From the NCBI RefSeq assembly GCF_907163085.1, contig NZ_CAJQTX010000007.1, positions 372,001 through 436,000 on the forward strand: DNA of 64,000 bases, given 5' to 3'. The translations under genes and the position numbers were made by a program. This document shows, in pieces, positions 1 to 64,000 of this stretch (its first letter is position 1; each line of letters opens with the position of its first letter). Under the pieces are notes generated by a model. It did no database searches. It was not told the DNA's origin and saw only the letters and a program-made list of their open reading frames with translations. This stretch comes from Candidatus Accumulibacter sp. ACC003 (lineage in GTDB: Bacteria; Pseudomonadota; Gammaproteobacteria; Burkholderiales; Rhodocyclaceae).

Positions 1-37
1 ACAGCTATCTACGCCTGATAGCTCCCCCCAGAAAAGA

Positions 38-784
38 ATGTACAACGCGGCTGGTCAGATCAACAAGGAGCAGCTCGTCCGGCGCTTTGCACCGATGGTA
101 AAGCGCATTGCGTGCCATTTGATGGCTCGCCTGCCTGCCAGTGTGCAGCTCGACGATCTGGTGCAGAACGGGATGCTTGGCCTGCTTGATGCCATTGGCC
201 GCTTCGAGGCCGGCGTCGGCGCTCAGTTCGAAATCTATGCGGCGCAGCGCGTGCGTGGCGCCATGCTCGACGGCCTGCGCGAGAACGATTGGTTGCCGCG
301 TAGCTTGCGCCGGGACTGCCGGCGCATCGAAGTGGCGATCGCTCGGCTCGAACAGGAAAATGGCCGCGCACCGACCGAAAGCGAGCTTGCCGATTCTCTG
401 GAAATGCCGCTGACCGACTATCAGAAGATGCTGCAGGACGCGCGCGGGCATCAGCTTGTCTATCTCGAAGATCTGGTCGCCGAGGATGGCGACGATTTCC
501 TGGCGCGGCATCGCGTCGAAGGAGACTCTGACCCGGCGAAACTGTTCGATGGCGAGCGCGCCCGTCTGGCGTTGGCGCAGGCCATCGCCGTTCTACCGGA
601 GCGTGAAAAGTTGATGATGGCCTTGTATTACGAGCAGGATCTGAACCTTCGCGAGATCGGCGAGGTAATGGGCGTTAGCGAATCGCGCGTCTGCCAGTTG
701 CACAGCCAGGCCGTCGCCAGACTGCGCGCGCGCTTGTTCGCAGGCGCTGGCAAGGCGCCGAGGAAGGCACGGGGCGATGGATAG
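38..784 (+). CDS. fliA: RNA polymerase sigma factor FliA (sigma-28)
   Basis: This 248-residue protein is the flagellar sigma factor that directs RNA polymerase to late flagellar promoters. The sequence shows the sigma-70 order of regions: region 2 at about residues 10-80 (LDDLVQNGMLGLLDAIGRF), region 3 in the middle, and region 4 near the end with an HTH (LREIGEVMGVSESRVCQLH). Length matches the family (about 240). It overlaps motC by 8 bases, so the two are cotranscribed. Two promoters in this window (3211-3237 and 11473-11499) match its consensus. Only 37 bases precede it, so its own promoter is not visible; the ribosome site is weak, leaving slight doubt about the start. Confidence 0.95.
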   Translation: MYNAAGQINKEQLVRRFAPMVKRIACHLMARLPASVQLDDLVQNGMLGLLDAIGRFEAGVGAQFEIYAAQRVRGAMLDGLRENDWLPRSLRRDCRRIEVAIARLEQENGRAPTESELADSLEMPLTDYQKMLQDARGHQLVYLEDLVAEDGDDFLARHRVEGDSDPAKLFDGERARLALAQAIAVLPEREKLMMALYYEQDLNLREIGEVMGVSESRVCQLHSQAVARLRARLFAGAGKAPRKARGDG

Positions 785-1517
785 GATTAGTATTCTCGGC
801 TTGTCGATTGGTTTTCTGGCGATCGTCGGCGGCCAGATTCTCGAAGGCGGCCACCTCGGGTCGCTGTCGCAGCCGACGGCGTTTCTGATCGTCGTCGGCG
901 GCACGCTCGGCGCGGTCATGTTGCAGAGTCCGTACGCCACTTTTGTGCGCGGCATCCGGATGGCGAAGTGGATCTGGCGCCCACCGGTGTTCAACCCGCA
1001 GCAATTGATCCAGCAGGTTTCCGGCTGGAGCCAGGTGTCGCGGCGCGAGGGCCTGCTGGCGCTCGATGCGGTGGTCAACGAGCTCAGCGATGAGTTTTCG
1101 CGCAAGGGTCTGCAGCTGCTGGTCGATGGTGCCGAGCCCGAGCGGCTGCGCGAGGTGCTTGAAGTCGAGATCAATACCTTCGACCAGGAAATGAAGCTCT
1201 CGGCAAGAATCTGGGAGGCGGCCGGTGGTTATTCGCCGACCATTGGCATTCTTGGCGCGGTGATGGGCCTGATCCAGGTGATGGAGAATCTTTCCGACCC
1301 GTCGAAACTTGGCGCCGGCATCGCGGTCGCCTTCGTGGCGACGATCTATGGTGTCGGACTCGCCAATCTGGTCTATCTACCGATGGCCAACAAATTGAAG
1401 GCACACATCAATCGCCTCGTCGTGCAGCGCGAAATGATCGTCGATGGGCTGGTGGGCATCGCCAATGGTGACAACCCGCGGATTATCGAAAGCCGCCTGC
1501 AGGGCTATATTTTCTGA
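777..1517 (+). CDS. motC: flagellar motor stator protein MotC (MotA family)
   Basis: This 246-residue inner-membrane protein is the MotA/PomA-type subunit of the ion-driven stator. Four membrane segments are visible: residues 5-20 and 33-50, and two near 148-170 and 180-200, the third containing YSPTIGILGAVMGLIQV, a segment conserved in this family. The cytoplasmic loop between segments 2 and 3 is charged, as expected for the FliG contact. The gene starts inside the end of fliA and is followed three bases later by motD, so stator and sigma factor are coexpressed. I use motC because the fliA-motC-motD order is known from Pseudomonas-type systems; it could equally be called motA. Confidence 0.92.
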   Translation: MDRISILGLSIGFLAIVGGQILEGGHLGSLSQPTAFLIVVGGTLGAVMLQSPYATFVRGIRMAKWIWRPPVFNPQQLIQQVSGWSQVSRREGLLALDAVVNELSDEFSRKGLQLLVDGAEPERLREVLEVEINTFDQEMKLSARIWEAAGGYSPTIGILGAVMGLIQVMENLSDPSKLGAGIAVAFVATIYGVGLANLVYLPMANKLKAHINRLVVQREMIVDGLVGIANGDNPRIIESRLQGYIF

Positions 1518-1520
1518 TCC

Positions 1521-2366
1521 ATGACCCGCCGAAAGCGCGAAAACCGGCACGAGGAGCACGACAACCACGAACGCTGGCTGGTGTCGTACGCCGATTTCAT
1601 TACGCTGCTGTTTGCCTTTTTCGTGGTGATGTACGCGCTGTCGTCGGTCAACGAGGGCAAGTATCGGATTCTCAGTGATTCGATGGTCAGCGCCTTTCGC
1701 AACGTCCCGGTCAATAGCGTCGGCCAGATCCCGTTGGTGGTGCCGACGCCGGTACCCGTCCAGAAGGCCAGCCTGGCCGACAAGACGCAGGAACCGGTGC
1801 GCCAGAAACAGCGCGAAAAAATGCGCAATATCGCCCGCGACATCCTGGAGGTGATGGCGCCGCTGGTCGAGCAGGGAAAGGTTCGGGTCCTCGAAACGAG
1901 TCGTGGCGTGACCATCGAGATCAACGACAGCATCCTCTTCTCGCCCGGGCAGGCGCTGCTCCAACCGCAGCTGGCCAGAGCCATGCAATCGGTCGCCGAG
2001 GTGCTGGTGGCCACTGATTTTCCAATTACCATCGAGGGTCATACCGACGACGTGCCGATCAGCAATGCGCAGTTCCCGTCGAACTGGGAGCTCTCGGCGG
2101 TACGGGCGACGACCGTCTTGCGTCTGTTCGCCGCTGCCGGAATCGCCCCGACACGGCTGACGGCGATTGGCTACGCCGATACGCGCCCGGTTGAGCCGAA
2201 TGCGCTCGCTGACGGGCGGGCGCGCAATCGGCGGGTATCGATTCTGATCGACTCGAACATTCCCGAAACGGGGACCGAAGTCAATTTGCAGGCGCCACCG
2301 GTCGAGCCACGCGCCGAGCAGGAGCCGCCGCAGGCGGCACCGGCGACTCCGGTAGCGGACCGATAG
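1521..2366 (+). CDS. motD: flagellar motor stator protein MotD (MotB family)
   Basis: This 281-residue protein is the MotB-like stator subunit. It has a charged N-terminus, one membrane helix (SYADFITLLFAFFVVMYAL) carrying the conserved ion-binding aspartate, and a periplasmic OmpA/MotB domain at about 165-250 (EGHTDDVPI, NWELSAVRA) that binds peptidoglycan. The C-terminal 30 residues are rich in proline, alanine and glutamate. It pairs with motC just upstream. It converges on flgN; an inverted repeat lies between them. Confidence 0.93.
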   Translation: MTRRKRENRHEEHDNHERWLVSYADFITLLFAFFVVMYALSSVNEGKYRILSDSMVSAFRNVPVNSVGQIPLVVPTPVPVQKASLADKTQEPVRQKQREKMRNIARDILEVMAPLVEQGKVRVLETSRGVTIEINDSILFSPGQALLQPQLARAMQSVAEVLVATDFPITIEGHTDDVPISNAQFPSNWELSAVRATTVLRLFAAAGIAPTRLTAIGYADTRPVEPNALADGRARNRRVSILIDSNIPETGTEVNLQAPPVEPRAEQEPPQAAPATPVADR

Positions 2367-2377
2367 TCCGGGCCGGG

Positions 2378-2400
2378 CAGCGCTACGCGTCTAAGCGCTG
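2378..2400. terminator. inverted repeat between motD and flgN, possible two-way terminator
   Basis: CAGCGCT and AGCGCTG form a perfect 7-bp stem with a 9-base loop between two converging genes, and it covers the flgN stop codon. There is no T-run on either side, so any terminator role is inferred from position only. Confidence 0.35.
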
Positions 2401-2867
2401 TCGCTGATGCGACGACCGCTGGCCGGGGTACTTTGGCCGTCCGGGCCATACAAGCCGGCCGCGGTGTTGCTGTTCAGGAGGATTTCGAGGGCCTGCGCGT
2501 TGTTCTGCATGCGTACCTGGATTAGTTCGCCATTCGCTCGATTGAGTTCACGCGCCTGCCTGGCGACCGTCAGCAACGACGACCAGACAGTTCCAGCGCG
2601 CTCTTCCTGCGGCTGCGCCTCAAGCCAGGCGACGACGCCAGCGCGATCGTTGGCCAGGCCGCCGGCGGCCAGTAGCTGCTTGCGGCGAGCGGCAAGGCTG
2701 GCAAGTTCGGCGGCGATCGCATTCTTCTGCGCGACCAGGTCGATCAGATCATCGACTTCGCCCTTGACGAGCATCTGCTGCTCACGCTCGAGCAGCGTCA
2801 CGAAGCCCTGTACCGCCGCGACTTCGGCCTCCAGGGTCTGCAGGAAGGCGCTACTGGCGCTGGCCAT
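2391..2867 (-). CDS. flgN: flagellar chaperone FlgN
   Basis: This 158-residue protein is FlgN, the cytoplasmic export chaperone for hook-associated proteins FlgK and FlgL. It is mostly helical, with a heptad-like N-terminal half (LEAEVAAVQGFVTLLEREQQML) and a C-terminal segment rich in asparagine and glutamine (ELNRANGELIQVRMQNNAQAL), both typical of the family. It lies 18 bases after flgM, so the two are cotranscribed from the sigma-28 promoter upstream of flgM. Sequence conservation in FlgN is low; the assignment leans on context as well as on the helical pattern. Confidence 0.85.
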   Translation of the reverse strand: MASASSAFLQTLEAEVAAVQGFVTLLEREQQMLVKGEVDDLIDLVAQKNAIAAELASLAARRKQLLAAGGLANDRAGVVAWLEAQPQEERAGTVWSSLLTVARQARELNRANGELIQVRMQNNAQALEILLNSNTAAGLYGPDGQSTPASGRRISDSA

Positions 2868-2885
2868 CGGCTATTCGGCCGCGCC

Positions 2886-3176
2886 TCAGGTCTTCGCTTG
2901 CGCAGCGATGAGTTCGCTGGCCGAGGTGATCAGGCGCTCGGCAACGGCGTCGACGTTGATCGAGAAGCGACCGTCGGCGATCGCCTGCTTGATTTCAGAC
3001 ACCCGCGTGGCATCAAACGACGTTGCCTCGCCCGACACCTGCAGCTGTTCGGCCAATGCACTCAGATGAACTTCGCTGGCGCCAACGGCCGCTGGCCCGC
3101 TGGCGCCGGTACGACTGCGCGCCTCGTTACTGCCGCCTAGCGCGCTGGCAGTGCTCGTTGAGCTGTCGATTTTCAC
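2886..3176 (-). CDS. flgM: anti-sigma-28 factor FlgM
   Basis: This 96-residue protein holds FliA inactive until the hook is complete and FlgM is exported. The N-terminal half is rich in serine, alanine and glycine (disordered in the family), and the C-terminal half has the sigma-28-binding signature (RVSEIKQAIADGRFSINVDA). Translation starts at a GTG (MKIDSSTS), with AAGGGAT placed well upstream. A near-perfect sigma-28 promoter lies 35 bases ahead, so FliA drives its own inhibitor. flgN follows. Confidence 0.93.
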   Translation of the reverse strand: MKIDSSTSTASALGGSNEARSRTGASGPAAVGASEVHLSALAEQLQVSGEATSFDATRVSEIKQAIADGRFSINVDAVAERLITSASELIAAQAKT

Positions 3177-3210
3177 GATGCTATCCCTTGAACGGTGGTT
3201 CTTACATCAA

Positions 3211-3237
3211 CTATCGGCGAAAAACGGCCGAACTTTA
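3211..3237 (-). promoter_or_regulatory. sigma-28 (FliA) promoter for flgM-flgN
   Basis: Read on the minus strand: TAAAGTTC, 11 bases, GCCGATAG. The enterobacterial FliA consensus is TAAAGTTT-N11-GCCGATAA, so only the last base of each box differs and spacing is exact. It sits 35 bases ahead of the flgM start codon. Confidence 0.9.
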
Positions 3238-3266
3238 ACATTTTTGTGGCGGACGCTGGCGTTACG

Positions 3267-3971
3267 TCAATACGCGACCTCGACGATGCCGCCCGGACGC
3301 GCGACGCCGCTGACGACCTGTCCTGACGAGGTTCTGACCTGCGCTATCTGGCCGTCGGTGGCGTTGTTCAGTGCTTTTCCTTCATTGCTGACCGTAAAAC
3401 CGGCACCGCTGGACAGCAACTTGACGCTTTGTCCCTGCTGCACGACCCAGGGTGCGGTCAGCAGGTCGCTGCGTAGCGGCTGGCCGGCGGCGACGCCGTT
3501 TCTGACCGTCATGCCGATCGCCTGCGCCGTCTCGGTCACGACGTTGGCCGGCAGTGTGCCGAGGTCGCCGTTTTGCGTGAATACGTCGGCGGCGCTGACG
3601 ATCTGCCCAGGCCGTAGCTGCCTTGCGGTCACCAGGTAGTTGCCCGCAACTTTTATCTGAACCGGCACATAAACGGTCCAGGCGCTTGGCGCCAGGCAGC
3701 GTACGCCGATGGTCGTTCGTCCCCACAGTCGACTGCCCTGCGGCAGAAACGGCTCGAAGGCGTTGCACGGCGCCGCCTGGGCCTGTTGATCGAGGCGGCC
3801 GACGGTATAGCTCGCCTTGCCCGGCAAGCCCTGCGTTTGAACGCGCAGGTACTGATCGAGCGCGGCCGACAGCGAAGCCTGGGCGAGCACGCCCGCACTA
3901 AAGGTGGCCAGGAGAACGAGCAGCAGACACAGCAACTGGCGGCGCGGCTTGGGAGCCTGAGGAATACGCAT
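3267..3971 (-). CDS. flgA: flagellar basal body P-ring formation chaperone FlgA
   Basis: This 234-residue periplasmic protein assists assembly of the FlgI P-ring. It begins with a signal peptide (arginine-rich start, then LLCLLLVLLATFSAGVLAQA) and ends with an SAF-like domain (RPGQIVSAADV, AIGMTVRNGVAAGQPLRSDLL, VVQQGQSVKLLSSGAGFTV), which is typical of FlgA. I take the ATG at 3971; an upstream in-frame start at 4124 would add 51 basic residues ahead of the signal peptide. It diverges from flgB. Confidence 0.92.
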   Translation of the reverse strand: MRIPQAPKPRRQLLCLLLVLLATFSAGVLAQASLSAALDQYLRVQTQGLPGKASYTVGRLDQQAQAAPCNAFEPFLPQGSRLWGRTTIGVRCLAPSAWTVYVPVQIKVAGNYLVTARQLRPGQIVSAADVFTQNGDLGTLPANVVTETAQAIGMTVRNGVAAGQPLRSDLLTAPWVVQQGQSVKLLSSGAGFTVSNEGKALNNATDGQIAQVRTSSGQVVSGVARPGGIVEVAY

Positions 3972-4138
3972 GCCGCCATTCTGCCTGACTTTGTGGCGTG
4001 GGCGAAGCGGCAGAGCGAAGCCACGAGCGAGCCGTCGGGCCAGGTGGCCGGCAATATTTGCCGCCGAGCCGGCAAAAGCGGGTCGCCGGCGTGGCCGCGG
4101 CGCGCTCGCATCGACTCTCGACACGCCTGCCTGGGCGG

Positions 4139-4154
4139 TGGCACGGCTATTGCT
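4139..4154 (+). promoter_or_regulatory. sigma-54 promoter for the flgB operon
   Basis: TGGCAC, 5 bases, TTGCT is a perfect match to the sigma-54 -24/-12 consensus, 40 bases upstream of the flgB start. It should depend on RpoN and an enhancer-binding activator such as FlrC, which is encoded in this window. Confidence 0.9.
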
Positions 4155-4194
4155 TAATGGTTTTCACCAGCGTCCACTTTGTCGTGAGGTCCGC

Positions 4195-4599
4195 GTGCTC
4201 AACAAGATACAAGATGCGCTTTTTTACCAGCAGCAGGCACTGACTTTGCGCGCCAATCGGCAGCAGGTGCTGGCGGGTAACATCGCCAACGCCGATACGC
4301 CGCACTACCAGGCGCGCGACTTCGATTTTGCCAGCGCGCTGCAGAGCGCCGTCAGCGGCCGCGGCGAAGCGAGCCTGCGGCTGGCGACGACGTCGCCGGC
4401 TCACCTGCCGGGTGCGGCCGACGCGTCGTCTGCGCCGCTGCTGTATCGCCAGCCGACGCAGGCCAGTGCCGACGGCAACACCGTCGATATGGACGTCGAG
4501 CGCGCCCAGTTTGCCGAAAATTCCTTCTACTACCAGGCCGGCCTGACGTTCTTGACGGGCCGCATCAGAACGCTTCAGACAGCTATCCAGGGACAATAA
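4195..4599 (+). CDS. flgB: flagellar basal body rod protein FlgB
   Basis: This 134-residue protein is the proximal rod subunit FlgB. It shows the N-terminal rod signature ([31 protein letters not shown]) and a C-terminal helix ([21 protein letters not shown]). I chose the GTG at 4195 because GTGAGGT lies just upstream, the length fits the family and the start lies downstream of the sigma-54 promoter. It is the first gene of flgBCDEFGHIJ. Confidence 0.93.
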
Positions 4600-4601
4600 T
4601 T

Positions 4602-5006
4602 ATGAGCCTCTTCAACGCCTTGCACGTCGCCGGCAGTGCCGTGACCGCGCAGGCGATGCGCCTCAACGTGGTCGCCAGCAACCTCGCCAACGCCGATAGC
4701 GTGGTCGGTTCGGATGGCCAACCGTACCGCGCCAAACAGGTCGTTTTCGCCGCCACGCCGATGGGCAGTGCAGCGGCACAAGGGGTGCGCGTCGCGCAGG
4801 TCGTCGAGGACGCCAGTCCGGGGCGCATGCTCTACGATCCACGCAACCCGGCGGCCGACGAACGGGGCTACGTGACGATGCCCAACGTCAGCGTTGTTGA
4901 CGAAATGACCAACATGATCTCGGCGTCGCGCGCCTACCAGACCAATGTCGAGGTGATGAATACCGCCAAACAACTGCTGCTCAAGACCCTGACACTTGGC
5001 CAGTAA
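4602..5006 (+). CDS. flgC: flagellar basal body rod protein FlgC
   Basis: This 134-residue proximal rod protein has the N-terminal signature [20 protein letters not shown] followed by SNLANADSV, and a C-terminal segment ([20 protein letters not shown], then [19 protein letters not shown]) as in other FlgC proteins. It follows flgB by two bases. Length is typical (about 135). Confidence 0.96.
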
Positions 5007-5030
5007 GAACGAAAACTCGAGGAGAATTTG

Positions 5031-5723
5031 ATGACCACCGTGCAAGCAAGCAGTGCCAGCAGCGCAAACAACGACATCCTGGCGTCGGTGAACGCGCAGT
5101 CCAGGTCTGGCAGCAACGAGCTGGTGTCGACCAGCGAGGCGGTGCAGAACCGCTTTCTCAAGCTGCTGGTGACGCAGCTGAAGAACCAGGACCCGCTCAA
5201 CCCGCTCGACAACGCCGCGGTAACCACCCAGATCTCGCAAATCAATACCGTCACCGGCATCGAAAGACTCAATACGACGTTGGAGAGCTTGTTGGCGACC
5301 TATAACGATGGCCAGGCGGTGCAGGCGGCGGCCCTGATCGGCAAGAACGTCCTGGTTGGCGGCTCGGGGCTGCTGCTGGCCGATGGTGCCGCGAGTGGCG
5401 GCGTCAGTCTTGCCGAGCCGGTCGACGACGTGCTGCTGAGCATTCTCGGCGCCGGCGGCAACGTCCTGCAAAGTCAGCGTCTTGGTGCCCGCGACGCTGG
5501 CAGCTTCGCTTTCACCTGGGATGGCAAGACCGCCGCCGGCGCCGACGCCACGCCGGGTAGCTACGGCTTCGCGGTTGAAGCGGTGCGCGGTGGCGAAAAA
5601 GTGGCTGCTGAGGCGCTTCAAATTGGCACGGTTTCTGCTTTGGTTAGAAACAAGGGTAGCTTCCAACTCGACCTCGGTGGACTGGGACGGGTGGAGTTGA
5701 GCAAGGTCCAGCAGATTCTTTAG
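5031..5723 (+). CDS. flgD: flagellar hook assembly scaffold protein FlgD
   Basis: This 230-residue protein is the hook cap that guides polymerisation of FlgE. The N-terminal core (QNRFLKLLVTQLKNQDPLNP, then LDNAAVTTQISQINTV) is the family hallmark, followed by a FlgD Ig-like domain (FAFTWDGKTAAGADATPGSY). The ATG at 5031 has GAGGAG at the right spacing; a TTG three bases earlier is less likely. It lies directly before flgE. Confidence 0.95.
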   Translation: MTTVQASSASSANNDILASVNAQSRSGSNELVSTSEAVQNRFLKLLVTQLKNQDPLNPLDNAAVTTQISQINTVTGIERLNTTLESLLATYNDGQAVQAAALIGKNVLVGGSGLLLADGAASGGVSLAEPVDDVLLSILGAGGNVLQSQRLGARDAGSFAFTWDGKTAAGADATPGSYGFAVEAVRGGEKVAAEALQIGTVSALVRNKGSFQLDLGGLGRVELSKVQQIL

Positions 5724-5734
5724 GAGGTGTAAGG

Positions 5735-6989
5735 ATGGGTTTCCAACAGGGTTTGAGTGGCCTGGACGCGGCGTCTGCAGCGCTTGATGTGATCGGCAAC
5801 AACGTCGCCAATTCGACGACCGTCGGCTTCAAGAGCGGCAACGCGAACTTCGCCGACCTGTACGCGGCGTCGCTGGGTTTTGTCGGCGCTTCGCAAATCG
5901 GCATCGGCGTCAGCGTTGCAGCGATTCAGCAGCAATTTACGCAGGGGAATCTGACGACTACCAATAACCCCCTTGATCTGGCGATTAATGGCGGCGGTTT
6001 TTTCCGCATGAGCGACAACGGCGCCACCAGCTACACGCGCAATGGTCAGTTCCACATCGACAAGCAGGGTTACATCGTCAATGATCAAGCGCTGCGCCTA
6101 AGCGGCTATCCGGTCACCGCCAGTGGCCAGATATCGGCTGCCAACCCGGTCGAGCTGCAGATCAACGCCAGCCAGATTCAGCCGCGGGCGAGCAGTGATC
6201 CGCTGGCCGGAAACCTCACGGCGGTCGTCAACCTCGATTCGCGCGAAACGGTGCCGGCCGTTTTGCCGTTCAATTCGACCAATCCCGAGACGTACAATTT
6301 TTCGACGGCCTTGACGGTCTTCGACACGCTGGGTGTCGTGCACAATCTGAGCACCTTCTACGTTCTCAACACGCCGACGGCACCAGACGGTGGCGAATGG
6401 ACGCTGCATGCGACGCTCGACGGCGCCGATCCGGTACCCGCCGCGCCGGTCGGCAACCTGGTTTTCGATACGTCGGGCACCTTGAGCGCCGGCACCTTGC
6501 AGACGCTTCCTTCGTGGAATCTGAGCACTGGCGCCACTTCGCCGTGGTCGCCGGGAACCATGGACTTCAGCGGCACCACCCAGTACGGCAGTGAGTCGAG
6601 CGTCAATAGCCAGACGCAGGGGGGCTTCGCCTCGGGAAGTCTAGTGACTGTCGGCGTGGCCAACGACGGGATCGTGCAGGGGCGTTACAGCAACCGGCCA
6701 GACGCGCGACATGGGGCAGGTCGTGCTGGCCACCTTTCCTGACCCGAATGGCCTGCTGAATCTCGGTAACAACCAGTGGCGCTCGACGGCGGCGTCGGGT
6801 TCCGAGTTGGTCGGCGTGCCGGCTTCGGGCAGCCGCGGCGTCATCCAGTCGTCGGCCGTCGAGGATTCGAACGTCGACCTGACCAACGAATTGGTCGCCA
6901 TGATTACCGCGCAGCGCAATTACCAGGCCAACGCCCAAACGATCAAGACGCAGGATCAGCTCATGCAAACGCTGGTCAACCTGCGCTAG
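5735..6989 (+). pseudogene. flgE: flagellar hook protein FlgE, interrupted by a frameshift
   Basis: The hook subunit gene is present in full but in two frames. Frame 1 (from ATG 5735 behind GGAGG) carries the N-terminal rod-like domain (NNVANSTTVGFKSGNANFAD) and the hook domains up to GIVQGRYSN. From about 6694 the sequence continues one frame over with GQTRDMGQVVLATFPDPNGL and the C-terminal helix (NVDLTNELVAMITAQRNYQA). Removing one C at 6694/6695 restores a single 417-codon frame, the usual FlgE length. The in-frame product as given would be 335 residues with a nonsense tail and could not form a hook. All neighbours are intact, so a sequencing or assembly error is likely; a real mutation would make the cells non-motile. 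Confidence 0.9.
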
Positions 6990-7023
6990 TGGCTGAATCG
7001 ATCAGAAAGACGCTGGCACGACA

Positions 7024-7773
7024 ATGGATCGGCTAATCTACACCGCGATGAGTGGCGCCAAGCAGGTTTTCCTGCAGCAGGCTGGCGTCGCCCAGAATCT
7101 GGCCAACGCCACGACCAACGGTTACCGCGCCATGGAGCACCGCTTCCGCGCTGTACAGGTGCTCGGCGACGGCGCGCCGACGCGCGCTTTTGCCGTTGAT
7201 GCCTCGGTCGCCAACGTCTTCGACCAGGGCCCGGTGAGCCTCACCGGCCGGCCGCTCGACGTTGCCGTCGAGGGCGCCGGCTGGATCGCCGTGCAGGGCA
7301 GCGACGGACGCGAGGCCTATACCCGCGCCGGCAATCTCAAGACCGACGCCAATGGTTTGCTGCAGACCAGCGCCGGCTTCAACGTCCTTGGCGAGGGCGG
7401 GCCGATCTCGCTGCCGCCGGACAACAACATCGCGATTGCTGCTGACGGGACGGTCTCGAGCATTCCGCGTTTTGGCGCCGGGGCGATCAACAACGCCAAT
7501 GTGGTTGGTCGGATCAAACTCGTCAATCCGCCGGAAGCTGAAATGGTCCGCGGCGACGACGGCTTGTTCCGGACGGCCAACGGTTTCCCGGCGCTCGCCG
7601 ATGAGAACGTCAAGCTGACGCCGGAGGCGCTCGAGGGAAGCAACGCCAACTCGGTAGACGCCATGGTGCGCATGATCAGTCTGGCGCGTCAGTTCGAAAT
7701 GCAGATCAAGATGCTGCAGACCGCCGACGCCGATGCGCGTGCGGCAACGCAGCTGCTAACGATGAACGCTTGA
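7024..7773 (+). CDS. flgF: flagellar basal body rod protein FlgF
   Basis: This 249-residue rod protein has the N-terminal rod signature (MSGAKQVFLQQAGVAQNLAN, then ATTNGYRAMEH), a middle FlgE/F/G domain (DVAVEGAGWIAVQGSDGREA) and a C-terminal helix (ANSVDAMVRMISLARQFEMQ). FlgF lies between the proximal rod (FlgB, FlgC) and the distal rod (FlgG) in the periplasm. It is in the expected order between flgE and flgG. Confidence 0.95.
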   Translation: MDRLIYTAMSGAKQVFLQQAGVAQNLANATTNGYRAMEHRFRAVQVLGDGAPTRAFAVDASVANVFDQGPVSLTGRPLDVAVEGAGWIAVQGSDGREAYTRAGNLKTDANGLLQTSAGFNVLGEGGPISLPPDNNIAIAADGTVSSIPRFGAGAINNANVVGRIKLVNPPEAEMVRGDDGLFRTANGFPALADENVKLTPEALEGSNANSVDAMVRMISLARQFEMQIKMLQTADADARAATQLLTMNA

Positions 7774-7788
7774 TAGGATGAATGCCGC

Positions 7789-8571
7789 ATGATGCGCTCG
7801 CTGTGGACTGCCAGTACCGGCCTCAACGCCCAACAGGTACAGATCGACATCATCGCCAACAATCTGGCGAACGTCAGCACCAATGGTTTCAAGCAGGCGC
7901 GCGGTATTTTCGCCGATCTGCTCTACCAGACGCTGCGCCAACCCGGCGCGCAATCGTCGCAGACCACGCAGATCCCCGACGGTCTGCAGATCGGCCTGGG
8001 GGTGACGCCGGTGTCGACCGGCCGGATCTTCACCCAGGGGTCTCTGCAGCAGACCGGCAACAGTCTGGACATGGCCATCGACGGCGCCGGTTTCTTTCAG
8101 GTGCTGCTGCCCGACGGGACTACCGCCTACACGCGCGATGGATCATTCCAGAAGGACAACCAGGGGCAACTGGTGACAACCAGCGGTTATCCCGTACAGC
8201 CGGCGATCACCATTCCTGAGAACGCCCTGAGCGTCACCGTTGGCAGCGACGGGGTGGTCAGCATCACCCAGCCGGGCACCACCGCAACGGTGCAGATCGG
8301 CACCCTCCAGGTCGCCACCTTCATCAACAACGGCGGCTTGCTGGCCGTCGGCAACAATCTCTTCCTGGAGAGCGCCTCGAGCGGAACGCCGACGCCCAAC
8401 ACGCCGGGGACCAATGGTTCCGGACTGGTGATCCAGAACTACGTCGAAGCGTCAAACGTCAATGTCGCGCAGGAGCTGGTCAACATGATCCAGACGCAAC
8501 GCGCCTACGAACTCAATTCGAAGGTCGTCTCGACCTCGGATCAGATGCTGGCGCGTCTGACCCAGTTGTAA
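7789..8571 (+). CDS. flgG: flagellar basal body distal rod protein FlgG
   Basis: This 260-residue protein is the distal rod subunit. The start [20 protein letters not shown] followed by [20 protein letters not shown] is characteristic of FlgG, and the end ([39 protein letters not shown]) is equally conserved. Length is exactly as in E. coli (260). It begins 15 bases after flgF and precedes flgH, whose L-ring surrounds this part of the rod. Confidence 0.97.
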
Positions 8572-8581
8572 GGGGCCCGAG

Positions 8582-9274
8582 ATGAAAGATTTCGTGCCGT
8601 TCTTCAAGTCACTGCTGGCGATTTCCGTACTGCTCGTGGTCAGCGCGTGCACAACCGTGCCGCCGACCAACATTCATCAGCCGATGACCGCACGGCCGCA
8701 GGCGCGAACCGACGCGCTCGCCGCCAACCTCGCGGCCACCGGCAGCATCTACCAGGCCGGCGCTTCGCGGACGCTGTTCGAAGACCGGCGTGCGCGCTAT
8801 GTCGGCGATACGATCACCGTCTCGATTACCGAAAACACGACCGCCGCGACCAAGTCCAATACCAACGTCAGCAAGACCGGCAGCATCAGCGCATCGGCCG
8901 GGCCGTTCGTCGGTTCGCCCGCCAACTGGTTCCGGCCGGCCGAGCTGAGCGCCAGCAGTAGCAACGTCGCCGCCGGCAAGGGCGATGCTGCGGCCAACAA
9001 CGTCTTTACCGGCTTCATTACAGTGACCGTGATCGAGGTCCTGCCGAACGGCAATTTGCTGGTCTCCGGCGAGAAGCAGGTAGCGATTGGCCACGGACAG
9101 GAATACATCCGCCTTTCGGGTATCGTCAATCCGTATTTCGTCAATGCGGCGAACACCATCCCGTCGTCGCAGATCGCCGATGCGCGAATCGAGTACAAGG
9201 AAAGCGGCACGATCAGCGAGGCGCAGATAATGGGCTGGCTGGCACGATTCTTCCTGTCGGCGCTGCCATTCTAA
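8582..9274 (+). CDS. flgH: flagellar L-ring lipoprotein FlgH
   Basis: This 230-residue outer-membrane lipoprotein forms the L-ring bushing around the rod. It has a lipoprotein signal ([13 protein letters not shown], lipobox cysteine at residue 23) and the FlgH core ([17 protein letters not shown]-like segment here [58 protein letters not shown]). It lies between flgG and flgI, the usual order. Confidence 0.96.
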
Positions 9275-9329
9275 CGGTCATGAAATTCGCCAGTCGCCGA
9301 CGCGACTTGCCCAGCAAGGAGAACATCAG

Positions 9330-10460
9330 GTGATCCCGATCAGCGACAGTCGCGCGCGCCGGCTGCTGTACTACACGGCAATTCTTGCCGGCCTGGCGCT
9401 GTTCAGCGCGCCGGCCGCCGCCGAGCGCATCAAGGACCTGGCTTCGGTACAGGGCGTTCGCAACAACCAGCTGGTCGGTTACGGGATCGTCGTTGGCCTC
9501 GACGGTACCGGCGATCAGACCACGCAGACGCCCTTTACGACGCAGGCGATCATCAACATGCTGGCGCAACTCGGCACCACCCTGGCCACCACGCAGTCGT
9601 TGCAGCTGAAGAATGTCGCGGCGGTGATGGTGACCGCCAATCTGCCGTCCTTTGCCGGCATCGGGCAGCAGATCGACGTCACCGTCTCGTCGATGGGCAA
9701 CGCCAAGAGCCTGCGCGGCGGTACCCTGGTGATGACGCCGTTGAAGGGCGCCGACGGCCAGATCTATGCGCAGGCGCAGGGCAACCTGCTGGTCGGTGGC
9801 GCTGGCGCGTCGGGCGGTGGCAGCCGGGTTACCGTAAACCACCTGCTGGCCGGCCGCGTCGCCGGCGGTGCGACGGTCGAGCGCGAAGTGCCGACGGCTT
9901 TGGGTCAGGGTCCGTTCATCCATTACGAGATGAGCTCGACCGACTTTGGCACCACCCAGCGGGTCGTCGAGGTGATCAATCGCGAGATCGGGCCGGGTAC
10001 GGCGCAGGCACTCGACGGACGGCGGATCCAGGTGATCGCGCCGACCGATCCGAACAGCCGGGTTGCCTTCCTGGGGAGGCTCGAGGGTCTCGAAGTCCGC
10101 CCGACCAAAGGCATGGCCAAAGTAATCATCAATCCGCGCACCGGCTCGGTGGTGATGAATCAGACGGTGACCATCGAATCGTGTGCGATCGCGCACGGTA
10201 GTCTCTCGGTGGTGATCAACACCGAGCAGAAAGTCAGTCAGCCCAACGCGCTGGCCGCTGGCCAGACGGTGACCACCAGCCAGAGCGAGATCGATATCAA
10301 ACAGGGTGGCGGTTCCTTGATGCAGGTGAAAGCCGGCGTGAGCCTTTCCGAGGTGGTCAAGGCGATCAACGCGCTCGGTGCCGGACCACAGGACCTGCTG
10401 TCGATCCTGCAGTCGATGAAAGCCGCGGGTGCCCTGCGTGCCGATCTCGAGATCATTTGA
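9330..10460 (+). CDS. flgI: flagellar P-ring protein FlgI
   Basis: This 376-residue periplasmic protein forms the P-ring. A signal peptide ([20 protein letters not shown]) is followed by the conserved start of the mature protein ([33 protein letters not shown]) and by [21 protein letters not shown]-type central segments. Translation starts at a GTG with AAGGAG about 9 bases upstream. FlgA (3267-3971) is its assembly chaperone. Confidence 0.96.
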
Positions 10461-10499
10461 GTTGGCGTGTAACGGCATGGAAAATGCCAAAGGTCGCCC

Positions 10500-11444
10500 A
10501 TGAAATCCATTGACCTCGCCAGCAATCGTCTGGTTCTTGATCCGGCGGCGGCGGCTGATCTGCGTGCTCGCCTCGGCCAGGACGCGCCGGGCGGCGTGCG
10601 GCAGGCGGCGCAACAATTCGAAGGCATGCTGCTGCACCTGATGCTGAAAAGCATGCGCGACGCAAGCGCCAGCGGTGGCCTGCTTGACAGCGAACAGAGT
10701 CGCTTCTTTACGGCCATCGGCGATCAGCAAATGGCTGCGCAACTGGCGTCGCAAATGCCCCTCGGCTTTGCCGGGCTGATCGAGCAGCAGTTGGCGCGAC
10801 AGTCCGCCGGCGGCCAGGCTGAGGCCGCGCCTTCGCCGCTCGAGGCGCTGCAGCAGTCGCTGCGCTCGTCGTACGCGGCCACTGCCGCGGCAGCGATAGC
10901 CGGCGCACCGGTCCGGGGCGCGGCTGGCGCCAGGTCGGCAACGCCGGTGGCCGCGGCTGACGGCGCGCCGGCGGCCAGCACGCGTGAATTTGTCGATCGT
11001 GTCTGGCCGCACGCGCTCGAGGCCGGGGCGGCGACCGGCATTCCTCCTCACTTTCTGGTTGCCCAGGCGGCGCTCGAGAGTGGTTGGGGCAAACACGAGA
11101 TCCGCGCCGCCGACGGTACGCAGAGTTTCAACGTCTTTGGCATTAAGGCCGGGCGTAGCTGGTCAGGACCGACGGTCGAGGTGCAAACCAGCGAGTTCGT
11201 CGATGGCGTGGCGCAGTCCGAGCGAGCGAAGTTTCGCGTCTATTCGTCGTACGCCGAAGCTTTTCATGACTATGCGCAACTGCTACGCAGCAAGCCGCGT
11301 TTTGCCGACGTGATCGGTCAGCAGGACGGCGCCCAGTTTGCGCGTTCATTGCAGCAGGCGGGCTACGCGACCGACCCGATGTACGCCGATAAAATTGCCC
11401 GTATCATCGGTGGAGCAAGCTTGCGGCAGGCGCTGGAGGGGTAG
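10500..11444 (+). CDS. flgJ: FlgJ, rod cap and peptidoglycan hydrolase
   Basis: This 314-residue protein has the two-domain FlgJ layout. The N-terminal rod-cap part (about 1-100) contains the segment QFEGMLLHLMLKSMRDASAS, and the C-terminal part (about 165-310) is a glucosaminidase-type lysozyme domain (HFLVAQAALESGWGKHEIRA, FNVFGIKAG, FRVYSSYAEAFHDYAQLL). The glutamate in LESGWGKHE is the family's catalytic acid. It drills the wall for rod passage in the periplasm. It ends the flgBCDEFGHIJ unit; flgK follows under a separate promoter. Confidence 0.95.
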   Translation: MKSIDLASNRLVLDPAAAADLRARLGQDAPGGVRQAAQQFEGMLLHLMLKSMRDASASGGLLDSEQSRFFTAIGDQQMAAQLASQMPLGFAGLIEQQLARQSAGGQAEAAPSPLEALQQSLRSSYAATAAAAIAGAPVRGAAGARSATPVAAADGAPAASTREFVDRVWPHALEAGAATGIPPHFLVAQAALESGWGKHEIRAADGTQSFNVFGIKAGRSWSGPTVEVQTSEFVDGVAQSERAKFRVYSSYAEAFHDYAQLLRSKPRFADVIGQQDGAQFARSLQQAGYATDPMYADKIARIIGGASLRQALEG

Positions 11445-11472
11445 TGCTTCAACGGATTTACGGCGCGGCCAC

Positions 11473-11499
11473 TAAATTTCCCGGCTAAGCTGCCGTTTA
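11473..11499 (+). promoter_or_regulatory. sigma-28 (FliA) promoter for flgK-flgL
   Basis: TAAATTTC, 11 bases, GCCGTTTA: the -35 box and spacing match the FliA consensus well and the -10 box 6 of 8. It lies 28 bases upstream of flgK, a late gene in most flagellar cascades. Confidence 0.75.
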
Positions 11500-11527
11500 C
11501 AGAGTTATCGAAGAGGAAACTCAGGCC

Positions 11528-13573
11528 ATGGGCACAGGAATCATCGGCACCGGCGTCAGCGGCTTACTGGCCGCCCAGCTTGGACTGCAGACTACCGAGC
11601 ACAATATCGCCAACGTCAATACCGTCGGCTTTTCGCGGCAGCGCAGCGTGCAGGCGACCAATCCATCGCTGTCGACCGGCGCCGGCTTTATCGGCCAGGG
11701 CACGCACGTGGCGACGATCGAACGGATGTACAACCAGTTTCTGACCAACCAGGTTGATCGTTCTCAGAGCAGCGCCAGCGAACTCGACAGCTATTACGCG
11801 CAAATCAGTCAGATCAACAATATGCTGGCCGACCCGAGTGCCGGCCTGTCGCCGGCCTTGCAGAGCTTCTTCAACAGTGTTCAGGACGTCGCGGCCAATC
11901 CGTCGGAGCTCGCGAGTCGGCAGGCCATGCTCTCCGCCGGACAGGGGGTCAGTGCGCGCTATCAGTCGTTCGGCGATCAGCTCGCGCAGATGTACGGCGG
12001 CGTCAATTCGCAAATCACCGCCACCGTCAGCGGCATCAATTCATACGCCGAACAAATCGCCCTGCTGAACCAGCAAATCGTCGTCGCCGAGGGCTCCACT
12101 GGTCAGCCGGCCAACGATTTGCTCGACAGCCGCGACCAGCTCGTTGCCGACCTCAACAAGCTGGTCAAAGCGCGAACGACGAGCAATAGCGACGGTAGCT
12201 ATAACGTCTTCATCGGCAGCGGCCAACAACTGGTCGTCGGCTCACAGGTGCTGGCGATCGCCACGACGCCCTCGTCGGCCGATCGCTCCCGCCTGGCGGT
12301 CGGTTTGAAGACCGCGGTGGGTGTCCAGGAAATGCCCGACAATTTGCTGCGTGGCGGCACTCTCGGCGGCCTGCTGCAGTTCCGTAGCGAATCGCTCGAC
12401 CAGACCAGCAACGACCTGGGCCGCAACGCCGCGTCGCTGGCCTTGACTTTCAATGCGCAAAGCGCGCTCGGCCAGGATCTTCTCGGACAATCGCAAGTCT
12501 CGTCGTCGGTAGCGGGTTTTACACCAGACTTCTTCGTGATTCCCTCGCCGGTGGTGATTGCCAACACCGGCAACCCGGCTGGCAGCCCGACCGTCAGCGC
12601 TGCTTTCGTGATCCCGACGCCGTTCAAGGGCAACTACTACACCGATCTCGGAAGCAGCGATTACCGACTCACCGCGGACGCCAGCAGCGTGACGCTGACG
12701 CGCCTGTCCGACAACAAGCAGTGGTCGGCGCTTGGCGACGACGTGGCGCTGATCAATGGCCAACTGGCCAACGATCCGCAGGGGTTCACGCTCGCCGCCG
12801 GACCCTTGCTGGCGGGTTCGAGCTATCTCATCGAGCCGACGCGGGCGGCGGCCAGCAACATCAAGCTGAACTCGGCGGTGGTCGCCGACGCGAGTCTGAT
12901 TGCCGCTGCCGGTCCGGTCCGCACCGCGGCGGCGAGCACCAATACCGGCGCCGCCAAGGTTTCAGCGGGCAGCGCCGGACCTGGCTATGCGGCGGCTGTT
13001 GCCGGTATGCCGATCAACGTCCTCTATCAGGACGGCGAACTGCGCAACTTTCCGGTCGGTGCGCAGGTATCGGTCGACGGCGGCGTGCCGGTGCTGATCG
13101 CGGCGCCCAGCGATGGCGTGGCGTACACCAGCGGCGCGACGATCACCCTGGTCGGCTCGCTGGCAAGCACGCCGCCGAGTGGTTTCAGTTTCGTGCTCAG
13201 CGGACCGCCCAATAACGGCGACAGTTTTGCGATTGCCGCCAATTCGGCGGCTTCTGCCGATGGCCGCAACGCGCTGGCGCTTGCGCAGTTGCAGACGCAG
13301 GCGACGATGTCGGGTAACTCGGCTTCGTTCCAGCAGGCGTACGCGCAGTTGGTCAGCCAGACGGGCAGCAAGACGCGCCAGACCGAGGTCGCCGCCGCGG
13401 CGCAGAATTCCCTGCTGGCACAGGCAGAAGCCAGTCGCCAGTCGCTTTCCGGCGTCAATCTCGACGAGGAGGCCGCCAATTTGATCCGATACCAGCAGGC
13501 CTACCAGGCCTCGGCCAAAGCGCTACAAATTGGCACCAGTCTGTTCGACACCATTCTTGCGTTGGGGCAGTAG
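11528..13573 (+). CDS. flgK: flagellar hook-associated protein FlgK (HAP1)
   Basis: This 681-residue protein forms the first hook-filament junction ring. The N-terminus (LLAAQLGLQTTEHNIANVNT, then VGFSRQRSVQATNPS) and C-terminus (GVNLDEEAANLIRYQQAYQA) are the conserved flagellin-like ends. It is longer than the E. coli protein (547), with a variable alanine- and serine-rich surface domain at about 350-560. FlgN is its export chaperone. It is cotranscribed with flgL 13 bases downstream. Confidence 0.95.
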   Translation: MGTGIIGTGVSGLLAAQLGLQTTEHNIANVNTVGFSRQRSVQATNPSLSTGAGFIGQGTHVATIERMYNQFLTNQVDRSQSSASELDSYYAQISQINNMLADPSAGLSPALQSFFNSVQDVAANPSELASRQAMLSAGQGVSARYQSFGDQLAQMYGGVNSQITATVSGINSYAEQIALLNQQIVVAEGSTGQPANDLLDSRDQLVADLNKLVKARTTSNSDGSYNVFIGSGQQLVVGSQVLAIATTPSSADRSRLAVGLKTAVGVQEMPDNLLRGGTLGGLLQFRSESLDQTSNDLGRNAASLALTFNAQSALGQDLLGQSQVSSSVAGFTPDFFVIPSPVVIANTGNPAGSPTVSAAFVIPTPFKGNYYTDLGSSDYRLTADASSVTLTRLSDNKQWSALGDDVALINGQLANDPQGFTLAAGPLLAGSSYLIEPTRAAASNIKLNSAVVADASLIAAAGPVRTAAASTNTGAAKVSAGSAGPGYAAAVAGMPINVLYQDGELRNFPVGAQVSVDGGVPVLIAAPSDGVAYTSGATITLVGSLASTPPSGFSFVLSGPPNNGDSFAIAANSAASADGRNALALAQLQTQATMSGNSASFQQAYAQLVSQTGSKTRQTEVAAAAQNSLLAQAEASRQSLSGVNLDEEAANLIRYQQAYQASAKALQIGTSLFDTILALGQ

Positions 13574-13586
13574 CCAGGAGAGTCAG

Positions 13587-14918
13587 ATGCGTATCAGTAC
13601 CAGTCAAATCTACGATTCCGCGATGCAGGGTATGGAGCGCAACCAGAGTGCGCTGCTGAAAGTGCAGAATCAGCTGGCTAGCGGACGTCGGCTGCTGACT
13701 CCGGCGGACGATCCGGTAGCCGCCGCGCGGGCGCTGTCGGTGAGCCAGGCCAAGGACGTTGGCGCCCAATACGCGAGCAATCAGAACGACGCCAGTGATC
13801 GGCTGGCGCTGGTCGATAGCCAATTGAGCGCCTTGGGCGAGGCGCTGCAGGGCGTCCGTAGCCGGGTGGTCCAGGCCGGCAATACGGTTCTCGCCGATAG
13901 CGACCGGCAGGCGATCGCCGTCGAACTCGAGGCGCGTCTCGAAGAAGTCATGGGGATCGCCAATAGCCGCAATGCGACCGGCGACTATCTCTTTTCCGGC
14001 TACCAGGGGGCGACCAGGCCGTTTGCGCGCAGCGCTGCGAGCGCGCCCGAGAGCGCTTCGTCGGTGAGTTATTACGGCGACGATGGCCAGCGTTTGCTGC
14101 AGGTCGGGTCATCGCGACAAATGGCCAGCAACGTTGCCGGCAGCGACCTGTTCATGAACATCCGGCAGGGTAACGGCAGTTTCTCGACGGCGGCCGGTGC
14201 CGATGGCGGGGTTGCCAATCAGGGGAGCGGCGTCATCGATGCGGGTTCGCTATTGGATCCGCAGCAGTGGCAAAGCGCTTTGAACGCCGATTTTCCCTGG
14301 CAGGGTTCGAGCAATCACGCGCTGCAGATCGTTTTTTCGTCGCCGGGCGGTGTCAGCAGTTACCAGTTGTTCGATGCGTCGACTCCGGCACCGCCCAGCG
14401 CGCCCTTGCCGGCCAAGGCGGTCGGCGACGTGCTGCCGTTTTCTTCCGGGCAGGTTGTGCCGCTGGTCAGTACCGCGCCGGCGGTCGATTTCGGCGCGCA
14501 GGTGGTGATCAGCGGCCAGCCTGCCGCCGGCGACACCTTTACCATCAAGCCGAGTGCCAACAAGAGCGTCTTTCAAACCATCGACGAACTGATCGGCCTG
14601 TTGCGTTCGCCGCTGCCTTCAAGCACCGCCAGAAGCGAATTTTCCGGACAGTTGTCGGCGCACCTCGGCAACCTCGACCAGGCGCTGCTTAATGTCGGGC
14701 GCGTGCAGGCGACCGTCGGAGCGCACCTGCAGGAACTGGAAGGCCTGAGCAGCAGTTCGGCTGCGCTCGATATCCAGTACCAGCAGACCTTGTCGGAGCT
14801 TCAGGATCTGGATTACGCACAAGCCATTTCGGATTTCACCAGACAGCAGGTCACACTTGAAGCGGCGCAGAAGTCGTTTGTCACGATCAGTGGCTTGAGC
14901 CTCTTCAATTACCTCTGA
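13587..14918 (+). CDS. flgL: flagellar hook-associated protein FlgL (HAP3)
   Basis: This 443-residue protein is the second hook-filament junction protein. The start at 13587 gives MRISTSQIYDSAMQGMERNQ with GGAG just upstream; the flagellin-type N-terminus (LLKVQNQLASGRRLLTPADD) and C-terminus (QQTLSELQDLDYAQAISDFT, RQQVTLEAAQKSFVTIS) are clear. The longer in-frame start at 13530 lies inside flgK and is rejected. Middle regions are variable. Confidence 0.94.
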   Translation: MRISTSQIYDSAMQGMERNQSALLKVQNQLASGRRLLTPADDPVAAARALSVSQAKDVGAQYASNQNDASDRLALVDSQLSALGEALQGVRSRVVQAGNTVLADSDRQAIAVELEARLEEVMGIANSRNATGDYLFSGYQGATRPFARSAASAPESASSVSYYGDDGQRLLQVGSSRQMASNVAGSDLFMNIRQGNGSFSTAAGADGGVANQGSGVIDAGSLLDPQQWQSALNADFPWQGSSNHALQIVFSSPGGVSSYQLFDASTPAPPSAPLPAKAVGDVLPFSSGQVVPLVSTAPAVDFGAQVVISGQPAAGDTFTIKPSANKSVFQTIDELIGLLRSPLPSSTARSEFSGQLSAHLGNLDQALLNVGRVQATVGAHLQELEGLSSSSAALDIQYQQTLSELQDLDYAQAISDFTRQQVTLEAAQKSFVTISGLSLFNYL

Positions 14919-14956
14919 TTGGCGAGAATTGTGATGTCTGTGGTGCGCTGTCTGTG

Positions 14957-15502
14957 ATGATTTCCCGACGCTGTGTCGGTGCTTGCTCGCTGGCCGTCCT
15001 CCTGGCGGCGTGCGGCACCGTGACGCTCGAACAGACGCCGGACGGCGACGCCGGCGCTCCTGTTAACTACCGCTACAGTCAGTCGCCGAATCCGACGCTC
15101 AGCGTTGAGCCCGGCAAGGCCATCGCGCTGGTTGGCGCAGTCGGCTACACGGCCGAGCACTACACCGGTCCGGCCGCCAATCTGGGTCTGGCCGCTGCGG
15201 CGGCGGTCGTGGCCTACGTCATTTACGATCCCTTGGCGCCCAATTGGAGCATTGAGGAAAGGCTTGTCGGCAGCGACACCTACGTCGTGTCAATGCGCGC
15301 CAAGAGTTTTCGCACCGGCGGCGACGGCGAGTCGGGCTTGATTCTCAGGCGGCGCGCGCTGCAGTTGCAGCAGCAACGCGGCTTTCTCGCCTACCGCATC
15401 CTCGACTACTCGGAAGGTATCGAGTCGAGCACGCCTTTTACGCATCGTTTTGCCGAAGGCGTTTTTCAGCTGGTCCGTCGCGACCCGGCAAGAACGCCTT
15501 AG
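14957..15502 (+). CDS. putative lipoprotein of unknown function, downstream of flgL
   Basis: This 181-residue protein begins with a lipoprotein signal (CSLAVLLAAC lipobox), so it should be anchored to a membrane facing the periplasm. Near residue 70-95 there is a hydrophobic, alanine-rich stretch (NLGLAAAAAVVAYVIYDPLA), and the C-terminal half is charged. I do not recognise the family. It starts 38 bases after flgL on the same strand and could be cotranscribed with flgKL, hinting at a link to the flagellum or envelope. Its stop overlaps the fliR stop from the other strand by four bases. ATG 14957 is preferred over an upstream GTG. Confidence 0.75.
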   Translation: MISRRCVGACSLAVLLAACGTVTLEQTPDGDAGAPVNYRYSQSPNPTLSVEPGKAIALVGAVGYTAEHYTGPAANLGLAAAAAVVAYVIYDPLAPNWSIEERLVGSDTYVVSMRAKSFRTGGDGESGLILRRRALQLQQQRGFLAYRILDYSEGIESSTPFTHRFAEGVFQLVRRDPARTP

Positions 15503-16284
15503 GGCGCGGCTACCGAGAAGTTTCCGAGGACCGACTCCAGGCCGTATTCGAACAGCTGCTGCAGAGGTCCACTCAGATACGACAGGGCCAGCATCAAGGC
15601 GATAAAACCGAGGGTGATGGTCAGCGGGAAGCCGATCACGATCAAGTTGAGTTGCGGCGCGGCGCGGCTCAGGATGGCCAGAGCCAGGTTGGTGACCAAC
15701 AGCGCGACGACGATCGGCAGCGCCAGCAGCAAACCCGAGGAGAAGATCACTGCCGCCCAGTTGCTCAAGTTCCACCAGCTGGCGGCGGCCAGCGATGCGT
15801 TGCCGACCGGCAGTGCGCTGAAGCTGTGCGTCAAGGTGGCGATCAGCAGCAGGTGACCGTTGAGGGCCATGAACGTCAGTAGCGCCAGCAGCCCGATGAA
15901 CTCGGCGATCACCGGCGTCTGACCGGCGCTTTGCGGGTCGTACGAGGTGGCGAAGCCGAGACCCATCTGCAGTCCGATCATGGTGCCCGCCAGGTCAACC
16001 GCGCTGAATACCAGGCGTATCGTGAAACCCATGGCAAAGCCGATGATGAGTTCTTGCGCCAGGATCAACAGGCCGGCCGCCGACGCCGGGTTGACGGCCG
16101 GCATCGCTGGCAGGATTGGCGCAATCGCCAGGGTGATCGCCAGACCAAGGATCAGCCGGATGCGCATCGGCAAGGCCGGATTGCTGAACGGCGGCGCACT
16201 GGCCAGCACCGCAAGGATGCGCGTCAAAGGGAAGAAGAAGGCGACGATCCAGGCGTCGATCTGTGCCGATGTCAGGCTGATCAT
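15499..16284 (-). CDS. fliR: flagellar type III export protein FliR
   Basis: This 261-residue inner-membrane protein is part of the FliPQR export gate. Six membrane segments are visible, with the FliR segments LTRILAVLASAPPFSNPALP near the start, ELIIGFAMGFTIRLVFSAVD in the middle, and LTITLGFIALMLALSYL near the end. It is the last gene of the fliF-to-fliR operon and follows fliQ by 10 bases. Confidence 0.95.
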   Translation of the reverse strand: MISLTSAQIDAWIVAFFFPLTRILAVLASAPPFSNPALPMRIRLILGLAITLAIAPILPAMPAVNPASAAGLLILAQELIIGFAMGFTIRLVFSAVDLAGTMIGLQMGLGFATSYDPQSAGQTPVIAEFIGLLALLTFMALNGHLLLIATLTHSFSALPVGNASLAAASWWNLSNWAAVIFSSGLLLALPIVVALLVTNLALAILSRAAPQLNLIVIGFPLTITLGFIALMLALSYLSGPLQQLFEYGLESVLGNFSVAAP

Positions 16285-16294
16285 CGCGCGTCGC

Positions 16295-16564
16295 CTAGCC
16301 GACCAGCAGCGGGATGCTTTCGAACAGTCGTCGAACGTAGTTGACCATCGTGTCGAGCATCCATGGGCCGGCCAGAAGAAGAGTCAGGAAGACGCCGACC
16401 AGCTTGGGAATGAACGACAGCGTCTGCTCGTTGATCTGCGTCGCGGCCTGAAAGATGCTGACGATCAGGCCGATCAGAAGCGCTGTCAGGAGCAGCGGCG
16501 CGGACAGCAGCAAGGTCATCTCGACCGCTTGACGCCCGATGTCCATGACCAGTTCGGGTGTCAT
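16295..16564 (-). CDS. fliQ: flagellar type III export protein FliQ
   Basis: This 89-residue protein has two membrane helices ([20 protein letters not shown] and [20 protein letters not shown]) and the conserved [17 protein letters not shown] loop between them. Its ATG overlaps the fliP stop (ATGA), which suggests coupled translation of the gate subunits. Length is exactly typical (89). Confidence 0.97.
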
Positions 16565-17313
16565 GTGCCGAAGCTGGCGACCAGTGAGCCGACAATCAGC
16601 TGCCAGCCATCGACCAGAACGAATAGCATCAGCTTGAAGGGCAAGGCAATCATCACCGGCGACATCATCATCATGCCCATCGACATCAGGACGCTGGCGA
16701 CGACCATGTCGACGATCAGGAAGGGGATGAAGATGATGAAGCCGATCTGAAAACCCGTTTTCAATTCGCTGGTCACGAACGCCGGGATCAGCAAGCGCAT
16801 CGGAATGTCGTCGGCAGACTGGAAGCGCGGCGCGTTGGTCATCCGCGCAAACAGCGCGATATCCGATTCGCGCGTCTGTTTGAGCATGAACTGGCGTAGC
16901 GGCACGGCGCCGCGCTCGATCGCCTGCACGTAGGTGATCCGGTTCTCGGACAAGGGCAGGTAGGCCTCGTTGTAGATGCTGTCGAGCACCGGCGACATGA
17001 TGAAGAAGGTGAGGAACAGCGACAGGCCGACCAGCACCTGATTCGGTGGCGAGGTCTGCGTGCCGAGGGCGTGTCGCAGCAGCGAGAGGACGATGATGAT
17101 GCGCGTAAAGCTGGTCATCATCAGCAGCGCCGCCGGGAGAAAAGTCAGCGCCGTCAGCGTCAGCAGCGTCTGGATCGACAGCGTGTAGGTCTGGCTACCG
17201 CCAGCGCCCGGGCTGCTGGTCAGCGCCGGCAGGCCGCCAGCCTGTGCCCAGGCCGCGAGTGGCGTCAGCAAGGTCAGCAGAATGCAGCAGCCAGTGAGTC
17301 TAGTGGCCTTCAC
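16561..17313 (-). CDS. fliP: flagellar type III export protein FliP
   Basis: This protein (250 residues from the GTG at 17313) forms the core of the export gate. It has a cleavable signal sequence ([17 protein letters not shown]), then the FliP family segments ([20 protein letters not shown], then [40 protein letters not shown]) and four membrane helices. I prefer the GTG start, which overlaps fliO by 14 bases; an upstream TTG at 17349 would add 12 residues. Confidence 0.94.
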
Positions 17314-17764
17314 GTTTGCGCTCGGCGATCTGTTTGAGCCACTCGGCAAAGGGGCGCTGGCCGTCGCCAGGCGGTGGCAGCTCGCCCTTCGGCAGCGTGT
17401 GCAGGGTGCGAATCTGGCCTGGCACCAGGCCGACGACGATCCAGGTATCGTCGACCTCGACGAGAATGATGCGCTCCCTGCTGCCGATCATCAGGCCACC
17501 GACGACGCGCAGTGGGCCACTGCTGCCAAAGCCGCGACCGCCATTCAGTTTGCGCAGCAGGAAAGCGGCCAGAAACACTATGCCGATCACCAGCGCCAGC
17601 GCGAGAAGCGTTTGCAGCATCGCGGCCAGCGATACGCCGGGCGCTTCGGCAAGCGCCGCCTGCGCCGCCGCGCTGCCCGAAAACAGCGCACACAGCAGCG
17701 CGCACGGCAGAGTGCGGGCGACAGCGGCGTGGCGGCGATTGAGCGATGTGAAGTGTCGAAGCAA
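17300..17764 (-). CDS. fliO: flagellar biosynthetic protein FliO
   Basis: This 154-residue protein stabilises FliP during gate assembly. It has a signal-like N-terminus, one membrane helix ([20 protein letters not shown]) followed by a basic residue cluster, and a cytoplasmic domain ([18 protein letters not shown]). FliO is poorly conserved and is identified by position between fliN and fliP plus this topology. The only long start is a TTG at 17764 without a good ribosome site, so the true start is uncertain; 100 bases separate it from fliN. Confidence 0.85.
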
Positions 17765-17864
17765 GTGGTGGGCCGGCTGGGGGCTGCTCGCTATCTTAAG
17801 GAAATCGACACCGGGAGCAAACGGCGTGTCTGATCGGGTCGCCTGCAGGCGCTGGCACGGCGGC

Positions 17865-18320
17865 TCAATGGCCGATCTTTCGAGCGCGCTCGGAGGGGGT
17901 GACGATATCGGTCAGGCGAATCCCGAATTTGTCGTTGACCACCACGACCTCGCCCTGGGCGATCAGCGTGCCATTGACAAAAACGCTCATCGGTTCGCCG
18001 GCCATGGCGTCAAGCTCAACGACCGAGCCGTGCGCAAGTTGCAGAAGATTTTTGATGGTGATCTTGGTACGACCGAGTTCGACGGCGATCTGGACCGGAA
18101 TATCCAGGATCATGTCGAGTTCATTGATCAGCGAGGCTTTGTTCGCCGGTTCGTTGAAGCTCGGGAAAATATCGGCGGCTGACGCGCCGGCACCGGGACT
18201 TGCTTCGGCCGTCGCCTGCTCGGCCATCGCCGCGGCCCAGTCGTCGTCGGCGCTACTATCGTCGGCGCTGCCGTCGTCGGCGGCGGGACTTGCGAAATCG
18301 TCCGTCTCGTCCTTATCCAT
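17865..18320 (-). CDS. fliN: flagellar motor switch protein FliN
   Basis: This 151-residue C-ring protein has an acidic, alanine- and serine-rich N-terminal half (first 65 residues) and a C-terminal SpoA domain (LDMILDIPVQIAVELGRTKI, LAHGSVVELDAMAGEPMSVF, GEVVVVNDKFGIRLTDIV), which forms the base of the switch. The ATG at 18320 overlaps the fliM stop by 8 bases and has GGAG 6 bases upstream. FliN with FliM and FliG sets rotation direction. Confidence 0.95.
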   Translation of the reverse strand: MDKDETDDFASPAADDGSADDSSADDDWAAAMAEQATAEASPGAGASAADIFPSFNEPANKASLINELDMILDIPVQIAVELGRTKITIKNLLQLAHGSVVELDAMAGEPMSVFVNGTLIAQGEVVVVNDKFGIRLTDIVTPSERARKIGH

Positions 18321-19314
18321 TGCTTTCTCCGGCATGGGCTTCCTCGTCGGCAGCCACGAAGCGGTCGATCTTGAGTGCGTACTGCCCATCCTGCTGCCCG
18401 TAGCGGCATTCCATCACCGGTACATCGTCGACCAGGGCGATAATTTTTTGGGGGATATCGAGAGGAATGATATCACCGACTTTCATGTTCAAAATCTGGC
18501 GCAGAGTGACGCTGGTGGTCGCCAGCTTGGCGGTGATTTCGACCTCGGCGTTCTTCAGTTGTTTGCGCAGCATGATGATCCAGCGGCGGTCAGTTGATAG
18601 TTGATCGCTCTGCATGGCGCTGTACAGCAGATCACGGATCGGTTCGATCATCGAGTACGGGAAGCAGATGTGCATGTCGGCAGTCGAGCCTCCGAATTCC
18701 AGCGAGAAAGTCGTTGAGACGACGATTTCAGACGGCGTCGCGATGTTCGCGAACTGCGAATTCATTTCCGAGCGCAGGTACTCGAAAGTCATGTCATAGA
18801 CCGGCTTCCAGGAACGCGAGTACTCGGTAAACACGACGCCCAGCAGGCCCTGGATGATCCGTTGTTCGGTGGCCGTGAAGTCGCGGCCTTCGACGCGCGT
18901 GTGAAAGCGGCCATCGCCACCAAACATGTTGTCGACGACCAGAAAAACCAGGCTCGGGTCGAAGACGAACAAGGCCGTGCCGCGCAGCGGTTTGGCGGCG
19001 ACCAGATTGAGGTTGGTCGGGACCACCAGATTGCGGGTGAACTCGCTGTATTTCTGGACTCGTATCGAGCCTACCGAGATCTCGGTACTGCGGTGCATGT
19101 AGTTGAAGAGACCGATCCGCAGGTAACGGGCAAAGCGTTCATTGACCAGCTCCAGCGTCGGCATCCGGCCGCGGACGATTCGCTCTTGCGTGCCAAGGTT
19201 GTAAGGACGCGCGCCATCGGTCGCGTCGTCAAGCGCTTCCGGCTCGTCGGCCTCGCCGCTGACGCCCTTGAGCAGGGCGTCGACTTCATCCTGGGAAAGG
19301 AAATCGGCGCTCAT
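18313..19314 (-). CDS. fliM: flagellar motor switch protein FliM
   Basis: This 333-residue protein starts with the CheY-binding peptide region (MSADFLSQDEVDALLKGVSG), continues with the CheC-like middle domain (about 50-230) and ends with a SpoA domain (LNMKVGDIIPLDIPQKIIAL). It is the middle layer of the C-ring and the receiver of phospho-CheY. It lies between fliL and fliN in the operon. Confidence 0.97.
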   Translation of the reverse strand: MSADFLSQDEVDALLKGVSGEADEPEALDDATDGARPYNLGTQERIVRGRMPTLELVNERFARYLRIGLFNYMHRSTEISVGSIRVQKYSEFTRNLVVPTNLNLVAAKPLRGTALFVFDPSLVFLVVDNMFGGDGRFHTRVEGRDFTATEQRIIQGLLGVVFTEYSRSWKPVYDMTFEYLRSEMNSQFANIATPSEIVVSTTFSLEFGGSTADMHICFPYSMIEPIRDLLYSAMQSDQLSTDRRWIIMLRKQLKNAEVEITAKLATTSVTLRQILNMKVGDIIPLDIPQKIIALVDDVPVMECRYGQQDGQYALKIDRFVAADEEAHAGESNG

Positions 19315-19329
19315 CGTTGCTCTCGTCGC

Positions 19330-19887
19330 TCACTGGATGATGAAAGAGGTGAACAGCACTTCGCGGATCGGCGCGTCGCGTTGTTTCCCCTTGCCGGCGG
19401 GATCAAGGACAGCGTTGATCTGCTCCTTGATTTCCTCGGCGAGTTTTCGTTTACCCTCGATAGTGATCAGCTCCGAAGCTTTCTTGCTCGACAGGAGCAG
19501 CGTCAGGTCGTTGCGCAACTTGGGCATGTACTGCTTGAGCTGTTCGTCGGTCTGATGATCGTCGACTTCGACCGAAAGGATCAATTGCAGGAATTGGTCG
19601 CCATTCTCCGGGACGAGATTGACGGTGAATGCGTCGAGAGCGACGTAGATCGGTGGCGCGTCCCGGTCGACTTTCTTCCGCTTGACTGGCCTGGCCTTTT
19701 CGACGGAGTCTTGACTCTGGTACTCGTCGTGCTCGGCAGCGGGTTTCAAGAGCAGGAACGCGCCTACCGCCGCGACGCCGAGCAGCAGCACCACCAAGGT
19801 GATGATGACGATGATCAGCAGTTTCTTGCTACTCTTCGCTGGCGCGGCGGTGGCGCTGTCAGCTCCCGGCTTTGCTTCAGTGGCCAT
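19330..19887 (-). CDS. fliL: flagellar basal body-associated protein FliL
   Basis: This 185-residue protein has a short cytoplasmic lysine-rich N-terminus, one membrane helix (LLIIVIITLVVLLLGVAAVG) and a periplasmic domain ending with DPAGKGKQRDAPIREVLFTS, as in FliL. It surrounds and supports the stator units. It lies 93 bases after fliK. Confidence 0.93.
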   Translation of the reverse strand: MATEAKPGADSATAAPAKSSKKLLIIVIITLVVLLLGVAAVGAFLLLKPAAEHDEYQSQDSVEKARPVKRKKVDRDAPPIYVALDAFTVNLVPENGDQFLQLILSVEVDDHQTDEQLKQYMPKLRNDLTLLLSSKKASELITIEGKRKLAEEIKEQINAVLDPAGKGKQRDAPIREVLFTSFIIQ

Positions 19888-19980
19888 TCAGCACCTGTCT
19901 CCTGGTTTCTTCACTTATCGGGGCTTCTCGAATCCGGCCGCTACGTGCCGCCGGCTGTCCGCGCGAAAGCCGCTGGGCGG

Positions 19981-21030
19981 CTAAGCGAAAATATCGATCA
20001 TCGCCCTGCCGCGGTGGCTGGCAACGCTCTGCGCCAGCACGCCGCTGGCGGAATCAGTGGCAAGTATAGCCGCATCGGCGTCAAGTCGGGGTGAGCGAGC
20101 GGGCTGCTGTCGACCATCGCCGGCTTGTCGGAACGATTCACTGCCGACGCTCACCTGCCCGAGCTCGATGCCGGCATTGGCGAACATTTCGCGCAGTCGT
20201 GGCACGGCCGCTTCGAGGGCGCCGCGGACATCGGCGTTGGTCGAGACGAAATGTGCGTTGGCGCCCTCCTTGTCGAGCCGCAGGCTGATCTCTACGGACC
20301 CCAGCTGCGGTGGATTGAGCGTCAGCTGCGCAAGCTGCTTGTCGTTGCTCGCGAACCACAACAGCTTGTGACCAAGATCAGTCGCCCAGGACGCGTCGCG
20401 CAGTGGTGTCTGGACGCTTTGGGCGATCTCCGGCGCCATCGTTGCGGCACTCGGGGTGGGTGGCATTGGCGCCAGAGTGACGAGGTTGTTTGCTGGCGGC
20501 GCTTGTTCCACGACTTTCGCCTCGGCTCGCCCGAAAGCCAGCGCCGCGACGTCGGAGACGGCAATTTTTGCCGCCTTGCCGTCGCTGTCGTATGGCGGCA
20601 AGGCCGACGACCAGCGGTCGTCGCTGGCCTGGCCGGCGAGTTCCAGGGCAGTGGTCGCCGCGCTGATGCTGGCCGAGGCGACGAGTGGATCGCTGCGGCC
20701 GCTTACCGCCAGGCTGGGGGTGTCGCTGCCGGTGAGTGGCACGCGCTCCGGCTGCCGCGGCGGATTTGGCAGGTTGCGCTGCGCGAGTTCGAGTACCGAC
20801 AGGAACTGTGAGTCGTTGAGCGCTGGGCTGGCCTCGTCGACCGTACTCTTGCCGTCGTCAGCGTTGTCGGCTGGCGATGCGCTGACCTTGACTGGCAGGC
20901 CGAGCAGCACGCTGGCGAAGTCCGGGCTGTTAGCTTTGCCGTCGGCGGTCGCCGGGTCGGCTGCGGGGCGTTCCGGGGGGGCGTCCGGGACGGGTAGTTT
21001 GGCGAAGCTTGAAACGATCGTAATGCTCAT
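19981..21030 (-). CDS. fliK: flagellar hook-length control protein FliK
   Basis: This 349-residue protein is the export-apparatus ruler that sets hook length. The first 210 residues are low-complexity (alanine, serine, proline), as usual; the C-terminal domain (about 235-330) has the FliK signature (LTLNPPQLGSVEISLRLDKE, then ALEAAVPRLREMFANAGIEL), which contacts FlhB to switch export specificity. ATG 21030 is chosen over an upstream in-frame start at 21066. Confidence 0.92.
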   Translation of the reverse strand: MSITIVSSFAKLPVPDAPPERPAADPATADGKANSPDFASVLLGLPVKVSASPADNADDGKSTVDEASPALNDSQFLSVLELAQRNLPNPPRQPERVPLTGSDTPSLAVSGRSDPLVASASISAATTALELAGQASDDRWSSALPPYDSDGKAAKIAVSDVAALAFGRAEAKVVEQAPPANNLVTLAPMPPTPSAATMAPEIAQSVQTPLRDASWATDLGHKLLWFASNDKQLAQLTLNPPQLGSVEISLRLDKEGANAHFVSTNADVRGALEAAVPRLREMFANAGIELGQVSVGSESFRQAGDGRQQPARSPRLDADAAILATDSASGVLAQSVASHRGRAMIDIFA

Positions 21031-21099
21031 GGTCGATGCTCTCCAGCAGGGGCTATCGCTATTCAAGCAATTGGCGTGCCAGAACCCTGTCAGGGTGCC

Positions 21100-21543
21100 T
21101 CAGTCGTGATCGTCGTCCTTGCGGCGAGCGGCAAACTCATCTTGCGCCTTTTGCTCCTGGCGCACTTCGCGCCTCGCTTCGTCGGCGCGGTGACGTTCGC
21201 GAAGCGCATCGAAGGCCTGTAGTCGGGCTCGCTGCTGTTGCCAGTTGGCCTGGCCCGCGGCGGTCTGCGTCTGCTGCTGGCTGACCTCGGCGGTCTGCTG
21301 CTGGATGGCCTCGTCGAGGCGGTTCAGGAACTCGTAGTAGTTGTGCCAAGCGGCTTGTCGAAGGCCGTCTTGCGCGGCTTTCTGGAAGCGCTCGGTGTAT
21401 TCGTCGCGGTACTGCTGGAGCATGCTGAGTTTGTTCGTGGCGTCGCGTTCGCTGGCGATCAGGCGTGCCAGGTGCTGGGTGGCCTCGTCGCTGCGACTCT
21501 GCATCAGCTCGAGAACGGTTTGCAGTGAGAATGGTCTGGGCAT
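21100..21543 (-). CDS. fliJ: flagellar export protein FliJ
   Basis: This 147-residue protein is almost entirely a coiled coil rich in glutamine, glutamate and arginine (SLQTVLELMQSRSDEATQHL; LRQAAWHNYYEFLNRLDEAI). FliJ works as the central stalk of the FliI ATPase ring and recycles chaperones. It lies 32 bases downstream of fliI in the normal order. Confidence 0.92.
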   Translation of the reverse strand: MPRPFSLQTVLELMQSRSDEATQHLARLIASERDATNKLSMLQQYRDEYTERFQKAAQDGLRQAAWHNYYEFLNRLDEAIQQQTAEVSQQQTQTAAGQANWQQQRARLQAFDALRERHRADEARREVRQEQKAQDEFAARRKDDDHD

Positions 21544-21575
21544 GGGCGGCTCTGGCGATCAATTCACGCCGACTT

Positions 21576-22994
21576 TCAGGCGCCGGCCGCAAACAAGGCG
21601 TGCAGTTGCGCCAGGCTGCTGTCAAAGTCCGCACGTTGCGCCAGGCTTTGCTGCAACAACATTTCGAAGCGCGGGTAGATGGCGATGGCCTGGTCGAGTT
21701 GCAGGTCGGAGCCGGCGACGTAGGCACCGACGCTGATCAGGTCGCGCGAGCGCTGATAGCGCGAAAAGAGATTCTTGAAGCGCCGAATCTGCTCCAGGTG
21801 CGCCGGGCTGACCAGGTTGACCATCGCCCGCGAGATCGATTGTTCGATATCGATCGCCGGATAGTGGCCGGCGTCGGCCAGCGTCCGCGAGAGCACGATG
21901 TGGCCGTCGAGGATGGCGCGTGCCGAATCGGCGATCGGGTCCTGCTGGTCGTCGCCTTCGGCGAGGACGGTGTAGAAGGCGGTGATCGAGCCGCCGCCGT
22001 CGGCGCCGTTGCCAGCACGTTCGACGAGTTGCGGCAGGCGGGCGAAAACCGATGGCGGGTAGCCACGTGTCACCGGTGGTTCGCCGATGGCCAGCGCAAT
22101 CTCGCGCTGGGCCATCGCGTAGCGCGTCAGCGAGTCCATGATCAGCAGGACGTGCCGGCCCTGATCGCGAAAGTACTCGGCGATAGACGTTGCGTAGGCA
22201 GCGCCCTGCAGGCGCATCAAGGGGCTGACGTCAGCCGGCGCGGCGACGACCACCGACCGGCGCAGGCCTTGTTCGCCAAGAATCTGTTCGATGAACTCCT
22301 TGACCTCACGACCGCGTTCGCCGATCAGGCCGACGACAATGACGTCGGCCTCGGTATAGCGGGCCATCATGCCGAGCAGCACGCTCTTGCCGACACCCGA
22401 TCCGGCGAACAGGCCCATCCGTTGGCCACGGCCTACACAGAGTAGCGAATTGATGGCGCGTACGCCGACGTCGAGCGGCTGCTCGATCGCTGCCCTCGAC
22501 ATCGGGTTGACCGGGCGGCTCTGGAGTGGGCGAAGCGATCTGGCGTTCAGCGGGCCAAGTTTGTCGAGTGGCCGGCCGGCGCCGTCGAGGACGCGGCCGA
22601 GGAGCGATTCACCGACCGGCACCAGCTTCGCGCGGTCGATCGAGCGCCGCCGTGCGGGCGGTGGCTGATCGATTCGCGGTGGCTGCTTAGGAGCCTCCAG
22701 GGCCACCACGCGGGCGCCTGGCGGCAGGCCGTAGACGTCCTCGGAGGGCATCAGAAACAGCCGTTCGCCGTTGAAACCGACGACTTCGGCTTCGATCGGC
22801 GAGCCGCCAATGGGCATGATCCGGCACGAACTGCCGAGCGGTAGCCTGAGCCCGGAGGCCTCCATGACCAGGCCGTTGATACGCGTCAGGTGGCCGCTCG
22901 GCAGTAGCGAATTGACCTGGCTGGTGGCCTGTCCGCAGTCATCGAGAAAGCGCCGCCAGGTGGCCAGGTGCGAGTTCTCCGAGCGATCACTCAC
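21576..22994 (-). CDS. fliI: flagellum-specific ATPase FliI
   Basis: This 472-residue protein is the export ATPase, related to F1-beta. It shows Walker A ([17 protein letters not shown]), Walker B ([17 protein letters not shown]), and the segment [21 protein letters not shown] chose the GTG at 22994 (VSDRSENSH), which overlaps fliH by 8 bases; the longer frame to 23105 would add 37 residues encoded entirely within fliH. Confidence 0.95.
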
Positions 22995-23745
22995 CGGGTT
23001 CTCCGCTGCTTTTCGACGGCGTCTCGGCGGCCCGGGCCTCCAGCCACTCCTGACTGATGCCGATGCTTTCGATGACCCGGCGCCAGCGCGTCTCCAGGCT
23101 TGCATCGACTTCGCTGGCGCCCAGTTCGACGCGACAGCCGCCAGGCGTCAGCGTCGCGTCGTCGACGATTCGCCAGTTGACGTGCGCGAGGTGTTCGCCA
23201 AGCTGCGTACGGACCAGGCTGGCATCGTCGGGGTGAACAAACAGCAACGGCTGCCCGTGCTGGTGGTGAAGCGTGCTGACCGCCTCGCGGACTACCGGCA
23301 AGAGCAGCTCGGGCTTGACTCGCAGGCTTTGCCGCAAGACCTGGCTGGCGACTTCGATGGCCAGGGTCAGCAATTGCTCGGCGACGCCCTGGTCGACGTC
23401 GGCCAGCGCCTCGGCCAGGTTGTCGAGCAGCACCGACATTGCTGTCGCCGTCGTCTGCGCGGCGCCGATTCCCTCCGCGTAGCCGGCCGCGTAGCCGGCC
23501 TCGTGCGCCTCGTGATGCATGCGCTCGATTTCTTCGGCCGTTGGCAGGGGTACCGGCGTTTCCTGCAGTTCGCCGTCGGTCGCAGCGCCATCGTCTGCCG
23601 GCTGCTCGTCGGCTGCTGGCGCTGGCGGCGCTGGCAACGGCGCAGCCGGCGGCGGCTCGGCGGCGGCTTGCTGTTCCTCGTCGAAAGCGGCGACTTCCCA
23701 CCGTTGGTAGGCGGTCAGCTGCTCCTTGGGAATCCAGTTGCTCAT
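22987..23745 (-). CDS. fliH: flagellar assembly protein FliH
   Basis: This 252-residue protein is the negative regulator and stator-like partner of FliI. The start [20 protein letters not shown] is FliH-like; a proline- and alanine-rich stretch follows, then heptads ([20 protein letters not shown]) and a C-terminal domain ([24 protein letters not shown] end). ATG 23745 is used; it starts 14 bases after fliG. The alanine/glycine repeats near residue 105 are typical GxxxG repeats of the family. Confidence 0.92.
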
Positions 23746-23758
23746 GACCGATGCGTGC

Positions 23759-24757
23759 TCAGACCATTTCCTCGCCACCGGCGCCGCCGAGTACGATCTG
23801 GCCTTCGTCGGCGAGGCGGCGGACGATCTTGAGGATTTCCTTCTGCTCGGCTTCGACTTCGGAAAGGCGCACCGGGCCACGCGAATCGAGGTCTTCGCGG
23901 AGCATTTCGGACGCCCGCTGCGACATGTTCTTGAAGATCTTTTCGCGCAGCGATTCGGTGGCGCCCTTCATCGCCAGGATCAGCGACTCGGACTGAATTT
24001 CGCGCAGCAGGAGCTGGATTGCACGGTCGTCGAGTTCGAGGAGGTTCTCGAAGACGAACATCTCGTCGAGGATCTTCTGCGCCAGGTCGGGATCGTATTC
24101 ACGGATCGAGTCGACCACCGAGGTCTCGTTGGCAGTGCCCATGAAGTTGAGGATTTCGGCGACCGTCCGGACGCCACCCATCGCCGATTGCTTGACGCTG
24201 GCCGACCCCGAGAGCAGGCGCAGCATGACGTCGTTCAACTCCCTCAAGGCTTCGGGTTGAATCCCTTCGAGCGTCGCAATCCGCAACACCACGTCGTTGC
24301 GCAGTCGCTCGGAAAACTGGTTCAGGATCTCGCTGGTGTGGTCATGGGCGAGGTGAACGAGAATCGTGGCGATGATCTGCGGGTGCTCGTTCTTGATCAG
24401 GTCGGCTACCGTCGGAGCGTCCATCCACTTGAGCCCCTCGATGCCATTGGTGTCGCCGGGCTGCAGGATACGCGAGATCAGGTTCGATGCCTTGTCGTCA
24501 CCCAGGGCTTTGGTGAGCACCGAGCGCACGTAGGCATCGGTATCGACGTGCACCGCGGCAGATTCCTCGGCGGTGGCCTGGAACTCCGAGAGCACCTGGT
24601 CGACGCGTGTGCGCGGTACCGATCGCAGCGCCGCCATGGCGTGACCGAGCTTCTGCACTTCCTTGGGACCGAGGTGCTTGAGGACTTCGGCGGCGTAGTC
24701 TTCACCGAGAGCGATCAGCAGAATGGCGCTTTTCTCGACGCCGTCATCCGTTGGCAT
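23759..24757 (-). CDS. fliG: flagellar motor switch protein FliG
   Basis: This 332-residue protein is the rotor element contacting the stator. The start (VEKSAILLIALGEDYAAEVL), the middle EHPQ motif (IKNEHPQIIATILVHLAHDH) and the C-terminal charged torque helix (LELDDRAIQLLLREIQSESL) are all present. It overlaps the end of fliF by 14 bases, so MS-ring and switch are made together. Confidence 0.97.
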   Translation of the reverse strand: MPTDDGVEKSAILLIALGEDYAAEVLKHLGPKEVQKLGHAMAALRSVPRTRVDQVLSEFQATAEESAAVHVDTDAYVRSVLTKALGDDKASNLISRILQPGDTNGIEGLKWMDAPTVADLIKNEHPQIIATILVHLAHDHTSEILNQFSERLRNDVVLRIATLEGIQPEALRELNDVMLRLLSGSASVKQSAMGGVRTVAEILNFMGTANETSVVDSIREYDPDLAQKILDEMFVFENLLELDDRAIQLLLREIQSESLILAMKGATESLREKIFKNMSQRASEMLREDLDSRGPVRLSEVEAEQKEILKIVRRLADEGQIVLGGAGGEEMV

Positions 24758-26489
24758 TGGTCCCCATCCAGTCCCTGATAATGTTGGCTACGGCCTTCGG
24801 ATCTGCCTGCGCCAGCGCGCGCGCGTCGGCGAGTTTCTTCTCGAGCAGCATGGCGGGCGTCGGCAGGTGCTGCTCCCCTTCGCCTTCGCCGCCGCCTTCT
24901 TCACCGGCCAGGAGGTCGATGCTGCCGCCAAGGGTCTTGTCGGCCGCTTCCTTCGGTTGCAGGACCGTTTTCAGTAGCGGCCGGACGACGCCCAGCAACA
25001 GATAGGCGATGATCGCCGCGATGGCGGCATACTTGAACAGGTCCTTGGCCAGGGTGAGCATTTCGGGGTCGCGCCATGGCGGCAGTTCGTCGGCTTTTTC
25101 GATCGCGGTGAAGGGCGCATTGGCTACCGAAATGGTGTCGCCGCGATCCTTGCTGAAACCCATGGCTTCCTTGACGAGATCGCTGATCTGCTTCAGTTCC
25201 GCGTCGGCTAGCGGCTTGCTGACGGCTTTGCCGTCCTTGCCGATTTCCTGGCGTTGATTGACCACCACCGCCGCCGACAGGCGCTTGATCATCCCGACCG
25301 CGTGCTTGATGTGACGGATCGTCTTGTCGACCTCGTAGTTGACCGTCGAGTTCTTGCTGGTGCTGAGTGGCTGGCCGACGCTGGCGATCGGCGCCTGCAC
25401 GCCGGCGGCATCGATTTGCCCGGGCAAGGGCTGCGTCGGCGTTGCGGCTGCGCCGGCACCAGCGACCGCCGGCCGGGTCAGTGGGGCGCTGGCCGGCGTC
25501 GGCGGCTGATTGCTGAGCGCCCCGGGGACGCCCTGTGCACTCGGGTTGGTGCTCGCCGTTTCGCTGGTTTGCTGGCTGCGAATGCTGATCTCTGGTGGCG
25601 TCGTGTTCGGCCGATGCGTTTCGGCGGTCTGTTCGCTTTGCGAAAAGTCGATGTCGGCGGCAATCTGGACGCGCGCGTTGTCGGCACCAACAATCGGCGC
25701 CAGGATGTCTTCAACGCGCTTGATGATGCTCGCCTCGACTTCCTGAATGTACTTCACCTGCGTTGGATCGAGGCCGGCTTCGAGCAGCTTGCTCTTCATC
25801 TGGGACAGCAGTGCGCCGCTCTGATCGAGCAGGGTGACGCTGCTCGGCGCCAGCTGCGGCACGCTGGCCGCGATCAGATTCTGGATGCCGGCGATCTGGG
25901 CAGGATCCAGAGAGCGTCCGGGATAGAGGCGGAGCAGAACCGACGCCGATGGTTTCAGCTCTTCGCGCAGGAAGACGCTCGGTTTCGGAATGGCCAGGTG
26001 CACGCGTGCCGACTGGATGGCAGCGATCGATTGGATCGTTCGCGACAGTTCGCCCTCCAGGCCGCGTTGATAGTTGACCTGCTCGGCGAACTGACTGATA
26101 CCGAACTTCTGCGCCTCCATCAATTCGAAGCCGACGGCGCCGCCTCGTGGCAGCCCCTGCGAGGCGAGGCGCAGGCGCACATCATGGACGCGGCTGTCGG
26201 GAACCAGGATGGCGCTGCCTGAGTCGTTGAAGCGATAGGGAACGTTCATCTGCTCGAGAGCGGCGATGATGGCGCCGCCGTCGCGTTCGCCGATGTTGGA
26301 GAAGAGGATCTTGTATTCGCCTTGTTTAAGCATGCTGCCAGCGACGACGAGCAGGGCGACGACGGCGGCGATCGAAACCATCAGCACCACTTTTTGTCGG
26401 TCGGTCAAACGCGCCAGCGCCTCGCGAACGCGATCGAGCGGATTGCCCGCGCCTACTGCATCTGTGGTTTCGGTTCCGGCTGCCGCCAT
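24744..26489 (-). CDS. fliF: flagellar M-ring protein FliF
   Basis: This protein (581 residues from ATG 26489) forms the MS-ring, the base of the motor. It has an N-terminal membrane helix (KVVLMVSIAAVVALLVVAGS), the FliF/YscJ ring-building region (YKILFSNIGERDGGAIIAAL), a low-complexity proline-rich section at about 290-370, a second helix near 450 (YAAIAAIIAYLLLGVVRPLL) and a C-terminal FliG-binding tail. A TTG at 26534 could add 15 residues but has no ribosome site. A 6-bp-stem hairpin (26508-26525) lies in the leader. It heads the fliFGHIJKLMNOPQR operon. Confidence 0.94.
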   Translation of the reverse strand: MAAAGTETTDAVGAGNPLDRVREALARLTDRQKVVLMVSIAAVVALLVVAGSMLKQGEYKILFSNIGERDGGAIIAALEQMNVPYRFNDSGSAILVPDSRVHDVRLRLASQGLPRGGAVGFELMEAQKFGISQFAEQVNYQRGLEGELSRTIQSIAAIQSARVHLAIPKPSVFLREELKPSASVLLRLYPGRSLDPAQIAGIQNLIAASVPQLAPSSVTLLDQSGALLSQMKSKLLEAGLDPTQVKYIQEVEASIIKRVEDILAPIVGADNARVQIAADIDFSQSEQTAETHRPNTTPPEISIRSQQTSETASTNPSAQGVPGALSNQPPTPASAPLTRPAVAGAGAAATPTQPLPGQIDAAGVQAPIASVGQPLSTSKNSTVNYEVDKTIRHIKHAVGMIKRLSAAVVVNQRQEIGKDGKAVSKPLADAELKQISDLVKEAMGFSKDRGDTISVANAPFTAIEKADELPPWRDPEMLTLAKDLFKYAAIAAIIAYLLLGVVRPLLKTVLQPKEAADKTLGGSIDLLAGEEGGGEGEGEQHLPTPAMLLEKKLADARALAQADPKAVANIIRDWMGTNANG

Positions 26490-26592
26490 GCGCGCGATAC
26501 GGTGTAAGCCCGCGATAAAGCGGGCGAAAGGCAAAAAAAGATGACAATTACTCTGCTATTGTAGCCGTTTACCGCCAGGGACTTTCCATCCG

Positions 26593-27765
26593 ATGAGCCA
26601 AGTCGCCCCATCGCCGGGCCAGGAAGTGAAGGCGCAGGAGCTGCAGCGCGCTTTCGACGCTTTCAATCAGGTTTCGCTGGCTTTGACGCAGTCGTATCAG
26701 GGACTGCAGGCGCGTGTCGAATCGCTGACCGCCGAACTGGCCGTCGCCAACGGCGAGTTGCGTCGCCAGTACGAAGAGAAAGAGGCGCTTTCCGAACGCC
26801 TTTCGCTGTTGCTCAAGGCCTTACCGGCCGGCGTCGTTGTCCTCGACAGCGGTGCTTGCGTCAGCGACGCCAACCCGGCGGCGACCCGGATGTTTGGCCC
26901 GGCGATGCTCGGCCAAGCCTGGCCTGCGCTGGCGCAGGCCAGCTTGGTGGCCACCGAGGCGCCGGACGAGTGGCAACTCGATTCGCGGCGCCTGACGATC
27001 GTCGAAAGCCCGCTCGATTCGACCGGCGGGCGCATTCTGCTGATCCACGATGTCACGGCCGCGCACGGCCTCAAGGCCGATCTGGAGCGTAATCAGCGTC
27101 TCGTAGCGATGGGCGAAATGGCAGCGTCGCTGGCCCACCAGTTACGTACGCCGCTGGCAACGGCCTTGCTCTACAGCGCCAATCTCGGTCAAGCGGAGCT
27201 TGCCGACGCGGCGCGCATCCGCTTCGCCGGCAAGGCCACCGCCCAGCTCAAGCGCCTCGAGCGACTGATTCAGGAGGTGTTGCTGTTCGCCCGCGGCGAA
27301 AGCATCGGCCGCGATACCACTGCCGTCAGGCAATTGCTGAGCGATGCCGCGCAGACCGTCGAGCCCTTGTTCGTCGACAAGTGCGTCGCTTTCCGCCTGC
27401 TCTGCGACGCCGATCAGGCGGTGGTTATCGGCAGCCGCAAGGCACTGGTCGGTGCTCTGGTCAATCTGCTCGAAAATGCCCTGCAGGCGTGCACGGTCGC
27501 CGGCGAAGTGACACTCGCGGCGACACTGGTCGGCGGCTTGCTGCGCATCGGCGTGCGTGATACCGGCGCCGGGATGGCGCCCGATATCCAGGCTCGCGTC
27601 TTCGAACCGTTCTTCACTACCCGCGGCCAGGGCACCGGGCTCGGTCTGGCGATTGCGCTGGGTGTAGCGCGCGCCCATGGTGGTAGCATGCAGCTCAGTT
27701 CGGTACCCGGCGAAGGGTCCGAGTTCGTGATCATGCTGCCGGCACAAGTGGCGGCGGGCGACTAG
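26593..27765 (+). CDS. flrB: PAS-containing sensor histidine kinase FlrB (FleS-like)
   Basis: This 390-residue protein has no membrane segment, so it is cytoplasmic. It has an N-terminal coiled coil, a PAS domain at about 75-150 (LKALPAGVVVLDSGACVSDA), a HisKA domain (MAASLAHQLRTPLATALLYS) with the phospho-accepting histidine, and a HATPase domain (LVNLLENALQAC; DTGAGMAPDIQARVFEPFF; GTGLGLAIALGVARAHGG). It should phosphorylate the FlrC protein encoded 8 bases downstream. It diverges from fliF. I name it from domain order and location in a flagellar island. Confidence 0.88.
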   Translation: MSQVAPSPGQEVKAQELQRAFDAFNQVSLALTQSYQGLQARVESLTAELAVANGELRRQYEEKEALSERLSLLLKALPAGVVVLDSGACVSDANPAATRMFGPAMLGQAWPALAQASLVATEAPDEWQLDSRRLTIVESPLDSTGGRILLIHDVTAAHGLKADLERNQRLVAMGEMAASLAHQLRTPLATALLYSANLGQAELADAARIRFAGKATAQLKRLERLIQEVLLFARGESIGRDTTAVRQLLSDAAQTVEPLFVDKCVAFRLLCDADQAVVIGSRKALVGALVNLLENALQACTVAGEVTLAATLVGGLLRIGVRDTGAGMAPDIQARVFEPFFTTRGQGTGLGLAIALGVARAHGGSMQLSSVPGEGSEFVIMLPAQVAAGD

Positions 27766-27772
27766 AGGAAAT

Positions 27773-29155
27773 GTGAAGCGGATGGCGTCAGGATTGCCGA
27801 TATTGATCGTCGAAGACGACGCCGCTTTGCGCGAAGCGGTCTGCGATACCCTTGAACTGGCTGAGCAGTCGGTGATCGCCGCTGCCGGCGGCGAGGAGGC
27901 TCTGGAGATTCTCGGCCGGCGCCCGGTGTCGCTGGTGGTCAGCGACGTACGCATGGTGCCGATCGATGGCATCGCCTTGCTCAAGGAAATTCGTCGCCGC
28001 TTTACGCACCTGCCGGTGGTCCTGATGACCGCCTTCGCCGACGTCGATCGCGCCGTCGAAGCGATGCGCGCGGGAGCTTGCGATTTCCTGCTCAAACCCT
28101 TCGAGCCGAAGGCCTTGCTCGATCACGTCACGCGCTATCGGCTGCCGGAAGTGCACGATGATCATCGGATCATCGCCTGCGACCCGGTCAGCAGCAATCT
28201 TTTCGCGCTCGCCAAGCGCGTTGCGCAGAGTGACAGTACCGTCCTGCTGACCGGCGAGAGCGGCGTCGGCAAAGAGGTTGTGGCGCGCTTCATTCATCGC
28301 AACTCAACGCGGCGGAAGGGGCCGTTTGTCGCCATCAACTGTGCGGCCATCCCGGACAGTCTGCTCGAAGCGACGCTTTTCGGTTATGAGAAGGGCGCTT
28401 TCAGCGGCGCTCAACAGGCGCAGGCGGGCAAGTTCGAGCTGGCGCAGCACGGCACCTTGCTGCTCGACGAAGTGACCGAAATGCCGCTTCTCCTGCAGGC
28501 CAAGCTGCTGCGTGTGCTGCAGGAGCGGGAGGTCGAGCGGGTCGGCGGCAAGCAGCCGGTGGTCCTCGACATCCGGGTCGTTGCCACCTCCAATCGCGAT
28601 ATGGCCGACGCCGTCGCAAGAGGACTTTTTCGCGAGGATCTGTTCTATCGCTTGAACGTTTTCCCGCTGCTGATTCCGGCTCTGCGGCAGCGACCAGAGG
28701 ACATTGTGCCGCTGGCGCGCCACTTCCTCGCCGAACATGGCGGGCGCGCCGGCCGTCCCGCCCTGCGTCTTTCGGCAACCGTCGAGGCGGCGCTGCGGCA
28801 GTATCCCTGGCCCGGTAATGTCCGTGAGATGGAAAATGTCATGCAGCGGGCGGTGATTCTGGCTACCGGCGACGCTGTCGATCTCGATGCCCTACATCTG
28901 GCAGCAAGGGGGCCGGTCGACCCGACGGCTGTGCCGCGACCGGCGAGCGCTGTGTTGTCCAGGGTTGCGGCGCGGCCACCAGCGGCTCCCCGAAAAGGCG
29001 ACAATATGCGCGAAGTCGAGCGTGACCATATCCTGGAAACGCTGGCCGCTGCGGGTGGTTCCCGAACCCTGGCCGGGCAGCGTCTGGGGATGTCGGAGCG
29101 AACCTTGCGACACAAGTTGCGGCAATACCGCCTGGAAGGGTTTCTGAAGAGTTGA
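27773..29155 (+). CDS. flrC: sigma-54-dependent response regulator FlrC (FleR-like)
   Basis: This 460-residue NtrC-type activator has a receiver domain (LIVEDDAALREAV; phospho-accepting aspartate in VVSDVRM), a sigma-54 AAA+ domain with Walker A (GESGVGKE) and the sigma-54 contact loop GAFSGA (family usual GAFTGA; serine is a known variant), and a C-terminal Fis-type HTH (LAGQRLGMSERTLRHKLRQY). It is expected to activate the sigma-54 promoters at 4139 and 29182. The GTG at 27773 follows AGAGGA closely; an ATG nine bases later is possible. Confidence 0.9.
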   Translation: MKRMASGLPILIVEDDAALREAVCDTLELAEQSVIAAAGGEEALEILGRRPVSLVVSDVRMVPIDGIALLKEIRRRFTHLPVVLMTAFADVDRAVEAMRAGACDFLLKPFEPKALLDHVTRYRLPEVHDDHRIIACDPVSSNLFALAKRVAQSDSTVLLTGESGVGKEVVARFIHRNSTRRKGPFVAINCAAIPDSLLEATLFGYEKGAFSGAQQAQAGKFELAQHGTLLLDEVTEMPLLLQAKLLRVLQEREVERVGGKQPVVLDIRVVATSNRDMADAVARGLFREDLFYRLNVFPLLIPALRQRPEDIVPLARHFLAEHGGRAGRPALRLSATVEAALRQYPWPGNVREMENVMQRAVILATGDAVDLDALHLAARGPVDPTAVPRPASAVLSRVAARPPAAPRKGDNMREVERDHILETLAAAGGSRTLAGQRLGMSERTLRHKLRQYRLEGFLKS

Positions 29156-29181
29156 CCGCTTGTTCGGGTTTAAAGGGCGGC

Positions 29182-29197
29182 TGGCTCATTTTTTGCT
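29182..29197 (+). promoter_or_regulatory. sigma-54 promoter for fliE
   Basis: TGGCTC, 5 bases, TTGCT matches the sigma-54 consensus at 10 of 11 defined positions with exact spacing, 32 bases upstream of the fliE start and just after flrC. Confidence 0.8.
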
Positions 29198-29228
29198 TTG
29201 CCAAATTGAGCCGATTGTGGAGAAAAGA

Positions 29229-29552
29229 ATGGACACCAAGGGAATTGAGCAGGCGCTGAGTGCGTTGCGAGCTAGCTCGGTAGCCGCTGGCGGTCGTGTT
29301 GCCGAGGCGCAGAGCCCGCCTGCAGGGGCGACGGACTTTGCGCAGGTGTTGCAGAATTCGATTGCCCAGGTCAGCCAGACGCAGCAGCAGGCGGAAGCGA
29401 TGGCGGCAAATTTTGCCGGCGGCAATGGCACCGAGAACCTGCACGAGGTGATGATCGCCTTGCAGACGGCCAACCTGTCGTTTCAGGAAATGATCCAGGT
29501 GCGCAACAAGCTCGTCTCGGCCTACCAGGACGTCATGAATATGCAGGTCTAG
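29229..29552 (+). CDS. fliE: flagellar hook-basal body complex protein FliE
   Basis: This 107-residue protein joins the MS-ring to the rod. The C-terminal signature (NLHEVMIALQTANLSFQEMI, QVRNKLVSAYQDVMNMQV) is clear. ATG 29229 has GGAG upstream; a longer frame from 29160 overlaps the promoter and is rejected. It has its own sigma-54 promoter and is separated from fliF by flrBC. Confidence 0.95.
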   Translation: MDTKGIEQALSALRASSVAAGGRVAEAQSPPAGATDFAQVLQNSIAQVSQTQQQAEAMAANFAGGNGTENLHEVMIALQTANLSFQEMIQVRNKLVSAYQDVMNMQV

Positions 29553-29768
29553 CGCGCCGATTGGCGCTGCTGGAACGATGCCATATCTTTGCGCTAGCAA
29601 TCGGTGCGCCAGGCGCCGAACGGCCGGCGTCAGGGGGCCGAGGCCGGGGGCGATTGCCGGCGGCGGTGGCAATGCTGACCGGCCATGCGCAGCCGGCGGC
29701 GTCCTCGTGAGGCTTTCAAGCGCCCTGAGGCGTCGCCGTAATCGTTTGCTCCTTGAAGCGTTTACTTC

Positions 29769-29797
29769 TTGAGTTCCGGGCTGGCTGCGCCCATAAT
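29769..29797 (+). promoter_or_regulatory. sigma-70 promoter of ssrA
   Basis: TTGAGT (29769-29774), 17 bases, CATAAT (29792-29797). A start near 29804 would put the 5' end just ahead of the acceptor piece, as expected for a constitutively made tmRNA. Confidence 0.75.
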
Positions 29798-29803
29798 GCG
29801 GCG

Positions 29804-29869
29804 CATAGTCGTAATTCCGGCAAACCGGAAGCGTTCTGGACGCGGGTTCGATTCCCGCCACCTCCACCA
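29804..29869 (+). ncRNA. ssrA: tmRNA acceptor piece (T-arm, acceptor 3' strand, CCA)
   Basis: This segment holds a small hairpin (TTCCGG-CAAA-CCGGAA, 29815-29830), the T-arm and the encoded CCA at 29867-29869. It becomes the aminoacylated piece after processing. Its 5' end is inferred from the promoter. Confidence 0.8.
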
Positions 29870-29958
29870 CTATGGGGGTGCACTGGTTTCGACAGGGTGA
29901 CAGATGGCGAGCAGGCGACTCGAGAGGCGACGGACGTAATCCGCGCAAAACCACAAAC

Positions 29959-29991
29959 GCCAACGATGAGCGTTTCGCAATGGCCGCTTAA
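29959..29991 (+). other. tmRNA proteolysis tag reading frame, ANDERFAMAA
   Basis: Ten codons and a TAA stop, starting at the GCC resume codon, encode A-N-D-E-R-F-A-M-A-A. Betaproteobacterial tags typically read ANDE(R/N/Q)FALAA, so the only unusual residue is methionine in place of leucine at position 8. The Ala-Ala end recognised by ClpXP is kept. Confidence 0.9.
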
Positions 29992-30033
29992 GGCCTGCTG
30001 AGGATGTAGCCGTCCAATAAACAGAATGGCTAT

Positions 30034-30057
30034 CGGTGGGGACTTCGGTCCCCACCG
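30034..30057 (+). terminator. ssrA terminal hairpin
   Basis: CGGTGGGGAC, loop TTCG, GTCCCCACCG: a perfect 10-bp stem with a stable tetraloop, followed by TCATTTCC. The T-run is weak, so it is either a terminator or the terminal helix protecting the coding piece. Confidence 0.7.
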
Positions 30058-30313
30058 TCATTTCCGCTGGTCTTCGGCGGCTCTTCAATTTGTTGGTTGG
30101 GAGCAGCGCCGATCGTCGGCGCGTGACAAGCGAATGGTCGATTGGGCCGTGGATTGTCCAGAGGAGCGGTTTTTCGCGCCGCTATTGGTGTCCCTGGCCG
30201 CGGCGCCGGCACAAGAAGCCATCGGCGCGCCGATGGCGCGGTTGTGAGCGTTCGGAAAAGCCCGCGGAATGCGCTTGGCAGGCTGTCGAACCGCGCGGTG
30301 GTGCAGCGGCAGT

Positions 30314-30670
30314 TCAGTTCGCCTTGGCGTCTTCGGCCTTGCGGTACTCGCTGTAGTCCGTGAGTTGCGTTTCAAGCTCATTGAAGCTTGACGACGGTTT
30401 CTGCCCGAGCCGTGACAGCCGACGCATCAGTCGCTGCTGGGCAAAGGTCTCTGACGAGTCAGGTTTGCCCAACAGATATTCCGAGCCGCGTCGGGTCATC
30501 ACGACCATCGAATTGGACTCGAAGCTGTAACCCGTGACCGGCGACGTTCTGATGTGCGAGGACGATGGGAAGCGTGGATTCTTGCCGTAGACCCGCCCCT
30601 CAATGCATACCAGGGTCTCGCCTTCACGGGTAATCAGCTCCAGGGTTTTCCAATTATTGAGAATATTCAT
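30314..30670 (-). CDS. hypothetical protein, 118 residues
   Basis: I do not recognise this small soluble protein. It has no signal peptide or membrane helix. The first 60 residues look like a compact beta-rich domain (LELITREGETLVCIEGRVYG; RTSPVTGYSFESNSMVVMTR), and the C-terminal 45 are helical and charged. The strong ribosome site GGGGGAG before ATG 30670 decides the start over an in-frame codon at 30712. Upstream lies a long region with a sigma-54 promoter on the same strand (31057-31072), but about 375 bases separate that promoter from this start. It stands alone beside ssrA. Confidence 0.7.
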   Translation of the reverse strand: MNILNNWKTLELITREGETLVCIEGRVYGKNPRFPSSSHIRTSPVTGYSFESNSMVVMTRRGSEYLLGKPDSSETFAQQRLMRRLSRLGQKPSSSFNELETQLTDYSEYRKAEDAKAN

Positions 30671-31056
30671 AGTACTCCCCCACTCTGTCCACGACGCGTG
30701 CTGCCACGGCACGCCCGCATTCTACGCGAGAAAGCGATTCTGCGTAGTCTTTTGGACGTGCATCGGGCGCTCTGGCAGAAGCGGCCGAGAGGCGTGATCG
30801 TGTGGCTAATCATCATTTATTTCAAGTAGATGCATATTGATAGAAAATTTGTTGAAGCGGTTGCCTGCGAGCCGTGATTCCTTGTGCGGCGGTCGATTTG
30901 CTGGCTTGGCTTGCCCCGCAGCGCCGACCGAGTCCGCTGGCGCGAAGTGGGTTGCCGTGCAGATCGATGAAAATCCCCGCCACGATCCGTTTTACGAAAT
31001 TGTCGTGCCAAGAAGCGGCGGCGCGAGTTGCTTCCGGCTGGCGCCGTCAATTCACC

Positions 31057-31072
31057 AGCAAAAAGCCTGCCA
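31057..31072 (-). promoter_or_regulatory. sigma-54 promoter without an obvious target gene
   Basis: On the minus strand TGGCAG, 5 bases, TTGCT: 10 of 11 consensus positions with exact spacing. The nearest downstream gene on that strand starts at 30670, giving a leader of about 375 bases. Confidence 0.7.
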
Positions 31073-31146
31073 GTTTCTTTATGCAGATAATTAAAGCATT
31101 AAACCATCTATGTGAGCGGGTCGTTGCTGAGTTGAAGGAAGGTCGG

Positions 31147-31163
31147 TGTAAGATTTTTCGACA
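31147..31163 (-). promoter_or_regulatory. upstream activator element shared with the PEP-CTERM gene
   Basis: The plus strand reads TGTAAGATTTTTCGACA. It is 16/17 identical to 54525-54541 and sits at a similar distance (about 75-90 bases) upstream of a sigma-54 promoter in the same orientation, which suggests a binding site for one enhancer-binding protein. Confidence 0.65.
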
Positions 31164-31254
31164 CTTCTACCGCCCGGCGAGCTGCCGCAGCCGACAACGC
31201 GCCTTTGCCAGCGTCGTTGGCGCCGCGCCGCTCGTCGCGGCGCCGCGGCTGGCT

Positions 31255-32748
31255 CTACAGCAGACGGTCGCGTTCGTCGGCGCGTAGTGCTTCGATACGC
31301 GATAGCTGTTGGGCGAGTACGGCGAGCGTCGCTTCGGACGCGTCGCGCCCCTTGGCCAGCCGGCCGCGAACGCGCGCCCGCAGTACCGCTGGCGTGGCCT
31401 GCGGCGCGACGATGAAGAAAGGCGCTCGCAGCTGCGTCGCGAGCGCCCGGAAATCGTCGCGCCGGGAGCTTTCGAGGAAGCTCGCGTCGACGATCACCGA
31501 CCAGCCGGCGGTGAGCATTTCCTGCGCCAGCTCGTGCAGGCGGCGGTACGTTCGCTCGCTGGCGTCGCGCGCGTAGATTCCACGGTCAAGCGCTGAGCCG
31601 CTGCTAGCCGCACTCGCCAGGTCGAACAAGCGCTTGCGTTCGACGTCGGAGCGCAGGCGGAGCGTTGCTGCCGCGGCGTCACGTAACAGCAGCCGCCGCG
31701 AAGCTCGGCTCTTCCCACAACCAGCGACGCCATGGGTGATGATCAGCCGCGGCGTCGGCGGTTTCGCCAGACCTTCGGCGAGTGCCAGATAATGGCGCGC
31801 GCGGCTCAGATCGCCGGTGGTCTGCGCCGCCAGGATGGCCGCCACTTTGGCGCGGACCAAAGCGCGATAGACGGCGTAGAAGCGGAGCACATGCAGCGCG
31901 TCGTAGTCGCCGTTGCACGCCAGCCACTCGTCGAGCAGCCAGCCGGCGAGGCCTGGCTGACCCTGGTCGATCAGGTCGATGTAGGTGAAGGCAATTTCAC
32001 TGGCGACGTCGATCCAGCGCAGGTCTTCGCTGAATTCGATGCAGTCGAACAGCCGCACGCGCTCGTCGATCAATACCAGGTTGCCGAGATGCAGGTCGCC
32101 GTGGCACTCGCGAACGCGGCCGGCGGTTTTACGGGCGGTGAAGCGTGGCGCCAGGCGGTCGAATTCGTTGCGGGTCCAGGCAGCCAGTTGCGCCAGTCGC
32201 AGCGGCTCATCGTCGCTGCCGAGCAGCGACGCCAACTCGGTGAAGTTCGCCAGCGCCGGCGCCAGGACCTGCGCCGGCTCACCGAAGCGCGTCGTTGCCG
32301 GCGCCGTTGCGGCCTGCTGGTGAAAATCGGCGACTGCGGTGGCGAGCGCCGACACCTGCCGCACCTTGAGCTGACCGCGCTTGCAGAGATGGTCGAGTCG
32401 GCCGCGCTCGGCGAAGCGGCGCATCCGGACGGCGAACTCGATGGTTGCGCCCGCGCCGTCGATATGCGGGTCCGCCGGCGATCCGGTAATGCGCACCACC
32501 GCCAGGTAGAGGTCCGGCGAAAAGCGGCGATTCAAGCGCAGCTCGGCTTCGCAGCAGCTTTGCCGCTGGGCCAGCGTGCGGTAATCGAGGAAAGGCAGGA
32601 GCAGTGCCTTCTTGATCTTGTAGGCGAAGGAACCAGCCAGTAGCAACCACGAGGCGTGCGTTTCGACGAGGTCGACGCGCGTCGCCGGGTCGGGATAGCG
32701 AGCCGGGTCGAGCAGTGCTTCGATCAGTGCTGGCCGTATCGATGACAT
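31255..32748 (-). CDS. bifunctional APH-like phosphotransferase / AAA kinase protein
   Basis: This 497-residue protein has an N-terminal aminoglycoside-phosphotransferase-like domain (catalytic loop ECHGDLHLGNLVLI and metal site FDCIEFSEDLRWIDVASE, about 210-250) and a C-terminal P-loop kinase domain (ITHGVAGCGKSRASRRLLL, about 340-497). This fusion is a recurrent family of unknown substrate (COG2187/COG0645 type). Its ATG lies three bases after the stop of the P-type ATPase remnant, so the two are cotranscribed. No resistance role should be assumed. Confidence 0.8.
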   Translation of the reverse strand: MSSIRPALIEALLDPARYPDPATRVDLVETHASWLLLAGSFAYKIKKALLLPFLDYRTLAQRQSCCEAELRLNRRFSPDLYLAVVRITGSPADPHIDGAGATIEFAVRMRRFAERGRLDHLCKRGQLKVRQVSALATAVADFHQQAATAPATTRFGEPAQVLAPALANFTELASLLGSDDEPLRLAQLAAWTRNEFDRLAPRFTARKTAGRVRECHGDLHLGNLVLIDERVRLFDCIEFSEDLRWIDVASEIAFTYIDLIDQGQPGLAGWLLDEWLACNGDYDALHVLRFYAVYRALVRAKVAAILAAQTTGDLSRARHYLALAEGLAKPPTPRLIITHGVAGCGKSRASRRLLLRDAAAATLRLRSDVERKRLFDLASAASSGSALDRGIYARDASERTYRRLHELAQEMLTAGWSVIVDASFLESSRRDDFRALATQLRAPFFIVAPQATPAVLRARVRGRLAKGRDASEATLAVLAQQLSRIEALRADERDRLL

Positions 32749-32751
32749 CGC

Positions 32752-33411
32752 TCAGTTCCTCGGGGTGCGCCGCACGAAAGCCTTGTGCGGCTCTTCGAGT
32801 GCCCACATCAGCAGCGCGCAAGCGGCTGCCAGCAGCCAGGGTGAGCGGTCGATCGGTGGCGTACCGACTAGCCGGTTGCCGGCTGGCGTGCCCAGGATCA
32901 ACAGAATCACCGCCAGCTCGGAGGTGATGCCGAGCTGCAGCAAGCGATTGCCAGTGAAGCCACCGGCCATCGCCGCCGCGGCTTCGAGGACGCCGAGGAA
33001 CAGGTCGGCGCGGGCGACCGGCGCCCACGACAGCCGCCGCTCGCCGAGCGCCAGCGCCGGCAGCATATCGGTACCCATGCCGACGGCCAGGATCTGGATG
33101 ATGGTCAGCGGCAGCGGGATGCGCAACAGGACGAAAGCGAGGTAGGGCACGATCTCGAGGATACTCGAGCTGAGGATGTAGGTGAGGAACTTGCGGATAT
33201 TATCGAACACCGCGCGACCTTCCTCAATCGCCGCGACGATACTCGCGAAGTTGTCGTCGAGCAGGATCAGGTCGGCCGCTGCCTTGGTGACGTCGGTGCC
33301 GTTGACGCCCATGGCAATGCCGACATGCGTGGCCTCGCCGACGCTGCGGCCATCGGCCGAGGTGTTGAGATTGGTCAGCGACTCTTCGACAGCGAGGGCA
33401 TGGATACGCAC
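32752..33411 (-). pseudogene. collapsed cation-transporting P-type ATPase remnant
   Basis: The 219-codon frame keeps the beginning and end of a P-type ATPase but lacks the core. Residues 5-27 ([20 protein letters not shown]) resemble the N-terminal cation-ATPase domain; the next residues jump to the end of the P domain ([40 protein letters not shown]) and the C-terminal membrane helices. The A domain, the N domain and the DKTGT phosphorylation site are absent. A further segment seems missing after PALALGE and another near AAAMAGGF. It cannot pump ions. The start (GTG 33411) is weak. The intact frame might still make a small membrane protein. Confidence 0.75.
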
Positions 33412-33526
33412 GGGACGAGATTCATGACGCCGGAGCGGCTGCGGCAGCAGCGCTGCAGCTGGCCGCCGATCATCGCCGGCTGGCAGCGTCGCGACCGACG
33501 TCTGGGCGTCGCCAGTGAGCGTTGGC

Positions 33527-35191
33527 TCAGCCGCCGTCGGGCGGGCGTGGCCGGCGCCAGACGGCCGTCAGCGCGGCGAGTTTGGCGCGCGGCGAGAGAC
33601 GTTCGTCGGAGAGCGCTTCGAGAAAATTCGAAAGCACTTTCGACTTGGCGATGGCGAAACCGGTCAGCAGCGTCGACGGCACGGCGACCAGCGCAAAAAG
33701 CGCCAGTCGCTCGGCCAAGGGAGCGTGCGTGGCGTCGAGCAGGTTCATTCCGAGGACGCCGGTGGTGACCGTCGCGATCAAGCCGGCGGTGGTCACCACG
33801 GTCAGGCGGACGACCGTATTGGACTGCCGACGCAGGCTGTCGCTGTCGAGGTACTGGCTCATGTCCTGGATTTCCTCGCGCAATTCGGTGTACAGGCGCT
33901 CGCTGCCGAGGTGTTCTCTGGTCAGTTTGAACATCGCGCGGGCCTGGGCCTGGTCGGAAATCTCGTAGAACCAGTAGCGATGCGTGAAGCGCAGGAAGAC
34001 TTCGAGGATTTGTCGAATCGCGCGCTTGAATTCCTTGACCGATTCGGCGTCGCCGATGCGCAGGTGATTGAGCGCCGTCACCAGGCGGTCGGAGAGCATC
34101 AGCAAGGCCGCCTTGTGAAAGTGCGGGATCAAGGCGAGCAGGAAGAACTGGTGGCGAAACTGTCCGAGCAGGCCGTCCTCGAGGCCGCTGAAGTAGGCGT
34201 CGCGGGCGCTGCCGACCATGACCACCGCGTGTCCGCAGGAGAGCAGGCGGCTGCCCGGCTGTTCGGCCTGCGGGTGCCAGTAGCGGTCGTAGCAATAGCG
34301 TGCCTCGAAATCGTCAAGCGGCAGGTCGGACGCGGGCGGCGCGCCAATCTTCCCCGGCCCGGTGATCAGCACCAGGCGGGCGAAGTCGTCACGGCTGAGC
34401 GTGCGCGGGTCGTCCATCGCCAGGTAGGCGAGGAGCGGCATGCGGTGATACTCGATCTGTCGATAGCGGACCAGCCCTTCCTCGTCCGAGTGGTGCAGCA
34501 CCAGGGGGCGCAGCAGGAACTCCCAGTGCGACGCGATGCACGGGGCGCGGAAGCGCGAGACGGAGCTGAGGTACTTGCTGCGTTTCTCGTAGTCTGAAGC
34601 GGCCAGCACGCGGCCGTCGGGCGCGATCCATTCGCTGCGCTTCAGGCAGTGGCTGCCGCTGCCATCGTCGTCCCAAGACGGTGGATAGGCGCGTCCGAAA
34701 CGGTACAGCGTGTCGTGCACCTGCCGCAGTTCGAGGTCGTCGGCGAAGATTTCGACGACCAGAATGAGCACCTCGATGTCGTAGAAGAAGTAGAGGTCGA
34801 GGTGCGCGATGTCGAAATCGATAGCCTCGTCGCGGTCCTTGAAGAGCATGCGCACTTTGGCCACGTCATGGCGGCGGAAGATGCGGATCGGCGATTCGCC
34901 GTCGCGCGAACTGCTCCCCTTCTGGCCACCGCCTTCACCGTAGAGGAAGCGCTGGACGTAAGGCAGGAACGTGACAAACTCGCTGTAGTGGCGCTCGTGA
35001 AACTGTTCGGGGTCGCCGCTGAACTCGTCGGCAAGTTCGCGCCACGGGTTGTCGGCGTCGCTCCGGTCGAGCAACTGACTATGGCTCTGGAAAGGTCCGC
35101 CGTCGGCCAGCGGCATCAGTTGCAGGGGCCACATCAGGATCTGCCGGAAATGGCGGACCCGTTGGCCTGCGTCGTTTGTCGCCACGTCCAT
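33527..35191 (-). CDS. CorA-like divalent cation transporter family protein
   Basis: This 554-residue protein has a large soluble N-terminal region, a long helical stretch at about 350-460, and two C-terminal membrane helices ([20 protein letters not shown], then [25 protein letters not shown]). The GMN motif after the first helix is the CorA signature. It is longer than typical CorA (about 320), mainly through the N-terminal domain. ATG 35191 with GGAG upstream is chosen over ATG 35236. Substrate (magnesium or another divalent ion) is inferred from family only. Confidence 0.75.
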
Positions 35192-35341
35192 CGGCGTCTC
35201 CGGAAGAGTAATCGCCGGAGTCGGCCGGCAGGCCATGCTAGGGCCTTGCCGTCAGGACGTCAATGGCATCGTCGCCAGTCGTTCGCACCGGCCGGGCAGG
35301 GCGCTTGCCGGTCGTCGGCAAGCCACCGCGCCGGCTGCTGA

Positions 35342-36268
35342 TTAGCCGTCGATCTCGGCCAACAGCATGCTCAGCATGCGTTCGGCCTGACGCAGATAGC
35401 TGCTGCCAAACAGCTGCAGGTGATTGAGCACGTGGTAGAGCTGATAGAGCGTCTGGCGCTGCGCGAAACCATCAGCGAGCGGCCAGGCCTCGTAATAGGC
35501 GGCGTAGAAGCGTTTCGGGAAGCCGCCGAAGAGTTCGCTCATCGCCAGATCGGCTTCGCGGTCGCCAAAGTGCACGGCCGGATCGAACAGTGCCAGCGTT
35601 CCCGAGTCGTCGATCGCCGCGTTGCCGGACCACAGGTCGCCGTGCAGCAGACTCGCTGGCGGCTGATAGCCAGCGAACAACAGCTGCAGCTTTGCCGCCA
35701 GGCGTTCGCCCTTGGCGACCAGACTGCTGTGCTGGCCATGACGTCCGGCCAACAGCAGTTGTGGCAATAGCCTCTGGCGAGCGAAGAACGAAGGCCAGTT
35801 GTCATCCCAGGCGTTGCTCTGTGGCGTACTGCCGATGAAGTTGTCACGCTGCCAGCCGTAGCGCGTTCCCTGGATGCGGTGCAGTTCGGCAAGGGCCCGG
35901 CCGGCGAGCGCCGCGTCGCCTGCTTCGGCAAGCGCGTGCAGACGCAGATATTCCAGGACCAGGTAGGCGTGTCGGCCGCTGACGCCGTGGCCGACGACGC
36001 GTGGCACGCGCAGCGCCGGGCAACTGGTCAGCGCGTTCAGGCCGTCGGCCTCGGCGGTGAACATGTCGGCCAGCGCGGCGTCATGCAGTTTGACGAAGCA
36101 GCGCCGCTTGCCGCTCGCCACCAGCAACGTTCGCGAGATCGAGCCGCCGCCGATTTCGCTGACGGTGTCGATCGTCGCCGCCGAGCGGCGGTCACCGTCG
36201 CCGTTGCCGGCAAGCAGCTCGCGCAAGGCCTCGGCAAGCGCTGGCTCGAGATGCACGCGCGGACTCAT
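35342..36268 (-). CDS. fructosamine kinase family protein
   Basis: This 308-residue protein has the kinase fold of the fructosamine/ketosamine-3-kinase family: an ATP-binding start (EIGGGSISRTLLVASGKRRC), the QRDNFIGSTPQSNAWDDNW segment, the catalytic loop LLHGDLWSGNAAID and the metal-binding DPAVHFGDREADLAM. Members repair glycated proteins by phosphorylating ketosamines. ATG 36268 fits AAGGATG better than the ATG at 36274. It stands alone, transcribed toward the CorA-like gene. Confidence 0.9.
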   Translation of the reverse strand: MSPRVHLEPALAEALRELLAGNGDGDRRSAATIDTVSEIGGGSISRTLLVASGKRRCFVKLHDAALADMFTAEADGLNALTSCPALRVPRVVGHGVSGRHAYLVLEYLRLHALAEAGDAALAGRALAELHRIQGTRYGWQRDNFIGSTPQSNAWDDNWPSFFARQRLLPQLLLAGRHGQHSSLVAKGERLAAKLQLLFAGYQPPASLLHGDLWSGNAAIDDSGTLALFDPAVHFGDREADLAMSELFGGFPKRFYAAYYEAWPLADGFAQRQTLYQLYHVLNHLQLFGSSYLRQAERMLSMLLAEIDG

Positions 36269-36529
36269 GAACATCCTTTCAAGGCTCGTCGCATGCCGGG
36301 ACGGTCTCCGGTAAAGGCGGCGACAGCGCTTGCCGGGCGGCTGTCGCGAGCCGGCGAAGCGCTACCGTCGGCCGCCAAGGATGTCGCCGTCGCGGCCAGA
36401 ATGGCGCGCCGCCGACGCCACCCTGGCTGCCAGGGAAGCCACCAGGGACGCCGTAAAAAAATAGGCGCCGGTCGTTGCTGCGGCTGAGCGCAGGCTTTTC
36501 CGTCGGCGCCATGGCGGCCGTCAGCGGCG

Positions 36530-37975
36530 TTAGCCAGCGTCGGCGCTGGCCGCCCTGCTGCGCCGCAGGTGGTCGAAGAACTTGCGGTCGTTGCCGAGCA
36601 GATGCTTGGTGACGACATCGTGCGCCAGGAACTTGAAGACGTCGCCAACGCCTTGCGTGCCAGCGTGGTAAGCGGCGGCCATTTGCAGCGATTGCTCGAT
36701 CAGCTGGCGATGCATGGCAATGTGTGCGCTAGCGTCCGGATAAGCGGCGGCGACGAAGATCGCCTCTTCATCCTGGAAGTGCTTGCGCAGATCGGCCAGC
36801 AGTCGGTCGACTATCGCGTCAACCTGCTCGGGCTCGTGCCCGGAAAGAATCGCCGACAGCAGTTCATTGGCATCCGCGAAGAGCAGCTGATGACCGTGAT
36901 CGATGGCTTCGTCGCCGCATTCGTACGCCGGCCGCCAGACCAGTTGGACGAAATTGCCGAGCACGTAGTCATTGGTGTCGGCGGCGCCATCAGGCTGATT
37001 CGCTGCAGCCGCCAGCTGGACCCGATTGCGGCCGCCGGCCTTGGCTCGATAGAGTGCTTCGTCGGCGCGCTGCAACCACTCGTCCCAGGATTCGCCAGCG
37101 CCGCATTCGGCGACACCGATGCTGATGGTCAGCTGCTCGATGACCGGGAAACGGGCGTTGGCAATCAGCTCGCGCAAGCGTTCGGCAAGCATCGCGGCCG
37201 TTGTCCGATTGGTGTCGGGGCACAGGACGACGAATTCTTCGCCACCCCAGCGCGCTAGCGCGTCGGTACCGCGCAGGCCGCTTTGCAGCAGCTGGGTCAA
37301 CAACTGCAGCACCTGATCGCCCGTGCCGTGACCGTGCTGGTCGTTGACCGCCTTGAAGAAATCAATGTCGAGGATCAGCAGGCTCAGCGGGTGCTGATAT
37401 CTTTCGAAACGTGCCATTTCGCCAAGCAGGTACTCGGCGAGTCGGCGCCGGTTCCAGGCGCCGGTGAGCTTGTCGGTGCCGGCGGCTTCTTCCAGCTCGA
37501 CGACCTCCCGTTGCAATTTTTGATTGGCGTGCTGCAGGCTGTCCAGCCGCTGCTGTAGCGCCGTGCCTATTTGAGGGGCCGAGCTTTCGCAGATCATCGC
37601 GGCAATCGACTGCAGTTTCTGGTCGGCTCCGAGGATCGCAAACTTGAGGCACAGGTAGAGCCCTGGCTGCCCGTTGAGCGCCAGCTCGATCTCCTCGGAG
37701 GCTGTCGCGGCACCGTCGCGGATGCGCTGTTCGCAACGTTCGAGCGCCTCCCGCAGATCGACCGGCACGAGCTCGCTCTCCGACTTGCCGGGGAGGTCGC
37801 CGCCGCCCTGGCAGAGGAGTCGCTCCATACCCGGGTTGGCCAGCCGGTAGTGTCCGTCAAGCCCTTTGACGCCAAAGCAGACGTCACGGCGGAACTGCAT
37901 GAGCAGCGGCAGCAGCCCTGCCACTTGAATGACGCCTTCCCTGGCGAGAGTGTGCATCAAGTCGTTGTCATTCAT
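36530..37975 (-). CDS. diguanylate cyclase with PAS-like and bacteriohemerythrin domains
   Basis: This 481-residue protein (ATG 37975) joins a PAS-like sensor (about 15-100, VCFGVKGLDGHYRLANPGME), a coiled coil, a GGDEF domain with active-site WGGEEF and an inhibitory site RGTD five residues earlier, and a C-terminal hemerythrin domain with ordered histidines (IDHGHQ, HFQDEE, HIAMH, HLLGND). It should make c-di-GMP under control of oxygen or iron bound at the di-iron centre, which is inferred from the domain family. An upstream ATG at 38038 would leave a 12-base leader after the promoter. Confidence 0.9.
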   Translation of the reverse strand: MNDNDLMHTLAREGVIQVAGLLPLLMQFRRDVCFGVKGLDGHYRLANPGMERLLCQGGGDLPGKSESELVPVDLREALERCEQRIRDGAATASEEIELALNGQPGLYLCLKFAILGADQKLQSIAAMICESSAPQIGTALQQRLDSLQHANQKLQREVVELEEAAGTDKLTGAWNRRRLAEYLLGEMARFERYQHPLSLLILDIDFFKAVNDQHGHGTGDQVLQLLTQLLQSGLRGTDALARWGGEEFVVLCPDTNRTTAAMLAERLRELIANARFPVIEQLTISIGVAECGAGESWDEWLQRADEALYRAKAGGRNRVQLAAAANQPDGAADTNDYVLGNFVQLVWRPAYECGDEAIDHGHQLLFADANELLSAILSGHEPEQVDAIVDRLLADLRKHFQDEEAIFVAAAYPDASAHIAMHRQLIEQSLQMAAAYHAGTQGVGDVFKFLAHDVVTKHLLGNDRKFFDHLRRSRAASADAG

Positions 37976-38056
37976 ACCTGACGGATCCTCAAGCGGGGGC
38001 GGGCTGTGGTGCGAAAATTGCTGCAAGGCCAAGTTCATTGGCCGAAAGCGGGCGAG

Positions 38057-38085
38057 AGTATACGGCTTTCGAGACCGGTGAACAA
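38057..38085 (-). promoter_or_regulatory. sigma-70 promoter for the hemerythrin diguanylate cyclase
   Basis: On the minus strand TTGTTC, 17 bases, TATACT; about 80 bases ahead of the chosen start at 37975. Confidence 0.55.
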
Positions 38086-38208
38086 GCTGTTGTGACTACG
38101 ATTTGCCTTGTCGAAGCCGCGCTGTGACCCGAATTCGGGCGCGGCTGGCAACCAGGGGGCAAAAAGTGTCGGGACGGCCAGGGGTACGGCAGTCGCCGGC
38201 GTGTCGGC

Positions 38209-39252
38209 TTAGGTGCTGAACGCCTCGGCCGCCGGGCGTGCTGCCAGGACGACGCGATTGCGCCCCTGCGCCTTGGCGGCGTAGAGCGCGCGGTCGGCGC
38301 GGCTGATGAAGTCCGCAGCCGACTCGCTGGCGACATGATCAGCGACACCGATCGAGACCGAGATATTGCCGATCATCGATCCGTTCCTGGCGCTGCTCCT
38401 GATCCGGCTGGCGGCGACCAGCGCGCGCAGCGCTTCGGCCAGGCCGAGCGCGCCACCGCGCGGTGTCTGCGGCAGGATGACGGCAAATTCTTCGCCGCCG
38501 TAGCGCGCGGCGGTGTCCTTGCCCTTGACGTTGGCCTTGAGGATCTCGCCGACAGCCGCCAGCACCGTGTCGCCGAACACGTGCCCGTGCGCGTCATTGA
38601 TCCGTTTGAAGGCGTCCAGATCGATCATCAACAGGCACGGCCCGTGGGCGGTCGCGGGCTGCTGCAGGCAAGCGCTCATGGCCAGATCGAAGCCCTTGCG
38701 ATTGACCAGTCCGGTCAGCGCGTCGATCAGGGCTTCCTGGCGGGCACGGGCAACTTCCTCCTTGAGCTGTTGCGCTTCGCGGCTGCTCTCTTCCAGCCTG
38801 TCTTGTAGTGTGCCGATCGCTTTCTGCATGGCACGCGTGCCGCGCAGGATGTCCTCGACACCGGCCGCGAGGTCGCCGGCCGACTGGCCCAGCGCGCCGC
38901 TCCAGCTCTCGAGCGAGTTGCCAAAGCGCGACGCCTGATCGCTGGCGTCGGTGGCCGACGCCGACACCTGGTCGACCAGATCACTGACGCTGTTGCCGAT
39001 GCGCAGCGCGGTCTTCGCGTCCAGTTCGGCGACGTGCTGGTGATAGAGCGCGCAGGTCGCCTCCTCGTTCAGCTTGCCACACTCCTTGAGCCGAGCGTCG
39101 ATCGCCGTCTGCAGGTCCGGGTTGAGGCGCGCCACGTACTCGTACCAGATTGCATAGCTGAGGGGATGCAGGGCAGTCTCTTGCTGGGTCATCCGTTTGA
39201 TGGCCTGGCGCAAGTAGTCGGCGCTCTGCGCGTTGTTGTGAAGGTACCTCAT
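38209..39252 (-). CDS. GGDEF diguanylate cyclase with helical N-terminal domain
   Basis: This 347-residue protein has a helical N-terminal region of about 170 residues (LHPLSYAIWYEYVARLNPDL is conserved in a family of soluble cyclases) with a coiled coil (LEESSREAQQLKEEVARARQ) and a GGDEF domain with active site RYGGEEF. The residues five before it are KGKD, so the inhibitory RxxD site is absent. ATG 39252 has GAGGA at the right distance; earlier in-frame starts are non-coding. Confidence 0.9.
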   Translation of the reverse strand: MRYLHNNAQSADYLRQAIKRMTQQETALHPLSYAIWYEYVARLNPDLQTAIDARLKECGKLNEEATCALYHQHVAELDAKTALRIGNSVSDLVDQVSASATDASDQASRFGNSLESWSGALGQSAGDLAAGVEDILRGTRAMQKAIGTLQDRLEESSREAQQLKEEVARARQEALIDALTGLVNRKGFDLAMSACLQQPATAHGPCLLMIDLDAFKRINDAHGHVFGDTVLAAVGEILKANVKGKDTAARYGGEEFAVILPQTPRGGALGLAEALRALVAASRIRSSARNGSMIGNISVSIGVADHVASESAADFISRADRALYAAKAQGRNRVVLAARPAAEAFST

Positions 39253-39532
39253 GGTGGTCCTCGCGTGATTCGTGTTCTTTGCAGGTTGGCGAGTGTATTT
39301 TATTCTCCGCGCGCTATCTGCGCAGTGACCGCAGGCGCCCGACGACTTGCCGGCCATCGCCATCCGCGAGCATAGCGGTGCGCGCCTGCGTCGTCCAGCG
39401 CCGGTCAGAGCGATCGGTGCCTCGAAATGATCGATACCGTCCGGCATTGGCAGCTTGACCACCGCCGACTGCAGTCGGTCTCGCAAGGCTCGCAATCGAA
39501 CTGGCTCAGCGTCTCGTGTTGCCGCCGCCGCA

Positions 39533-42403
39533 TTAGCTGATCGTCTTCTCGGGACTCCGATGAAGCATGGCTTGCAGCGCCGCGAGGGCACTCGTCAGCG
39601 TGCTTTCCACCTCAATACACCGGGTCTTTGCGCCCTCGACGGTGGCGTTGCGGCCGAGCATTTCGAGCTCCTTGCAAAGTGCTGCCAGTTTCTCGGCACC
39701 GACGTTGGCGCTACTCGATTTCAGGGCGTGCGCGGCCCTGCGCAAGGCTGCGGCATCGCCGGCTTCGGCCGCAGCTTGCAGTTGCGCGAAGCGCGCCGGC
39801 GCATCTGCCAGGTAAGCCGCTATTATTTTCTCGACCAGCAAGGCGCCGTTGGCGCCGGGCAGCTGGCGTATTGCTTCGAGCGCGCGTGGATTGATCGGCT
39901 CGGCGCTGGCCGCGGTTGTCGCTGCTGGCGCCGGCCCCGCGCCGGTCTGGGAGGAAGCGGAGCGAGCGCTGGGCGCGGTCGACTCGGTCGCGGCATCCAC
40001 TGGCGCGGGCGCCGGTCGCGGTAGCCAGCGCTGCAGCACGGCGATCAGTCGCTCGCGCGTGAACGGTTTGCTCAGGTAGTCGTCCATGCCTGCCGCCAGG
40101 CAGCGCTCACGGTCACCCGTGACGGCGTTGGCGGTCAGCGCAATGATCGGCAAGTGGCCGAGCAGCAGGCTGTCGCGCTGTCGAGCGCGGATTTGCGCGG
40201 TCGCCTCGAAGCCGTCCATTTCGGGCATCTGGCAATCCATCAGGACGAGATCGAAAGGCTCGTGCAAGAGGCGATCGAGAGCGATCTGGCCGTTGTCGGC
40301 GACGCTATAGGCCACTCCGAGCGATTCGAGCATGGCCGCGGCCACCGCCTGATTGACCGGGTTGTCCTCGGCGACCAGCACCCGCCCGCCGAGTTTGGCC
40401 GGCACGACCTCGGCGCCCGCGCACGGCGTCGCCGTCAGCGGGGAACTCGCTGAGGAAGTTGGCGAGGCAGCGACCGGCGTCAGCAGCAGTGGCGCCAGGA
40501 CGGTGGCGATCGCGTCGTACAGGTCGGACTGGCGCACCGGCTTGTCGAGCGAGCAGTTGATCGCCGCGTTGCGCCGATCCGGATGATCGCTGCCGACACT
40601 GGCCGACGAGAGCATGATCAGTGGCAGCTTGGCCCAGCGTGCGTCGCGCCTGATGGTGCGCGCCAGTTCGAAGCCGTCCATGCCGGGCATGTGCAGATCG
40701 AGGAGCGCCAGGTCAAACGCGGGCGGCGCGCTCTGCTGCAGTGCCTGCAGCGCCTGCTGACCGTCAGCGGCACCGGTGTAGTGCATCGACCAGGCTTCGA
40801 GCTGGTGGGTGAGAATTTCGCGGTTGGTGGCGTTGTCGTCGACGACCAGCACGCGCCGGCCCTTGAAGCGCTCAGCCGGGGGAAGAAGCGGGCGCGTAGC
40901 GGCGTCCTGCTTTTGCAGCGGCAGCTCGAACCAGATCAAGGTGCCGCGTCCGGCCTCGCTGTGCAGGCCGATCTGCCCGTCCATCAGCTCGACCAGGCGT
41001 TTGGCGATCGCCAGCCCGAGGCCGCTGCCGCCGTAGCGCCGGGTCGTCGAATTGTCGGCCTGGACGAAGGCGCTGAATAGTCGGGTTTGCGCTTCCTCGC
41101 TGATGCCAATGCCACTATCCTGGACTTCGAAGCGATAACGCGCCTGCTGCGGCGTCTGGTCGAGCAGCATGGCGCGGAGGGCGACCTCGCCGCGCTTGGT
41201 AAACTTGACGGCGTTGCTCACCAGGTTGGTCAGGATCTGGCGTATGCGCATCGGGTCGCCGCTGACCGCCACCGGCAAATCGTGGGGGATGCAGCAGACC
41301 ATTTCAAGGCCCTTGGCCTGGGCGGGCTGAGCGAACATGCCGCCGAGATCCTCGATCAGTTGCCTGAGATCGTAAGCGATGTGCTCGATTTCGATCTTGC
41401 CGGCTTCGATCTTGGAGAAATCAAGTACGTCGTTGATGATGCTCAGGAGATGCTCGCCGGACTGATAGACGGCGTCGGCGAAGCGCCGCTGCTTGGCGTT
41501 CAGCGCGGAGTGACGCAGCAGTTCGGTCATGCCGAGGATGCCGTTCATCGGCGTCCGGATCTCGTGGCTGATCGTCGCCACGAACTCGCTCTTGGCGCGG
41601 CTGGCAGATTCGGCAACCTCTTTGGCCCGGCGCAGATTGGCGGCCTGCACCTCGAGGTGGCGGTCGCGATCGTCGACTTGCTTGAGCATGGCGTTGAAGC
41701 CCCGGGCCAGTTCGCCGATCTCGTCGCCCGTTTCGATCGCTGCGCGAGTCGTGTAGTCGCCGTCTTCCGCCACCCTGGTCATCACGCTGACGAGGCGCGA
41801 GATGGGCGCCACGATGCTGCGGTAAGTCCAGAAAAAAAGACTCAGCAGGGCGAGCACCATGAACAAGGCGGCTGCCGTTGCCAAGCCGATCAGGCGGTGC
41901 AGTTCGCTTACGGCGGCTTCGCTGACGCTGACACGCCAGCTCTCGATAGCCGCGTTCAGTTGATTGGCCTCGTCGATCAGTTTGCCAAAAACGACCATCG
42001 CTTCGTCGTTGTCGGTGCTCGGCGCACGAATCCTGCTGAACGCTTCGGCTTTGCGGCTGTATTCCTGCCACATGGGCTGGATGGCGGTCTCGACTTGTGC
42101 GCGTAGATCGGCATCGTGGGTTGCCGCGACCAGCTTGGGGAAGGTCCGCTGGTAGTCGAGCAGGCTCTTTCTGGCGAGCTCAATGGAAGGTATGGTGCCC
42201 TGCGTGAGCAACACCTCGTCGAGTGCGCGCAGAGTCAGTTGCAGGTTGATGGAAGCCTCGGCGGCGGCGATGGTCATCGCCGTGCTGCGCAGCATCAGGC
42301 GGTAGCTATAGGCGCCGGTCGCCGCCAGCACGATGACGATGGCGAGCGCAAGAACGCCGGCGGCGATCAGCCGGCTTCGGATGCTCGGGTTGCCAGTGGT
42401 CAT
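39533..42403 (-). CDS. hybrid sensor histidine kinase with two receivers and Hpt domain
   Basis: This 956-residue protein has an N-terminal membrane helix ([20 protein letters not shown]), a periplasmic helical sensor region, a second helix near 190, HAMP ([20 protein letters not shown]), HisKA ([20 protein letters not shown]), HATPase ([20 protein letters not shown]), two receiver domains ([22 protein letters not shown]) and a C-terminal Hpt ([18 protein letters not shown]). This is an internal phosphorelay. It lies 19 bases downstream of the rhodanese-like gene. No dedicated output regulator is adjacent; the HDOD-REC-GGDEF protein nearby is a candidate partner, by inference. Confidence 0.92.
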
Positions 42404-42422
42404 CGCCAGGGCACGCGGCTCG

Positions 42423-42881
42423 CTATTCGACCGGCAGACCCTTGGCAAGCCATCCGGCAAAGCCGTCGCGCAGCCAATGCACGTTGCGGTAACCCGCCCT
42501 GACAGACAGCACGGTCGCCTTGTAAGACTTCCAGCCCGCCGGGCCATCGCTGTAAATGACGATGCTCACGTCCTTGTCGGCCGGTAGCCTGGCGATGGCG
42601 AACGAGTCCTGCGCCGCGGCAAAGTCCGGCGTGTAATCGCTTTTTTCCTTGTAAGCAATCAGCGTGGCGCCAGGCACGTGGCCCTTGCCGTAGTTGAGCG
42701 GGCTGCGCATATCGAAAAAGGTCGCGGCTTTCCCGTCGAGCATCGCCTTGGCTTCTTCAATGGTAACGATCCTGGCGCCTTCGACTCTGGTCGGCGTGGC
42801 GGGTCTGATCTCGTCGGCAAGCAGTGGCGCGGCGGCCAGGCTGATGAGGGTGGCCAGGCCGAGAATCGTCCGGGTGAACAT
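42423..42881 (-). CDS. secreted rhodanese-like protein lacking the active-site cysteine
   Basis: This 152-residue protein has a signal peptide ([20 protein letters not shown]) and a rhodanese domain ([40 protein letters not shown]). Where rhodaneses have cysteine the sequence reads [12 protein letters not shown], so sulfur transfer is unlikely. ATG 42881 with AGGAGA upstream is used. Because it precedes the hybrid kinase by 19 bases, a periplasmic binding or sensing role for that kinase is possible (inference). Confidence 0.82.
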
Positions 42882-42984
42882 GAGCAGATCTCCTGGGGAA
42901 CGTGAAGATGGTTCAAAAAACGGGCATCGACGCAAAGCAAGAGCCATGAATCCTAGCGGCACGCCGAGGCAGGAACTTTAGCCC

Positions 42985-43009
42985 GATGAGCGCTTCTCAA
43001 GCGCTCATC
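42985..43009. repeat. perfect 11-bp inverted repeat upstream of the rhodanese gene
   Basis: GATGAGCGCTT, loop CTC, AAGCGCTCATC. No T-run follows on either strand. It may end the upstream HDOD-REC-GGDEF transcript or bind a dimeric regulator of the rhodanese-kinase operon. Confidence 0.5.
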
Positions 43010-43154
43010 ACCTGGCCGGTATCAGGATCCGCTGGCCATCGGCAACGACCGATCAGGCGACTGCGCCTGGCGGCGTCCGGGCAAACGTGGCGTCTCGTGC
43101 GGCGAAAACGGGCGGCAATTCCGTGATGACTCGCGGACGGCATCCGTTGCTCGT

Positions 43155-45056
43155 TCAGACGTAGACGGCCTTGCCATTGACGAGCAGGCAGACTCGATCC
43201 CGGCCGGCATTCTTGGCGGCGTAGAGTGCCTTGTCCGCCGCCTTGAGCATGTCGCTCTCATTGGCCATGCCGGCTTCCCGGTTGGCCACGCCGATGCTGA
43301 CCGAGGTCTGGATATCGACGCCATCGATACTGATCTTGAGGGCTCCGACCATTCTGCGCAGACGCTCGGCCGCCAGCAGCGAAGCCCTGGGGTCCGCGTC
43401 GTGACACACCAACAGGAATTCTTCCCCACCAATGCGGCTGACGCTGTCGTCCTTGCGGGCGGCCGTCTGGATCGCGCTGGCGACCCTTTGCAATACCTGG
43501 TCGCCAACGGCATGGCCGTAGCGGTCGTTGATGGACTTGAAAAAATCGACGTCGATCATCAGTGCCGCCACAGGTTTGCCGGTGCGCTGGGACGCGCTCC
43601 AGAAACTGTTGAGCGCCTCCATGCCGGCGCGTCGATTGGGTAGCTGCGTCAGCAGATCGGTCATCGCGGCGTGCTCGAGGCGCCGGTTGCTGATCGCCAA
43701 TTCCGCCGCGAATTTGTTGAGCTGCGCCCGGTCGTGCTCCCAGGCTCCGAGCAGCGTCACGTAGTGTAAGGCCGCCCGCATTCGGGCGCTGAGGGCGCGG
43801 GCATTCAGGGGTTTGGGCACGTAATCGTCGACGCCCGCCTCGAAGGCCTCGATGATCGTTTCTTCCGTCTCCTCGCCCGTCAGCATGATGACGTACATCG
43901 ACTGGCCCCAGTCGGTGGCCCGCAGCGCGCGGCAAAATTCCAGGCCGTCCATGACCGGCATCAGCCAGTCGGTGATGACGATCTGCGGCATGACTTCGAG
44001 GGCCACCGTCAGCGCGTCCTGGCCATTCTCGGCGGTGTACACCGTGCAGCCGAGAAGGTGGCACAGTAAACCTTCGGTCATGATGCGGGTCGTCGGTTCG
44101 TCCTCCACCAGCAGGACCACTCTGCGCGTCAGCGCTTGCGCTGTCTCCTGCTCTGGGCGGGGTATCGGGGCGTTGGCCATGGCGTCGAACGACGGCGGCA
44201 GGCTGGCGGGAACCTTGAGCAATTCGGCCCACTCGTGCCACTGCCGAACGACGCGGTCGAAGACTTCGCCCAGTGCCATCGAATCCAGACCAATCTGGCC
44301 GCCCAGGCGCATCAGTTCGGAGATGTTGCGGTGGCGCTCGCCAAGCGGTGACAGACCAAGATCGGCCATGCGTCGCGCCTGGAAGAACAGCTGCGCCAGT
44401 TGGTAAGGCCGGGAGCCTTCTAAAAAGTCAGAGGTCTCCGGATGTTCATGGTAATGAAGCGGTTCCGCCAGGGCCTTGGGGATGCCGCAGTCGGCCAGGA
44501 TAGCGGCCGTGAATTCGCGGTGATCGACCCCCAGCCGCTCGTGCTCGCGCTCCAGGAGCGCCGCACCCTGGTCGTGCCCGGTCAGTATCGCCGCGTAGTC
44601 GTCGGGGTAGACCGTGGCCAGCGCCAGGCAGCCAATCTGCGCCAGCAGTCCGCAGGAGAATAATTCGTCAGGTGAAGCCGTGCGCACCGTTCTGCCCAGT
44701 TCCTGGCTGGCCACTGCCATGAACAGCGAATGCGACCAGAAACCGGCATAGTCGAAGGCGCTGCAGGGGCCGATCAGATACTGGTCGACCAATGAGAAGC
44801 CCATCGCCAGTTGTTGCACGGTGGCCATTCCCAGGCGCATCACCGCTTCCCGGATCGAGACCACTGGCCGGTTGGCCAGCGCGGCTGGATTGGCCAGGTG
44901 CAACAGGCGGCTGCTCAGCGCAGGATCGCTCTGCACCACTCTGGCCACCTCGTCGAGCGTCGCATCGTCGCGGCGACAGATTTCCATGATCGCCATTGCC
45001 ACGCCTTTTGGGCTGGGGAGTTGGCCACTGATCCGCAGTTGTTCGATCTGGTTCAT
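43155..45056 (-). CDS. HDOD - receiver - GGDEF signalling protein
   Basis: This 633-residue cytoplasmic protein has an HDOD domain (about 10-210; SDPALSSRLLHLANPAALAN), a receiver domain (VVLLVEDEPTTRIM; phospho-accepting aspartate in IVITDWLMPVMDG) and a GGDEF domain (active site RIGGEEF, inhibitory site RKDD five residues before). Phosphorylation of the receiver should control c-di-GMP synthesis. A histidine kinase for it is not adjacent, though the hybrid kinase lies 750 bases away. Start ATG 45056. Confidence 0.92.
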   Translation of the reverse strand: MNQIEQLRISGQLPSPKGVAMAIMEICRRDDATLDEVARVVQSDPALSSRLLHLANPAALANRPVVSIREAVMRLGMATVQQLAMGFSLVDQYLIGPCSAFDYAGFWSHSLFMAVASQELGRTVRTASPDELFSCGLLAQIGCLALATVYPDDYAAILTGHDQGAALLEREHERLGVDHREFTAAILADCGIPKALAEPLHYHEHPETSDFLEGSRPYQLAQLFFQARRMADLGLSPLGERHRNISELMRLGGQIGLDSMALGEVFDRVVRQWHEWAELLKVPASLPPSFDAMANAPIPRPEQETAQALTRRVVLLVEDEPTTRIMTEGLLCHLLGCTVYTAENGQDALTVALEVMPQIVITDWLMPVMDGLEFCRALRATDWGQSMYVIMLTGEETEETIIEAFEAGVDDYVPKPLNARALSARMRAALHYVTLLGAWEHDRAQLNKFAAELAISNRRLEHAAMTDLLTQLPNRRAGMEALNSFWSASQRTGKPVAALMIDVDFFKSINDRYGHAVGDQVLQRVASAIQTAARKDDSVSRIGGEEFLLVCHDADPRASLLAAERLRRMVGALKISIDGVDIQTSVSIGVANREAGMANESDMLKAADKALYAAKNAGRDRVCLLVNGKAVYV

Positions 45057-45248
45057 GTTTGCCTGCTGCCGGTAGAGGCTTGTTCTTGTTGACGACTCGC
45101 GCGCAGTTTATCGGCTTTACCCCTCTTGATAGAATTTTTTCAGCCAGTAACGGCGAGCCGCGAGCCAAGCCAGGGCCTCCACGACCTGGTCGGGCCGGCA
45201 ATGGGCAGCATCAAGGCCAGCCTGCCGGTTGCTGCGCAGCACGGACGG

Positions 45249-46583
45249 CTACTCCTTGACCGCTTCTACGGCCCGCCGTAGCAGGTAGCCGAGCAGAATC
45301 GACGCGACGATCAAGCCGAGCAGCGAGGCCAGCCAGAAGCCGGCGGCGCCCATCGGTCGAGGGGCATGGAGGGCTAGCCACCAGCCGCCGAACAGACCGA
45401 TACCCCAGAAGCAGACGACGTGCACCAGCATCGGCAGTAGCGTGATCTTGTAGCCGCGCAGGGCGTGCGCGGCGATCGTCTGGACGGCGTCGAAGACCTG
45501 GTACAGGGCGACGTAGCCGACCAGCGCCAGCGCCACGCTCTGTACCGCCGGGTCGTCGGTGTAGGCCGCAATCAGCGGCGCAGCGACCAGCCACAGCAGC
45601 AGACCAAGGAGCGCCGACAGGACGCCGGCCAGCAGCAGCCCGGCGCTGATCGACAGCTCGGCGCGCCGCCAGGCGCGTGCGCCAGCGGCGTGGCCGACCT
45701 GGACCAGCGTGGCAATGGCCAGCGCCAGCGGCAACATGTAACAGATCGCCGCCAGGTTGGCGACGATGCGGTGGCCGGCGACGACCGTCGCACCGAGTTG
45801 CGCAATGAACAAGGCCATCAGGGTGAACGATGAAATCTCGACAAAGTGCGAAAATCCCATCGGCACGCCGAGGCGCAACAGGGCCGCCAGTGGCCGCCGC
45901 CGCGGTAGCTGCCAGTTGGCGAGCAGGCGGTACGGCCGCAAGGCCCTGGCGAACAGCAGGTAGCCCGCTGCACAGAGCATCGAGAGCCAGCCGACGGCGG
46001 CATTCGACACGCCGCAACCACGCACGCCGAGCGCTTCGCCGCCCCACTGCCCGGTGACCAGCGACCACGCCAGAACGCCGTGCAGCAGCGTAGTGCCGAC
46101 GCTGATCACGAGCAGTGGTCGCGTTCTGCCCAGGGCATTGCAGAAGGCGTGGAAGGTCCGGTAGAAGAGCACGGCCGGCATGCCCATGGCGAGCATCGCC
46201 AGATAGTCGCGGGCCTTCTCTTCGACCGCCGGGTCGATTCTTGACAGCGCGAACAGCGGCTGCGGGTGCAGCAGGAGGTACACGCCGGGCGCCGCCAGCA
46301 GCAGCGCCAGCCACAAGGCCTGCTGCAGCGCGCCGGCGACCTCGTCGGCGCGGCCGGCGCCGTGCAGCTGGGCGACCGTCGGGGCGATCGCCTGGACGAT
46401 TCCGGCCAGGGCAAAGAGCACCGAAATGTAGATGCCGCCGCCAACCGCCACCGCTGCCAGATCGTCGGTCCCGTAGTGGCCAAGGAGAGCAGTATCGATG
46501 ACCATCACGCCCATCGAAGCCAGTTGGGCGATCAGGATCGGCGTCGCGTGCGCGACAATCAAGCGGGATTGCTGGGCGAACAT
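45249..46583 (-). CDS. MATE family efflux transporter
   Basis: This 444-residue inner-membrane protein has about twelve helices in two similar halves, with MATE segments in each half (IAQLASMGVMVIDTALLGHY; LGVPMGFSHFVEISSFTLMA). The family exports cationic compounds in exchange for sodium or protons; the substrate cannot be read from sequence. I use ATG 46583; a TTG at 46622 would add 13 residues. No regulator lies beside it. Confidence 0.88.
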   Translation of the reverse strand: MFAQQSRLIVAHATPILIAQLASMGVMVIDTALLGHYGTDDLAAVAVGGGIYISVLFALAGIVQAIAPTVAQLHGAGRADEVAGALQQALWLALLLAAPGVYLLLHPQPLFALSRIDPAVEEKARDYLAMLAMGMPAVLFYRTFHAFCNALGRTRPLLVISVGTTLLHGVLAWSLVTGQWGGEALGVRGCGVSNAAVGWLSMLCAAGYLLFARALRPYRLLANWQLPRRRPLAALLRLGVPMGFSHFVEISSFTLMALFIAQLGATVVAGHRIVANLAAICYMLPLALAIATLVQVGHAAGARAWRRAELSISAGLLLAGVLSALLGLLLWLVAAPLIAAYTDDPAVQSVALALVGYVALYQVFDAVQTIAAHALRGYKITLLPMLVHVVCFWGIGLFGGWWLALHAPRPMGAAGFWLASLLGLIVASILLGYLLRRAVEAVKE

Positions 46584-46758
46584 CGCTGGGGAAGGGCGGT
46601 CGGGGTGAGATCGGGCCGCCAAGGCTAGCCGATTTTACTGGCCCGTGCGCCAGCTGTTGAGCGCTCCGTTGCCGCCGCGCCAGCGCCGGCCAGTGCCGTC
46701 ACAGCACGCGCCGCCGGGTCGGCGAGCACGCTTGAGAGCTCGCGGACGAGCCTGGCGA

Positions 46759-46787
46759 TTTACGTCGGCGGATAGTTTGGTTATAAT
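46759..46787 (+). promoter_or_regulatory. sigma-70 promoter of the rimP-nusA-infB operon
   Basis: TTTACG, 17 bases, perfect TATAAT. It leaves a leader of about 70 bases before rimP. Confidence 0.8.
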
Positions 46788-46830
46788 CCATCGGTTTTCC
46801 GGTCGCCCCACGGGGCAAACTTTTTCGGGG

Positions 46831-46853
46831 ATGGGCGTTTCGCCCATTTTTTA
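46831..46853 (+). terminator. leader hairpin with T-run, likely attenuator of rimP-nusA
   Basis: ATGGGCG, loop TTT, CGCCCAT, then TTTTTA: a complete intrinsic terminator between the promoter and rimP, ending ten bases before the start codon. A smaller GC hairpin (GCCCC/GGGGC, 46805-46816) precedes it. This arrangement suggests transcription attenuation, plausibly by NusA acting on its own operon. Confidence 0.7.
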
Positions 46854-46862
46854 TTTGCAGCC

Positions 46863-47330
46863 ATGGATATGCACGAAGTTCTTGAAAAGACGGTGACTGG
46901 CCTCGGCTACGAGTTGGTCGATGTCGAGCGGAGTCCGCGTGGCCGCGTGCTGCGCGTCTTCATCGACAAGTCGGAAAAGCCCGGAGGTATCGATGCTGAA
47001 GACTGCGCGCAGGTCAGCAATCAGCTGTCGCGCGTGTTGCTGGTCGAAAACGTCGACTACGACTGCCTGGAGGTGTCGTCGCCAGGGCTTGACCGGCTGT
47101 TGCGCAAGGAGTCTGATTTCGAGCGTTTCGCGGGCTCGGAGATCACGCTCAAGCTGCGCTTGGCGGTGAATGGTCGACGGAACTTCAGCGGCGTCCTGCA
47201 CGGTGTGTGCGAAGGCAAGCTGCGCTTGCAGATCGATTCGGGTGAGTTGGAGTTCGACCTGGCCAATGTTGACAAGGCACGCCTGGTTCCGGATTTCGGT
47301 CGCGCAAAATCGAGTGACAGGCTGGTTTAG
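46863..47330 (+). CDS. rimP: ribosome maturation factor RimP
   Basis: This 155-residue protein is needed for 30S subunit maturation. Two domains are visible: an N-terminal alpha/beta domain ([60 protein letters not shown]) and a C-terminal SH3-like domain. It is the first gene of the conserved rimP-nusA-infB operon; nusA starts 14 bases later. Confidence 0.96.
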
Positions 47331-47344
47331 GAGGTAATGAGCAA

Positions 47345-48817
47345 ATGAGCCGCGAAATCTTGCTGCTGGTAGATGTTCTGGCACGTGAAAAGAACGTGAC
47401 CAAAGACATCGTCTTCGGCGCGCTGGAGTTGGCGCTGGCGTCGGCTACCAAGAAGCGCGTCCACGACGACGCCAACGTGCGTGTGGTCGTCGATCGCGAA
47501 ACCGGTGATTTCGAGACGTTCCGCCGCTGGGAAGTCGTCGCCGACGATGACTTCCTCGACGAAGAGCAGACCATCCCGCTGTCGGAAGCGCAGGAACAGG
47601 ACCCCGAGGTCGAGGTCGGCGACTTTCTTGAAGAGGCGCTGGAGCCCGTCGACTTCGGTCGTATCGGCGCGCAGGCCGCCAAACAGGTGATTCTGCAGAA
47701 AATCCGCGACGCCGAGCGCGAGCAGATTCTCAATGACTTTCTGGACCGCAAGGAACACCTGGTTACCGGCACGATCAAGCGCATGGAGCGCGGCAACGCG
47801 ATCATCGAAACCGGCAAGATCGAGGCCATGTTGCCCCGCGATCAGATGATTCCACGCGAGAATCTGCGCGTTGGCGATCGCGTCAAGGCGTATCTGCTGC
47901 GTATCGACCGAGCCGCCCGCGGCCCGCAACTGATTCTGTCGCGGACCGCACCGGAGTTCATCGTCAAGCTGTTTGCTCTCGAAGTGCCGGAAGTCGACGA
48001 TGGCCTGCTGGAAATCAAGGCGGCGGCGCGCGACCCCGGCATGCGTGCCAAGATCGCCGTCAAGTCCAACGACCAGCGCATCGATCCGATTGGTACCTGC
48101 GTCGGCATGCGCGGCATGCGGGTCACCGCGGTGACCAACGAGCTGGCTGGCGAGCGTGTCGATATCGTGCTCTGGTCGGCCGACCCGGCGCAGTTCGTCG
48201 TTGGCGCGCTGGCGCCGGCTGAAGTCAGTTCGATCATCGTCGACGAAGACAAGCACTGCATGGACGTCGTCGTCGACGAGCAGAACCTGGCGATCGCCAT
48301 TGGTCGTGGCGGCCAGAACGTTCGTCTGGCGTCGGAAATGACCGGCTGGACGATCAACCTGATGACCGAGGAAGAGTCCAAGACCTTGGTCGAGGCCGAG
48401 GCTGCGGCGATCCGGGTGTTGTTGATGGAGAAGCTCGACGTCGACGAGGAGGTGGCCAACATCTTGATCGAGGAGGGTTTCTCGACACTTGAGGAAGTCG
48501 CCTACGTGCCGGTCCACGAGATGCTTGAAATCGAGTCCTTCGACGAAGCGACGGTCCAGGAGCTGCGTGAGCGGGCGCGCAACGTTCTGCTCACCGAGGC
48601 GATCGTCACCGAGGAGAAGATCGAGGACGTCTCCGAAGATCTGCTGAGCCTCGAAGGAATGGACAAGGCGCTGGCTGGAAAACTGGCCGGCAGTGGTGTC
48701 AAGACGCGTGACGATCTTGCCGATCTGGCGGTCGACGAATTGACCGAGATGACCGGCATTGATGCACTGCGGGCCAAACAACTGATCACCACGGCGCGCG
48801 CGCACTGGTTCGAGTAA
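47345..48817 (+). CDS. nusA: transcription termination/antitermination protein NusA
   Basis: This 490-residue protein has the NusA N-terminal RNA polymerase-binding domain (about 1-130), an S1 domain ([20 protein letters not shown]), KH domains ([40 protein letters not shown]) and two acidic C-terminal repeats ([40 protein letters not shown]) typical of proteobacteria. It controls pausing, termination and antitermination. It lies between rimP and infB. Confidence 0.98.
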
Positions 48818-48836
48818 GCCGGAAAAAGGAATTCAT

Positions 48837-51800
48837 ATGGCGCAAACAAGCGTTGCCCAATTTGCCACCCAGTTAAAAATGCCCACCGGCGCCCTGCTCG
48901 AGCAGTTGCACAAGGCGGGCGTCGTCAAAGGCGTGGCTGACGATCTGCTGTCCGAGCAGGACAAGTCGAAGCTGCTCGAGTATCTGCGTCGTTCGCATGG
49001 TGGCGCCGACGCCAAGACCAAGATCACGCTGATGCGAAAGGAAACCAGCGAAATCCGCTCACGGGATTCGCATGGCAAGTCGCGGACGGTGCAGGTCGAG
49101 GTGCGCAAAAAACGCGTGCTCGTCAAACGCGATCCCGTTGAAGCGCGGCCGGCAGTGGCAAAGGCCGAGCCCTTGCTCGAGGAGCAGCTGCAGCCGGTCG
49201 ACGAGCAGCGGCTCGAGGCGGGCGCCGAAGCGCCTCCGACGGCTATCGTCGAAGCCGCGACTGAGCCAGTCGCGGCGCTGGTCGTCGAGCCGGTGTTCGA
49301 GCCGGTGTTCGAGCCGGTGTTCGAGCCCGTAGTTGAAGCGGCCATCGAGCCGGTGCTTGACACTCCTGCCGAGCCGTTCGTCGAGAAGCTTGTCGAGGCG
49401 GCTCTCGAGGAGCCGCCGAAAGTGGTCGCCGAAGCCAAGGAGTCCAAAGATTCCAAAGATTCCAAAGATTCCAAAGATTCCAAAGATTCCAAAGATTCCA
49501 AAGATTCCAAAGAGGCCAAAAGTTCCAAGGAGTCCAATGAACACAAGGAACCCAAGGAGTCCAAAGCTGAGCCGGTGCTCGAAGCCAAGCCGGGGGTCAA
49601 GAAGGTGGTGACGCGCGCTTCGATTATCGGCGAGGAGCAGCAGAAGCTGCGCGCCGAGGAAGAGCGGCGTAATGCCGAGTTGCGCGCGCTGCAGGAAGCC
49701 GAGTACAAGAACAAGCAGCAGCGCGTGATCGACCTCGCTCGGCTGAAGCAGGATGCCGAAGAGAAAGCCGTTGCCGCCAAGGCGGCGGGGGTTGCCAAGC
49801 AGCTGGCCGCGCAGACCGCCAGCGAGCGGCCTGCGGAAGACAAGACTTTGCACAAGCCGGTTGGTAAACCGGCTGCGTCGGACAAGAAAACTCCCGACAA
49901 GAAAGTCGCCGACAAGAAGGGCCAGTGGAAGAACGAGGGCGCCAACAAGCGTGCCGGGCTGCGGACGCGTGGCGCCACCGGCGGCGCCGGTTGGCGCGAC
50001 AACAAGCACGGCAAGCGCTCGGGTCGGGGCAGCAGCGGCGACGAAGAGCATTCATTTCAGGCGCCCATCGATCCGGTGATTCACGACGTGCATGTGCCCG
50101 AGACGATTTCGGTTGCCGACCTGGCGCACAAGATGGCCGTCAAGGCCACCGAAGTGATCAAGGCGCTGATGAAGATGGGGTCGATGGTGACCATCAACCA
50201 GGTGCTGGATCAGGAAACGGCGATGATCATCGTCGAGGAAATGGGCCACAAGGCGTTTGCTGCCAAGCTTGATGATCCTGATGCCTTCCTTGCCGACGAC
50301 AGCGTTGCCGACCACAAGGATGTGGTGTTCGAGCCGCGTGCCCCGATCGTCACCGTGATGGGCCACGTCGACCACGGCAAGACATCGTTGCTCGACTACA
50401 TCCGCCGTACCCGCGTTGCCAGTGGTGAGGCTGGCGGGATCACCCAGCACATCGGTGCTTATCACGTTGAAACCGAGCGCGGCATGGTGACTTTCCTCGA
50501 TACACCAGGGCACGAGGCATTTACGGCGATGCGGGCACGCGGTGCCAAGGCCACCGACCTGGTCATCCTGGTTGTCGCTGCCGACGACGGCGTCATGCCG
50601 CAGACGCGCGAGGCGATTCACCATGCGAAAGCCGCCGGCGTGCCGCTGGTGGTGGCCGTGAACAAGATCGACAAGCCTGGCGCCGATGCCGATCGGGTGA
50701 AGCAGGAACTGGTTGCCGAACAGGTGGTGCCGGAAGAATACGGTGGTGATTCACCGTTCATCTCGGTTTCCGCGAAGACCGGGGCAGGGATCGACGAGTT
50801 GCTCGAAAACGTCCTGTTGCAGGCCGACGTGCTGGACCTGAAGGCGCCCAGGGATGCTCTGGCCAAGGGCCTGATCATCGAGGCGCGCCTGGACAAGGGA
50901 CGCGGCCCGGTAGCGACGATGCTGGTGTTGTCGGGAACGCTTCGCCAGGGCGACGTGGTGCTCGCCGGCGAGGTCTTCGGTCGGGTGCGTGCGATGATCG
51001 ACGAAAATGGCAAGATGATCAAAGAGGCGGGTCCGTCGATTCCGGTCGAAATTCTCGGTCTGTCGGACGTCCCGGCGGCCGGCCAGGAGGCGGTGGTATT
51101 GGCCGACGAGCGCAAGGCGCGCGAGATCGCGCTGTTCCGTCAGGGCAAATACCGCGACGTCAAGCTGGCGACCAAACAGGCGGCCAATCTCGAGACGATC
51201 CTTGACCAGATGACCGAAACGGAAGCCCGGGTGCTGCCGCTGATCATCAAGGCCGACGTTCAGGGCTCGCAGGAAGCCCTGGTGCAGTCGCTGCAGAAAC
51301 TGTCGACCAGCGAAGTCAAGGTCAACGTCATTCACGCCGCGGTCGGCGCGATCAGTGAGTCCGACGTGCACCTGGCGCACGCCTCGAAGGCCGTGATTAT
51401 CGGCTTCAATACGCGCGCCGATGCTGGCGCGCGCAAGGCCGCCGAGAACGCTGGTGTCGATATCCGCTACTACAACATCATTTACGACGCGGTCGACGAA
51501 GTGAAGGCGGCGCTGTCGGGAATGCTGGCCCCCGAGAAACGCGAAGACATCACCGGTCTGGTCGAGATTCGGCAGGTCTTCCAGGCGACGCGGATCGGCA
51601 CCATTGCCGGTTGCTACGTGCTCGAAGGCGTCATCAAGCGTCACTCACGGGTACGTTTGCTGCGCAATCACATTGTCGTCTGGGACGGCGAGCTGGACGG
51701 ACTGAAGCGTTTCAAGGACGACGCCAAGGAGGTTCGCAGTGGCTTCGAATGTGGCCTGTCGTTGAGGAACTTCAATGCCTACGAGCAGGGCGACCAACTC

Positions 51801-51842
51801 GAAGCCTACGACGTCACCGAAGTGGCCCGGAAGCTGCTGTAA
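48837..51842 (+). CDS. infB: translation initiation factor IF-2
   Basis: This 1001-residue GTPase delivers initiator tRNA to the 30S subunit. It has an IF2 N-terminal domain, a long low-complexity linker (about 100-390), a second IF2-N domain, then the G domain with [17 protein letters not shown] and NKIDKPGAD, and C-terminal domains. It is longer than the E. coli protein (890) because of the linker, which contains EPVF and KDS tandem repeats. It is followed directly by rbfA (no spacer). Confidence 0.98.
49287..49322 (+). repeat. 12-bp tandem repeat in the infB linker
   Basis: Three copies of GAGCCGGTGTTC encoding Glu-Pro-Val-Phe. It lies 120 bases before the 9-bp repeat in the same disordered linker. 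Confidence 0.85.
49443..49514 (+). repeat. 9-bp tandem repeat in the infB linker
   Basis: Seven perfect copies of TCCAAAGAT and an eighth with GAG at the end, encoding repeated Ser-Lys-Asp. The near-identity of codons suggests recent expansion by slippage; the copy number should vary between strains. Confidence 0.95.
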
Positions 51843-52274
51843 ATGCCGGCGCACAAAGGCTTCTCGCGCCGCGACCGGATCTGCGAGCAGATCCGTCGCG
51901 AGCTCGCCGAAGTGATCCGCAGCGAACTGCGCGATCCGCGCGTCGGCATGATCAGTCTGACCGACGTGCTGATCAGCGCTGATTATGCGCACGCCAAGAT
52001 CTTCTTCAGCAGCCTGGCCGGCAGCGAGAACCTGGAGTCGGTCCAGCTCGGCCTGCAAAGGGCGTCGGGATTTCTGCGTGGCGAGCTCGGCAAACGGATC
52101 AGCATCCACACCACGCCGCAGCTGCATTTCATCTTCGACGAGTCGCTCGAGCGGGGCGCGCAGATGTCGAAGCTGATCATTGAAGCAGTGGCGATCTCGG
52201 CTCAGAACGATCCGCCCGACGCAACAGATTCACCCGACTCACCCGACCTACCCACGCCGCCAGACGCCACTTGA
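51843..52274 (+). CDS. rbfA: ribosome-binding factor A
   Basis: This 143-residue protein matures the 16S rRNA 5' end in the 30S subunit. The KH-type core is clear (RICEQIRRELAEVIRSELRD; GMISLTDVLISADYAHAKIF; LGKRISIHTTPQLHFIFDES). The last 20 residues form an unusual Asp/Pro/Ser/Thr tail (DSPDSPDLPTPPDAT) beyond the usual end. The ATG directly follows the infB stop, and the end overlaps truB. Confidence 0.96.
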   Translation: MPAHKGFSRRDRICEQIRRELAEVIRSELRDPRVGMISLTDVLISADYAHAKIFFSSLAGSENLESVQLGLQRASGFLRGELGKRISIHTTPQLHFIFDESLERGAQMSKLIIEAVAISAQNDPPDATDSPDSPDLPTPPDAT

Positions 52275-53185
52275 CGATCAAGAAGACCTGGCGGCGAGTC
52301 GATGGCGTCTTGCTCCTCGACAAGCCGACCGGGATGACGTCGAACGCCGCCTTGCAAGCCGCGCGTCGCCTTTTCTCAGCCGCCAAGGGCGGTCATACGG
52401 GTACCCTCGATCCGCTGGCCAGCGGCCTCTTGCCGCTATGCTTCGGCGAGGCGACCAAGTTCGCCGTCGATCTGCTGGCTGCCGACAAGACCTACGAAGC
52501 GGAATTGCAATTTGGCGCCCGCACCGATACCGGTGATGCCGACGGCGTCGTCGTCGAGCGCGCCCCGGTCGACTTCGGGCTGGCCGAGCTGGCCGCGGCG
52601 CTGGCTGGCTTCCGCGGCCCGATTCGCCAGATTCCGCCGATGTACTCGGCCTTGAAGAGAGACGGTAAACCGCTCTACGAGTTGGCGCGGCAAGGGATAG
52701 AAGTCGAGCGCGAGGCGCGCGAGGTGAGCATCCACGAGCTCTCCCTGGTCGATTTTTCGGGCGATCGCTGCCGCTTGCGCGTGGCCTGCAGCAAGGGTAC
52801 GTATATCCGCAGCCTGGCCGAGGACCTGGCGCGTTCGCTGGCCTCATTGGCGCACCTGACGGCGCTTCGTCGCCTGGCTGTCGGAGCGCTGGTGGTTAGC
52901 GATGCGGTGACCCTGGAGCAGCTGGCGGCGCTCGCCGACGAAGATCGCCAGCGCTGGGTGCTGGCCCCCGACAGCTTGTTGCAGAGTTTGCCGCCGGTCT
53001 ATCTGGAAGCCGCCGACGCGCTGTGCTTCGTCCACGGTAATCCGGTGCCGAGCAGCGGGCTACCGGGGAAATGCCGGGTCTACGGCGAGCACCACCACCT
53101 GCTGGGACTCGGAGAACGTGACGAGCACGGCAGCCTGCGCCCTCGCCGTATCGTCGCTTCGACTGCCGCCGCTGCGCAGCCGTGA
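52271..53185 (+). CDS. truB: tRNA pseudouridine(55) synthase TruB
   Basis: This 304-residue enzyme makes pseudouridine 55 in the T-loop of tRNAs. The catalytic aspartate lies in GHTGTLDPLASGLLPL; other family segments include DGVLLLDKPTGMTSN, RQIPPMYSALKRDGKPLYEL and CSKGTYIRSLAEDLA. Translation appears to start at a TTG overlapping the rbfA stop (TTGA); no ATG or GTG gives a full-length product. It is the last gene of the operon. Confidence 0.95.
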   Translation: MTIKKTWRRVDGVLLLDKPTGMTSNAALQAARRLFSAAKGGHTGTLDPLASGLLPLCFGEATKFAVDLLAADKTYEAELQFGARTDTGDADGVVVERAPVDFGLAELAAALAGFRGPIRQIPPMYSALKRDGKPLYELARQGIEVEREAREVSIHELSLVDFSGDRCRLRVACSKGTYIRSLAEDLARSLASLAHLTALRRLAVGALVVSDAVTLEQLAALADEDRQRWVLAPDSLLQSLPPVYLEAADALCFVHGNPVPSSGLPGKCRVYGEHHHLLGLGERDEHGSLRPRRIVASTAAAAQP

Positions 53186-53254
53186 TCGGCTGGGCTGGCT
53201 GACTTGCGGCGCCTGCCGCGTACGTCAGTCCGGCACGACGCCAACAGCTCGAAA

Positions 53255-53277
53255 GAAAAAACCCCGCAGAGCGGGGT
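53255..53277 (-). terminator. intrinsic terminator of the PEP-CTERM gene
   Basis: On the minus strand ACCCCGC, loop TCT, GCGGGGT followed by TTTTTC: a 7-bp GC-rich stem and T-run 25 bases after the stop codon. Confidence 0.88.
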
Positions 53278-53301
53278 CTACTGCCTGTTCAAGCGGCCGA
53301 T

Positions 53302-54306
53302 TCAGCTCTTGCGCTGGCGGCGACCAAAGCCAATTCCGGCCAGCGCAAGGCCGAGCAGCGCCAGAGTGGTCGGTTCGGGTACGCCTGCAGGGACCGTGAA
53401 GCCCTGCACGACAATGACTTCATTTGCGCCGAAGAAGGTTGAAAAGAGGAAATCGCCGGTGAGCGGATCAATCGTCGCGCCTTCAGCGCCACTGAGTCCG
53501 GTAATGAAGTCCCGGCGCGTGCTCAGCAGGGGATTGCCATTCGCGTCCAGATCGTAGGCGGCGACGCTGCCTGCGCTGAACTCCGACACCAGGAGGCTAT
53601 TGACCGTGAAACCCGCATTGCCGGCGGCGATATAGACAAAGCCTTCGGGACCACCCGGAAGATTGTCCATCGCACCTGTTGACAGGTCGAGATCGATCTG
53701 CGTCACCGAGTCGATGTTGTAGGTGCCACTTCCATCCGCACTGTAGGCCGCGTTATACCACTCGCCACCACTCCACGAGACCAGTTTCATGCCGCCCGCA
53801 CCGCCGAAGCTGGCCGGGACAAAATTGATCGCAGAGTGCGATCCGGCGACACCGAGCGGTGCGAGGTCGATCACCTTGTCTTCGGCGGTGCTTCCCGGCT
53901 TGGTCTGCCCCAACTGGTTTACAGGCCATTGCGAGGTGAACAGCACACCGCCCGGACCATAGACCACACCGCCATCGTTGAACGTCCCGACCGACCCGAA
54001 GGGTGTCGGGATGCCGCTGAATCCCGTGATGTGATTGCCGGAGCCGCGCGTGACGCCGATCTCGTAAATCAAGCCATCGGCAGTGTTTGCCGCGCCACCG
54101 ATGAGCAGCGTATTCGGGTCTCCGGCCTTCAGCGTCAGCCCGCCATAGGGGGTGGGAAGGTCGCTGATTGAGCCGAGGCTGGCGGCGGTGTAATTCCCTG
54201 AAAAATCGATCCCCAAACTAAGTGCCTGAGCGCTCCCGTGCACCCCCGCCAGCAAGGCTGCGGCGCCCAGGCAATGCGTTAAACGCGTTTTCAACAGTGT
54301 GTTCAT
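53302..54306 (-). CDS. PEP-CTERM sorting domain-containing secreted protein
   Basis: This 334-residue protein has a signal peptide (CLGAAALLAGVHGSAQALSL), a repetitive beta-rich middle with NHL-like glycine-rich loops, and a C-terminal PEP-CTERM signal: VPEPTTLALLGLALAGIGF followed by basic GRRQRKS. Such proteins are cut and anchored or released by exosortase (EpsH/XrtA family) and often serve in exopolysaccharide or floc matrix. No exosortase gene lies in this window. GAGG precedes ATG 54306. A sigma-54 promoter and an upstream element are in front, and an intrinsic terminator follows, so it is monocistronic. Confidence 0.93.
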   Translation of the reverse strand: MNTLLKTRLTHCLGAAALLAGVHGSAQALSLGIDFSGNYTAASLGSISDLPTPYGGLTLKAGDPNTLLIGGAANTADGLIYEIGVTRGSGNHITGFSGIPTPFGSVGTFNDGGVVYGPGGVLFTSQWPVNQLGQTKPGSTAEDKVIDLAPLGVAGSHSAINFVPASFGGAGGMKLVSWSGGEWYNAAYSADGSGTYNIDSVTQIDLDLSTGAMDNLPGGPEGFVYIAAGNAGFTVNSLLVSEFSAGSVAAYDLDANGNPLLSTRRDFITGLSGAEGATIDPLTGDFLFSTFFGANEVIVVQGFTVPAGVPEPTTLALLGLALAGIGFGRRQRKS

Positions 54307-54421
54307 GTCAAATGCCTCGAAGTAGTAGTGCTGGCACTGGCCGTGGTGCTCCGGAAAAGAGCTGGGTCAAGACGCGATTTCGTGGTTCACCTTGTGTAAA
54401 AGCAAAGGTCCCGGTGTCCAA

Positions 54422-54437
54422 AGCACAGATCGCGCCA
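54422..54437 (-). promoter_or_regulatory. sigma-54 promoter of the PEP-CTERM gene
   Basis: On the minus strand TGGCGC, 5 bases, GTGCT: 9 of 11 consensus positions, with GG and GC at the required 10-base separation, about 115 bases ahead of the start codon. Confidence 0.65.
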
Positions 54438-54457
54438 GAACCTTGCGCTCCCTGCCA

Positions 54458-54487
54458 GACCATCATGATATCAAGCGCTTGATGGTC
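54458..54487. repeat. inverted repeat between activator site and sigma-54 promoter
   Basis: GACCATCA and TGATGGTC form 8-bp arms 14 bases apart; overlapping the right arm, ATCAAGCGCTTGAT (54470-54483) is a perfect 14-bp palindrome. It could be an operator or help bend the DNA. Confidence 0.55.
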
Positions 54488-54524
54488 GGTTTCCGGTGGT
54501 CCACCGGGGCAGCTACGGCTTGAC

Positions 54525-54541
54525 TGTAAAATTTTTCGACA
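54525..54541 (-). promoter_or_regulatory. putative enhancer-binding site of the PEP-CTERM gene
   Basis: The plus strand reads TGTAAAATTTTTCGACA, 88 bases upstream of the -24 box. The near-identical copy at 31147-31163 and the shared sigma-54 context suggest an activator of the PrsR type, known to control PEP-CTERM genes with RpoN in floc-forming betaproteobacteria. The activator gene is not in this window. Confidence 0.65.
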
Positions 54542-54635
54542 TCCGGAAGCGCTGCCAACGCGACTATTGCACCAGTCGTGTGCTCGGCTCCGTCCATCTG
54601 GCGTCTCAGGGCGGCATCCGGTCACGCTCAGCCGA

Positions 54636-55301
54636 TCAGTCGCTTGCCACAGGCCTCGGTCGAATCCGGCCGTCAGCCAGGTGTAGCGGCTGCATTTCAG
54701 GCAGGGCGATGACGTCGCGGTCGTGACAGGCGACCACCGTCGTGCATTCTGCTGCGCAGAATCCTCGTAGCAGATCTATCGTTTGCCGGCGCGATTCGGC
54801 ATCCAGATTGGCCGTCGGCTCGTCGAGCAACAAAACCTTCGGCGACAGTACCCAGGCGCGTGCCAGCGCCACGCGTTGGCGCTCGCCGCCCGAAAGTTTC
54901 TGCGGCGGCGTCGCCAGCAGGTGGTCGAGGCGTGCCCAGGCGATTGCCGCGGCCAGCAGCGCTTCGCGTCGGCCGGCGTCAACGCCGCGAGCGCGCAGCC
55001 CGTAGACGATGTTGTCGGCGACCGTGCTGTGAAACAGGTAGGGGTGCTGGTGGACGTAGATCACTTCGCGGCGCAGCCAGTCGGGATAGGGGTGCCAGTC
55101 GAAGCGCTGCGCGCCGTAAAGGCCGTGCCCGCTGTCGGGTGCGTCGATACCCGCCAGGATGCGCAACAAGGTCGACTTGCCGCTGCCGTTTTCGCCGGTC
55201 AGTACGTAGCTCTGGCCAGCGCTCAGGGTCAGCGTGTCGATCGCCAGCAGGCGTCGCTCGCCGAAGGATTTGGCGATGTCGGTGACACCGAGGAGCGTCA
55301 T
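54636..55301 (-). CDS. tupC: tungstate ABC transporter ATP-binding protein (TupC-like)
   Basis: This 221-residue ATPase has Walker A (GENGSGKSTLLRILAG), the ABC signature (LSGGERQRVALARAWVL), Walker B (KVLLLDEPTANLDAES) and the switch histidine (VVACHDRD). It powers the permease encoded just upstream, whose end it overlaps by four bases. ATG 55301 is used; the longer frame is permease sequence. Specificity comes from the neighbouring binding protein. Confidence 0.9.
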   Translation of the reverse strand: MTLLGVTDIAKSFGERRLLAIDTLTLSAGQSYVLTGENGSGKSTLLRILAGIDAPDSGHGLYGAQRFDWHPYPDWLRREVIYVHQHPYLFHSTVADNIVYGLRARGVDAGRREALLAAAIAWARLDHLLATPPQKLSGGERQRVALARAWVLSPKVLLLDEPTANLDAESRRQTIDLLRGFCAAECTTVVACHDRDVIALPEMQPLHLADGRIRPRPVASD

Positions 55302-55990
55302 TGCCGTGATTCTCCCTGAAAGAACGCGAAGGCCGAGTTGATTCCGAGGGCGACGACCAGCAGCACGATGCCCAGCGCAATTGCCTGCGCGAAGTCGCCC
55401 TTGCTCGTTTCCAGGGCGATCGCCGTCGGCATGTTGCGCGTGACGCCGGCGATGTTGCCGCCGACCATCAGCGAGCAGCCGATTTCCGAGACGACGCGGC
55501 CGAAAGCGTTGCACACCGCGGCCATCAGCGCGAAGCGAACTTCGACGAGCATCGTCCAGGCGACGCGCGGCGTCGCCGCGCCGAGCGCCACGGCGGTCTC
55601 GCGGGCGCGCGGGTCGGCGCCCTGGATCGCCGCCAGCGAGAAGGCGATCAGTACCGGCAGGGCGATCAGCACCTGGCCGATGACCATCGCCGTCTGGCTG
55701 AACAAGAGCTGCAACTGGCCAAAGACGCCTTGCCGCGACAGCAGCAGATAGAGGAGCAGGCCGACGACCACCGTTGGCGACGCCAGCAGCCCCTGGACGA
55801 CGACGATCAGCGCGCGCCGGCCGGGGAAACGAAGCGTCGCCAGCAAGTAGCCGAGGCCGATGCCCAAGGGCATGGCGATCAGCATTGCCCGCAGCGTCAC
55901 CGACAGCGACACGCCAACGATGCTCCAGAGCTCCGGGTCGGCGGACAGCAGTAGACGTAGCGCCGCGTGCGTTGCGTCGATCAGGTTCAA
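55298..55990 (-). CDS. tupB: tungstate ABC transporter permease (TupB-like)
   Basis: This 230-residue permease has five to six membrane helices and the ABC coupling loop (ETAVALGAATPRVAWTMLVE). The segment SEIGCSLMVGGNIAGVTRNM is typical of the tungstate-type permeases. Translation appears to start at TTG 55990, 13 bases after the tupA stop; no better start gives the first helix. It is the middle gene of tupABC. Confidence 0.88.
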   Translation of the reverse strand: MNLIDATHAALRLLLSADPELWSIVGVSLSVTLRAMLIAMPLGIGLGYLLATLRFPGRRALIVVVQGLLASPTVVVGLLLYLLLSRQGVFGQLQLLFSQTAMVIGQVLIALPVLIAFSLAAIQGADPRARETAVALGAATPRVAWTMLVEVRFALMAAVCNAFGRVVSEIGCSLMVGGNIAGVTRNMPTAIALETSKGDFAQAIALGIVLLVVALGINSAFAFFQGESRQ

Positions 55991-56003
55991 AGGCCGGTCC
56001 GCG

Positions 56004-56834
56004 CTACGGCTTGCCGTCGGCGCTGACGAAGAACAGTTGCTCGCCCTGCGGCTTGAAGGCGCTGATTGCCGCGCGTCCGCTGGCGCTGGTCAACCAGTCG
56101 ATCAGCGCGTTGGCATCGCTGAAATTGACCTCCGGGTATTTCTTCGGGTTGACCGCCATGATTCCGTAGGGGTTGAACATCCGTGGATCGCCCTGGGTCA
56201 TGATCTGCAGGCCGGTTTTCGCCTGGTAGGTCGCATAGGTGGCACGATCGGCGAGCGTGTACGCTTGCATCTCGCCGGCCATGGTCAGGACTTCGCCCAT
56301 GCCGAGGCCGGCGGCGACGTGCCATGGTGCGCCCCTGGCGTCGATGCCGAGCTGCTGCCAGTAGCTCTTTTCCATTCGCTCGGTTCCCGAATCGTCGCCG
56401 CGCGAGACGAAACGCGCGCCGCTACCGGCGACCTTGCGCATCGCCTGCAGGACGTCGCTGGCACCGCGAATCCCGGCTGGATCGCTCGGCGGTCCGACCA
56501 GGACGAAGTCGTTGTACATCACGTCGCGCCGCTTGATTCCGTGTCCGGCGGCGACGAAGGCGTCTTCGGCGCGGCGGTCATGAACGAGCACGACGTCGAC
56601 GTCGCCGTTTTCGGCGAGTTTGAGCGCCTTGCCGGTGCCGACCGAGATGACCTGCACCTTGATGCCCAGCGCCTTCTCGAATGGCGGCAGGATGGCGCGC
56701 AGCAGGCCCGAGTTGTCGGTGCTGGTGGTCGTCGCCAGGCGCAGATCGCGCGCCTCGCCGGTCGACGAAACGACGAGGAGCAGCACGGCGATCGCCGCCG
56801 CCAGCCGCTGCCAGCTAAAGAAAGTGCGCGTCAT
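56004..56834 (-). CDS. tupA: tungstate-binding periplasmic protein (TupA-like)
   Basis: This 276-residue protein has a signal peptide (LAAAIAVLLLVVSSTGEARD) and the TupA-type oxyanion site LATTTSTDNSGLLRAILPPF, with SRGDDSGTERMEKSYW and GMGEVLTMAGEMQAYTLADR, both conserved in that family. Tungstate is more likely than molybdate, from these segments; molybdate cannot be excluded. It is the first gene of tupABC and diverges from the EAL-HDOD gene. Confidence 0.9.
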   Translation of the reverse strand: MTRTFFSWQRLAAAIAVLLLVVSSTGEARDLRLATTTSTDNSGLLRAILPPFEKALGIKVQVISVGTGKALKLAENGDVDVVLVHDRRAEDAFVAAGHGIKRRDVMYNDFVLVGPPSDPAGIRGASDVLQAMRKVAGSGARFVSRGDDSGTERMEKSYWQQLGIDARGAPWHVAAGLGMGEVLTMAGEMQAYTLADRATYATYQAKTGLQIMTQGDPRMFNPYGIMAVNPKKYPEVNFSDANALIDWLTSASGRAAISAFKPQGEQLFFVSADGKP

Positions 56835-56971
56835 GCCGTTATCTTTTCCCGAAAGTGACGATTAGAGGTTCGACTTCGACCCTGGTCGTATTAACATGGA
56901 TGCTTGGCTGCGACCGGCCGAAGCCATTTCCGGAACAGAGGAATTCGACCTTCACGACAAGAGCCACGACC

Positions 56972-58177
56972 ATGCCGGATCCTTACTCTTTTTTTCGACC
57001 CCTGCTGGCTGCCGACAAGCGTTGGGCTGCGCTTGACTGGCGTAGCGCCGGTGCGCAGGCGGCCGAGGCCGCCGACCTGACACGCTGCTTTGCCGACGCC
57101 GGCGTGGCGGCACTCGCCAAACTGCTGCCGGTAGTCTTGTCGATCGACCCGAAGTGGTTGGTCGAAAGCGAGTCTATCGAACAATTCCAGGCCGACCAAG
57201 CCATATTCGTCGTCCCGGCGGCGGCGCTTGACGACGCGCAGACCATCGACGTGTGCATCGGCTTGCGCAAGCAGGGGCGCCATCTGGCCTTGCAACTGGA
57301 GCGCGCCGAGACCATCGACACGCTGCCGCGCGCCGCTTTCGACTATTTGCAGGTCGATGCGACGTTTGCCCGTGAGCAACTCTCGGCCGGCGACCTGAAC
57401 GATCTCGAACGGAGCCCTTTCCGCAAGATCGCCACGGCTGTCGGCTCGGTGCACGCCTTCGAGTGGCTGGCCGGCAAGCGCTTCGATCTCAGCGACAGCC
57501 GTTTCGTGACGATCCTCGACCCCGCTTCGGGCGGTGAGCGGGATCTGCCACGACTGCAGGTTCTCAGGCTGTTGAATCTGGTCATTCAGGATGCCGACAG
57601 CCGCGAAATCGAGGAGGTCTTTCGCCAGGAGCCGCGGCTATCGTATAACCTGTTGCGCCTGGTCAATTCGGTTGCCGTCGGCGCCAAGACCCGCATCAAC
57701 AGCTTTCATCAGGCGATCGCGCTGCTCGGTCGACGCCAGTTGCAACGCTGGTTGCAGTTGCTGATCTATGCCGATCAATTGACTCATGGCAGCAAACCCA
57801 ACCCCTTGATGCAACTGGCAGCGCAACGCGGTCGTCAGCTCGAGTTGCTGGCCGCCGCTCTCGGTCCAGGCAGCGCGGCTGCCGAGGCGGCCGAAGCGGC
57901 GTTCATGACCGGTATCTTTTCTTTGCTCGATATCCTGCTCAAGATGCCGATGAGCGAGATCTTGCGCGACTTGCCTTTGCCGTCTGACGTTGAGGCGGCG
58001 CTGGCCTTGCGTCAGGGTCAGCTGGGCACGCTGCTGGCCGTTGTGCTGGCCGGCGAGACGGGTGATTTCGCACAGGCGCAAGCCTTGCTGGCGAGCCTCG
58101 AGATCGGACCGGCGGCGCACGCCGCGGCGCAGGTTGGCGCCTTTTACTGGGCGGCCCGGATCAACTCCGAAAGGTGA
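56972..58177 (+). CDS. degenerate EAL - HDOD domain protein
   Basis: This 401-residue protein has a YuxH-like layout: an N-terminal region that aligns to the EAL fold without the ExL catalytic motif (about 1-190; LALQLERAETIDTLPRAAFD) and an HDOD domain (about 195-390; VFRQEPRLSYNLLRLVNSVA). It should not cleave c-di-GMP but may bind it or a partner. ATG 56972 is chosen; the longer frame from 56855 is unlikely. Its stop overlaps the start of the GGDEF-EAL gene by one base (TGATG). Confidence 0.85.
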   Translation: MPDPYSFFRPLLAADKRWAALDWRSAGAQAAEAADLTRCFADAGVAALAKLLPVVLSIDPKWLVESESIEQFQADQAIFVVPAAALDDAQTIDVCIGLRKQGRHLALQLERAETIDTLPRAAFDYLQVDATFAREQLSAGDLNDLERSPFRKIATAVGSVHAFEWLAGKRFDLSDSRFVTILDPASGGERDLPRLQVLRLLNLVIQDADSREIEEVFRQEPRLSYNLLRLVNSVAVGAKTRINSFHQAIALLGRRQLQRWLQLLIYADQLTHGSKPNPLMQLAAQRGRQLELLAAALGPGSAAAEAAEAAFMTGIFSLLDILLKMPMSEILRDLPLPSDVEAALALRQGQLGTLLAVVLAGETGDFAQAQALLASLEIGPAAHAAAQVGAFYWAARINSER

Positions 58178-60735
58178 TGCGGGTCTTGATGCCCTCTGTG
58201 CAAGTGCTTTCCGATCGTCCTGGTGGTGCTTTCGTGGACGCCGTCGTGCCGTCCGATTTTGCCCTCGCGGTGCAGCTTCATGGTGCGCTCGAGCGGCTCG
58301 ACGACGAGCCGTCCGGCGAGGCGATCGCCGCGCTGTTTCGTCGGGCGATGGCCAGCGATGCCGCGTCTTTCGTGTTGGTCGAGCAAGCGGCCGGCGGCGG
58401 TGGCTTGTGGGCCGATCTGTTCGCCAGCGCCGCCGCGAGCAGCGGTCTGCTCTGTTGCCGAGCGACAATTGCAGGCCAGGATCTCGAACATCTCGTACTG
58501 CCGCTGTCGGGCGGCGGGGAAACGCTGGCTTTTGTCGGCGTCGGCCGGGTCAGCACGATTGGTGACGGCCTGCCGGCGTACGATCAGCCGGCTGTCCGTC
58601 GCTTTGTCGAGCTGAGTGCGTTGCTCGCCGGACTGCTGCTGGGCCGCCGCCGCCAGCAGCAGAGTGAGGCGGCGCTGGCGGTGAGCAGCGAGCACAGCGG
58701 TCGCCAGACACAGCTGCTCGAGCAGGTCCGTGACGCGCTGATCAGCATCGATCTCGACGGCTACATCGCGGGCTGGAACGACGCTGCCGAGCGTCTCTTC
58801 GGCTATGCCGCCGCGGAGGTTGTCGGCCAGCACCTGCGCATTCTGCAGGCCGATGCCAACGTCGAGTTGTTCAGCGCCGACGCCGAGAGGGCGGCCCGCG
58901 AGACGACGCTGAGATGGAAGAAGAAATCGGCGGAGACCTTCTGGGCCAGCGTATCGCTGGCCCTGGTGCGCAAGGAGAACGGTGCTCCCGATGCTTACGT
59001 CGGCAATGTGTGTGACCTGTCGACGCAGCTCGCGACCGAAGAAAAGCTGCGGCTCGACGCCAGGATCTTCGAACGCAACAACGAGGCTATTCTGGTGACC
59101 GACGTTGACGAGAGAATCATCTGGAGCAATCGTGCCTTCTCGCATATCACCGGTTACACCGCCACGGAAGTTCTTGGCCAGGCACCGGCGATGCTCTTCA
59201 AGCAGGCCGGCGAAAGCTGGCTGCGGCCGCTGATCTGCGACCAAATTGCCGGTGGCGGCGAGTGGCGTGGCGAGCTGCCGTTCAAGCGGAAGAACGGCGA
59301 GACCTTTCCTGGCGCGACGGCGATCGGCTCGGTCAGGGACGCCAACGGCAAGCTCCGCAACCACTTTTTCGTCTTTTCCGACCTCAGCGAACGCAAGGAA
59401 GCCGAGCAGAAGATCCATCGCCTGGCGTACTACGACGCGCTGACCGCGCTGCCCAACCGTTGCCTGTTCAAGTCGCTGCTTGAGCAGGCCTTGAGCGCTG
59501 CGCTGCGCAAACGAAGTCACGGCGCGCTGCTGTTTGTCGACCTGAACCGTTTCAAGCACATCAACGAATCGTTTGGCCATACGCCGGCCGACTCGATCCT
59601 CGAGGAAGTGGCGCGGCGTTTGTCGACGGCTCTGCGCGAAGAAGACATCGTCGCCCGGCTGGGTGGCGACGAGTTCGCCATTGCCCTGCCCGAGATCAGC
59701 CGTCGTGAACACGCCGGCAACGTCGCCAAGAAAGTCCTGGCCGCGGTCGCCCAACCGTTCTTTCTCGAAGGCCACGAGATCCTGCTGTCGGCGAGCATCG
59801 GCATCAGCATCTTCCCGGAAGACGGTCGCGATAGCGAGACGCTGCTGAAGAACGCCGACGTCGCCATGGTACGCGCCAAGAAGCGCGGTACCAGCTCGCA
59901 CCTTTTTTATTCGCAGGAGATGAACCGGCGCTCGTTCGAGCAACTCAAGCTCGAAGGTGGTCTGCGGCGAGCGATCGGCCGCGGCGAGCTGCATCTGGTC
60001 TATCAGCCGCAGCTCGATCTGCTCAGCGGCCGGATTACCGGTGCCGAGGCCTTGTTGCGCCGGCAGCACCCGCAGGATGGCTTGATCCCGCCGGCCCTGT
60101 TCATCCCGGTCGCCGAGGAAACGGGCCTGATCAACCCGATCGGCGAATGGGTAATCAACGCCGCGTGTGCCCAGATCCGCGCCTGGATCGACCAGGGCCT
60201 GCCCTGCGTTCACGTCGCCGTCAACCTGTCGGCTCGCCAGTTCAGTGCTTCGCTGCCGAGGAAGGTTGTCGGGCTGATTGCTCGGCACGCGATTCCCCGT
60301 GCTTTCCTCGAACTCGAGATCACCGAGAGCATGCTGATGCACAGCGCCGACTCGGTGGTGGCGATGATGCGCGAGTTCGGCGACGCCGGCGTGCCAATGG
60401 CGCTCGACGACTTCGGTACCGGCTACTCGAGCCTGTCGTATCTCAAGCGCTTTCCGATCGACAATCTCAAGATCGATCAGTCCTTCGTTCGCGGCATTCC
60501 CGGCGACAAGGACGACTCGGCGATCGCCCGGGCGATCATCAGCATGGCCAAGAACCTCGGCCTGTCGGTGATTGCCGAAGGCGTCGAGACGGCTGCACAA
60601 ATCGACTTCCTGCGCGATGCCGGATGCGAGGAGATGCAGGGCTACTACTTCAGCCGGCCACTGTCTGCCGACGCCTTCGCCGAGTTGCTGCTGCGCACCA
60701 ACGGTCCCCAGCTGTCGAAATCCACCGGATCATGA
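58177..60735 (+). CDS. PAS-PAS-GGDEF-EAL c-di-GMP signalling protein
   Basis: This 852-residue protein has an N-terminal region of about 170 residues (possibly GAF-like), two PAS domains (DALISIDLDGYIAGWNDAAE; EAILVTDVDERIIWSNRAFS), a GGDEF domain with intact GGDEF and inhibitory site REED, and an EAL domain with EALLR, NLSARQF, ELEITES, DDFGTGYSSLSYL and KIDQSF. Both catalytic sites look intact, so it could make or degrade c-di-GMP. No membrane helices are seen. It overlaps the degenerate EAL-HDOD gene and the two are cotranslated. Confidence 0.95.
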   Translation: MRVLMPSVQVLSDRPGGAFVDAVVPSDFALAVQLHGALERLDDEPSGEAIAALFRRAMASDAASFVLVEQAAGGGGLWADLFASAAASSGLLCCRATIAGQDLEHLVLPLSGGGETLAFVGVGRVSTIGDGLPAYDQPAVRRFVELSALLAGLLLGRRRQQQSEAALAVSSEHSGRQTQLLEQVRDALISIDLDGYIAGWNDAAERLFGYAAAEVVGQHLRILQADANVELFSADAERAARETTLRWKKKSAETFWASVSLALVRKENGAPDAYVGNVCDLSTQLATEEKLRLDARIFERNNEAILVTDVDERIIWSNRAFSHITGYTATEVLGQAPAMLFKQAGESWLRPLICDQIAGGGEWRGELPFKRKNGETFPGATAIGSVRDANGKLRNHFFVFSDLSERKEAEQKIHRLAYYDALTALPNRCLFKSLLEQALSAALRKRSHGALLFVDLNRFKHINESFGHTPADSILEEVARRLSTALREEDIVARLGGDEFAIALPEISRREHAGNVAKKVLAAVAQPFFLEGHEILLSASIGISIFPEDGRDSETLLKNADVAMVRAKKRGTSSHLFYSQEMNRRSFEQLKLEGGLRRAIGRGELHLVYQPQLDLLSGRITGAEALLRRQHPQDGLIPPALFIPVAEETGLINPIGEWVINAACAQIRAWIDQGLPCVHVAVNLSARQFSASLPRKVVGLIARHAIPRAFLELEITESMLMHSADSVVAMMREFGDAGVPMALDDFGTGYSSLSYLKRFPIDNLKIDQSFVRGIPGDKDDSAIARAIISMAKNLGLSVIAEGVETAAQIDFLRDAGCEEMQGYYFSRPLSADAFAELLLRTNGPQLSKSTGS

Positions 60736-60808
60736 AAGCGCTGACCGTCAGGTCGTCAGCGCAGCGGCTCGCCGAGCGCCGCAAGCGGCGATCCGGTAAA
60801 ATGCGCCG

Positions 60809-61846
60809 ATGATCTATCCGCTGCTTCGCAAGTTTTTCTTTGCCCTCGACGCCGAGTTGGCACACCGCATCGGCATGGCTGGTGTCGACCTGGTCAACGC
60901 CGCTGGCGTCTCGTGCCTGCTGGGGCCTGCTGTACCGCCGCAGCCGCTGCGCGTGATGGGGCTCGATTTCCCCAACCCGGTCGGCCTGGCTGCCGGCCTG
61001 GACAAGAACGGTGAGCACATCGATGCCCTCGCCGCTCTGGGTTTCGGATTCATCGAGGTCGGTACCGTCACGCCGCGCGCGCAGCCGGGCAACCCCAAGC
61101 CACGGCTCTTCCGCATCCCCGAAAAGCAGGCGATCATCAACCGCATGGGTTTCAACAACGATGGCGTCGAAAAGCTGCTGAGCAATATTGCGGCCGCCAG
61201 GTTTGCCCGCTGGGGCGGCATTCTGGGGATCAATATCGGCAAGAATTTCGATACGCCGATCGAGCAGGCGGCCAAGGACTACCTGTTCTGCCTTGATCGC
61301 GTCTATCTGGCGGCGAGCTACGTGGCGGTCAATATTTCCAGCCCGAACACCCGGAATCTGCGCGAATTGCAGCAGGACGACGCGCTTGACGCGCTGCTCG
61401 GCAGCCTGAAAGCCGCGCAGTCGCGGCTTGCCGACCAACACGGTCGCTACGTGCCACTGGCACTGAAAATCGCCCCCGACCTCGACGATCGGCAGATCCA
61501 GGCGATCGCCGACCTGCTCAGGCAGCACCGCATGGACGGTGTCATCGCCACCAACACGACGCTCGCGCGCAGCGCTGTCGAGGGCTTGCGCAACGCCGAC
61601 CAGGCGGGTGGTCTGTCGGGCGCGCCGGTCCTGGCGATGTCCACGGCGGTGGTCGGCAAGCTGGCCGCGGCGCTGGCTGGCGAAGTGCCGATCATCGCGG
61701 TCGGCGGCATCATGAACGGCGCCGACGCGGCCGCGAAGATCCTTGCCGGCGCCAGCCTGGTGCAGTTCTACACGGGTTTCATTTATCGCGGGCCGGAACT
61801 CGTTGCCGAGGCGGCGGCGGCAATCGCGGCGCTGCGCGCCACCTGA
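60809..61846 (+). CDS. pyrD: dihydroorotate dehydrogenase (quinone)
   Basis: This 345-residue membrane-associated enzyme oxidises dihydroorotate to orotate in pyrimidine synthesis, passing electrons to quinone. The N-terminal amphipathic helix ([20 protein letters not shown]), FMN-site segments ([19 protein letters not shown]), [14 protein letters not shown] with the catalytic serine, and the C-terminal [19 protein letters not shown] region are class 2 features. It stands alone, 73 bases after the preceding gene. Confidence 0.97.
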
Positions 61847-61895
61847 TTCCGGAAGGCCTCGCTGGACAAGCGGCAAGGCGCTATTACCAACATGG

Positions 61896-61924
61896 TTGAA
61901 GCCACACACTTGACACGAGATAAT
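61896..61924 (+). promoter_or_regulatory. sigma-70 promoter of the rnf operon
   Basis: TTGAAG, 17 bases, GATAAT; about 41 bases ahead of the rnfA start. Confidence 0.6.
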
Positions 61925-61965
61925 CGCGGCGCCTCGGAACGGGCTGCCTACGGCTTAAGAAAACC

Positions 61966-62550
61966 ATGACTCACTACCTGTTCATCATCGTCGGCGCGGT
62001 CCTCGTCAATAACGTCGTGCTGGTCAAGATCCTCGGCCTGTGCCCGTTCATGGGCGTCTCCAGGAAACTGGAGACGGCCTTTGGTATGGGCGCGGCGACG
62101 ACTTTCGTGCTGACCGTCGCCACCGGCGCCAGCTACGTCATCGACCACTACCTGTTGATGCCTTTCGGGCTCGAATACCTGCGGACGCTGTCGTTCATCG
62201 TCACCATCGCGGCCATCGTCCAGATGACCGAGATGGTGATCCAGAAGACCAGCCCCTTGCTGCATCAGGTACTGGGTATCTATCTGCCGCTGATCACCAC
62301 CAATTGTGCGGTCCTCGGCGTGCCGCTGCTGAATATTGCCAACCAGCACGATTTCGTCGAGTCGCTGCTGTTCGGCGCCGGCAGTGCGGTCGGTTTTTCG
62401 CTGGTTCTGGTGCTCTTTGCCGGCATCCGCGAACGTGTCGAGGGTGCCGACGTGCCCGTTTATTTTCGCGGCACGGCGATCGCCATGGTCACCGCCGGCT
62501 TGATGAGCCTGGCCTTCATGGGCTTCGCCGGCCTCGACCGTTACCAATGA
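61966..62550 (+). CDS. rnfA: electron transport complex subunit RnfA
   Basis: This 194-residue inner-membrane protein has six membrane helices and the conserved RnfA segments [20 protein letters not shown] and [16 protein letters not shown], which carry the cysteines proposed to hold an iron-sulfur centre between RnfA and RnfE. It is the first gene of the rnf operon, which couples ferredoxin and NAD(H) electron flow to an ion gradient. In nitrogen fixers it drives ferredoxin reduction; in others it serves SoxR reset (rsx). The role here cannot be read from this end. Confidence 0.96.
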
Positions 62551-62563
62551 GCGGCGCGCCCCG

Positions 62564-63106
62564 ATGATTCTAACCATCGCCATCATGGCGCTGGGCGCGC
62601 TGGTCCTCGGTGCCGCGCTCGGTTATGCGTCGATCAAGTTCAAGGTCGAAGGCGACCCGCTGGTCGACAAGATCGAGGCGATCCTGCCGCAGACGCAGTG
62701 CGGCCAGTGTGGCTACCCGGGCTGCAAACCGTACGCGACGGCGATTTCGGCCGGCGAAGCCGACATCAACCTGTGCCCGCCGGGCGGCATGGATGGCGTC
62801 CGCAAGCTGGCCGACCTGCTCGGCCGCGAAGTCAAGCCGCTGGAAGCCGAGGAGACGCCGAAGCAGGTGGCGATCATCGACGAACAGACGTGCATCGGCT
62901 GCACGCTGTGCATCCAGGCTTGTCCGGTAGACGCCATCGTCGGCGCCGCCAAACAGATGCACACCATCGTCGAGCCGCTGTGCACGGGTTGCGAGCTGTG
63001 CGTCAAACCTTGCCCGGTCGAGTGCATCACCATGGAGCCGATCACCGAGAACCTCGATAACTGGAAGTGGAAGTACCCGGTGATCGAAATCAAGCGTGCC
63101 GCCTGA
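62564..63106 (+). CDS. rnfB: electron transport complex subunit RnfB
   Basis: This 180-residue iron-sulfur protein has an N-terminal membrane anchor ([20 protein letters not shown]), a [4Fe-4S] motif typical of RnfB ([13 protein letters not shown] and C in NLCPPGG) and two ferredoxin clusters ([32 protein letters not shown]). It accepts electrons from ferredoxin. It lies 13 bases after rnfA and 10 before rnfC. Confidence 0.97.
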
Positions 63107-63116
63107 GGCGACCGGA

Positions 63117-64000
63117 ATGCTGCAGCGATTGTTCCACTTCAAGGGCGGTGTCAAACCACAGACGCACAAGGCGCCGTCGGTGCAGCAGCCGATTGGCCAG
63201 GCGCCATTACCTGCTCGCCTGTACGTGCCTCTGCATCAGAGTATCGGTGGCGTCCCGAATCCACTGGTCGAAGTCGGCGAGCACGTCGCCAAGGGGCAGC
63301 TGATCGGCGGCGCCGACGGCTGGCTGTCGGCGGCCGTGCATGCCTCGACTTCGGGCACCGTGCTGGCCATCGAGGAGCACCTCGCCGCGCACCCGTCGGG
63401 CCTGCCGACACTGACCGTCGTCATCGAGCCCGACGGCCGCGACGAGTGGCTTGCCCGGACGCCGGTGGACTACCGTGCGCTGCCGCCCGAGCGCGTCCGC
63501 GAACTGCTGCGCGACGCCGGCGTCGTCGGCCTTGGCGGGGCCGTCTTCCCGAGCCACGCCAAACTCACCGCCGCCGCTGCGGTGCCGGTGGACGAGCTGG
63601 TGATCAACGGCGCCGAGTGCGAGCCGTACATGAGCTGCGACGACATGCTGATGCGCGAACGTGGCGAAGAGATCGTTCGCGGCATCGCCATTTTCCGTGA
63701 CCTGCTGGCCGCTCGGCGGGTGCTGATCGGCATCGAGGACAACAAACCGGAAGCCGTCGCGGCGATGCAGCAAGCGGTGCAGCGACTCGGCGACGATTAT
63801 CGCGTCGTCGCCGTCCCGACGCGCTACCCGGCGGGCGGCGCCAAGCAGCTGATCCGCGTGTTGACCGGCAAGGAAGTGCCGGCCAGCAAGCGCTCGACCG
63901 ACCTTGGCGTGCAGTGCTTCAACGTCGCCACGGCGTACACCGCCTGGCGTGCGCTGGCCTGCGGTGAGCCGGTGATCTCGCGCATCGTCACGCTCGCCGG
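63117..64000 (+). CDS. rnfC: electron transport complex subunit RnfC (partial, runs off the window)
   Basis: The first 294 residues of RnfC are visible, from ATG 63117. They include the N-terminal start (LFHFKGGVKPQTHKAPSVQQ), a barrel-sandwich segment (SIGGVPNPLVEVGEHVAKGQ), the glycine-rich FMN/NADH motif (GLGGAVFPSHAKL), the loop INGAECEPYMSCDDMLM and YPAGGAKQLIRVLTGKEVPA. The C-terminal [4Fe-4S] clusters lie past the end. The frame is open throughout. Confidence 0.96.
   Translation, partial: MLQRLFHFKGGVKPQTHKAPSVQQPIGQAPLPARLYVPLHQSIGGVPNPLVEVGEHVAKGQLIGGADGWLSAAVHASTSGTVLAIEEHLAAHPSGLPTLTVVIEPDGRDEWLARTPVDYRALPPERVRELLRDAGVVGLGGAVFPSHAKLTAAAAVPVDELVINGAECEPYMSCDDMLMRERGEEIVRGIAIFRDLLAARRVLIGIEDNKPEAVAAMQQAVQRLGDDYRVVAVPTRYPAGGAKQLIRVLTGKEVPASKRSTDLGVQCFNVATAYTAWRALACGEPVISRIVTLA

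Follow-up and report, generated by a model that had tools for sequence, protein, structure and literature searches.

The locus at positions 29804-30057 of the window (the whole stretch of DNA analysed here, 64,000 nucleotides long) raises the question of how a tmRNA gene (ssrA) whose 3' part precedes its 5' part is built, and of how it relates to the standard-order genes carried by relatives of its host. A first-pass annotation read it as a circularly permuted tmRNA gene, of a kind that it called known but rare. Known it is: excerpts of two papers attribute permuted tmRNA to three bacterial lineages, in which it arose independently (PMC9004378, PMC3978253). Rarity is relative, since a 2025 tmRNA database counts 11,946 permuted sequences among 97,179 unique tmRNA sequences, 72 without a tag not being counted (excerpt of PMC11915505).

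The window gene and its processing

We find that the window ssrA is an ordinary, well-formed member of the known betaproteobacterial two-piece family. The covariance-model check proposed along with the annotation gives a match to RF01850 (beta_tmRNA) at 29756-30060 with 231 bits against a cut-off of 84 (E = 2.1e-73, model positions 1-331 of 331); the match begins upstream of 29804 and takes in a promoter-like site. ARAGORN calls a single tmRNA gene in the window, on the + strand, permuted (tmRNA*) and with the tag ANDERFAMAA. Together, the beta_tmRNA score and the permuted call bear out the annotation's central claim. RF04321 (tmRNA_permuted) likewise matches above its cut-off of 47 (29807-29991, 162.3 bits); this model, according to the excerpt of PMC11915505, has base pairs only for the tRNA-like domain and merges alpha, beta and cyanobacterial types. 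The parts of the locus are as follows.

29160-29552, + strand: fliE, the upstream neighbour (PF02049, E 7e-30)
29769-29797, + strand: promoter-like site TTGAGT, 17-base spacer, CATAAT (9/12 consensus matches; inside the beta_tmRNA match)
29804-29869, + strand: acceptor piece, from the putative transcript start to the encoded CCA (RF01850 and RF04321 alignments; start placed from the -10 position)
29815-29830, + strand: predicted local hairpin UUCCGG-CAAA-CCGGAA in the acceptor piece (pair counts over 47 permuted genes; the window fold agrees)
29842-29858, + strand: T-arm, 5-bp stem GCGGG/CCCGC and 7-base loop TTCGATT (RF01850 alignment and coordinates read)
29859-29865, + strand: 3' acceptor strand CACCTCC (pairs with 29874-29880; U70 at 29863)
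29866-29869, + strand: discriminator A73 and encoded CCA, ACCA (coordinates read)
29870-29873, + strand: intervening sequence CTAT, 4 bases (coordinates read; 4 bases in 33/35 genes matched with a spacer of 0-12 bases)
29874-29880, + strand: 5' acceptor strand GGGGGTG, start of the coding piece (RF01850 alignment and coordinates read)
29959-29991, + strand: tag reading frame ANDERFAMAA, intact, with stop TAA (ARAGORN; coordinates read)
30034-30057, + strand: 10-bp hairpin with TTCG loop, 3' end of the coding piece (RF01850 helix; MFE fold)

Read along the strand, the parts run T-arm, CACCTCC, ACCA, CTAT and then GGGGGTG, that is, acceptor piece before coding piece, just as the annotation had placed the T-arm/CCA part before the 5' acceptor strand and tag. 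In this arrangement the two acceptor strands form the seven base pairs that it had described, one of them G3-U70, which we take to be the alanine identity pair. Its ends are also good: 29804 lies seven bases past the -10-like hexamer (29792-29797), and 30057 closes the 3' hairpin. One promoter-like site was found compared with a mean of 0.2 in shuffled sequences, a consensus match being no proof of function, and a terminator scan did not call the hairpin at 30034-30057 as a terminator. Besides the full-length match, the gene resembles RF01850 in its part order, upstream region, tag region and 3' hairpin. Downstream of it, at 30314-30712 on the - strand, lies a gene with no Pfam match that is also found near ssrA in other Accumulibacter-labelled loci.

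Within its own genome (5.39 Mb in 13 contigs, rated 100% complete), the window gene is the only tmRNA match above cut-off: RF01850 matches once, and RF00023, the model for standard tmRNA, gives 12 weak matches, none above cut-off, the best of which (31.1 bits) overlaps the window gene. The genome also holds smpB (TIGR00086, 178.1 bits, cut-off 119.1).

From these observations we infer a start of transcription, a set of cleavages, charging and tagging. One transcript would run from near 29804 through the acceptor piece, the 4-base spacer, the coding piece and the 3' hairpin to about 30057. Its acceptor strands would close a 7-bp stem over an 8-base loop (ACCACUAU), RNase P would cut before G29874 and, with CUAU trimmed off, the encoded CCA would be exposed. 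The acceptor piece would then be charged by AlaRS through G3-U70; base pairing would keep the two predicted pieces, of about 66 and 184 bases, together, and with SmpB they would append the tag ANDERFAMAA. We assign a probability of roughly 0.93 to this reading as a whole, a circularly permuted two-piece ssrA together with its processing plan.

A short trailer after an encoded CCA fits processing by RNase P and a trimming exonuclease, which argues against removal of the 4-base spacer by another cut, for example by tRNase Z or RNase E inside the 8-base loop. We regard such a cut as unlikely, though a real contender: for permuted precursors at large, a review proposes RNase P and tRNase Z (excerpt of PMC3985003).

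It is very improbable that the gene is a decayed or silent permuted copy. The inter-piece helix P2, drawn by Rfam as one long helix, does contain three non-standard pairs in the window, as decay would have it; but the gene is the only above-cut-off tmRNA match in a genome rated complete, its tag frame, CCA, G3-U70 and promoter-like site are all intact, and 15 Accumulibacter-labelled loci retain this gene with its 4-base spacer. The helix itself is uneven among permuted genes. One 4-bp segment of it is standard in 22/40 cells of a clade of short-spacer genes (described below) and in 113/148 cells of the other genes, and four further inner pairs hold in 47/47 genes. A local hairpin in the acceptor piece, UUCCGG/CYGGAR, has 272/282 standard pair cells over the 47 permuted genes (56/60 in the short-spacer clade, 216/222 in the others), and the window folds likewise. 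At its first pair U-G, C-G and U-A are all seen, which hints that the hairpin may be kept by pairing; since this single pair is the one changed on both sides, the covariation is suggestive only.

The same-family standard tmRNA genes (RF00023, next to ubiG) are homologous to the window gene in their 5' and 3' blocks and carry similar tags, such as ANDERFALAA, but in 24 loci each is one continuous gene of 361-418 bases with the opposite block order; when a profile of these 24 genes is compared with the window gene, it aligns in two blocks with their order swapped, profile positions 325-363 mapping upstream of profile positions 70-141. That the window holds a standard-order gene misread as permuted is thus a negligible prospect: the weak RF00023 match lies below its cut-off of 47 and far below the 231 bits of the permuted model, and patterns for the T-arm and 3' acceptor strand have 0 matches in the 727 bases from 29874 on, in agreement with the annotation's statement that no T-arm is found downstream.

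Two precursor designs

The window gene differs from RF01850 at the junction of the two pieces: ACCA is encoded where the consensus reads ACCC, and ACC is followed by 5 bases (A + CTAT) compared with 29 in the consensus. We scanned 84,980 named species genomes with a pattern that asks for a beta acceptor, an encoded CCA and 0-12 bases of spacer, which yields 34 loci. When the window is counted with them, the only spacers that are not of 4 bases are one of 3 and one of 6. The letters vary (CTGG, CTGC, CTGA, CAGG, CTAC, CTAT), and because the short-spacer genes are related, the fixed length is partly inheritance. By their record titles, 28 of the 34 loci presumably belong to Rhodocyclales, five have broader labels, and one (L232) is titled Mycobacteriaceae bacterium; the short-spacer beta-type permuted tmRNA in this last record probably reflects a wrong label or a mixed assembly. 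A relative with the short spacer is Dechloromonas sp. H13 (L230). In the short design, a U at -1 able to pair with A73 is found in the window alone among the 35 genes; the others leave A73-CCA in an 8-base loop, or in one of 7 or 10.

Among the permuted genes of the family sample (described in the next section), CCA is encoded in 14/14 with a short spacer. One further gene (G025, permuted, 160 bits) has an illegible spacer and is placed in neither class. The long design, with 34 genes, has a spacer of 24-48 bases counted after positions 73-76, and CCA at positions 74-76 is encoded in 0/34. Instead, positions 73-79 pair with -1 to -7 in 97% of cells, compared with 51, 36 and 21% when the register is slid by one, two and three bases. 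Position 76 with -4 is C-G in 12 of the 34 genes, U-A in 16, G-C in 2 and unpaired in 4, and because changes occur on both sides we read this pair as kept. One long-spacer example folds into a 20-bp helix over the CCA positions. In the long design, then, we infer that exposing a CCA would first require opening of the helix and addition of at least the terminal A.

Viral contigs have short spacers too. A pattern scan of IMG/VR, in which CCA was required and spacers of 0-30 bases were allowed, gives at least 80 loci; among the matches listed, ARAGORN calls a tmRNA in 63/80, and the spacer of the permuted tmRNA is 0-5 bases in 18/77. These viral genes share with the window gene the encoded CCA (required by the pattern) and often a short spacer, but their spacers extend over 0 to 30 bases, the range searched. 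On one IMG/VR contig (L128:6914-7217) an ARAGORN-called permuted tmRNA has a spacer of zero, with CCA abutting the 5' acceptor strand, and therefore a single cut could make both mature ends.

Distribution and genomic place of the two forms

Now we consider how the permuted and standard forms are distributed. In a sample of 399 genomes of the order, each at least 90% complete, RF04321 scores above cut-off in 22, of which 16 are clearly permuted (> 120 bits) and spread over five families. The other six, at 47-53 bits, are standard genes by ARAGORN and were excluded. One of the 16 (G344; L264, L265), from another family, carries both forms: a standard tmRNA and, at a distance of about 0.5 Mb, a permuted gene that encodes CCA, has the 5-base spacer TCGAC and receives an unusually long tag call. 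The home family, most likely Rhodocyclaceae, is represented by 121 genomes: 49 score above the RF01850 cut-off, 65 have a standard tmRNA above 110 bits, one (G012) is in both lists and eight are in neither, two of these eight (G024, G085) having sub-cut-off matches to the standard model near contig ends. Two or more genomes are called in 43 genera; the standard form is the only one in 22 of these and the permuted form in 16, and 5 are mixed. In two of the mixed genera (G020/G081 and G044/G100) both genes lie on contigs of 0.56-5.3 Mb. The annotation's remark that permutation marks the betaproteobacterial lineage does not hold against the 16 of 399 in the order and the mixture down to genus in the family.

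G012 was rejected as a carrier of both forms. Its standard copy sits on a 6,670-base contig and the UbiG found there is 65% identical to the query, the lowest of 30; because of the small contig and this most divergent UbiG, the copy is probably a contaminant. We left G012 out of the genus counts and of the 88 rows used below, and kept it among the 24 standard and 47 permuted loci. We built an RpoB tree of 92 genomes by a quick method under LG+G4; on it, standard versus permuted requires 17 changes over 88 rows, and a minimum of 15 changes of the standard label follows from the well-supported branches alone. RpoB rejects a single host clade for the 39 permuted rows by 1947 lnL units. The two forms are a patchwork among relatives, mixed to genus level.

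The genomic place of the genes adds to this picture. The 24 standard loci (the G012 contig included) cover part of the 65 genomes and are not a random draw; 21 of them follow ubiG directly, on the same strand and together with gph or ompA. After four loci with no ARAGORN call were dropped from the locus set, 8 of the 47 permuted loci are found at the ubiG site in the same orientation, 8 are there inverted, and 31 are elsewhere. A UbiG search of 30 of the 31 genomes whose permuted gene is not at this site gave one match each (E up to 1e-60). Taken with about 1.5 kb on each side, 29 of these 30 ubiG loci give no match to the permuted or the standard form at E 0.5, and the G012 contig is the one that does. 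The pattern looks as if one gene had been replaced by another, at a single ancestral place or away from it, rather than as if one gene had changed slowly. In the mixed genus g20, the upstream flanks of the permuted gene (G020) and the standard gene (G081) are the same region at 77% identity, and the downstream flanks differ. In these two genomes (G020 C1:138768-142119, G081 C11:76410-79704) the tmRNA gene lies at a rearrangement breakpoint, each downstream flank being found elsewhere in the partner genome and the upstream flank being common.

The gene beside ssrA in the window, fliE, is its neighbour in 12 of the 34 named loci, 10 labelled Accumulibacter and 2 Pseudomonadota bacterium. These 10 are among 15 Accumulibacter-labelled loci; one of the 15 (L227) is too short upstream to judge, and fliE was sought with no match in four (L217, L219, L221, L225). 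The downstream gene is present in L221, L225 and L227. From this neighbourhood we take the window to come most likely from Accumulibacter or a close relative.

Two loci contain partial copies of the permuted gene. In G112 (L058:2676-11836), a truncated copy running from the promoter region to the T-arm lies ~9 kb upstream of the complete gene, and between the two are a tyrosine integrase (PF00589) and a resolvase (PF00239). From its sequence, this looks like an island integrated at the T-arm of permuted ssrA and supplying its own promoter and 5' part. In G041 (L055:2862-2951), there is a partial 3' copy past a HipA-like gene, ~1 kb downstream of the complete permuted gene.

Horizontal replacement or ancient coexistence

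In a tree of the 47 permuted tmRNA genes, ten short-spacer genes, including that of the window, form one clade with 100/100 support. Three other short-spacer genes are placed elsewhere. G032, which has a short spacer, is nested among long-spacer genes (96/96), and because of this the 4-base spacer seems to have arisen again there. Some placements are unsure because several branches are long. We consider it rather probable that the short-spacer subtype forms a tmRNA clade of its own and that it entered unrelated hosts in the family by horizontally replacing the tmRNA gene resident there. In favour of transfer, the clade is fully supported in the tmRNA tree while grouping its nine genomes that have RpoB into one host clade is rejected by the RpoB data (847 lnL units, p-AU 2e-88), and permuted genes occupy the standard gene's site in either orientation.

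The tree comparisons do not all favour transfer. The permuted genes reject the host topology both as a whole (664 lnL units, 39 rows) and with the short clade set aside (250 lnL units, 30 rows), but in the control 20 standard genes reject it as well (128 lnL units), and because of this control tree conflict alone is no proof of transfer. The short clade taken alone rejects the host topology only marginally (13 lnL units, p-AU 0.045, 9 rows), which speaks against transfer and means that the strong part of the conflict is the split between the short clade and the rest. Rank correlations between tmRNA and RpoB distances, at 0.49 for the 20 standard genes, 0.22 for all 39 permuted rows, 0.41 for the 30 permuted rows that remain when the short clade is set aside and 0.36 for the 9 rows of that clade (Mantel p 0.07), are too weak to build on. 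Also against transfer, the flanks examined contain no mobile vehicle: in those of 30 permuted loci away from ubiG (91 ORFs), no ORF family has more than two members, although single integrases could be hidden because only the best 25 of 76 ORF families are covered.

The alternative is that an ancestor held standard, long-spacer and short-spacer permuted genes together and that each lineage kept one, with no transfer. The marginal p-AU of the short clade fits this history, as does the place kept beside fliE in most Accumulibacter-labelled loci, from which it follows that the gene can be stable once settled. Against it, both forms occur in 1 of 113 called family genomes, and that one is the probable contaminant G012; moreover the standard site is occupied by a permuted gene in 16 of the 47 loci, half of them inverted, when a separate ancient locus predicts otherwise. 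We therefore judge coexistence with loss to be unlikely, if well short of negligible, and favour horizontal replacement.

The wider form of horizontal replacement is more tentative, and we would put it somewhat below an even chance: permuted ssrA of Rhodocyclaceae may be a transferable replacement that displaced the standard gene many times, often at the ubiG-gph site and in either orientation, leaving no profile-detectable remnant, and its two precursor designs may be processed differently. As speculation, the vehicle might be integrases that work through the permuted gene's T-arm, apparently the case for the G112 island.

The window gene is thus of a known kind, and the interest lies in its family, with a mosaic of forms and a pair of precursor designs. 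A limited search of the literature found no description of form swapping or of two spacer designs; the published tmRNA database (PMC11915505) very likely already holds such genes. If it is true that one family swaps forms repeatedly, sister genomes would be natural experiments on the benefit of a two-piece tmRNA, and the same genomes would also show how a core single-copy RNA gene gets replaced. The two spacer designs would offer a clean pair for testing RNase P and CCA addition on permuted precursors.
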